Source: Rhodospirillales bacterium
GTDB taxonomy: Bacteria; Pseudomonadota; Alphaproteobacteria; Azospirillales; Azospirillaceae
Direction of reading: 5' to 3'
Assembly (NCBI GenBank): GCA_003165295.1
Contig: PLTC01000121.1
Location: 4,746-37,248, forward strand
DNA: 32,503 nucleotides
The notes beneath the pieces are model-generated. The model saw nothing but the letters and a program-made list of their open reading frames with translations. It did not search any database and was not told the DNA's origin. Made by a program: the position numbers and the translations under genes. Positions within the stretch are counted from its first letter, which is position 1. Every line of letters begins with the position of its first letter. This document shows, piece by piece, positions 1-32,503 of this stretch.

Positions 1-174
1 GAGCCCACAAAAACCCTTTCACTTCAATGACTCATCGCAACCTGGCGCACATAGGGCGAAGCTCCCACTGTGTCAATGACAGCGCCCGCCATGATGAAAC
101 CGGCCTGCCGGAATCCTCTTATCACACCCCGATAGTCGGTGCGAGGGACAGCGCGGCCCCGGCGGCGCGTGTCA

Positions 175-1077
175 TCACCGGGGCCGCCACAGCGACCAAC
201 TGAACAGCGCCAGCGCCATCCAGATGAAGCCGAAGGCGATTCCGTCTGCCCGGGTAAAGGCTTCGCCGTAACAGACCACCGCCAGCGCCAACTGGCAGCT
301 TGGCGCCACGTATTGCATCACGCCGATGGTGGACAGCTTGAGCCGGCGGTTACCGGTCATGAACAGGATCAACGGCACCGACGTCACCAGACCCGAAGCG
401 GCCAGCAACAGGTCGGCCCCGGCCGAGTGGCTGCCGAAACTGCCGGTGCCTTCGGCCCCCAACCATAAAAGATAGCCCAGCGCCGGCAGTGCCAGCAGCA
501 TGGTCTCCATCAACAAGCCGACCAGCGGGTCAATCCCGGCCTTCTTGCGCACCAGCGCGTAGAAGCCAAAGCTCACCCCCAGAAACAACCCCAACCACGG
601 GATCGTGCCGGCATCGATGACCAGCCCGAGCACGCCCACAAACGCCATGGCCACCGACAGAAGCTGAAGCCGGCTCAGCCGCTCGGCCAGGAACAACACC
701 CCGAGCAGCACATTGACCAGCGGGTTGATGTAGTAACCCAGGCTGACTTCGATCAGCCGGCCATGCACCACCGCCCACAGGAAAACCAGCCAGTTGGTGG
801 AAATCAGGAGCGCCGTGGTCAGGTACAGACCAATCCGCCGCAGATCGCCCGCAGCATCGACCACCTCCCGGACCGGACGCAGCACAAGCACCAGCGCAGT
901 CATCACCAGCACCGACCAGACCACCCGGTGGGCCAGCATCTCCAGGGGTGGAACATCGGCCAGCGCCTTGAAGTAGACCGGCATCAGTCCCCAAAGGAGA
1001 AAGGCCGAAAGCGCCGCCCCGCCGCCGATGAGGGCGGAGCGGTCGGAGGGCGGGTGCTCGTCTGTCGGTCGCGTCAT
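175..1077 (-). CDS. rarD: RarD-type EamA/DMT permease
   Basis: A 300-residue, very hydrophobic protein of the drug/metabolite transporter superfamily, inner membrane, about ten membrane segments expected. The N-terminal signature LLWGLMPVYFKAL followed by LAHRVVWSVL matches the RarD family (E. coli RarD is 296 residues); the repeated EamA half is visible near the C-terminus (STIGVMQYVAPSCQLALAV). The substrate of RarD proteins is not firmly known; the chloramphenicol-sensitivity label of the family is old. The reading frame stays open about 290 nt further upstream, but that part is Arg/Pro-rich and unlike the family. The start at 1077 is preceded by AGAGGG at a short spacing; an in-frame ATG at 1092 is the alternative. 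It is divergent from the histidine kinase gene and stands alone. Family assignment is confident, the exact start less so. Confidence 0.88.
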   Translation of the reverse strand: MTRPTDEHPPSDRSALIGGGAALSAFLLWGLMPVYFKALADVPPLEMLAHRVVWSVLVMTALVLVLRPVREVVDAAGDLRRIGLYLTTALLISTNWLVFLWAVVHGRLIEVSLGYYINPLVNVLLGVLFLAERLSRLQLLSVAMAFVGVLGLVIDAGTIPWLGLFLGVSFGFYALVRKKAGIDPLVGLLMETMLLALPALGYLLWLGAEGTGSFGSHSAGADLLLAASGLVTSVPLILFMTGNRRLKLSTIGVMQYVAPSCQLALAVVCYGEAFTRADGIAFGFIWMALALFSWSLWRPR

Positions 1078-1566
1078 CACCCTCTGTAACATCGCCGCAC
1101 CGGTCCCGACAGCCTCGCCTCGGCATGGCTGCCGCCAACGGCGCCGGGTAAGCCGGGCGCCCCCGCGCTGCGCCGAAAGCGGCGTGAGCGGAACAAAGAC
1201 CCCGCCCCGGAGCGCCCGGCGGTTCAAGGGCCACAAAGGCGGTACACCCCAGGATTTGGTGATCACATCCCGCCGCCTCGACCGGCACCCGATCGAGACC
1301 GGACCACCAGGATGGCAAGTTCTTTCCCAGCCCAGAGTCAATGTGCCGCACCCAAGCCCCCACAAATGCGCGTCAGCCGCAGTGAGAACCGCTGCTGTCG
1401 ACGCCCGCCGCTGTCGATGTCCGGCGCTTGACCCGGTTGCAGTCTTCGGTCATGGTTACTTTTGATCGTCAGGTCGCTATCGGTAGGGGTGATCGGTGGG
1501 CTGCGACATTGACCAATGGGCCGTCGCCTGCGTTCTTCTCAGCTATTGGGTCCCCAAAGAGGCACC
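1078..1566. other. intergenic region between rarD and the hybrid kinase
   Basis: About 490 nt between divergent genes. It must hold both promoters, but I see no box pair good enough to call. The part from 1314 to 1410 is one copy of a dispersed repeat described separately. The rest is GC-rich with open frames in several phases that look like chance. The last bases hold AAAGAGG at 1556-1562, the probable ribosome-binding site of the kinase. Confidence 0.6.
1314..1410 (-). repeat. dispersed ~100-bp repeat, copy A
   Basis: Read on the minus strand this copy contains, in order, CGCATTTGTGGGGGC, GGGTGCGGCACA, TTGACTCTGGGC and GAACTTGCC. The same blocks in the same order occur at 6750-6860 on the plus strand, with roughly three quarters of positions identical by eye over about 100 bp. 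Both copies are in intergenic DNA; neither has a convincing gene. It is a dispersed repeat of unknown type. Confidence 0.75.
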
Positions 1567-4500
1567 ATGACGGACCCCATCCTCACGGAGCCGGGTCGCG
1601 GTATGATGGAGTGGGGCCGGGCGGAAGACGGGTTGGCGATGAGCGACGAGTTTTTGTTTGCCGACGAAGCCGAAGAGGCGGTGCCGCCACCGGTCGAGGC
1701 TGTTCAGCCGGCGGTGCCCTGGCCGGTACTCATCGTCGATGATGACCCTTCGATTCACGCCGCGACCCGTATGGTGCTGCGGGGCGTGAGCTTCCAGGGC
1801 CGACCGTTGCACTGCCTGAGCGCCGTCTCGGCGGCGGAGGCGCGCGAGACCCTACGGGCACAGCCCGATATCGCGCTGGTGCTGCTTGATGTGGTCATGG
1901 AGTCCGACGACGCCGGCCTGCGGCTGGTTCATTTCATCCGTAATGATTTGGGAAACAAGCGCATACGGATCATTCTGCGCACCGGCCAGCCCGGGCAGGC
2001 GCCCGAGCGCGATGTCATCCTCAACTACGATATTAACGACTACAAGTCGAAGACCGAGCTGACCACCCAGAAGTTGTTTACCTCGGTGGTCGCGGCCTTG
2101 CGTGGGTTTGAAGATATTTCGGCCATCGAAGAACATCGGCAGGGCGTGGAACGGGTCCTGCGGGCTTCGGCGGTGCTTTTTGGCAAACGTGGCCTCGCCG
2201 AGTTCTCCAGGGGCGTGGTGGCCGAACTGGCTGACATGCTGAAGGGGGGCGAGGGCTCGCTGCTGTGTTGTCGAAGTGCCTGCGTCGACTCGAGATTCGG
2301 TGATCAGTTGATGGTACTGGCCGGCAGCGGGCTTTTTGCCGGCCTTACCGGACGACCGGTTCGTAATTTTCTTCCGGTGGAGATTCGCCGGCTCCTGGAT
2401 CAGGCGCTGTCCGAGCGCCGGAGCCGGATCGAGGGCGAGCATTGTGTGCTCGTCTTTCCGTCCTCCACCCATCACCAGACCGCCTTTTATCTGAAGGTTC
2501 CGGTTTCGGGGGAGCTCGGACATCGTCGGCTGCTGGATCTGCTGTCGGTTCAGATCGGTGTCGGCCTTGACAATGCCCATCTTTATGACGAGCTGGCCGG
2601 GTTGAACCGCAACCTGGAATCCCAGGTGCTCGAGCGAACCGAGGAGGCACGGACGGCAACCGCGGTGGCCGAGGCGGCGCGTGCCGAGGCCGAAGCCGCA
2701 AACCGCGCCAAGTCGCTGTTTCTGGCCACTATGAGCCATGAGATCCGCACGCCCATGAACGGTGTGCAGGGCATGTTGGAAGTTCTTGAATACACGCCAC
2801 TGACTCCGGACCAGCGTGAACTGATCCGGGTGGTTCGCGAGTCGGCCGGGGCTTTGCTGACCATTATCAATGACATCCTCGATTTTTCAAAGATCGAGGC
2901 GGGAAAGCTGGAACTGGAGCGGGTTCCGGTGGCCTTGGATTCGCTGGTTGAGGGCGTTGCGGAAACGCTGGCGCCCGGCGCCCATAAGAAGGGGCTGGAT
3001 CTCCATGTGGGGATCGATCCGGCGTTGCCGGTCCCTGTGATGGCGGACCCGGTCCGGTTGCGCCAGATTCTGTTCAACATCGCCGGCAACGCGGTGAAGT
3101 TTACCGACAGCGGCTCGGTGACGGTGCGTGCCGACCTGGACTCGCTCTCGGAAAACCGGGCGACGATTCGTCTCACCGTCACCGATACCGGCATCGGTCT
3201 CTCTGAAGAGGCGAGGCGGCGGTTGTTCCAGCCGTTCAGCCAGGCCGAGGCATCGACCGCCCGCCGCTTTGGTGGTACCGGCCTTGGCCTGTCGATCTGC
3301 CGGCGGCTCGCCGAACTGATGGGCGGCGAGATGGGCGTCGACAGTGAGCCTGGCCGGGGCGCGACCTTTTGGTTCCGATGCCATCTGGAGCCGGCGCCGG
3401 GCGCCGCGCCCCTGGCCGGAAGCGGTCCCCGACTGGACGGTGTGCGGATTCTGGTGGTCGGAGGCAACGGCGGCCAGCGGGCGATGCTGGTCAGGATGCT
3501 GGCGGTTGCCGGGGCTCATGTGACGACGGCGGTAACGATGGCCGAGGGCGAGACGCTGGTGGCCTACGGCGGTGCCGCGACCCGGCCCGACGTGGTGGTG
3601 GCCGATGCCGGCGGCAGCGAAGGTGTCCTCGACGAGTTCCGGAGCCGGCGGGGACTGGCGGTTTTGCCACTGGTTCTGACGGTGCGGCACCCCCAACGGG
3701 TGGAAACGGCGGCCGACGGCTCCAGGCCGGTGGTGGTGGCGCAACCGATCAGACGAACCCAGTTGCTGCAAGCGGTGCTGACGGCGACCGGAAGAACGCC
3801 GGCCGGCGCGAGGCAATCGGCCCCGGCGGACGCCACAGGCCTGATGTCGCACCCGGCGGTGGTCCCGAGCGTTGAGGAGGCGGAGCGGAACCGGCGCCTG
3901 ATCCTGGTCGCCGAGGACCATCCGGTCAACCGTCAGGTGTTGCGGCGCCAGTTGGAACTGCTGGGCTACGCCGCCGAGGTGGTGGAGAACGGCCGGCAGG
4001 CGCTGGCGGCCTGGCGCACCGGGCGCTTTTCTCTGGTGCTGACCGACTGCCAGATGCCGGATATGGATGGCTATGCCCTGGCCAGGGAGATTCGCCGCGC
4101 CGAACGGGGGAGCGGCCGGCGCATTCCGATTGTGGCCGTCACTGCCGGTGTCATGACCGAAGATATTCAGCATTGTCTCGCCGCGGGCATGGATGCCTGT
4201 CTGGCCAAGCCCCTGGAAATTGAGGCCCTCCGGCACGAACTCCAACGGTTCCTGCCCGCCAGGGTCAATGGCGTGCCTGCCGCAACCCCGGCGGCGGCGG
4301 TCGCGACCGCCGCCGCGGAGCCGCCGTTTGACCGGGCGGCGCTGGCATGCCTGTTCGGGGAGGATGAGTCGCTGATCGGACAACTGGTCACCGAGTACCT
4401 GTCGTGCAACCGGCGCATCGAACAAGAATTGATCGAAGCGCTGGAGCGTCGCGACTGGGAAGAAGTCCGGCAGGCCGGGCACAAGCTGGCGGGTTCGTCG

Positions 4501-4650
4501 CGGATGGTCGGCGCCCGCAAGCTGGCCGATCTGGGCAGTGCCGTTGAACAGGCGGTGCAGAGGCGCGATCTTTACGGCGCGGAACGATGGGCGACCGACG
4601 CCCTGGCCGAGGTGCGGCGCGTCGCCGAATACGTCGCCCCGGTCGGCTGA
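1567..4650 (+). CDS. hybrid histidine kinase REC-DUF3369-HisKA-HATPase-REC-REC-HPt
   Basis: A 1027-residue cytoplasmic phosphorelay kinase with no membrane segment. Order from the chosen start: receiver 1 (about 54-180, VLIVDDDPS, phospho-acceptor Asp 108, [10 protein letters not shown]); a DUF3369-like sensor region (about 190-345); a coiled coil rich in Ala/Glu (about 345-385); HisKA with His 391 in [10 protein letters not shown]; HATPase with [16 protein letters not shown] and GGTGLGLSI; a degenerate second receiver (about 625-740) lacking the acidic pocket and the usual Lys; an intact third receiver (AEDHPVNR, Asp 827 in [11 protein letters not shown], Lys 881 in AKPL); and a C-terminal HPt with His 972 in [13 protein letters not shown]. 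It can in principle run a complete His-Asp-His relay, but no DNA-binding output or partner regulator is adjacent. The start at 1567 follows AAAGAGG at 4 nt; 1639 is an alternative. Its signal is unknown. Confidence 0.9.
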
Positions 4651-4670
4651 GGACAGCGCCCGCGCCGGCC

Positions 4671-6686
4671 TCAGGTCCCGGTTTCCAAAGACCGTAGGCC
4701 ATTGGCAGGGTCCACCGGCAACGTCCCCGGGTGCCCGATATCCCGGCCTGGCACCTGATATTCCGGAACGATGTCGCACAGAATCGCCATGATCCTGGTG
4801 CGATCGTTGGCGAGCGCCGCCCCTTCCAGGTCGTGGAGCGCGCGGTTCAGCAGGGCGTAGTCAATCACCCGCGGCGAGGCCAGGTACACGCCGTCGGCCT
4901 CGGTCCGCGACGGCTGCTCTGCGGCGTACAGAATTTCCTCGAACAGCTTTTCGCCCGGACGCAGCCCGACGAACTGGATCTTCACGTCAATATCCGGCTT
5001 GAACCCGGACAGCCGGATCATCTGGCGGGCCAGATCGACGATGCGAACCGGCTCGCCCATGTCCAGGACCAGGATGCGTCCGCGTTCGTCGGGATGGGCG
5101 ACGCCGTGCGCCGACGCCTGGAGCACCAGTTCCACCGCCTCGCGGACGGTCATGAAATAGCGCCGCATCTCGGGATCGGTGACGGTCAGCGGTCCGCCCC
5201 GGGCGAGCTGGCGCTGGAACAACGGGACCACCGAACCGCTGGACCCCAGCACATTGCCGAAGCGGACCGTAACAAAACGGGTGGGTGCCGGCGCGCCGGC
5301 GGCGACCGCCCGGACCGCCAGGGTGTCGAGGGCCTGACAATAGGCTTCGGCGATGCGCTTGCAGGCACCCATGACGCTGGACGGCCGCACCGCCTTGTCG
5401 GTGGAGATCAGCACCATGGCCTGGACCCCAACGGTACGGGCGGCATCGGCAATGTTGCGGGTGCCGATGACGTTGGTCAGCACGCCCTCGTCGGGGCAAC
5501 TCTCGACCAGCGGCACATGCTTGAGCGCGGCGGCATGGAATACCAGTTCGGGTCGCTGCCGGCGAAAGAGCCGCATGATCGGCTCGCGGTTGCGAACGTC
5601 AGCCAGTATCGCGGCGATTTCGATGTCGGGGAAGTTTTCCCGAAGTTCCAGGTCGATGGTGTACAGATTGAACTCGCCGTGGTCGACCAGCACCAGCGCC
5701 GCCGGCCGCAGCGCCGCGATCTGGCGACTGAGTTCGCTGCCGATGGTGCCACCGGCCCCGGTGACCAGCACCCGCCGTCCGGCAATCAGACCGGTGATGG
5801 CGGAGCGGTTGAGCGCCGCCTGAGGCCGGCCGAGCAGGTCTTCGATGGCGATCGGCCGCAATTCGATCTTGCCTTCGCTCAGCGCCTCCTTGAATTCGGT
5901 CAGTCGGGGCAACCGGGTCAGGGGCAAACCCAGCGCCTCGGCCTGGTCAAGCAATCGCCGCACCATGCCGGCGTCCAGTTCGGGCTGGCTTTTGGTCAGG
6001 ATCAGCCGTTGGGGTCGCAGGCCACGCTGACCCAGCGCCTCCACCACCGCCTCCAGCTGGTCGATCTCGCCCAACACCGGCACGCCGCGGATGTCGCGGC
6101 CGACCCGGCGGCCCTTCTCGTCGAGCACACCCACCACCCGGTAGGGCGCATGGGAATCGTTGTCGAGGGAGCGGATGAACAGTGCCGCTTCTTCGCCGAC
6201 CCCGATCAGCAACACCGGGATCACCCCATGCCCGTTTTCGAGCGGCCGCCGCGCCAGCCGCTGGTCCTTGAACAACCGGTAGCCGAAGCGTGGACCGCCC
6301 AGCACCGCCAGCAACACCAGCCACAGGATCAGCGGCACCGAGCGCGGCATCGGCTCCATCGGCGGACTCAGCGGCACCAGCATGGCCACACCGGTCACCA
6401 GGGCGCCAAACAGCAGCGCCGACACCGACACCGCCTTGACCAGCTGGACCATGTCCGGCGCCGACGCGTAGCGCCAGATGCCGCGATAAAGGCCGAACAG
6501 CCGAAACGTCACCGCCGCGACCACGACCGCCACCGGAACGCCGGCAACCAGCACCGGTCGGTAGAGGTCGAAAGCGTCGTCACCGACCCGCAGATACAGG
6601 GCGAGAACGACGGCCACCGCGGTCATGACCAGATCATGAAGGTAGACGAAGGTGGATCGGCCGACGACGAAAGGTCCAAAGTTCAT
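4671..6686 (-). CDS. FlaA1/CapD/WbpM-type nucleotide-sugar 4,6-dehydratase
   Basis: A 671-residue membrane-anchored nucleoside-diphosphate-sugar dehydratase/epimerase of polysaccharide biosynthesis. About four hydrophobic segments lie in residues 13-130, a first nucleotide-binding fold (VLLIGVGEEA) about 157-250, and the catalytic short-chain dehydrogenase domain from about 303. That domain has the NAD(P) motif TGAGGTIGSELS (309-320), ADVRN, HAAALKHVP, ISTDKAV (427-433) and MGACKR (439-444), where Met replaces the usual catalytic Tyr as is normal in the long FlaA1/WbpM group. RFGNVLGSSGSVVP and GLRPGEKLFEE are further hallmarks. The likely substrate is UDP-GlcNAc, but this cannot be read from sequence. 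The start is set by GGGGAGAG upstream of the ATG at 6686. It converges on the kinase gene with a 20-nt gap and has no glycosyltransferase neighbours, so it is an isolated gene rather than part of a capsule cluster. Confidence 0.92.
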   Translation of the reverse strand: MNFGPFVVGRSTFVYLHDLVMTAVAVVLALYLRVGDDAFDLYRPVLVAGVPVAVVVAAVTFRLFGLYRGIWRYASAPDMVQLVKAVSVSALLFGALVTGVAMLVPLSPPMEPMPRSVPLILWLVLLAVLGGPRFGYRLFKDQRLARRPLENGHGVIPVLLIGVGEEAALFIRSLDNDSHAPYRVVGVLDEKGRRVGRDIRGVPVLGEIDQLEAVVEALGQRGLRPQRLILTKSQPELDAGMVRRLLDQAEALGLPLTRLPRLTEFKEALSEGKIELRPIAIEDLLGRPQAALNRSAITGLIAGRRVLVTGAGGTIGSELSRQIAALRPAALVLVDHGEFNLYTIDLELRENFPDIEIAAILADVRNREPIMRLFRRQRPELVFHAAALKHVPLVESCPDEGVLTNVIGTRNIADAARTVGVQAMVLISTDKAVRPSSVMGACKRIAEAYCQALDTLAVRAVAAGAPAPTRFVTVRFGNVLGSSGSVVPLFQRQLARGGPLTVTDPEMRRYFMTVREAVELVLQASAHGVAHPDERGRILVLDMGEPVRIVDLARQMIRLSGFKPDIDVKIQFVGLRPGEKLFEEILYAAEQPSRTEADGVYLASPRVIDYALLNRALHDLEGAALANDRTRIMAILCDIVPEYQVPGRDIGHPGTLPVDPANGLRSLETGT

Positions 6687-7038
6687 GCGCGCTCTCCCCA
6701 GGGCGAAGCTTTGACCGATTTGGCGGCGGCATGCAAGCCGGGGGACAGCCGGGGGCGATGGCCGCAGCGGTTTCCGATGCGGCCGAATCGCATTTGCGGT
6801 GGGGCGGGTGCGACACTTTGACTCTGGGCCGATTGACTCTGGGCCGAGACGGAACCTGCCGCGGGGCAACCGGCTCCCGAGTCGACGCCGGAATGAAAAC
6901 GCCGGAACACCTGCTGACCGAATTGCGAGGAGTTGCTCCGGTGGTCACGTTACCGGCGTCGTCAAGGTTGCGGGCGGCGACAGCGGTAAACAGGACTTCC
7001 GGCCGCCTGCCGGGAAGCCGCACCGGAAGAGAAACGCC
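6687..7038. other. intergenic region upstream of the flaA1-type gene
   Basis: About 350 nt between the dehydratase and phosphoglycerate kinase genes, both on the minus strand. It holds repeat copy B (6750-6860) with its internal 15-bp tandem duplication. The remaining part, 6861-7038, shows no convincing gene, terminator or promoter; its open frames are chance frames in GC-rich DNA. Confidence 0.6.
6750..6860 (+). repeat. dispersed ~100-bp repeat, copy B with tandem duplication
   Basis: Second copy of the repeat at 1314-1410, here on the plus strand. It shares CGCATTTG, GGGTGCG, TTGACTCTGGGC and GGAACCTGCC blocks in the same order. Unlike copy A it has an exact 15-bp tandem duplication, TTGACTCTGGGCCGA at 6818-6832 and again at 6833-6847. 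It starts about 65 nt upstream of the dehydratase start and points away from that gene, the opposite of copy A relative to rarD. Confidence 0.75.
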
Positions 7039-8265
7039 TCATGACGAGGGCCGGACACCGCCCCGGCCGCCGTGCCAGCCCAGGACCGCTATGCCCGGCA
7101 GTTCCTTGCCCTCCAGCCACTCCAGGAAGGCGCCGCCAGCAGTGGAAACGTAGCTGAAATCGCCGACCACCCCGGCATGACCCAAGGCGGCCACGGTATC
7201 GCCGCCACCGGCCACGCTCAAAAGCACCCGGTCCCGGGTCAGCTTCGCCACGCTTCGCGCGACGGCGTTGGTACCCTGATCGAACGGTGCGATTTCAAAG
7301 GCGCCCAGGGGTCCGTTCCACAGCACCGTCTTGCAGGCGGCCAGCTCCTTGCAAATCAGCGTCACCGAGGCCGGCCCGATATCCAGCATCATGGCCTCGG
7401 CCGGAACCGCGTTGACCGGCACCACCTGGCTCTCGGCGCCTGCCTTGAACTCGGTCGCAACCACGGCGTCCACCGGCAGGATCAGCGTGCATCCCGAATC
7501 TTTGGCCACGGCAGCAATCCGTTGTGCCTGCCCGGCCATCTCCCGCTCGCACAGGCTTTTGCCCACGGCAACGCCCTGGGCAAAAAGGAAGGTGTTGGCC
7601 ATGCCGCCGCCCAGCACCAGCCGGTCGACGCGCCGGACCAGATTGCCCAGCAGCTCAAGCTTGGTGGAAATTTTGGCGCCACCGATCACCGCCGCCACCG
7701 GCCGTTCCGGCTTTTCCAGCGCCCGGCCAAGCGCATCCAGTTCGGCCTGCACCAACCGGCCCGCGGCGGCCGGCAACAACCGCGCCACCGCCTCGATCGA
7801 GGCATGGGCGCGGTGGGCACAGGAAAAGGCGTCGTTGACGTAAATATCGCCCAGTTCGGCCAGCGCCATGGCGAAACGCCGGTCGTTCTTCTCTTCGCCC
7901 TCGTGGAAGCGCAGATTTTCCAGGAGGATCACGTCGCCCGGGCGGGCACGGCTGATGGCCACCTTGGCCCGGGGACCGATGCAGTCCTCGGCAAACGTCA
8001 CCGGCCGGCCCACGGCCCGCTCCAGCGCCGCGACCACCTGTCGCAGAGAGTTGGCAACATCCGGTCCGCCTTTGGGCCGACCGAAATGGGACATGACCAC
8101 CACTTTGGCGCCCTTGCCGGCCAACTCGGTCAGGGTCGGCCCCAGTCGGTCGATGCGAGTCGAATCCGTCACCAGCCCGTCCTTAACCGGCACGTTCAGG
8201 TCGCCACGGACCAGCACGATTCTGCCGGTCACATCAAGATCATCAAGAGATCTGAATTGGGTCAT
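7039..8265 (-). CDS. pgk: phosphoglycerate kinase
   Basis: A 408-residue cytosolic glycolytic/gluconeogenic enzyme that transfers phosphate between 1,3-bisphosphoglycerate and ADP. Length fits the family (about 390-415). Substrate-binding motifs are visible: [10 protein letters not shown] near residue 17, [37 protein letters not shown], and the nucleotide-binding stretch [31 protein letters not shown] and [10 protein letters not shown] complete the set. The C-terminus [19 protein letters not shown] is canonical. The frame runs on 44 codons upstream into an Arg/Lys-rich stretch, but the family alignment starts at the ATG at 8265. No gap or fba gene is adjacent, so this copy sits apart from a classical glycolytic cluster. 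Confidence 0.97.
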
Positions 8266-8464
8266 TCCGCGGTTCCGCTTTCTTGATTTGCCCTGCATTT
8301 GCCCTGTCGGCGGGAAACGCCGCACGGGACGGCCACGCACCCTCGCCCCGGGCCGGCCGCGCTTCCCCTTCCGGCGTCGTTTTTTCCAGCCAATCACATG
8401 CGTAGGTAAGATTCAACCGCAGCGAACCCCGGACCCAACACCGTCCCGCCGCCCTGCCCGCGAC

Positions 8465-8818
8465 TCACGGCGCCACCGCACCCGCCGCCATCAGAGCCGC
8501 CTGCACCGCCGCCGGGTCGACGAACCAGCCAGCCACCTGACTTGCCACTGCCAGCGCCGCCGCCTCGTCCCAGCGGGTAAAGTGCCCGGCGAACAAACGA
8601 TCGCTCATGGTCACCGCCACCACCATCGCGGTCAACGAACACAGGAACAACAGCCCGTTAAAGGTGGCGAGAACCAGCCCGGACGGCGCCGTCGACGCCA
8701 TCAACAGCGACAGCGCCACCGCCATGCCGAAGCGAATCAGGCTGTAGCGATTGAGCGTCGCGAAATCGGGCTGCGGTCCGTTGCGGATCGAGCCTTGAGG
8801 TGAAGGCAATTTTTCCAT
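8465..8818 (-). CDS. small membrane protein of unknown function
   Basis: A 117-residue protein I do not recognise. After a polar N-terminus of about 30 residues it has hydrophobic stretches at about 31-50 ([12 protein letters not shown]), 52-72 ([22 protein letters not shown]) and a weaker C-terminal one (ALMAAGAVA), so two or three membrane segments are likely. There is no signal peptide cleavage site and no known motif. The start at 8818 is supported by GAGGA six or so bases upstream. It lies about 200 nt upstream of pgk on the same strand and divergent from rdgB. Coding is supported by the hydrophobic pattern and the ribosome-binding site, not by a family match. Confidence 0.6.
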
Positions 8819-9130
8819 GGCTGTCCTCATCAGCGAGCAACAGTGGAACCAAATCCGGCCCATCCGGGCCCGCATTCCCGAAACCCGGCACCGGCGCCGG
8901 ACCCGACCGACTCAGCATCCGGCAACAAAAATGTGTATCCGCCGGTGCTGTCGTGCAAGGTCTTTCCCGCCCGACCGTTCCTACCCGGTCTCGCCCTCCC
9001 TGGGTCAACGGCACGACGGATGGCAGTAGCGGGGGTAACCACACAGCAGAGGGTTACGGCAGGGCTGCGGACCGGCCGGACGGCGTGTTACGATTTGCCC
9101 GTCTTCGACCGTTCCCCTTCACCGATCCCC
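8819..9130. other. intergenic region between the small membrane gene and rdgB
   Basis: About 310 nt between divergent genes. It holds the ribosome-binding site of the minus-strand gene and short GC palindromes. No promoter pair stands out; the plus-strand frame through here joins rdgB but has no resemblance to the family and is taken as non-coding. Confidence 0.5.
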
Positions 9131-9760
9131 ATGGATGCCCCGAGCCCGATGTCCGTCCCCTCACCGCGCCGGTTTTTCGGCGACACCCTGGTCATCGCCA
9201 GTCATAACCGGGGCAAGGTCGGTGAAATCGCCGACCTGCTGCGCACCCACGTCCCGAACTTCCGTTCGGCCGCCGAGTTGGGTCTGGCCGAACCCGAGGA
9301 GACCGGCGCCAGCTTTGCCGCCAACGCCGAACTCAAGGCACGCGCGGCCGCCGCCGGCGGTATCATCGCGCTCGCCGACGACAGCGGCCTTTCGGTATCG
9401 GCACTGGGCGGCCGGCCGGGCATCCACTCGGCCCGCTGGGGCGGCCCCGGGCGTGACTTCCTGGTGGCCATGACCCGGGTCAACGAGGCGTTGGGCACCG
9501 CCCCCGACCGTTCCGCCGCCTTCGTTTGCGCCCTGTCCCTGGCCTGGCCCGACGGTCATTGCGAGACCGTCGAGGGCCGGATCACCGGGACCCTGGTGTG
9601 GCCGCCGCGCGGCGATCACGGCTTCGGCTACGACCCGATCTTTGTCCCCGACGGTCACCACCTGACCTTCGGCGAATTGCCGCCGGCCACCAAACACGCC
9701 ATCAGCCACCGCGCCGACGCCTTCCGACAGCTCGTGGCCCGGTGCTTCGGCCGACCATGA
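9131..9760 (+). CDS. rdgB: XTP/dITP diphosphatase (Ham1/RdgB)
   Basis: A 209-residue cytosolic pyrophosphatase that removes non-canonical purine nucleotides (dITP, XTP) from the pool. Family signatures are complete: [13 protein letters not shown] near the N-terminus, [19 protein letters not shown], the metal site [23 protein letters not shown], and the specificity segment [15 protein letters not shown] followed by the C-terminal [11 protein letters not shown]. The family start is near residue 13-18, so either the ATG at 9131 or the in-frame ATG at 9149 is right; neither has a clear Shine-Dalgarno. The stop overlaps the hemW start (ATGA), a common alphaproteobacterial pairing that implies translational coupling. 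Confidence 0.95.
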
Positions 9761-10941
9761 ACACGCAACCTGAGGTGTGGTCTCCCGGCTTTGGCATATA
9801 CCTTCACTGGCCGTTCTGCCGGAGCAAATGCCCTTACTGCGACTTCAACAGCCACGTTGCCCCGGGCGCCGACGCCGCCCTCGACCAGGATCTCTGGCTG
9901 CGGGCCTGTCTTGCCGAATTGTGCCAGGGCGCGGCGGCAACCGCAGGCCGCACCGTCACCTCGGTCTTCTTCGGTGGCGGCACCCCTTCCCTGCTGGCCC
10001 CCGCCACCGTGGCCACCCTGCTGGACGCCATCGCCGGCCACTGGCCGCTCGCCCCCACTCTGGAGGTGACGTTGGAGGCCAACCCGACCTCGTCCGAGGC
10101 TGCGGGCTTCGCCGACGTCCGGGCGGCCGGGGTCAACCGCCTGTCCCTGGGCGTCCAGGCTCTGGACGACCACGCGCTCCGGCGGCTCGGCCGCGGCCAC
10201 GACACCGCCGGCGCGATGGCCGCCATCGGGTTGGCCGCCCGCCACTTCGACCGGTTTTCCTTCGACCTGATCTACGCCCGGCCCGGCCAGACCGTGTCCG
10301 CCTGGCGCCAGGAGCTGGCCCGCGCCGCGCCGCTGGCCGGCGGCCACCTGTCCGCCTACCAGTTGACCATCGAGCCGGGAACCGCCTTCCATCCGCTCCA
10401 CGCCCGCGGCGCGCTGACGCTGCCCGATGACGACACCGCCGCCGACCTGTTCGAGGCCACCCAGGAGGTGTTGGAGGCCCACGGCCTGTCGGCCTACGAG
10501 ATTTCCAACCACGCCCGGCCGGGGCAGGAGTGTCGCCACAACCTGACCACCTGGCGTTGCGGTGACGGCCTCGGCATCGGTCCCGGCGCCCATGGTCGCC
10601 TGACCCTGCCCGACGGCAGCCGGTGGGCGACCCGGAATCACCGCACGCCGGAGCGGTGGCTGGCCGACGTCGAACGTCACGGCCACGGCGCCCTGCCCGC
10701 CGAACCACTGGACGCCACGGCCCGCCGCGAAGAAATGCTGCTGCTGGGCCTGCGCCTGACCGAAGGCGTGAGCCGGGCGGCGGTTCGGGCCGGCTTTGGC
10801 TGCGACCTGCCCGAACTGCTCTGCGCAACCACCCTTGCCCGCCTGAGCGCCGGCGGCTTCCTGATCCTCGACGACATCGCCCTGCGCGCCACCCCGGCCG
10901 GCCGTCAGCGTCTCAACGCGGTGCTGGCGGCACTGGTTTAG
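9757..10941 (+). CDS. hemW: haem chaperone HemW, radical-SAM protein
   Basis: A 394-residue radical-SAM protein of the HemN-like HemW group. HemW binds haem and hands it to membrane haem proteins; it is not the coproporphyrinogen oxidase it is often labelled as. The cluster motif is CRSKCPYC (C-x3-C-x2-C) at about residues 21-28. Next come [42 protein letters not shown] and [16 protein letters not shown], then the C-terminal HemN-type domain ([14 protein letters not shown]). The start codon overlaps the rdgB stop by 4 nt, which fixes it. Confidence 0.94.
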
Positions 10942-11098
10942 ACCAGCGCGGTCGGTTGCCGGAACACAGGCCGGCGGGAAAGTCCGCTCCCCAGTGGCAA
11001 TGCCTGTTCCGCTGATCCGCCTTGTGGTAGTTCTGGCACCGACGAACCGGAACACTCGCAAGTCCCTCTTCGTTGCCCACCCTTTGCCGGCGGGGTCA

Positions 11099-12943
11099 AT
11101 GTCCCGAGCGTTTGGTCCTTTGCCGCTGTTCCTGGCGCTGGCTCTGGCTGGCGGAACCATCGCTCTGGCCTGGAGCCCGGCCGCTGCCCAGCCCGCGGCC
11201 TATGCCGTGACCATTACCGGTGTCGACGATGACGGTCTGCGCAGCTTGCTTGCCACCGGTTCGTCGCTGGTGCAGTTGCAGGACAAACCACCGCCGGGCC
11301 TGAGCGGGCTCCGGCGCCGCGCCGATGGCGACCGCGAACGGCTCGAGGCGGTCTTGCACTCGGAAGGCTATTATGACGGCCACCTGGATATTACCCTCGG
11401 CGGACCGGGTGCCGCCGCCGGGTCGACACCCCCCGCCGCCGTAACGGTCGCGGTAACGACCGGCCCGCCCTACCGCTTCGGTCACGTCTCGGTGGTCACC
11501 GTCCCCGGAGACCTGTTGCCTGCCCTCGACCCCGGTACCCCCGGTCTGTTGCCGGGAGCGGTGGCACGGGCACCGCTGGTGGTGGCGGCGGAGGCGCGGA
11601 TTCTACATCAACTGGCCGAAAGCAGCTTCGCCCTCGCCAAGGTGACCGGGCGGCGGGCGGAAGTCGACCGGCAGGCCAAGACAATGGACGTAACCTTTAC
11701 GGTGGCGCCCGGGCCGGCGGTCCGTCTGGGTACGGTCCGGGTGTCCGGGCTGACCCAGGTCGACGAGCGGCTGGTACGCGAACGGGCGGCCTGGATCGCG
11801 GGCGAACTCTACCGCCCCGAACTGATCGAGCGCACCCGGGTCAGCCTGACCAGGCTCGGCGTGTTTGCCTCGGTGTCGTTGCGTCTGGCCGATCACGCCG
11901 ATGCCGACGGCACCCACGCCGTCATCGTCACCGTCACCGAGCGCAAGCGCCATACCATCGGCCTCGGGGTGACCTTTACCAATGCCGAAGGTTTGGGTGG
12001 CCAGGCTTCGTGGACCCATCGCAACCTGTTCGGTGGCGGCGAACAACTGCGCCTGGGCGCCGAACTCGCCCGCCTCAACATTCGGACCCTGACCGCGGCC
12101 GGACTGGACGAGGCCGACGAGAAGGTGACCGCGGACCTGCGCAAACCCGGCTTCCTCGCCCCCACCCAGGACCTGACCCTGTCCACCGCGGTCATCAACG
12201 AGCACCCGGACGCCTATCAACGTCAGGCGCTGACCGCCGGCATCCGGCTCGAACGGCACCTGACCGACCATCTGAGCGTGGGCTATGGCCTGAGCGGCGA
12301 ACAGTCGGAGATCAACGACGTCGACGGTTTCACCAACGCCACCCTGGCCGGCACGCCGCTGTCGCTGGCCTACGACACCACCGACGTGGTGCTCAATCCC
12401 ACCATTGGCTACCGGCTGGCCCTGGAGTCGACACCCTGGCTGCGGCTGGGCGACACCGGCCACAGCTTTGTGATCAACCGCATCACCCAGAGCGCCTATC
12501 AGGACCTGACCGGTGACGGCGGGCTGGTCGCCGCCGGCCGGCTGTCGATCGGCAGCATTCTGAACGGCAGCGCCGCCGACCTGCCGGCCGACAAGCGTTT
12601 TTATGCCGGCGGCGGCGGTTCGGTCCGGGGCTATGCCTATCAGAAGGTCGGGCCGCTCGACGCCGCCGGGCATCCGCTGGGCGGCCAGTCGCTGGCCGAA
12701 GCCAGCGCCGAAATGCGCATCAAGGTCACCGACACTCTGGGGTTTGTGCCGTTCCTGGACGGCGGCAACGTCTATTCCTCGCTGTTGCCGCAGCCGGGTC
12801 AGACGTTGCGCTTCGGAACCGGGCTCGGTATCCGCTATTATACCGGTTTCGGACCGCTCCGGCTGGATCTCGGCACCCCCTTGCAGCCGACCCGAACCGA
12901 CCAGCCGATCCAGGTCTATCTCAGCATGGGCCAGGCATTTTGA
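11099..12943 (+). CDS. tamA: TamA, outer-membrane Omp85 component of the TAM
   Basis: A 614-residue Omp85-family outer-membrane protein that works with TamB in moving autotransporters and phospholipids. From the start at 11099 a signal peptide is clear (LFLALALAGGTIALAW, cleavage about AAAQ-PAA). POTRA-type modules fill about 35-270 (LEAVLHSEGYYDG; VRLGTVRVSGLTQVDERLVRERA; VSLTRLGVFASVSLRL). The 16-strand barrel follows, beginning GLGVTFTNAEGLGGQASWTHRNLFGGGEQL, with the conserved RFYAGGGGSVRGYAYQ (Omp85 VRGY/F motif in the lid loop) and an aromatic C-terminal residue (MGQAF). The open frame extends 35 codons upstream, but only the 11099 start gives a proper signal peptide. The next gene, tamB, begins about at the stop, forming the usual tamAB operon. 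Confidence 0.93.
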   Translation: MSRAFGPLPLFLALALAGGTIALAWSPAAAQPAAYAVTITGVDDDGLRSLLATGSSLVQLQDKPPPGLSGLRRRADGDRERLEAVLHSEGYYDGHLDITLGGPGAAAGSTPPAAVTVAVTTGPPYRFGHVSVVTVPGDLLPALDPGTPGLLPGAVARAPLVVAAEARILHQLAESSFALAKVTGRRAEVDRQAKTMDVTFTVAPGPAVRLGTVRVSGLTQVDERLVRERAAWIAGELYRPELIERTRVSLTRLGVFASVSLRLADHADADGTHAVIVTVTERKRHTIGLGVTFTNAEGLGGQASWTHRNLFGGGEQLRLGAELARLNIRTLTAAGLDEADEKVTADLRKPGFLAPTQDLTLSTAVINEHPDAYQRQALTAGIRLERHLTDHLSVGYGLSGEQSEINDVDGFTNATLAGTPLSLAYDTTDVVLNPTIGYRLALESTPWLRLGDTGHSFVINRITQSAYQDLTGDGGLVAAGRLSIGSILNGSAADLPADKRFYAGGGGSVRGYAYQKVGPLDAAGHPLGGQSLAEASAEMRIKVTDTLGFVPFLDGGNVYSSLLPQPGQTLRFGTGLGIRYYTGFGPLRLDLGTPLQPTRTDQPIQVYLSMGQAF

Positions 12944-12954
12944 AGGCAGAGACC

Positions 12955-15900
12955 GTGAACCCAGGCACCCCAAAGGCACACCGGCAGGGGAAGCGAAGGT
13001 TGCTGGTGGTCGGCGGCCTGCTGACCGGCGGGCTGCTGGTGCTGGCCGCAGCCGGCCTTGTGCTGTTGCTCCAGACCGACCCCGGCCGGCACTGGATCGC
13101 CGGGCGCCTCGCGGCCATGGCCAGCGGCCCGGGCAGCACCGTGACCATCGGCGCCCTCCAGGGCCGGTTGCCGTTCGCCATCAGCCTGATCGACGTGACG
13201 GTGGCCGACCACAAGGGCCGATGGCTCACGGCCCGCCGCACCGACATCGCCATCGACGGCCGCGCCCTGCTGGCGGGGCGGCTCGACGTGGTCGACCTGA
13301 CCGTGGACCGCCTGGAGATCGTCCGCCCCCCCTTGCCGCTTCCCGAACCGGCTGGGGCCACGGCGGAACCGGCGAGCGGTGCCGGTATCCCTGTCGGCCC
13401 GGATACCGCTCACCCCGAAACCCCGGCGCTCCCCGCTCCCACCGCCGCCGCCGCCGCCGGCAAGGTGGTGCCGGCACTGCCGCTGCCGGTCACGGTGCGG
13501 CGGCTGGTGGTGGACGAGGTGGCCCTGGGCACCGGGCTGCTCGGCGGTGCGCCCACCCTGCTCCACGCCGAAGGTGATGCCCGGCTGGGCGAGCACCTCG
13601 GACCCCAGCGGCTGGACCTTGACCTGAGCCACCGCGACGGCCAGCCGGGCGGCGGGCATCTGCATGTGGATTACGCGCCGGACACCGACCGCCTGAATCT
13701 GGATCTGGCGATCGTCGAGCCCCCCGGCGGCGTGCTGGCGCGGGCGTTACGGCTGCGCGACCTGCCGGCGGTGGATTTCAAGGCGACCGGCAGCGCGCCC
13801 CTGGCCGACTGGCACGGCAGCGTCAGTGCCCACGCCGGCCAGCGTGCCGCGCTGGCCGGCGAAGCCGCGATCCGGCGCGGCCCCGGCGGCTACCGGATCA
13901 CCCTCCAGGGTGGCGGCGACGTCACGGCGTTGCTGCCGCGCCCCTGGGCGACGCTGATCGGCCCGGCTCTGCGACTGGCTCTCGACCTGCTGGCCGACGA
14001 CGACGGCGGACTGACCCTGCGGCCGGAGTCCAGCCTCGCCTTTGCCGCCGCCGCCGTCACCGCCGGCGGCAGGCTCGACCCCGATACCAACCGCCTGACC
14101 CTCGACTACCGGCTGACCCCGGTTGCCGGCGCGCTGATTGCGGCCGGCGCCCTGCCGGCCGGCAGCCACTGGCGCGACGCCGTGCTGTCCGGCACCATCG
14201 AAGGGAGTCCCACCGCCCCGGCCCTTACCGCGGCGCTCCGGGTCGAAGAACCGGCCTCACCCAACCTGACCGCTCACAGCGTGGCCGCCACGCTGACCAG
14301 CACACCGGCCACCGGCGGTATTCGGAACCTGACCCTTGACGCCGCGGTGGACTATCTGAGCGGCGCCGACTCCACCATGACCCGGCTGGCCGGACCCCAC
14401 GCCCAACTGACGATGACGGCCGCCACCCGGCAGGGCAGCGAGGTGATGCGGCTGTCCAAGGTGGCGCTGACCGTCGCCGCCGGCCGGATCACCGCCACCG
14501 GCAACGCCGAGCCCGGCACCGGCCGGCTCCAGGCGACCGGCCATTTCGCCATCGACCACCTGTCGCGGCTGCTGGGTCCGTTCGGCCTGCCGCTTTCCGG
14601 TGTTGCCGACCTGGACCTGTCACTCAAGGCCGGGCGCGACGGAACGCAACTTGACGTAACCGGCAGCGCCGGAACCTTACAGACCGATATCGACACCGTC
14701 GACCGCACGCTGGCCGCGTTGCTGGACAACGGCCTCCGCGTCAAGGGAACGGTGACGGTCGATGGCCGGGGCGGGTTCCACGCCCGGGATTGGCACCTCG
14801 ACGGCCACCAGCTCGCCGTGAGCGGTCAGGCGGATCTGGCGGACCGGCGGCTGGACGCCACCGTCCAGCTTGACCTGCCGCAACTGGCGCCCCTGGCCGA
14901 TCCCCTGGGCCTGCCGCCGCTGACCGGGGGCGCCAGCCTCAACGCCTCCTGGCACGGACCGTTGACCGCGGCCGAAGCCAGGGCCAGGCTGGTGGTGACC
15001 GACCTTGGTGTCTCGGGCCGGGCGTTGGGCCAGAGCGAACTGAACCTCACCGCCACCGGCCTGCCCGCCAACCCCCGGGTCCAGCTCGGGCTCAGGGCCG
15101 CCGCCGGCCTCGCCACCCTGAAGCCGGTGATCGCCACCGCAACGCTGGCGCTCAGTCCCGACGGCAAGGCGCTGCTGATGGATTCGCTCTCGGCCAACCA
15201 GGGAGACAACCGGATCAACGGAACCCTGCGGCTGGCCTTCAATGCCGGCGACGCCACCGGCCATTTGGCCGGTCAGTTGCCCGACCTGGCTGCGCTGGCG
15301 CCGTTTGCCGGGGTGCCGCTCGCCGGCCGCGGTCGCTTCGACGCCGTCCTCGGGCGCCGTGCCGATCACGCCACCCTGCTGTTTGCCGGCGGCACCAACG
15401 CCCTGCGTCTCGGCGGCAGTCCGGCGGCGCCCGCCCTCGGCGCCAGCGACCTCGAATTCAAGGGTTCGGTCACCGCCGCCTCGTTTATCGACCTTGCCGC
15501 CGGCCGCATCACCGGCTCCGTGGCGCTCAACGGGCAATCGCTCAAGAGCGGACCCGTCGCGGTCGGTGTCCTCAACGCCACCCTCGAGGGCAGCCCGAGC
15601 GAGGCCACCTTCCGGGTGGTCGCGCCCACCGGCCCGGGCCAACCGGACGCCGTCGACCTGGCCGGTAGCCTGGACAGCACCCCCGACCACCTTGACGTCC
15701 GGCTGACCCGGCTGGCCGGCCGGTTCGGCGACGTGCCGATGTCTCTGGCCCGCCCCGCGGTGTTGACCATCGGCCCGGCCCAACTGGCGGTGAGCGGGCT
15801 GCGCCTGACCGGTCAGGATTTCCACCTGGACGCCGACGGCGCCATCGGCGCCGATGGTCTTTCCGGCCGGTTGACGATCGGGCACCTGCCGCTGGCCCTT

Positions 15901-17610
15901 CTTCACCTGGTCCAACCGGTGTGGCCAGGCCATGGCCACCTGGACGCCGATGCCACCCTGTCCGGGAGTCTGGCCGACCCGCGGGCGGAGATCGCAGCCC
16001 AGGTCAAGGACGCCACGCTGACCCAGGCGGAAATCGCCGATCTCGATCTCGGCACCCTCGACGGCACCCTTCAAGCCCACTGGCGGAGCGGCCGGCTGGC
16101 CGCCGACGGGGCAATCCAGGCCCGGGACGGCGCCAGCCTTCACTGGACCGGCGAGGTGCCGCTGGCGCTGCGACTCAGCCCGCTGGCCATCGCAATGCCC
16201 GACGGCGCCGCCCTGCATGCAACCGCCTCGGGCACGCTCCCGCTCGCCACCTTCGGCGATCTGCTGGCCGACCGTGGCGACCGCCTGACCGGCACCCTGA
16301 CCGCGGCGCTGTCTCTCGGGGGCACCATCGCCGCCCCGGACCTGGGCGGCACGCTGACGGTGGACAACGGTCGTTACGAGAATCAGGCGCTGGGCAGCGT
16401 CATTGACCGCATCTCGGCCCGCATCTCGGGCACCGGCGGCGCCTTTACCATCGAACATCTTTCCGGCCACACCGCCGACGACGGCGAAGTCGCCGCCACC
16501 GGCCAGCTCAAATTCGGCACCCCCAACGGCGAGGCCTTTGACGTCCACCTCACCGCCCGCGACGCCCGGCTGGTGCAACTGGATCCGATCACCGCCAATG
16601 TCGACGCCGACCTGACCCTGACCGGCGAAATCAAGGCCCCGCGTCTGGCCGGCAGCGTCATGATCCGGCACGCCGACATCCGGTTGCCCGACCGCCTGCC
16701 TTCAGAAGTGGTCGACCTTCAGGTTACCGAGGGCCGTGCGCCGCCGGGCACCCCCGCAGGGCCTGCCCCCGCCTCAACCGCCGCATCCTCGGCCGCCCCC
16801 GCCCCGGGACGGGGGCGTCGGCCGGTGCTCCCCGGTTCGGTGGTCCGCGTCACCGCACCGCCGGCGACCGCCGCGGCCCCGGTCGGTCCGCCGACCGGGC
16901 CGACGCTGGCCCTGACGGTCAGCGCCCGCAGCAATGTTTTTGTTCACGGCCGCGGCGTTGACAGCGAATTCGCCGGCGACCTGAAGATTACCGGCGCCCT
17001 GCCGGCGCCGCTGATCAAGGGCACACTGACCATGCTGCACGGCCGGCTCGACCTGCTGGGCAAGGAATTCCAGTTCAAGCACGGGACCATCGACTTTGCC
17101 GGCGGCAGCGACCTTGATCCCGACCTGGACCTGCTGGCCGAGGCCCGCACCGGCAGCATCACCGCCGAGGCCGGGGTTACCGGTCGGGTCCGGGCGCCGT
17201 TGCTGACCCTGACCTCGGTTCCGGTGATGCCCCAGGATGAGATCCTGGCGCGACTGCTGTTCGACAAACCGGTTTCCCAGCTCGGCGCCCTCGAAGCAGT
17301 CCAACTGGCCGACTCCGCGGCCCAACTCTCGGGATTGGGCGGCTCGAGCGCCCTGGTGGAACGGGTCCGCCGTTCTCTCGGCATCGACCGCCTGAATGTC
17401 ACCAGCACCGCGCCGGGTGCAAAGCGCGAAACCGTGGAAGCCGGACGGTACGTCGCCCAGGACGTCTATCTCGGCGTCCAACAAGGACCGGGCGAAGACA
17501 GCAGCCGTGCCAAGGTCGAAATCGCCATCACCAGGACGCTTCAGGCCGAAGTCGATGTGGGGGTCCATGCCGACCCGCAGGTCGGCCTTAAATTCGAATG
17601 GGATTATTAA
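12955..17610 (+). CDS. tamB: TamB, translocation and assembly module inner-membrane component
   Basis: A very large protein (1551 residues from the GTG at 12955; 1556 if the TTG at 12940, overlapping the tamA stop, is used). One N-terminal anchor segment (LLVVGGLLTGGLLVLAAAGL) is followed by a long periplasmic AsmA/TamB-type beta-groove rich in LDL, TGSA and GTL repeats. The C-terminal DUF490/TamB domain is unmistakable: KGTLTMLHGRLDLLGKEFQF, PDLDLLAEARTGSI, LTSVPVMPQDEILARLLF, GRYVAQDVYLGVQQG, and final FEWDY. A Pro/Ala linker lies at about 16,733-16,910. The partner is TamA just upstream. AGGCAGAG before the GTG favours the later start; translational coupling could favour the TTG. TamB proteins also move phospholipids between membranes. 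Confidence 0.93.
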   Translation: MNPGTPKAHRQGKRRLLVVGGLLTGGLLVLAAAGLVLLLQTDPGRHWIAGRLAAMASGPGSTVTIGALQGRLPFAISLIDVTVADHKGRWLTARRTDIAIDGRALLAGRLDVVDLTVDRLEIVRPPLPLPEPAGATAEPASGAGIPVGPDTAHPETPALPAPTAAAAAGKVVPALPLPVTVRRLVVDEVALGTGLLGGAPTLLHAEGDARLGEHLGPQRLDLDLSHRDGQPGGGHLHVDYAPDTDRLNLDLAIVEPPGGVLARALRLRDLPAVDFKATGSAPLADWHGSVSAHAGQRAALAGEAAIRRGPGGYRITLQGGGDVTALLPRPWATLIGPALRLALDLLADDDGGLTLRPESSLAFAAAAVTAGGRLDPDTNRLTLDYRLTPVAGALIAAGALPAGSHWRDAVLSGTIEGSPTAPALTAALRVEEPASPNLTAHSVAATLTSTPATGGIRNLTLDAAVDYLSGADSTMTRLAGPHAQLTMTAATRQGSEVMRLSKVALTVAAGRITATGNAEPGTGRLQATGHFAIDHLSRLLGPFGLPLSGVADLDLSLKAGRDGTQLDVTGSAGTLQTDIDTVDRTLAALLDNGLRVKGTVTVDGRGGFHARDWHLDGHQLAVSGQADLADRRLDATVQLDLPQLAPLADPLGLPPLTGGASLNASWHGPLTAAEARARLVVTDLGVSGRALGQSELNLTATGLPANPRVQLGLRAAAGLATLKPVIATATLALSPDGKALLMDSLSANQGDNRINGTLRLAFNAGDATGHLAGQLPDLAALAPFAGVPLAGRGRFDAVLGRRADHATLLFAGGTNALRLGGSPAAPALGASDLEFKGSVTAASFIDLAAGRITGSVALNGQSLKSGPVAVGVLNATLEGSPSEATFRVVAPTGPGQPDAVDLAGSLDSTPDHLDVRLTRLAGRFGDVPMSLARPAVLTIGPAQLAVSGLRLTGQDFHLDADGAIGADGLSGRLTIGHLPLALLHLVQPVWPGHGHLDADATLSGSLADPRAEIAAQVKDATLTQAEIADLDLGTLDGTLQAHWRSGRLAADGAIQARDGASLHWTGEVPLALRLSPLAIAMPDGAALHATASGTLPLATFGDLLADRGDRLTGTLTAALSLGGTIAAPDLGGTLTVDNGRYENQALGSVIDRISARISGTGGAFTIEHLSGHTADDGEVAATGQLKFGTPNGEAFDVHLTARDARLVQLDPITANVDADLTLTGEIKAPRLAGSVMIRHADIRLPDRLPSEVVDLQVTEGRAPPGTPAGPAPASTAASSAAPAPGRGRRPVLPGSVVRVTAPPATAAAPVGPPTGPTLALTVSARSNVFVHGRGVDSEFAGDLKITGALPAPLIKGTLTMLHGRLDLLGKEFQFKHGTIDFAGGSDLDPDLDLLAEARTGSITAEAGVTGRVRAPLLTLTSVPVMPQDEILARLLFDKPVSQLGALEAVQLADSAAQLSGLGGSSALVERVRRSLGIDRLNVTSTAPGAKRETVEAGRYVAQDVYLGVQQGPGEDSSRAKVEIAITRTLQAEVDVGVHADPQVGLKFEWDY

Positions 17611-17623
17611 CCTTCGGCGACCA

Positions 17624-17668
17624 GGGGCCTCAAGACAAGGGGCCTCAAGACAAGAGGCCTCAAGACAA
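17624..17668. repeat. 15-bp tandem repeat, three copies
   Basis: GGGGCCTCAAGACAA at 17624-17638 and 17639-17653, then one variant copy (GAGGCCTCAAGACAA) at 17654-17668, followed by a broken fourth. It starts 14 nt past the tamB stop, in the gap between convergent tamB and atpF. Function unknown. Confidence 0.9.
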
Positions 17669-17703
17669 GGGGCTGGTCATGGTGTCGGGGATCATCGGCG
17701 CCA

Positions 17704-17814
17704 CCGCATTCACCACCAGGATCACGAAGAACGCGAAGCAGGTCACCAAGAGAGAGAGAGAGAGACGTCTTCGTGACTGCTTTGTGCCCTTGGTGTCCTT
17801 CGTGGTGAATGCGG
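17704..17814. repeat. 111-bp imperfect inverted repeat (long hairpin, MITE-like)
   Basis: Ends are perfect 13-bp inverted repeats, CCGCATTCACCAC and GTGGTGAATGCGG. The arms continue imperfectly with CACGAAG / CTTCGTG blocks, around a centre with 17 nt of alternating AG (17749-17765). Minus-strand text such as ATTCACCACGAAGGACACC resembles a dispersed 'CACGAAGG' repeat that I know from many unrelated bacterial genomes. As RNA it would fold into a long hairpin and could end transcription from both convergent neighbours. No transposase is present. Confidence 0.8.
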
Positions 17815-17882
17815 CCTCGCGGCGCTCGGGCGCTCCAACGGGCTGAAAACACCAGCACCCTGGAATCCCGGAACAGCCTTAT

Positions 17883-18365
17883 TTAATTTAACAGGCCGCG
17901 CAGGCCGGTGAGGCTGCTGTCGACCAGCGGATCCGGCGCACCGGCTTCCACCCGCTCCTGAAACAGCCGGCGGCTGCTGGTGATGGCCAGGTCCACGGCA
18001 AAGTTGCGCACTTCGACCAGCGCCTGGGTCTCGGCCTGGGCAATACGATCGATGGCCTGAAGCTCCCGCCGCTTGACCGCGAGCTGGACATCTTCCTCGG
18101 CCTTGACCCGAATGCGCTCCGCCTCTTCGCGGGCGTGGGCGATGATCGCCTCGGCCTCCTGCTCGGCCTCCTGGTGGCGCTTCTGGCACTCCGCCAACAC
18201 CGCCTGGGCGTCCTCGCGCAGGCGCTGCGCCTGCTCCAGTTCCTGGCGGATGCGCTCTCCGCGCTGGTCCAGCGCCGTGGTGGCAAGGCTGCTGAGCTTT
18301 TTGTAGGCCAGACCGACAAAAATCAGGAAGGCGACCAAAACCCAGAAAGTTGCATCTTGCAGCAT
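17883..18365 (-). CDS. atpF: ATP synthase F0 subunit b
   Basis: A 160-residue F0 stator subunit. One N-terminal membrane segment (FWVLVAFLIFVGLAYKKL) is followed by an almost continuous charged coiled coil (RGERIRQELEQAQRLREDAQAVLAEC, EEAERIRVKAEEDVQLAVKRRE) and the alphaproteobacterial-type tail (AVDLAITSSRRLFQ). Length is normal for b. AAGGAG lies 8 nt before the ATG. The start overlaps a stop (TGATG) of a short upstream frame, so in its original setting it was coupled to a preceding gene. Normally a, c and b' genes come between atpI and this gene; here they are absent. Confidence 0.92.
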   Translation of the reverse strand: MLQDATFWVLVAFLIFVGLAYKKLSSLATTALDQRGERIRQELEQAQRLREDAQAVLAECQKRHQEAEQEAEAIIAHAREEAERIRVKAEEDVQLAVKRRELQAIDRIAQAETQALVEVRNFAVDLAITSSRRLFQERVEAGAPDPLVDSSLTGLRGLLN

Positions 18366-18439
18366 CAGTTATGCTCCTTGATCGCGGCCTCGAGCCGCGA
18401 AATGACTGCGTCGAAAATGCCCGTCAGGGCGGCGGCGGG
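18365..18439 (-). pseudogene. possible 3' remnant of the missing b' (or other F0) gene
   Basis: A 24-codon frame, bounded upstream by TAA, ends in ISRLEAAIKEHN and then a TGA that overlaps the atpF ATG by one base. Stop-start overlap of this kind marks real adjacent operon genes, and amphipathic Ala/Glu/Lys ends are common in b' subunits. There is no start codon or ribosome-binding site of its own. I read it as the tail of a lost upstream gene, most likely b', but it is too short to identify. Confidence 0.35.
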
Positions 18440-18792
18440 TTAATCCCTTTCACAGGCGGCGACGGCTGCCGGAGCCCGGATGCGGCGACAGCACTGACGG
18501 CCCGGTGGACGGTGCCGGCAGCCGCAGCGGCCCCCAGCAAAAACATCACCACCAGCCCCCACGGCCTGGTTCCCAGCCAGCGGTCGATCAGCAGACCGCC
18601 ACCAAGACCGACTATCATGGCCGCAACCATACCGGTGGCGATGCGGAACGCCGTCGCCTGCATGGCGCGTCCGCCATCTCCCTCCACCGGCGGTGCCGGC
18701 TCCCGGAGTCCGAACAGGATCGTGAACCACTGCCGGGCAGTCGTCTGATCCTTCGGCCCCCTGATTGCGGACGGACGGCCCTCGCTCGCCAA
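18424..18792 (-). CDS. atpI: AtpI-type F0F1 ATP synthase assembly protein
   Basis: A 122-residue protein with two membrane segments, matching AtpI/AtpZ-type proteins that head alphaproteobacterial F0 operons and assist c-ring assembly or Mg transport. The diagnostic part is RIATGMVAAMIVGLGGGLLIDRWLGTRPWGLVVMFLLGAAAAAG at residues about 49-92 (read in pieces: GGLLIDRWLGTRPWG is the family core). The TTG start at 18792 is convincing because GGGGGGAGG sits 7 or so bases upstream. The C-terminal tail after the second segment (SGLRQPSPPVKGINPPPP) is unlike AtpI and may be sequence read through a deletion joint. It is followed at once by atpF. Confidence 0.8.
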   Translation of the reverse strand: MASEGRPSAIRGPKDQTTARQWFTILFGLREPAPPVEGDGGRAMQATAFRIATGMVAAMIVGLGGGLLIDRWLGTRPWGLVVMFLLGAAAAAGTVHRAVSAVAASGLRQPSPPVKGINPPPP

Positions 18793-19125
18793 TTCCGGTA
18801 CCTCCCCCCGCTTGCGCCGGTTGTCACCCTACGATTCCCAAAGCGCACCGTCAAGACCGGGACGACAGGCCGGGACAACAGGCCGACCGGGCGGCGCAGT
18901 GCTGACCGGGCATGCCGACAATGGGGACGATGGAATGGGGACTCGTGGAAAGGGGCTTCCCTTGCTATACTTTGTCTTGTAGGAAAACGCGAACGCAGAA
19001 CGTCGTGTCGGCGAACCGGGAATCGCGACTCATCCTTTTTGCCCGAATCCGCGGGCGGAGGCAGTCGGGATTCCAGGTCGTCAAGAGTCGGCCGACGGTG
19101 GGGTGGTCGTTAAAATTCGGGGGAA
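18793..19125. other. intergenic region between atpI and minC
   Basis: About 330 nt between divergent operons. It holds the strong atpI ribosome-binding site at its left edge and a good extended -10 element for minCDE (listed separately). Several open frames cross it, but none looks like a protein. Confidence 0.6.
18963..18971 (+). promoter_or_regulatory. candidate extended -10 promoter for minCDE
   Basis: TGCTATACT forms an extended -10 (TGn plus TATACT, one mismatch to TATAAT) about 155 nt upstream of the minC start. No good -35 is seen at 16-18 nt, as is usual for extended -10 promoters. The nearby bases are clearly richer in A/T than the surroundings. Confidence 0.45.
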
Positions 19126-19866
19126 ATGCGGGTGACTGACGCCGAAACTGTCAGGGAAGGGGATGCCCCGTTTCAATTGCGGGGAGGGTCCTTCACCATG
19201 ATGGTGCTCAAAATACTCGACCCAGCGTCCGAGACGTTGTTCTCCCGTCTCAGCGAAAAGGTTCGTCTTGCGCCCAATTTTTTTCGCAACTCCGCGGTCG
19301 TGCTCGACCTTGAATGCCTGCCGGAGACTCAGGTTTGCGACTTTGGCGACATTAAGGCCAGGTTACGGGACTGCAATCTGATTGCGGTTGGGGTGCAGGG
19401 CGGCCATCGACTGCAACACGAGGCGGCGTTGCGCGCCGGCCTGCCGCTGGTGCCGAGTGGCCGGCCGACCCGAACCGACAACCGGCCGGCCCAGGCCGCA
19501 GGCCAGACGGTGCCGCCGCCGTCCCGCCCGACCCTGGTGGTCAGCGAGGTGGTGCGTTCGGGCCGGCAGATTTACGCGCCGGGGGGTGATCTGGTGGTGA
19601 CGGCGATGGTCAGCGCCGGTGCCGAGTTGCTGGCCGACGGTCACATCCACGTTTACGGCACACTCCGGGGCCGGGCGCTGGCCGGTCTTTCGGGCGACAC
19701 CACCGCGCGCATCTTCTGCCTCAGTCTCGAGGCGGAAATGGTTTCGATCGCCGGCCTCTACCGCGTCAACGAGGACTTCACACCGGAGATCGTGCGAAAG
19801 CCGGTCCAGATATGTCTCAAAGAGGGGTATCTTTGCCTCGAACCGTTCTTCCCCGTCGGTCGTTAA
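19126..19866 (+). CDS. minC: MinC, septum-site inhibitor
   Basis: A 246-residue inhibitor of FtsZ polymerisation at the cell poles. The N-terminal FtsZ-interacting domain (about 15-105) is divergent. A Pro/Arg linker (about 106-135) leads to the conserved C-terminal beta-helix that binds MinD and dimerises: VRSGRQIYAPGGDLVVTAMVSAGAELLADGHIHVYGTLRGRALAG, then ARIFCLSLEAEMVSIAGLY (both read in parts). The ATG at 19126 is very close to GGGGGAA; the in-frame GTG at 19132 has better spacing and may be the real start. First gene of minCDE. Confidence 0.93.
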   Translation: MRVTDAETVREGDAPFQLRGGSFTMMVLKILDPASETLFSRLSEKVRLAPNFFRNSAVVLDLECLPETQVCDFGDIKARLRDCNLIAVGVQGGHRLQHEAALRAGLPLVPSGRPTRTDNRPAQAAGQTVPPPSRPTLVVSEVVRSGRQIYAPGGDLVVTAMVSAGAELLADGHIHVYGTLRGRALAGLSGDTTARIFCLSLEAEMVSIAGLYRVNEDFTPEIVRKPVQICLKEGYLCLEPFFPVGR

Positions 19867-19889
19867 CCCCATTTCGCAGGAGAGGCTCC

Positions 19890-20705
19890 TTGGGCCAAAT
19901 CATCGTGATGACTTCCGGCAAGGGCGGGGTGGGCAAGACGACCTCGAGTGCCGCATTTGCCACCGGGTTTGCCTTGCGCGGCCACAAGACCGTGGTCATC
20001 GACTTTGATGTCGGACTGCGCAATCTGGATCTGGTGATGGGCTGCGAACGCCGCGTCGTGTTCGACTTTATCAACGTCATCAACGGCGAAGCCAAGCTCT
20101 ACCAGGCACTGATCAAGGACAAGCGGGTCGAGAACCTGTACATTCTGCCCACGTCCCAGACCCGGGACAAGGATGCCCTGACCAAGGAGGGCGTCGAAGC
20201 GGTAATGGACGAATTGCGTAAGGAATTCGAGTTTATCATCTGCGACTCACCCGCCGGTATCGAAAAGGGTGCGCTGATGGCGCTCTATTTCGCCGATCAG
20301 GCGGTGGTCGTGACCAATCCTGAGGTGTCTTCGGTGCGAGACAGCGACCGCATTCTGGGAATGCTGGCCGCCCGTTCGCGTCGGGCCGAGCTGGGGCAGC
20401 CGCCGGTGATCGAGCACCTGTTGCTGACCCGCTACGACCCGATTCGGGTCGAGCGTGGCGAGATGCTCAATGTCAATGATGTCCTGGAGATTCTGGCCAT
20501 TCCACTGTTGGGCGTGATCCCGGAAAGCCAGGCGGTGTTGCGCGCCTCCAACGTCGGCGTCCCGGTCATCCTTGATGACACCAGCAATGCCGGCATGGCC
20601 TATGCCGATGCCGTGGCGCGTTTTCTTGGAGAACAGCTCGAACACCGCTTCGTCAAGCCTGAAAAGCGGGGCCTGTTCTCCCGGCTCCTGGGGAGAACGG
20701 CATGA
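19890..20705 (+). CDS. minD: MinD, septum-site-determining ATPase
   Basis: A 271-residue ParA/MinD ATPase that carries MinC to the membrane and oscillates under MinE control. The deviant Walker A is SGKGGVGKTTSS at about residues 9-20, switch regions FDVGLRNLDL and CDSPAGIEKGAL follow, and the amphipathic membrane-targeting helix is at the end (KRGLFSRLLGR). Length is canonical (E. coli 270). A TTG start is chosen because AGGAGAGG lies 4 nt upstream and gives the family N-terminus (GQIIVMTSGKGG). The open frame runs 26 codons further upstream into minC. Its last 4 nt overlap minE. Confidence 0.97.
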   Translation: MGQIIVMTSGKGGVGKTTSSAAFATGFALRGHKTVVIDFDVGLRNLDLVMGCERRVVFDFINVINGEAKLYQALIKDKRVENLYILPTSQTRDKDALTKEGVEAVMDELRKEFEFIICDSPAGIEKGALMALYFADQAVVVTNPEVSSVRDSDRILGMLAARSRRAELGQPPVIEHLLLTRYDPIRVERGEMLNVNDVLEILAIPLLGVIPESQAVLRASNVGVPVILDDTSNAGMAYADAVARFLGEQLEHRFVKPEKRGLFSRLLGRTA

Positions 20706-21019
20706 GAATCTTTAATTTCTTTCGACCCGCCCAGCCGCCCAAAGTTGAATCCTCGGCCCACCATGCCAAGGAACGTCTTCAGATCGTCATGGCTCATGAA
20801 CGTGCGAGCCGCGACGGCCCCGACTTCCTGCCGTTGCTTCAGCAGGAGTTACTGGCGGTGATCGCCAAGTATGTGGACGTTGACCAGAACAAGGTCGAAG
20901 TCAAGCTCGACCGCAGTAACGAAATCTCGACCCTCGAGGTCAACATCGAGTTGCCTTCCCGGCGGCCCGAACCACGACGGCAGCGCGCGGCCCTCCAGGG
21001 CGCGGCCTCCACCCCCTGA
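20702..21019 (+). CDS. minE: MinE, topological specificity factor
   Basis: A 105-residue protein that stimulates MinD ATPase and so confines MinCD to the poles. The N-terminus is the amphipathic membrane helix (RIFNFFRP), followed by the MinD-contact helix (AKERLQIVMAHERA) and the dimeric beta domain (LLAVIAKYVDVDQNKVEVKL, ISTLEVNIELP). E. coli MinE is 88 residues; the extra Arg/Pro-rich tail (PEPRRQRAALQ) is not conserved. ATGA overlap with minD indicates coupling. Confidence 0.96.
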   Translation: MRIFNFFRPAQPPKVESSAHHAKERLQIVMAHERASRDGPDFLPLLQQELLAVIAKYVDVDQNKVEVKLDRSNEISTLEVNIELPSRRPEPRRQRAALQGAASTP

Positions 21020-21191
21020 ACCGTCAATCCTCTGAACCGCCCCCGGCCGACGCGGCAGCCCTTCCGGTTATGGGGCAGCTGGTCGCTCGAAGGGTTGCAT
21101 CTCCCGGCCGCTTCCGGCACCGTCTGTCATGCCACCGGCCGGTGACACTGTTCATCGGCATCCGGTGCCGCCAGCGGTGGGGGTACCGATC

Positions 21192-21653
21192 ATGTTGACC
21201 ATGGCCGTAAATGGCAGGACCTTAACGGTAACGATCCCGGGCGATACGCCGCTGCTGTGGCTGTTGCGGGAGCAACTTCAGTTAACCGGCACCAAGTTCG
21301 GTTGCGGTGCCGGGCTGTGTGGTGCCTGTACCGTGCTGATCAATGGCCACGCGGTTCGTGCCTGTTCGGTCCCGGTCTCGTCACTGGACGGCGCCGAGAT
21401 CGTCACCATCGAGGGTCTGGACCGCCGGACGGATGCGGTGGCGGCCCGGGTCATCGACGCCTGGATTGCCGAACAGGTTCCCCAATGCGGCTACTGCGCC
21501 CCCGGGATGATCATCGCCACCATCGCTCTGCTGCGCCGAACGCCGCAGCCCGGCGACCAGGAGATTGATGCTGCCATCACCAACCTGTGCCGCTGCGGCA
21601 CCTACCCGCGCATCCGCAGGGCCATTCATCGCGCGGCCTCGACCACGCCTTAA
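21192..21653 (+). CDS. [2Fe-2S] small subunit of an aldehyde/isoquinoline oxidoreductase-type molybdenum hydroxylase
   Basis: A 153-residue IorA/CoxS-type subunit that passes electrons from the molybdenum site. It has two cluster domains: plant-type [22 protein letters not shown], whose cysteines are in the first half, and the four-helix type with QCGYCAPGM and [14 protein letters not shown] in the second half. The in-frame ATG at 21192 gives the family N-terminus ([11 protein letters not shown]); the upstream extension lacks similarity. It has no signal peptide, so it would be exported with its Tat-carrying partner encoded 60 nt downstream. Substrate unknown. Confidence 0.93.
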
Positions 21654-21713
21654 CAGGGTAGCGGTCGGAATGCCTGAGGGTGTCCCCGGCCGCCGGATCC
21701 GGGGCCGCCCGCC

Positions 21714-23894
21714 ATGTCGCCGTTGATCACACTCAGCCGCCGCGCCGTCCTTAAGGGAACCGGCGCCCTGATTCTCGGCTTCCAACTGCCCTTCCTGCCA
21801 CTGCCGCCCGCGGTCGCCGGGTCGACTCCGATGCCGGTCAATGCCTGGCTCAGGATTTCCGCGGCTGGCGTTACCATTCTGGTGGCGAAGGCCGAAATGG
21901 GTCAGGGTGTGTTCACAGCCCTGCCCATGCTGGTGGCCGAGGAGCTTGACGTGGACTGGCAGACGGTACGGGCCGGGCCGGCGCCGTCGGACGCCGGCAC
22001 CGCCGGGCTGGTCCCGGGCGGCATGCACACCGGAGGCAGCACCAGCGTCTCTGCTTCGTTTCTGCCGCTGCGTCGGGCCGGAGCCGCGGCCAGACTGATG
22101 CTGATGGCGGCCGCGGCGCGCCTCTGGCGGGTTCCCATCACCGAACTGACCACGGCGAACGGCGCGGTCAGCCACGCCGCCACCGATCGGCGCGCGGGTT
22201 ACGGTGCGCTGGCCGGACTCGCGGCCCGGCAGCCGGTGCCACCCGATCCGCCGCTGCGCGATCCGGCGACCTGGACACTTATCGGCCGGTCGCTGCCCCG
22301 CCCCGACACCCCGGCCAAGGTTACCGGGCTGGCCCGCTTCGGGCTCGATATCCGCCTGTCCGACCTGCTGTACGCCGCGATCCGCCACTGCCCGGTGCTG
22401 GGCGGGACCCTTGCCAAGATCGACGCCGCGGCGCTCAAGGACAAGAGTACGGCAACCGGCTATCGGGCGGGTATCGTCGCAGTGGTATCGCTGCCCGACG
22501 CGGTGGCGGTGGTTGCCGAGGGCTGGTGGCAGGCCCAAAGCGCGCTGGCCGAGGTTGCCGTCTCGTGGAACGAAGGGGCCAATGCCGGGCTGGCCAGCAC
22601 CACCCTTGACCCGACCCTGAGCAAGGCCCTCGACCCCGGCAACCCCCGGGCCATCGCGATTGCGGCCAGCCGGGGCGATATCGACCGCGCCATGGCCGGC
22701 GCCGTGCGGGTGGTGGAGTCGGTCTATCGCCTGCCGTTCCTGGCCCACGCGCCGTTGGAGCCGATGAACGCCACCGCCAGCGTCACGGCGACCCGGTGCG
22801 AATTATGGCTGCCGACTCAGGACCAGGAGCGTTACCTCACGGTGCTGCCGCCGTTGCTGGGGCTCAAGCCCGACCAGATCGCGATCCATACCACGTTCCT
22901 GGGTGGCAGCTTCGGGCGGCGGCTCGAGTGCGATTTCGGAGTCGAAGCGGCGCTGCTGTCCCGGGCCGTGGGCCGGCCGGTCCAGGTGATCTGGTCGCGG
23001 GAAGAGGACATCCGCCATGACTTCTACCGCCCGGCCAGCGTCAGCCGGATCACCGTCGGCCTGGACGGCGCCAACCGCCCGGTGGGCTGGCGTCACCGCG
23101 TCGTCGCGCCCTCAATCCTGGCCCGGGTACGCCCGATGGCGCTCAAGGACGGCCTGGACGGCGCCGCGGTGGCGGGCATCGCGGACCAGCCCTACGCCCT
23201 GCCGGCCCTCTGTGTGGACTATGTCCGGCAGGATACCGGCGTGCCGGTGGGCTTCTGGCGCTCGGTCGGCCACGGTAACAACGCCTTTTCGGTGGAGAGC
23301 ATGATCGACGAGGTGGCGGCGGCCATCGACCGCGATCCTTGCGTGCTCCGACGGGAGTTGCTCGCGGGATCGCCCCGGGCGCTGCGGGTCCTCGACCTGG
23401 CCACCGACCAGGCCGGCTGGCCCCGGCCGCCGGCCCCGGTGGCCGGCGGTCGACGAGGCCGCGGCCTCGCGCTGCACCAGGCCTTTGGCAGCGTGGTGGC
23501 CGAAGTGGCCGAGGTCACCGTGTCCGACGATGGCCGGCTTCGGGTCGACCGGGTGGTCGCGGCCATTGATTGCGGCGTCGCCATCAATCCTGATCTGATC
23601 CGCGCGCAACTCGAGGGCGGCATCCTGTTCGGGCTCTCGGCCGCGCTCACCGGTAAGATCACCATCGACAAGGGGCGCGTGGTCCAAAGCAACTTCCATG
23701 ACGCCCCGGTGCTGACCCTGCGCGATGCTCCGGTCATTGAGGTCCACATTGTCGACAGCGCGGAACCGCCCGGCGGCGTCGGCGAAGCCGGAACCCCGCC
23801 CATCGCCCCGGCCCTGACCAATGCCATCTTTGCCGCCACCGGACGGCGTCTGCGGTCGCTGCCGGTGGGCGATTACGATCTGGCGAGCGGCTGA
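21714..23894 (+). CDS. molybdopterin-binding large subunit, IorB-type, Tat-exported
   Basis: A 726-residue catalytic subunit of the xanthine oxidase family, IorB-like. It starts with a Tat signal (LSRRAVLKGTGALILGF), unlike cytoplasmic xanthine dehydrogenases, so the folded complex should work in the periplasm. Family features in order: AKAEMGQGVFTALPMLVAEEL, GRSLPRPDTPAKVTG, FLAHAPLEPMNATA, GGSFGRR, WSREEDIRHDFYRP, FWRSVGHGNNAFSVESMIDE, VDRVVAAIDCGVAINPD, and the active-site Glu 691 in PPGGVGEAGTPP. Partner is the [2Fe-2S] protein just upstream. No cytochrome c subunit, XdhC-type chaperone or MCD-cofactor gene is adjacent. Aldehyde, isoquinoline and other N-heterocycle substrates all fit the family; the sequence does not decide. 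Confidence 0.92.
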   Translation: MSPLITLSRRAVLKGTGALILGFQLPFLPLPPAVAGSTPMPVNAWLRISAAGVTILVAKAEMGQGVFTALPMLVAEELDVDWQTVRAGPAPSDAGTAGLVPGGMHTGGSTSVSASFLPLRRAGAAARLMLMAAAARLWRVPITELTTANGAVSHAATDRRAGYGALAGLAARQPVPPDPPLRDPATWTLIGRSLPRPDTPAKVTGLARFGLDIRLSDLLYAAIRHCPVLGGTLAKIDAAALKDKSTATGYRAGIVAVVSLPDAVAVVAEGWWQAQSALAEVAVSWNEGANAGLASTTLDPTLSKALDPGNPRAIAIAASRGDIDRAMAGAVRVVESVYRLPFLAHAPLEPMNATASVTATRCELWLPTQDQERYLTVLPPLLGLKPDQIAIHTTFLGGSFGRRLECDFGVEAALLSRAVGRPVQVIWSREEDIRHDFYRPASVSRITVGLDGANRPVGWRHRVVAPSILARVRPMALKDGLDGAAVAGIADQPYALPALCVDYVRQDTGVPVGFWRSVGHGNNAFSVESMIDEVAAAIDRDPCVLRRELLAGSPRALRVLDLATDQAGWPRPPAPVAGGRRGRGLALHQAFGSVVAEVAEVTVSDDGRLRVDRVVAAIDCGVAINPDLIRAQLEGGILFGLSAALTGKITIDKGRVVQSNFHDAPVLTLRDAPVIEVHIVDSAEPPGGVGEAGTPPIAPALTNAIFAATGRRLRSLPVGDYDLASG

Positions 23895-23925
23895 CCGGCC
23901 TTAACCCCGGTTGCGGAAAGGATCT

Positions 23926-24558
23926 ATGGTGTATGCAATAAAGGAAATCTTCAAAACCCTGCAAGGCGAAGGTGTTCATACCGGACGGACGGCGGTGTTC
24001 TGCCGGTTTGCCGGCTGTAACCTGTGGTCGGGGCGCGAAGCCGACCGCGGAAACGCGGTCTGCCGGTTCTGCGATACCGATTTCGTCGGCACCGACGGTC
24101 AGGATGGCGGTCGATTCGACACCGCGGAACGGCTGGCCGAGGCCATCGCCACGGTCTGGGGCGACCGGCCCGAACACCGGTTCGTGGTATTCACCGGCGG
24201 CGAACCGCTACTCCAGCTCGACGGACGGCTCCTGGCCGTCTGTCACCGGCACGGCTTCGAAATCGCCGTCGAGACCAACGGCACCCTGTTGCCGCCCGAG
24301 GGCATCGACTGGCTCTGCGTCAGCCCGAAGGCCGGCGCCCCCTGGCGGCTGCGCCGCGGTCATGAACTCAAGCTGGTCTTCCCCCAGCCCGGCCTCGACC
24401 CGGCCGACTGCATCCACCTGCCCTTCCGGCATTTCTGGCTCCAACCCCAGGATGGCCCCGGGCGCGTCGCCCATACCGCGGCGGCGGTCGCCTGGTGCCT
24501 GGACCACCCACTCTGGCGGCTCAGCCTCCAGACCCACAAGCTGATCGGAATCCCATGA
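23926..24558 (+). CDS. queE: 7-carboxy-7-deazaguanine synthase QueE
   Basis: A 210-residue radical-SAM enzyme that converts 6-carboxytetrahydropterin to 7-carboxy-7-deazaguanine on the way to queuosine. The N-terminus YAIKEIFKTLQGEGVHTGR is canonical. The cluster motif is the unusual C-x14-C-x2-C of this subtype (CNLWSGREADRGNAVCRFC), followed by FTGGEPLLQLD, ETNGTL, CVSPKAG and LQTHKLIGIP. GGAAAGGA lies just upstream of the ATG at 23926. The last 4 nt overlap queD, giving consecutive steps of one pathway in one unit; queC is not in the window. Confidence 0.96.
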   Translation: MVYAIKEIFKTLQGEGVHTGRTAVFCRFAGCNLWSGREADRGNAVCRFCDTDFVGTDGQDGGRFDTAERLAEAIATVWGDRPEHRFVVFTGGEPLLQLDGRLLAVCHRHGFEIAVETNGTLLPPEGIDWLCVSPKAGAPWRLRRGHELKLVFPQPGLDPADCIHLPFRHFWLQPQDGPGRVAHTAAAVAWCLDHPLWRLSLQTHKLIGIP

Positions 24559-25085
24559 CTTTTTCCGTGACCCGCCAGATCGCCATCGATGCCGGCCACC
24601 GCATCATGACCCACGGCTCCAAATGCCGTTACCTGCACGGTCACCGCTACACGATAGAGGCCAGCAGCGAAGCGCGCCATCTTCACACCAGCGGCGAGCA
24701 GACCGACATGGTTATCGATTTTTCCTTCCTCAAGGAGGAAATGCTGGCCGGAATCGATCAACCCTGCGACCACGGTTTCATCGCCTGCTGCGACGACCTC
24801 GAACTGTTGAACCTGCTCGCCCCCGCCGACACAGCCGCAGAGACCTGGATCTCGGATCTGCGCGAAACCGTCCGCACCACTGGTCATGCCGCCACCACCG
24901 ACTGCCGGCTCGGCACCAAGCTCTACCTGATTCCCGGCCAGCCCACCGCCGAATGCCTGGCGAGGCACTGGTTCGAGCGACTCGCGCCCCGGGTATTGGC
25001 GCGCAGCCGAGGACTGGCGGTGCTCAAGGCCCTGGTGGTCTGGGAAACCCCCAACTGCCGTGCCGAGTACCGCCCGGTCGGATAA
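24555..25085 (+). CDS. queD: 6-carboxytetrahydropterin synthase QueD
   Basis: A 176-residue PTPS/QueD-family enzyme that makes 6-carboxytetrahydropterin from dihydroneopterin triphosphate. Zinc ligands are His 15 (DAGHR) and the pair in KCRYLHGHRY, whose Cys is the catalytic one; TDMVIDFSFLK, PCDHGF, PTAECLARHWFERL and VWETPNCRAEY follow. Bacterial QueD is usually about 120 residues; the extra length is an internal insertion between the CDHGF and PTAEC segments. The start overlaps queE by ATGA. It makes the substrate of QueE. Confidence 0.94.
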   Translation: MTFSVTRQIAIDAGHRIMTHGSKCRYLHGHRYTIEASSEARHLHTSGEQTDMVIDFSFLKEEMLAGIDQPCDHGFIACCDDLELLNLLAPADTAAETWISDLRETVRTTGHAATTDCRLGTKLYLIPGQPTAECLARHWFERLAPRVLARSRGLAVLKALVVWETPNCRAEYRPVG

Positions 25086-25137
25086 GACCAGGGCCGTCGC
25101 GAGTCGGTTGTCGAACCCGGGCTCACGTCATGCAGGT

Positions 25138-25187
25138 CCAGGGCCGTCACGGCCCTGGTGGGAGGTCAAAGGGGGCAAAGCCCCCTT
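25138..25187 (+). terminator. twin hairpins after queD
   Basis: First hairpin: stem CCAGGGCCG / CGGCCCTGG around a three-base loop (25138-25158). Second: AAGGGGGC, loop AAA, GCCCCCTT (25169-25187), followed by TATGTCATTCTTTCC. Both are perfect. They lie 53 nt past the queD stop and probably end queED transcription. The second has only a weak T tract. Confidence 0.65.
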
Positions 25188-25445
25188 ATGTCATTCTTTC
25201 CGCTCGCCGGTATCAGAACCGGATTGCCGGTCTGCCCATGGCCGGCAGACCATCGCCGGTTATCACGGCTTTTTCACGCGCTGTTTGGCGTCCACCTACC
25301 CGATAGCGACGGCGCAATACAACCATAACAGTCATATCATATAGTACATTCAATCAATTCGAGACAAGCCCCTGCTGGACACCAGGGGGAGGCCGGCCAC
25401 GCCGCTTCCATGATCCCGGGACCACGACCGGTACGAACAGCTACC

Positions 25446-25474
25446 TTGACATGGGTCTTTACGTCATAAACAAT
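25446..25474 (+). promoter_or_regulatory. candidate promoter for the GH25 gene
   Basis: A perfect TTGACA at 25446-25451, then 17 nt, then AACAAT at 25469-25474 (4 of 6 matches to TATAAT). It lies in locally A/T-richer DNA and would give a 5' leader of roughly 180 nt ahead of the GH25 start. Confidence 0.4.
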
Positions 25475-25658
25475 CATGCGTGCCATCATCAAAAATGACG
25501 GGGCCGACTGCATTCACAGCCCCGACTGCGCGTATGACCCTGTCCACGAGCACCGTTTCAGTATGGTAATGGCAACCTCCTGCCGTCTCTGATCCTCGGG
25601 AACGGAGGGCTGGCTACGGCAATCGGATGGCATCATCGCGATATGAGGAGACGATATC

Positions 25659-26327
25659 ATGGCAATTACGGGCATCGATCTCTATAGCGGTACCGGCAAG
25701 GTAAACTGGTCTCAGATCAAGGATAGTGGCAACCAATTTGCTTATATTCGAGCCGCTTACGGTGATCAGCTTGATACCGCGGCGCTTGGAAATTACAAGG
25801 CGGCCAAGGCCGCCGGGCTGACCTGCGGATTTTATCAATTTTTGCGTCAGACGCGGGACATTTATCAGCAAATAGCGATAATGTTACGGGCATTGGGCCT
25901 TGCCGGCTACGGAAGGGGTGATTTACCGCCGGCGCTGGACGTCGAGGATAATCCAGCTTATGACGGCAATTGGAATACCGCCAATAATGCGGGATATGTC
26001 GATAGCCTGAGAAGGTGGGTTAGACTCATAACGGCGAAGACCGGCAAACCTCCGGTCATTTATACCCGAACAGAATTTTGGAACAATGGCATCGGGAGTC
26101 CACCTGGATTTGGACAGTGTCCGTTATGGATCGCCCGTTATTACTCTCGCGGCAAAGGCTCGGGAAGTTTACCGCAGACCAAAGGCCCCGGAAACTTACC
26201 GCTCGGCTGGAAGACTTATAGCCTTTGGCAGTACTCTGATCGTGGAAGCTTTACTGGCTCCTCGTCCAGATTTGATCTTAACCTGTTCAACGGCACGGGT
26301 CAGGAACTGGCCGCTCTGACCCTGTGA
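25659..26327 (+). CDS. GH25-family lysozyme (muramidase), no signal peptide
   Basis: A 222-residue glycoside hydrolase family 25 catalytic domain, expected to cut the MurNAc-GlcNAc bond of peptidoglycan. The barrel pattern is clear: GIDLYSGTGKVNWSQIKDSG (Asp 7), AYIRAAYG, GFYQFLR, PPALDVEDN with the catalytic D-x-E pair Asp 94/Glu 96, PPVIYTRTEFW, CPLWIARYY, SLWQYSD, and terminal RFDLNLFNG. No signal peptide or membrane segment is present, so export would need a holin, lysis or a secretion device. GAGGAG lies 8 nt before the ATG. Codon use is far more A/T-rich than the neighbours, which suggests recent acquisition, perhaps from a phage. It is followed by an M15 peptidase gene. Confidence 0.93.
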   Translation: MAITGIDLYSGTGKVNWSQIKDSGNQFAYIRAAYGDQLDTAALGNYKAAKAAGLTCGFYQFLRQTRDIYQQIAIMLRALGLAGYGRGDLPPALDVEDNPAYDGNWNTANNAGYVDSLRRWVRLITAKTGKPPVIYTRTEFWNNGIGSPPGFGQCPLWIARYYSRGKGSGSLPQTKGPGNLPLGWKTYSLWQYSDRGSFTGSSSRFDLNLFNGTGQELAALTL

Positions 26328-26356
26328 CTGGCCATGTCCAAGTGGATATTGCGCAC

Positions 26357-26391
26357 CACCATAGCCATAAACCCCACCATAGTCATTAACC
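26357..26391. repeat. 17-bp imperfect direct repeat upstream of the M15 gene
   Basis: CACCATAGCCATAAACC (26357-26373) and CACCATAGTCATTAACC (26375-26391), 15 of 17 identical, period 18. They end 13 nt before the next start codon and abut its ribosome-binding site GGAGAG (26394-26399). A regulator or RNA-binding site is possible, but nothing proves it. Confidence 0.7.
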
Positions 26392-26404
26392 ATGGAGAGC
26401 CATC

Positions 26405-27184
26405 ATGGCGCTTACCGACTTGATTCCCATTCCAGGCAACATCAATCCCGGGGTGGTCAACGCCAAGCAGGCAACCATGCTGTCGCTGCTGGGCAATCCC
26501 CGGACCTCCTACAGCAATGACTGTCAGAGCGTGACCAATCCGACCCTGCGCGATCTGATTGTGGTTCAGGATGTCGGCCCCTTCAAGGCACAGGGTCTGC
26601 GGCCGGCGGTGGAGTCCCTCACGACGATCCTGACCGAGGTGGCCAAGGAACAGGCCGAGGTTTACGGGGCACTGGGAAGCGCCGGCATGCTGTGCGCCCG
26701 TCTGGTCCGCGGCTCGGCCACCTCGATCAGCAACCACTCGTGGGGGACCGCCATCGACCTGACCCTGAACGGCGTGCTGGATACCCGGGGCGACAAAAGG
26801 GTTCAGGGGGGGCTGGCGCAGATCGCGCCGATTTTCAATCGCAACGGCTGGTATTGGGGGGCGGGATTCCGCACCGAAGATGCCATGCATTTCGAGTGCG
26901 GGGATGCCCTGATCCGGCAGTGGCTTGAGAAAGGGGTGATTGGCTCCACGGGCGCCACCGGCTCCGCCGGCTCCGGGTCGCGGCAGATACTGATGCTCGG
27001 TGATCGCGGCCCCGAGGTCACCGCGCTCCAGGAAAAATTGAACGCCCACGGCGCGCAAATCACCGCCGACGGCATCTACGGCCGGGACACCCAGGCCGCG
27101 GTCATGGCCTTCCAGTCCTCCAAGGGGCTGGCGGTCGATGGTGTGGCCGGGGCCGCGACTCAGGCCGCACTTGGGAAGTCCTGA
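26405..27184 (+). CDS. M15-family peptidase with C-terminal peptidoglycan-binding domain
   Basis: A 259-residue protein. The catalytic part (about 45-175) resembles VanY/M15 D-Ala-D-Ala carboxypeptidase or L-Ala-D-Glu endopeptidase domains: zinc ligands His 111 and Asp 118 in SNHSWGTAIDL and His 162 in AMHFECG. A Gly/Ser/Thr linker (about 180-192) joins it to a PG_binding_1 domain (about 195-256: LMLGDRGPEVTALQEKLNAHG and DGIYGRDTQAAVMAFQ). No signal peptide is visible. GGAGAG sits 5 nt before the ATG. GC is nearer the chromosome than that of the GH25 gene. With GH25 it makes a glycan-plus-peptide cutting pair. Confidence 0.9.
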   Translation: MALTDLIPIPGNINPGVVNAKQATMLSLLGNPRTSYSNDCQSVTNPTLRDLIVVQDVGPFKAQGLRPAVESLTTILTEVAKEQAEVYGALGSAGMLCARLVRGSATSISNHSWGTAIDLTLNGVLDTRGDKRVQGGLAQIAPIFNRNGWYWGAGFRTEDAMHFECGDALIRQWLEKGVIGSTGATGSAGSGSRQILMLGDRGPEVTALQEKLNAHGAQITADGIYGRDTQAAVMAFQSSKGLAVDGVAGAATQAALGKS

Positions 27185-27212
27185 CGCTCAGCGGCCAGAA
27201 CCGTCGGTCGTT

Positions 27213-27257
27213 CCAGGGGCGTTGCCCCTGGACCCCACTGGGGCCTTGAGGCCCCAG
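27213..27257 (+). terminator. twin hairpins between the M15 gene and dprA
   Basis: Two perfect palindromes in a row: CCAGGGGCGTTGCCCCTGG (27213-27231) and CTGGGGCCTTGAGGCCCCAG (27238-27257), separated by ACCCCA. Sequences of this style are frequent intergenic terminator-like hairpins in Rhodospirillales. There is no T tract. They resemble the queD pair at 25138-25187, so the GH25/M15 genes lie between two such blocks. Confidence 0.7.
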
Positions 27258-27309
27258 ACCCCTTGCCTTACAACATCCGGGATCGCCGCACCCGACCCAG
27301 GATGGCCCC

Positions 27310-28479
27310 ATGGTTTTGATCCGCCGCCCGCTTTCCGATGCGGAGCGCCTTGATTGGTTGCGCCTGATCCGCGCCGAAAACGTCGGACCGATCACCTTTT
27401 TCCGGCTGCTCGACCAGTACGGCTCGGCCGCGGCGGCGCTCAAGGGGCTCCCCGACCTTGCCCGTCGGGGTGGCCGCAGCCAGCCGTTGCGCATCCCGAC
27501 CAAGGCCGACGCCGAGCAGGAGCGGACGGCCTGCGAACGGGCAGGTGTCCGAATGCTGGCCGCCTGCGAGCCCGACTACCCCGAAGCCCTGGCCGCCATC
27601 GACGATCGGCCGCCGTTGTTGTTCGTGCTGGGCCATGTTCACCTGCTGCGCCGACCGGCGGTGGCGGTGATCGGCGCCCGCAACGCCTCGGCCAATGGCC
27701 GCCGCTTTGCCCAGTTGCTGGCCCGCGACCTGAGCGCGGCCGGGTTGACGGTGGTCTCGGGTCTGGCCCGCGGCATCGATGCCGCCGCCCACGAAGGCGC
27801 ACTGGCCGGCGGCACCGTGGCGGTGCTGGCCGGCGGCGTCGACGTGATCTACCCCGAAGAAAACAACACGCTTTATCACCGGGTTATCGCCGAGGGCGCG
27901 GCGATTTCCGAGACCCCGGTCGGAACCCAGCCCCAGGCCCGTCATTTCCCCCGACGCAACCGTTTGATCTCGGGTCTCTCGCTGGGCGTGGTGGTGGTCG
28001 AGGCGGCGCTCAAGTCGGGTTCCCTGATCACCGCCCGCTTCGCCCTCGACCAGGGGCGCGAGGTGCTGGCGGTCCCGGGCTCGCCACTGGACCCGCGCAG
28101 CCAGGGCACCAACATTCTGATCCGCGAAGGAGCGACCCTGATCCAGTCCGCAGCCGACGTGCTCCAGGCGCTGGCCCATCTGATCCGACCCGAAGCCAGC
28201 GAGCCCGCCGGCGGCGCGCCGGTGGGCGCCCCCGCCGCACCCACGCCCAGAATCGAGGAGGCCGAACTGGCCCGCGCCCGGCTGCTGGTCCTGGAAAGCC
28301 TCAGCCCCTCGCCGGTTCCAATTGACGAACTGGTCCGTGGGTGTCAATTGTCTGCGGCGATGGTTCAAACCGTGGTGCTGGAGTTGGAACTGGCCGGACG
28401 GGCGGAACGGCGGCCGGGCAATCAGGTCAACCTGATTTCGACATCCGAGATGGAATCGGGCCTCGGATCGGACCCTTGA
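27310..28479 (+). CDS. dprA: DNA-processing protein DprA/Smf
   Basis: A 389-residue single-stranded-DNA and RecA-loading protein used in natural transformation. The N-terminal helical part is of alphaproteobacterial type (ERLDWLRLIRAENVGPITFFRLL). The Rossmann-like DprA domain follows: VAVIGARNASANGRR, VVSGLARGIDAAAHEGAL, VLAGGVDVIYPEEN, FPRRNRLISGLS, VVVEAALKSGSLITARFALDQGREVLAVPG and NILIREGATLI. A C-terminal winged-helix segment (about 310-389) matches the family. In alphaproteobacteria topA normally follows dprA, as it does here. This is the last clearly alphaproteobacterial gene in the window. Confidence 0.96.
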   Translation: MVLIRRPLSDAERLDWLRLIRAENVGPITFFRLLDQYGSAAAALKGLPDLARRGGRSQPLRIPTKADAEQERTACERAGVRMLAACEPDYPEALAAIDDRPPLLFVLGHVHLLRRPAVAVIGARNASANGRRFAQLLARDLSAAGLTVVSGLARGIDAAAHEGALAGGTVAVLAGGVDVIYPEENNTLYHRVIAEGAAISETPVGTQPQARHFPRRNRLISGLSLGVVVVEAALKSGSLITARFALDQGREVLAVPGSPLDPRSQGTNILIREGATLIQSAADVLQALAHLIRPEASEPAGGAPVGAPAAPTPRIEEAELARARLLVLESLSPSPVPIDELVRGCQLSAAMVQTVVLELELAGRAERRPGNQVNLISTSEMESGLGSDP

Positions 28480-28528
28480 GAGCACGCCCGCCGCCTCATG
28501 GTGAAAGTAAGGGAGGACGGGAGGACTC

Positions 28529-31360
28529 GTGCCGGGCAGCAACGTCGTCATCGTCGAATCGCCCGCCAAGGCCAAGACGATCAACAAGTACCTGGGGCGC
28601 GACTATGTCGTGCGGGCCTCGATGGGACACGTGCGCGACCTGCCGACCAAGAAGATCGGCGTGGACCTGGAACACGGTTTCCAGCCCACGTACGAACCGC
28701 TGGCCAGCCGCAAGAAAGTGCTGGCCGAACTCAAGAAATATGCCCGCACCGCGGGCGAGGTCTACCTGGCAACCGACTTGGACCGCGAGGGCGAGGCCAT
28801 CGCCTGGCACCTGGCCGAGAGCCTGGGCGCCCGGAAGAACCAGCGCGTCTACCGCGTCATCTTCAACGAGATCACCAAGAGCGCCATCCAGGCGGCCTTC
28901 GAGCATCCGCGCGAAATCGACATGAACAAGGTCAACGCACAGCAGGCCCGGCGCATCCTGGACCGCATTGTGGGCTACCAGGTTTCGCCGCTGCTATGGC
29001 GGAAGGTGGCGACCGGGCTGTCGGCGGGGCGCGTGCAGTCGGTCGCCGTGCGGCTGATCGTCGAGCGCGAGCGGGAGATCGAGGCCTTCCCCCCCGAGGA
29101 GTATTGGAAGATCGGCTCGATTTTCACTTCCGACATTTCGGGTGCGCCCGCGGCGGCCGAGCAATGGGCCAAGTTTCTGGAGCAGACCGACCCGATGGGC
29201 AATCCGCCCACGCTCCAGGCCCAACAGGAGTTTCTGGGCGGGCACAACGCGTTCCGGGCCGAACTGGCCCAGTGGCAGGGACAGAAATTCAACGCCGCCG
29301 ATGCCGACACCGCCGTCGCCATCGTCAAGGCCCTGGGCCTGGCCGTGCGGGAAGTCCGCCGCCAGGAAGACCCCAAGGGCAAAGGTCCGGCCAGGAACCT
29401 TGTTACGGTCGTCGGACAACTGGGCGGGCAGGGGCCCGTGCCGAAGTTCACCGTCCGCGACATTTCCCAGCGAGAAAGCCGTTCGCGCCCGCCAGGCCCA
29501 TTCACGACGGCCGCCCTTCAGCAGGCCGCCAGTGTGCAACTGCGGTTCGGCGCGTCGCGGACCATGCGGATCGCCCAGCAGCTTTACGAAGGCGTGGACG
29601 TGCCCGGCGAGGGCAGCGTCGGCCTGATTACTTACATGCGAACCGACAGCCTGAACCTCTCCAACGAGGCCGTGGGCCAGATTCGCGGCATGATCGGCCA
29701 GCAGTTCGGCCAGGCGTATCTGCCGGACTCGCCCAACCGCTTCGCCTCGGGCGAGCGGGCGCAGGAAGCACACGAAGCCATTCGCCCCTCGGACGTCCGC
29801 CGCACTCCGCGCGACCTGATGAGGGCGCTGAGCGACGAGCAGTACAAGCTCTACGACCTGATCTGGAAGCGCACCGTCGCCTGCCAGATGACCCCGGCCG
29901 TCTGGAAAGTCACCGAAGCGGATATCGTGTGTGGCACGCCCGTACGGGCCGTGTCTTCTCGTAGCACGGGCGTCTCGCCCGTGAGTCCCATGGGCGTCCC
30001 GCCCATGTCTTCGCCGTTGAATTCCGATGAAGAAAAAGAAACGGCACACGGGCAAGATGCCCGTGAGACTCATGGGCAGGATGCCCATGCTACGGGCCAT
30101 GCCACAGCCGTCTTCAAGGCCATGGGTCGGCAACTGGCGTTCGACGGGTTCCTCCGCGTCACGGGGCTGCCGCGAACCGGCGACCAACTCCTGCCGGAAC
30201 TGGCCAAGGATCAGCCGGTCGCGCCGCTGGCCATCTCCCCCACCCAGCACTTTACCCAGCCGCCGCCCAGGTACACCGAGGCCGGGCTGGTCAAGGCCCT
30301 GGAGGCCGACAACATCGGCCGGCCCAGCACCTACGCCACCATCATCACCACCATCCAGGACCGCCAGTACGTTGAGATGATCGAACGCTCGTTCCGGCCG
30401 ACCGACCTGGGCCTGGCCGTCACCGACAAGCTCGTCAAGCACTTCCCCAAGGAATTCGACGTGCGGTTCACCGCCCACATGGAAGACCAGCTCGACCAGA
30501 TCGAGGAGGCCCACGCCGACTGGGTGGCCGTGCTCCAGGAGTTCTACGGGCCTTTCAGCGAAAACCTCAAGAAGGCCGGCGAGGAAATGACCCACGCCAA
30601 GGCCGAGACCACGCCCAGCGAGTACAAGTGCGAGACCTGCGGCAAGCCGATGGTGTATCGCTTCAGCAAGAACGGCCGCTACCTCGCCTGCACCGGCTAC
30701 CCCGACTGCAAAAGCACGCATCCGGTGGACCGCGAGGGCAAGAAGGTCGCCCGCGTCGAGGTGGACGTGGCCTGCCCGTTGTGCGGCAAAAAGATGATCC
30801 TTCGCCGCAGCCGGTTCGGGGAGTTCCTGAGCTGCTCGGGCTACCCCGAATGCACCGGCAGCCTCAAGCTGGACCGCGCGGGCAATGTGAAACCGCCCTC
30901 GCCTCCGCCACTGGCGGTGGACGTGACGTGCCCCAAGTGCCAGTCGAAACTTTATCTCCGGCGGTCCAAACGCGGACCGTGGCTGGGCTGCTCGAAGTAC
31001 CCCAAGTGCCGAGGCCGCCTGGCCTGGTCGGCCTTGCCCGAGGAGCAGCAGAAGGATCTCACGCGCCGCCTCGAAGAGCACGAGCAGGCCCATCCGATGC
31101 CGGAACTCAAGAAGGCCGACGGCACGCTCATCGTCGGGGCGATGAACGCCGCAACCGGCCAAGTCAGCGACAAGCCCGCCGGCGCCCGCGAGGCCGGAGT
31201 CAACTGCCCAAAATGCGGAAAACCCATGGTCATCCGCGCCGGAAAACGGGGCGATTTCCTCGCGTGCAGCGGCTACCCCAAGTGCCGAAACGCCCTGAAC
31301 CTCGACAGCCTGCCCGATCTCCAGAAACAGCAGGACGAGAGCGCGACCCCCAAGCCGTAG
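28529..31360 (+). CDS. topA: DNA topoisomerase I, planctomycete-like, with in-frame repeat insertion
   Basis: A 943-residue type IA topoisomerase that relaxes negative supercoils. The Toprim domain starts [19 protein letters not shown] and holds [12 protein letters not shown]; the catalytic Tyr 369 is in [28 protein letters not shown] is also canonical. Four C-terminal zinc ribbons start near residues 701, 750, 800 and 892 ([32 protein letters not shown]). After residue 25 or so the text ([22 protein letters not shown], in parts) follows the planctomycete rather than the alphaproteobacterial pattern (typically DLPPKDGSV). An unusual linker at about 470-522 is encoded by an inverted-repeat element. 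The GTG start follows two GGGAGG boxes. Function is sure; origin is the open question. Confidence 0.96.
29960..30093. repeat. in-frame inverted-repeat element inside topA
   Basis: Left arm (29960-30008) and the reverse complement of the right arm (30044-30093) both read CGTAGCA, then two small palindromes built on CACGGGC-GCCCGTG and CATGGGC-GCCCATG, in swapped order. The encoded text includes [14 protein letters not shown] and HGQDAHATG, word patterns I know from translated dispersed repeats in planctomycete and related genomes. It keeps the frame and lies between conserved topoisomerase segments. Confidence 0.85.
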
Positions 31361-31447
31361 GTCGCAGGGTCATGGGTCGTACATAAGAAGAGCCTCTTCG
31401 CCGTTACTCCCAACACTCTACGCTCCACTCCCCACGTTCTTTTGGTC

Positions 31448-31476
31448 TTGACTGTCATCGCCGAGAACGCTAACAA
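31448..31476 (+). promoter_or_regulatory. candidate promoter for the rhamnulokinase gene
   Basis: TTGACT at 31448-31453, 17 nt, TAACAA at 31471-31476 (weak -10), 23 nt before the start codon. The 139-nt topA-kinase gap is A/T-richer than the coding DNA. Only a possibility. Confidence 0.3.
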
Positions 31477-31499
31477 CAATGGTTTCCGCGAGGATCGAG

Positions 31500-32503
31500 A
31501 TGAGCCCGCAGGGGCAACAATATCTTGGATTCGACCTTGGCGCCAGCGGCGGGCGGGCCGTCGTCGGGACGCTGCGCGGGCGGAAACTTGTGCTGCGGGA
31601 GATTCATCGCTTCCCCAACGGGCCTGTATCCCTGCCTTATGGTCCATCGGTGGAAAGGGGACAGGTATCTTTTTCAAACAGCGAAAAAGAAGCCAGTCCC
31701 CTTTCCACCAGTCCCCTTTCCACGCTCTACTGGGACGTGCTGGCGCTGTGGGGCCACATGCAGCAGACGCTGGTCAAGTGCGCGGCGGCGAAGGTGGATG
31801 TTTCGTGCGTGGGCGTGGACGCATGGGGCGCGGACTTCGGCCTGATCGACCGGCGCGGCACGCTCTTGGGCAACCCGGTTTGCTATCGCGACGCGCGCAC
31901 GGCCGGCAGCGAGAAACTCATCGCCCGGCGGATCGACCCCGATCGCGTGTACGGAATCGCCGGCCAGGCGCCGCACCGGATTCACAACCTGGCGCAGCTT
32001 TTCGTGATGTCGCGCGACCCGGGCGGCCGCGACATGCTCCGGCAGGCGCAATGTTTCCTGCCGGTGCCGGACCTGATGCGGTTTTTTCTGTGCGGGCATC
32101 GCGCGGCGGAGCCCACCACGGCGGGCAGTTGCCAGATGTTCGACCTGGCCCGCCGGCGATGGTCGCGCCAGATCGTCCGCGCCTGCGGAATCCCCGAGCG
32201 AATCCTCCCGCCGGTGGTGCAACCCGGGACGATTGTGGGCCAGCTCCGGCCGGAACTGGCGGAGATGGCGGAACTTTCAAAGGTTCACGTCGCGGCGGTA
32301 GCCGGGCATGACACCGCCAGCGCGGTGGCGGCCTTGCCGTGCGTTGATGACGACTGCGTGTTTTTGTCGCTGGGCACGTGGGGCATCTTCGGCGTGATGT
32401 CGGGCAAGCCCGTGCGTGCGGCCGGCGCCCGCGAAAAAGGCTTCATCAACCAGATGGGGCTGGACGGCGTGTTCTTCAACAAGAACCTCGCCGGCCTGCA
32501 CCT
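31500..32503 (+). CDS. rhaB: rhamnulokinase-type FGGY sugar kinase, truncated by the window edge
   Basis: The first 334 codons of an FGGY-family kinase, open to the right edge (E. coli RhaB has 489 residues). Family text is clear: YLGFDLGASGGRAVVG (phosphate-binding), LREIHRFPNGPV, LYWDVLALWG, VGVDAWGADFGLIDRRG, CYRDARTAG, PDLMRFFLCGH, VAAVAGHDTASAV and SLGTWGIFGVMS. These match RhaB better than glycerol or xylulose kinases; RhaB phosphorylates L-rhamnulose at O-1. AGGATC precedes the ATG at 6 nt. About 25 extra residues between NGPV and LYWDV come from an inverted-repeat element that keeps the frame. A longer-looking frame from 31442 to 32311 in another phase is spurious. No rha gene neighbours are visible. 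Confidence 0.88.
   Translation, partial: MSPQGQQYLGFDLGASGGRAVVGTLRGRKLVLREIHRFPNGPVSLPYGPSVERGQVSFSNSEKEASPLSTSPLSTLYWDVLALWGHMQQTLVKCAAAKVDVSCVGVDAWGADFGLIDRRGTLLGNPVCYRDARTAGSEKLIARRIDPDRVYGIAGQAPHRIHNLAQLFVMSRDPGGRDMLRQAQCFLPVPDLMRFFLCGHRAAEPTTAGSCQMFDLARRRWSRQIVRACGIPERILPPVVQPGTIVGQLRPELAEMAELSKVHVAAVAGHDTASAVAALPCVDDDCVFLSLGTWGIFGVMSGKPVRAAGAREKGFINQMGLDGVFFNKNLAGLH
31649..31722. repeat. in-frame inverted-repeat element inside rhaB
   Basis: Arms of 27 nt at 31649-31675 and 31683-31709 match at 24 of 27 positions as inverted repeats (GGTGGAAAGGGGAC ... TCTTTTTC), with a 7-nt loop. The distal arm end, CCAGTCCCCTTTCCA, is repeated directly at 31708-31722. Similar AAAGGGGACAGG...TTTTTC units are dispersed in many environmental genomes. 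It adds about 25 residues without breaking the kinase frame. Confidence 0.85.

Follow-up and report, generated by a model that had tools for sequence, protein, structure and literature searches.

The stretch of DNA analysed here (the window; 32,503 nt, bases 4746-37248 of contig C199) very probably represents a late stage in the dismantling of an ancestral F0 operon beside minCDE, the missing parts of the proton motor being encoded elsewhere in the genome. The elements on which this reading draws, namely the relic of a b' gene, the synteny series among related genomes and the gene content of those genomes, are apparent in the sequences themselves, and the atpF gene left in the window is best read as encoding the b subunit for what would be a replaced F0 motor. 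The subunits of F0 are generally regarded as closely matched to each other, and few bacterial operons are better conserved than theirs.

Genomes and searches

Five genomes of the genus, a group of freshwater relatives of Azospirillum, were compared, that of the window and four congeneric ones (G021, G016, G005 and G025). All are draft metagenome-assembled genomes (MAGs), the relatives being uncultured Rhodospirillales MAGs, and the family, Azospirillaceae, includes Niveispirillum irakense. The window's genome measures 4.2 Mb in 308 contigs (91% complete, 2.9% contaminated); G005 and G025 are 99 and 98% complete, respectively. AtpF was recognised by the ATP-synt_B profile, an N-terminal membrane helix and a long stalk helix, all of which the window's protein has. 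To assess the b' relic, a profile was built from the C-termini of the family's b' proteins, anchored at the stop codon, and used to rank 3,809 T(G/A)ATG sites.

The atpI-atpF locus in the window

As the first-pass annotation of this DNA had proposed, atpI is followed by atpF with 58 nt between them (18366-18423), both genes being confirmed by Pfam (Table 1), and a, c and b' are missing from the locus, none of them lying on either side of atpF in the window; a complete alphaproteobacterial F0 operon, that is, a, c, b' and b in one cluster, is not present there. The atpF product scores 87.1 bits against PF00430 (cut-off 28) but does not reach the NCBIfam equivalog cut-offs, and a genome search with the same profile found it to be the sole canonical-type b gene of its genome. 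The atpI product passes PF09527, a profile over two membrane helices, with 47.5 bits (cut-off 26.6), and is 40% identical to that of G021 over 106 aligned residues. The alignment reaches the tail, which had been described as unlike the family; it aligns to the ends of the genus's atpI proteins and has its own stop. Upstream of the two genes, the elements TTGACG and TAGGGT, 17 nt apart and conserved in the three closest genomes, may form their promoter; a consensus promoter scan gave no call for this pair.

Table 1. Features at the F0 locus of the window, with the basis for each
Feature	Position	Strand	Basis
atpF, F0 subunit b, 160 aa	17883..18365	minus	Pfam ATP-synt_B PF00430, E 1.3e-24, residues 7-133
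24-codon open frame PAAALTGIFDAVISRLEAAIKEHN, ending ISRLEAAIKEHN, TGATG overlap with atpF	18365..18439	minus	last 11-15 codons read as b' relic
AAGGAG, predicted atpF ribosome-binding site inside relic, -14 to -9	18374..18379	minus	position as in most Azospirillaceae b'-b junctions listed
atpI, ancestral (X) type, TTG start, complete with own stop	18424..18792	minus	Pfam ATPase_gene1 PF09527, E 1.9e-12
Putative promoter of atpI-atpF, TTGACG, 17 nt, TAGGGT	18826..18854	minus	alignment; conserved in G005 and G025
minC, divergent neighbour anchoring the locus	19126..19866	plus	Pfam MinC_C and MinC_N; synteny in 5/5 genus genomes
minD and minE	19812..21019	plus	open reading frames and synteny; names recognised from translations

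Several other features of the window deserve mention. Between minC and the F0 remnant, upstream of minC, a block of about 43 nt (18938-18982; CCTACAAGACAAAGTATAGCAAGGGAAGCCCCTTTCCACGAGT) is identical in three species and contains TATACT on the minC strand and an inverted repeat. On the other side, between a TamB-like gene and atpF, there are tandem units of 12-15 nt (CCTCAAGACAAGGGG) and a run of GA dinucleotides (17627-17766). After minE lies a two-gene molybdenum hydroxylase (21129-23894), recognised from its translation as of the isoquinoline-oxidoreductase type and made up of a small iron-sulfur and a large subunit. At 29965-30089 a repetitive palindromic element is inserted in frame into the topoisomerase I gene topA (28529-31360, plus strand); its two 43-nt copies, 72% alike, are part of the coding sequence.

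Stages of loss across the genus

In all five genus genomes minCDE is divergent from the F0 genes. The locus is intact in G021 (c-atpI-a-b'-b); it reads c-[32 codons of b']-b in G016, atpI-[b' tail]-b in the window and [b' tail]-b only in G005 and G025. From the atpI stop to the atpF start there are 1,561 nt in G021 as against 58 in the window, and relative to G021 about 1.5 kb, comprising a and b', is evidently missing from the latter. The order that had been assumed for the operon, atpI-a-c-b'-b, is indeed the family's usual one but not that of this genus: c lies between a and b' in the other Azospirillaceae checked, but this genus has it upstream of atpI, as do G008 and G010, which represent two further genera of the family. 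Because c is upstream of atpI in the genus, its loss is separate from the deletion of a and b', so that the internal deletion of about 1.5-2 kb first proposed is upheld at about 1.5 kb, for a and most of b', but does not account for c.

In the tree of a, the ancestral (X) set forms a clade inside the family (100/98), and a divergent set, described below, forms a clade of its own (100/100). Inside X, in the rooted tree, G016 groups with G021 (100/99). As G016 thus sides with the genome whose locus is intact, it and the window's lineage lost a and b' from the old site independently.

Ancestral-type genes also lie at other sites, as a-b'-c on contig C255 of the window's genome and as atpI-a-b' on contig C205 of G016. 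It might be supposed that atpI-a-b' was transposed to a new site in one piece, and G016, where C205 carries atpI-a-b' and the old site c-[b' tail]-b, could be taken that way. Yet the ectopic b' runs through to the protein's C-terminus although this same end is also retained at the old site, an overlap which fits copying followed by deletion, and C255 and C205 showed no flanking sequence in common; transposition is accordingly unlikely. That the ectopic b' genes also reach their C-termini suggests copying rather than cutting.

The b' relic and the b'-b junction

The first-pass annotation had taken the 24-codon frame before atpF for the end of a lost gene, and comparison with the C-termini of relatives' b' proteins bears this out: the tail is homologous to them, in the same frame and at the same place, and it recurs in the two sister genomes, as a longer relic in G016 and as the end of the intact b' in G021. 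In G005 and G025 the same tail precedes atpF (IVARLEAAIKERN and IVSRLDAVIKEHD) with the same TGATG, the ends in the window and these two sisters being RLEAAIKEHN, RLEAAIKERN and RLDAVIKEHD. The relic in G016 ends GAAVRAAIKECG, and its 32-codon stretch is 53% identical to the C-terminus of intact b'; the intact b' of G021 ends AEAVKAVIKERV and is followed by the same TGATG and atpF. Against the anchored b' profile, the window's tail ranked 27th of the 3,809 T(G/A)ATG sites, and the sites ranked higher are nearly all true b'-b junctions. By itself the tail is weak in the family profile (-7.8 bits), and it is convincing mainly through its relatives. Taken together, these comparisons indicate that the short frame is a real remnant of a b' gene.

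The codons for IKE in the tail contain the AAGGAG at -14 to -9 from atpF. Since AAGGAG itself encodes IKE, part of the likeness to b' could be forced, and only 4-5 of the 11 final residues match b', so one could instead see in the tail a leader peptide newly selected around the ribosome-binding site. We consider this very improbable, as G016 has 32 clear b' codons at the same place, and position, frame and TGATG all agree with the intact G021. A special RNA hairpin in the relic was also considered but is not put forward: stems do occur immediately ahead of the ribosome-binding site, both in the window and in G016, but the energies in intact family members are similar.

It had been left undecided whether the deletion occurred in the genome or in the assembly. 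The window comes from a draft MAG in 308 contigs with scaffold gaps elsewhere, and a, c and b' might in principle have been at the locus and been lost when it was assembled. However, two separately assembled MAGs share the arrangement minCDE-[b' tail]-atpF with neither a nor b', G016 shows a different stage of loss, and at the window's junction the atpI stop is intact and the sequence free of gaps. An assembly collapse is therefore highly implausible, and the evidence of the independent sisters places the deletion in the genome.

F0 genes elsewhere in the genomes

The first-pass annotation had raised the possibility that the cell lacks a and c altogether, and called for a genome-wide search for a, c and b'. 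That search yielded three genes for a and three for c, along with four clear b-type genes, in the window's genome, including two canonical-type sets; this refutes the possibility, and the genome as a whole holds a, c, b' and b genes for a complete F0. The ectopic set on C255 is of the ancestral type, its a sharing 76-78% identity with the a proteins of that type in G016 and G021. A divergent set on contig C36 runs c-atpI-a-b' and has no b; its a is 78-93% identical to those of sets in G016, G005 and G025 and 57-60% identical to the ancestral type. Both sets retain the essential arginine region (LSVRLFAN.MAGH) as well as the glutamate of c. The C255 contig, at 8.2 kb, may be a binning error, with a close relative as its true source.

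The third a/c/b set, on contig C240, was assigned to an N-ATPase. N-ATPases are alternate F1F0 enzymes with atpR and no delta, and are expected to have their own F1 and F0. The assignment here is based on the shortness of the set's a, on its c and on the presence in the genome of a second gamma gene, which is divergent; this set is not the source of canonical a, c and b'. A similar short sequence (ASLRVQG in one frame) stands beside N gaps in both C240 (L012) and C36 (L014), and also where the N-ATPase alpha gene is broken; the interruptions of the assembly at these points may stem from a dispersed repeat.

Each genome has one delta/OSCP and one canonical gamma gene, the two genes by which F1 was counted. 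Although a, c and b' are absent at the locus, a loss of function that left the cell with no proton-driven ATP synthase is hardly credible, given that canonical-type a/b'/c sets occur at two other sites, that one F1 is present, and that the C255 and C36 genes are all open with key residues conserved.

G005 and G025 both carry the divergent set and an N-ATPase set, together with the minC-linked b and a single canonical F1; genome searches found no ancestral-type a, c, b' or atpI in either. With the ancestral set absent, the divergent a, c and b' of these two species must use the minC-linked b, barring assembly omission. A paralogue is thus predicted to have taken the place of their F0 motor, with b and F1 retained, and their gene content implies that a functional F1F0 can be built from divergent a, c and b' with a window-type b. 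We infer that the shared b assembles with the divergent subunits.

Two complete canonical-type sets (a, b' and c), one b and one F1 are found in G016 as in the window's organism. G016 has five canonical-type c-subunit genes (L180, L182 and L183; C186, C30 and C118), two of which (C186:16386 and C118:24336) depart from the GxGxGxG motif; this could mean other ring sizes.

Discussion

The window's locus has homologues of its atpI and atpF in the alphaproteobacterial operon atpI-atpB-atpE-b'-atpF, as found in Niveispirillum irakense (L051) and other Azospirillaceae, and shares with it the b'-b TGATG junction and a ribosome-binding site inside the b' tail; it differs in the genus's placement of c upstream of atpI and in having no c, a or b'. 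Split and duplicated F0F1 loci have been surveyed in complete genomes (Koumandou and Kossida, 2014; PMC4154653), among them an ectopic second F0 set in Desulfococcus oleovorans (PMC4154653). Our case resembles these in that subunits are split between loci and a full ectopic F0 duplicate exists, but here the second F0 set has no b, the stages form a series within one genus with a b' relic, and in two species the second set appears to have displaced the original a, c and b', leaving the old b alone. We found no report of such a staged series, or of a lone b beside a motor replaced by a paralogue, in the open-access literature searched. F0 splits and ectopic duplications are already known; the staged series with its stranded b is a variant of them.

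As to the divergent set, a tree with both a types as one clade is not the best, but it is not rejected (p-AU 0.118), so its source may be a within-lineage duplication followed by a long branch. A recent transfer from another order was sought among 385 genomes of the class, in which the best a outside the genus (62%) belongs to the same family, and for the divergent c, 82 genomes of the order from outside the genus yielded no close relative. A second F0 set, c-atpI-a-b'-b, is also present in two other genera of the family (L228 on G010:C219 and L230 on G008:C334), with b frames of about 104-122 aa that are perhaps too short to reach F1. The tree shows these extra sets to be separate duplications.

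We propose that the genus began with c-atpI-a-b'-b beside minCDE, that a and b', with or without atpI, were copied to other sites, and that the divergent set arrived by an old duplication or transfer. Redundant genes at the old site would then have been deleted down to what atpF needs, a promoter and a ribosome-binding site. In the window's lineage c, a and b' would have gone, leaving atpI and b, and the last codons of b' may have been kept for the ribosome-binding site of atpF and the TGATG junction. With AAGGAG and the junction both inside the b' tail, there is a simple reason why independent deletions would end there. The window's atpF would now supply the peripheral-stalk b to the C36 and/or C255 sets, with F1 from contig C238.

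The two canonical-type sets of the window's organism and G016 differ at about 40% of a residues and have different c subunits. It is conceivable, if doubtful, that these organisms vary which set they express and so fit their ATP synthases with one motor or the other, the two perhaps differing in their c-rings.

In summary, one genus shows all stages of the disassembly of an F0 operon, in the course of which paralogous a, c and b' appear to have taken over from the original motor, with the inherited b and F1 still in place. The series suggests that a junction needed for translation start as well as for coding restricts the possible end-points of deletions, and it offers a natural test of the exchangeability of the ATP synthase proton motor.

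Follow-up and report, generated by a model that had tools for sequence, protein, structure and literature searches.

Two leaderless peptidoglycan hydrolase genes in an insert between queD and dprA of an Azospirillaceae genome

Why would a bacterium carry two enzymes that appear built to cut the cell wall, neither of which has a signal to leave the cytoplasm? The question is raised by a stretch of 32,503 nucleotides, here called the window (G000:C199:4746-37248), from a 4.2-Mb genome in 308 contigs. A first-pass annotation of the window had noticed a GH25 muramidase gene and an M15 peptidase gene lying together between hairpin blocks. Our preferred answer, to which we give a probability of about 0.5, is that these genes are acquired lytic cargo of the endolysin type, two hydrolases that would act past the inner membrane by way of lysis or injection.

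The insert and its two genes

Pfam searches agree with the first-pass annotation on the identity and position of both genes (Table 1). The GH25 domain spans residues 6-200 and scores 112.4 bits against a family cut-off of 27. Its best solved relative is muramidase M1 (PDB 1jfx, E 3.1e-19), presumably from Streptomyces. Like M1, the window's protein is a single-domain GH25 enzyme, and its D94 and E96 align with the Asp and Glu of an Asp-x-Glu pair that we take to be catalytic. The second protein belongs to the M15_4 family, at 50.2 bits against a cut-off of 25. Across 23 aligned rows (the window's copy and 22 relatives) its residues H111, D118, D159 and H162 do not vary, and by analogy with Ply500 we assume that they have metal-binding or catalytic roles. 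Both reading frames are intact, with open frames of 226 (GH25) and 264 (M15) amino acids, and by eye a purine-rich, Shine-Dalgarno-like stretch can be seen upstream of each start.

Table 1. Features of the insert, in window coordinates
Feature	Position	Strand	Basis
Insert between queD and dprA	25101..27271		blastn comparison with sister genome G049 (L166)
Left hairpin block, two palindromes	25138..25189		inverted repeats 25138-25147/25149-25158; palindrome 25167-25189, 2 mismatches to pattern
GH25 muramidase, 222 aa, leaderless, GC3 0.55	25659..26327	+	PF01183, E 4.2e-32
M15_4 peptidase with C-terminal PG_binding_1 domain, 259 aa, leaderless	26405..27184	+	PF13539, E 4e-13; PF01471, E 1.3e-17
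Right hairpin	27213..27231	+	perfect palindrome

Neither protein has an export signal. Averaged over 17 residues, Kyte-Doolittle hydropathy within the first 40 residues peaks at 0.25 for GH25 and 0.85 for M15. The reading frame is closed by a stop 5 codons before the GH25 start and 6 codons before the M15 start, so a signal peptide cannot be gained by choosing an earlier start. We therefore rejected a missed signal peptide on either protein, and the earlier view that both are leaderless stands.

The genes lie in a stretch of 2171 bp that has no counterpart in the sister genome G049. In a blastn comparison the left flank matches G049 at 84.9% identity up to position 25100, the right flank matches at 83.0% from position 27272, and 58 bp separate the two matches in G049, where queD and dprA adjoin (their protein matches are 117 bp apart). 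The first-pass annotation had called the pair an island without having seen an insertion, and the empty site now gives that word its substance. The empty site can be read in one of the four genus-mates: dprA follows a different gene in G048, and the contigs of G047 and G050 end about 0.7 kb upstream of dprA, with queD absent from that stretch. The comparison points to acquisition by the window's genome; with a single informative genus-mate, loss in G049 is a formal possibility. The hairpin-forming repeats noticed earlier on either side of the pair are also present. The left block may be a terminator or the edge of the insert, and the right hairpin would be a terminator.

What else does the insert contain? 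We find no vgrG, hcp or immunity-like gene and no small ORF whose Kyte-Doolittle mean over 17 residues exceeds 1.55. Judged by hydrophobicity, none of the ORFs between 25081 and 27320 has an N-terminus like that of a leader. Among the ten proteins encoded between 19812 and 31360, Pfam detects no holin, spanin or further phage family, which bears out the earlier remark that no phage gene lies alongside, and no vgrG, hcp or PAAR. Scanning the window for Rfam families and tRNAs gave no match.

Downstream of dprA the contig takes a different course. The topA gene (window 28500-31360) is 36-39% identical, over long matches, to its counterparts next to dprA in the four sister genomes, unlike dprA itself, which is 72-84% identical to theirs. 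DNA identity with G049 is nearly complete over some 95 bp around the start of topA and drops beyond them. This may reflect an in-place replacement of topA, or a join made in assembly at a conserved stretch, with the contig rightward from there coming from another organism. Since both of its flanks match the sister genome, the insert is unaffected by such a join. The interior of topA (about 29980-30130) also holds short in-frame repeats, of one 15-letter protein motif and of GVSPV, which we take to be like the dispersed repeats of Planctomycetes-type genomes.

Relatives of the two enzymes

Do the two enzymes belong together? The GC3 of the GH25 gene is 0.547, that of the M15 gene 0.819 and that of eight neighbours 0.736-0.858. 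The GH25 gene alone is AT-rich and compositionally foreign, as had been noticed before, and the M15 gene is host-like. Given this difference, the two genes probably have different histories and sources.

At E 0.001 the GH25 protein has matches in 3 of 82 genomes of the order, the window's own genome counted and one match being weak. Its nearest relative, in G081, is 43% identical, also has a leaderless start and shares D7, D94, E96 and D206 with the window's protein; by eye it is preceded by genes of a branched-chain amino-acid type ABC transporter, and there is no M15 gene in the 19 kb around it. At E 1e-20 the search of samples of 385 genomes of the class and 398 of the phylum returned no relative other than the protein itself. 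Distant relatives are found in 156 plasmid and 17 phage records, with best identities of 35% and 31%, respectively, among the matches listed, and viral contigs gave a single weak match (L134). In comparison with GH25 muramidases, then, the window's enzyme is set apart by the absence of a signal peptide and by plasmid and phage relatives that, among the matches listed, are only distant.

The first-pass annotation had read the two genes as one functional pair, and had named neighbourhoods in which they are never linked as the outcome that would speak against it. This is the outcome that we obtained. GH25 is beside an M15 gene with a C-terminal peptidoglycan-binding (PGB) domain in none of 27 cellular loci (flanks of at most 8-9 kb, less at contig ends). 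A search with GH25 against the ORFs of 134 loci (E 1e-3) gave few matches, namely the window's own copies (L001, L002 and L005), L003, L004 and L134; among longer loci and named loci of the C-terminal PGB type, L135 alone had a GH25 match at E 1e-20. We therefore rejected a conserved GH25-M15 operon, and because the genes are unlinked elsewhere, they may be functionally unrelated to each other.

Full-length M15-PGB proteins occur in 6 of the 82 order genomes, with the window's own genome counted and matches that cover mainly the PGB domain left out. The homologues fall into four kinds. Kind (a), to which the window's enzyme belongs, is cellular and leaderless with a C-terminal PGB domain (27 loci). 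Genes of the type VI secretion system (T6SS) are found in 0/27 of these loci when searched by tblastn with the proteins of two plasmid T6SS clusters (E 1e-5, flanks of at most 8 kb). Kind (b) joins an N-terminal hydrophobic anchor to M15 (37 loci); an ImcF-related protein, VgrG or TssM is matched in 36 of the 37, the other (L097, at a contig end) having OmpA and phosphatase matches only. Five annotated plasmid records of this kind share the order phosphatase, M15, ImcF-related protein, and in three of them VgrG comes next. Kind (c) has, in front of M15, an N-terminal extension that is not strongly hydrophobic (at most 1.47; 19 loci). The extension looks PGB-like except in L056; Pfam, run on L047 alone, gives it 21.5 bits, slightly short of the cut-off (23). 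T6SS genes lie in seven of these loci and TssC in 16 of the 19 genomes. Kind (d) consists of copies on viral contigs, with the PGB domain (L105 and L106) or without it (L107-L112).

In a tree of 73 M15 catalytic domains, for which 17 of 42 anchored rows were kept, the window's enzyme and eight relatives form a clade of nine rows, all of kind (a) (support 91/88, not starred). The relatives come from Roseomonas, Pseudoroseomonas, Siccirubricoccus and Zoogloea and from the family genomes G005, G078, G079 and G080. Kind (a) is not a single clade, as five label changes are needed on the tree; L044, of kind (a), stands with phage rows, and L105 and L106 stand beside kind (c). The window's M15 is a member of a largely cellular group of endolysin-type hydrolases. 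Related catalytic domains span phage contigs, anchored enzymes of T6SS clusters, T6SS-linked enzymes with an N-terminal PGB domain and chromosomal leaderless enzymes.

This distribution bears on the idea that a prophage left one or two endolysin genes behind. PHROG searches with each protein return endolysin families, the best match included, and the viral copies on L105 and L106 have the same leaderless architecture as the window's M15 and are 55-56% identical to it. Phage M15 endolysins of this type differ, however, in company and kinship: the window's gene has ten neighbouring proteins without another phage family, clusters with cellular copies and is host-like in GC3, and although 417 annotated phage records match M15-PGB, none does so over 80% of its length. 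Nor does the insert show the holin, spanin and phage genes that accompany a phage lysis module. We thus regard a phage remnant as improbable, and a recent one is disfavoured by the grouping with cellular copies.

Partner proteins of the M15 family

Of the 27 kind-(a) loci, 11 have a member of one family, F19, encoded directly downstream of M15. These proteins have about 190 amino acids, a signal-like start (by eye; the start in L049 is not settled) and conserved cysteines. F19 accompanies five of the eight relatives in the window's clade and occurs in five of the 82 order genomes, in four of them beside M15. Pairs of leaderless M15-PGB and F19 are found in Azospirillum-family bacteria, Nitrosomonas, Nitrotoga, Methylobacter and Zoogloea. 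The window has the enzyme half of such a pair, a leaderless M15 with a C-terminal PGB domain, but dprA is the next gene downstream, and a profile search finds no F19 relative in the genome.

Searches with F19, and with a second partner family, F15, against Pfam, NCBIfam and PADLOC gave nothing convincing, and viral contigs, plasmids and phages yielded no F19 match (one query each). At the level of the fold, Foldseek gave no match for F19 at E 0.001. In VIA-align, Tsi1, an immunity protein, ranked second (Z 6.9, 106 aligned, rmsd 3.0) and the lysozyme inhibitor PliI sixth (Z 6.0), both among unrelated proteins and below Z 8, too low to support a relationship; a profile search of PDB sequences gave two chance-level matches (best E 0.36). 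The gene order suggests that F19 guards against the adjoining M15, since the wall enzyme is leaderless and the protein encoded right after it has an export signal. We tried F19 as a T6SS immunity protein and rejected it, since TssC is rarer among its carriers: 2 of 11 kind-(a) genomes with F19 have TssC against 11 of 16 without (p 0.018), a suggestive figure only, as kinship is ignored and several of the genomes are drafts or bins. The count leaves out L035, whose contig carries the same strain name as that of L026.

This leads to a wider proposal, which we put forward tentatively and with more doubt than belief: M15-PGB and F19 would form an undescribed antibacterial enzyme-immunity system that is independent of the T6SS, F19 would be its periplasmic guard, and the window would hold an unguarded copy, acquired with a second lytic enzyme. 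If F19 does guard against its neighbour, it marks a wall-cutting weapon delivered without a T6SS, and the window's unguarded M15 would offer a way to learn whether the producers of such enzymes have to be protected from them. Among the publications listed in literature searches, no title concerned orphan chromosomal endolysins with a guard protein, which is not proof of absence from print. What seems to be new is the family picture with its two unannotated partner families, in which the window's enzyme is partnerless.

F15 proteins (about 160 amino acids, with a signal-like start and a conserved W-G-C-G pattern) are encoded downstream of at least 10 of the 19 kind-(c) genes. In L047, L053 and L067 the kind-(c) gene lies right behind clpV/tssH; these three and seven other loci (the rows of alignment A4) have M15 followed by F15, and TssC is present in 10/10 of their genomes. 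Such genes are candidate T6SS effector-immunity pairs.

Some further neighbours of F19 deserve mention. An F19 relative without an M15 beside it lies in the genus-mate G047 (L170 6788-7333, E 6.7e-17), 1.3 kb behind a gene that by eye is leuA. Two large proteins are encoded directly upstream of M15 and F19 in G078, G079 and G080 (L137 5700-9320, L138 5383-8965, L140 6092-9757); they are alike in one part, and those of L137 have no Pfam or NCBIfam match. The Nitrosomonas pairs (L028 2-1684, L040 5863-7980) follow a subtilase gene, recognized in L040 by Pfam S8 and P-domain matches and in L028 by eye.

Routes past the inner membrane

How could the window's enzymes reach a wall? The first-pass annotation had suggested an injection device encoded elsewhere in the genome, and candidates exist. 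Contig C258 bears a T6SS with relatives of TssA, B, C (two), E, G, H, K, IcmH/TssL, M and VgrG, and contig C138 a sheath-bearing contractile locus, of which a sheath and a VgrG-like neighbour only were identified by search. The devices are there, but across the 82 order genomes neither visibly tracks M15-PGB: TssC is present in 4/6 carriers and 61/76 others (Fisher p 0.60) and the sheath in 2/6 and 17/76 (p 0.62), with little power at six carriers. We therefore rejected co-occurrence as proof of delivery. More tellingly, G078 and G079 carry M15 with F19 and have no match to either device. The M15 family therefore does not depend on a T6SS or on an extracellular contractile injection system (eCIS), although either could serve here.

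It is possible, though unlikely in our view, that one or both enzymes are orphan effectors loaded on the C258 T6SS and injected into the periplasm of neighbours. Enzymes of both types have precedents as putative or shown T6SS effectors in the excerpted literature (PMC6971182, PMC12135965, PMC10210955). As excerpted, these papers describe a GH25-domain protein beside vgrGd as a putative effector in Agrobacterium 1D1609 (PMC6971182), M15-type wall enzymes in the WHIX effector class, including one combination of PG_binding1 and Peptidase M15 in a table (PMC12135965), and others at Neisseria T6SS toxin loci (PMC10210955). The window's M15 differs from such effectors: a Pfam search shows no T6SS-specific part in it, and it comes without an immunity gene. 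TagX of the Acinetobacter T6SS is, in the excerpt of its report, a pfam13539 L,D-endopeptidase with active-site residues common with the phage endolysin Ply500, and so has the same Pfam catalytic domain as our enzyme (PMC5061870). The anchored kind-(b) loci resemble it. TagX, by the same excerpt, has an inner-membrane anchor and a gene within the T6SS cluster (PMC5061870), whereas the window's M15 has no anchor, its first 40 residues being non-hydrophobic, carries a C-terminal PGB domain and lies on C199, a contig other than that of the T6SS.

In favour of a T6SS, its gene set is in the genome, M15 relatives lie inside T6SS clusters in two other architectures, and a further AT-rich wall enzyme, a member of family C92, is encoded in the genome's own cluster. 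On the other side, the insert has no linked vgrG, hcp or PAAR and no adjacent periplasmic immunity gene (an unlinked one is conceivable), T6SS genes are missing from all the C-terminal PGB loci within the flanks searched, TssC does not track M15-PGB and just 2 of the 11 genomes with M15 and F19 have TssC. The contractile locus on C138, which may be an eCIS or a phage tail, is a very improbable carrier. Wall-degrading toxins can occur in eCIS loci, according to an excerpt of PMC8213781, in which EAT10 was compared with and without a periplasmic leader, but the insert and the locus stand on separate contigs rather than side by side, and the sheath does not track M15-PGB.

Could the genes simply be passengers, retained by chance and unused? 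Their sporadic distribution, the missing partner and the absence of linkage elsewhere would fit. The intact frames and active-site residues and the Shine-Dalgarno-like stretches before both starts speak against it, and we consider it quite improbable.

We return to acquired lytic cargo. A glycan-cutting GH25 and a stem-peptide-cutting M15_4 with a wall-binding domain would have been inserted horizontally between queD and dprA. Without an export signal both would be harmless while in the cytoplasm, and would act only once carried, or let, past the inner membrane, by lysis of the producer or by an injection device. That M15 relatives recur beside proteins with signal-like starts is what an effector and its guard might look like. 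Against this reading stand the absence of a strongly hydrophobic ORF in the insert and of F19 in the genome; the unguarded state is odd for a toxin able to cut the wall of its own producer. Of the first-pass interpretation, the leaderless endolysin-type enzymes, the foreign gene, the island and the possible devices are kept, and the reading of the two genes as one functional pair is not supported.

Finally, the family C92 gene within the genome's own T6SS cluster (L154 9921-10595, on C258) is amidase-like (PF05708, E 1.1e-7) with a GC3 of 0.42, and is itself a possible T6SS effector.
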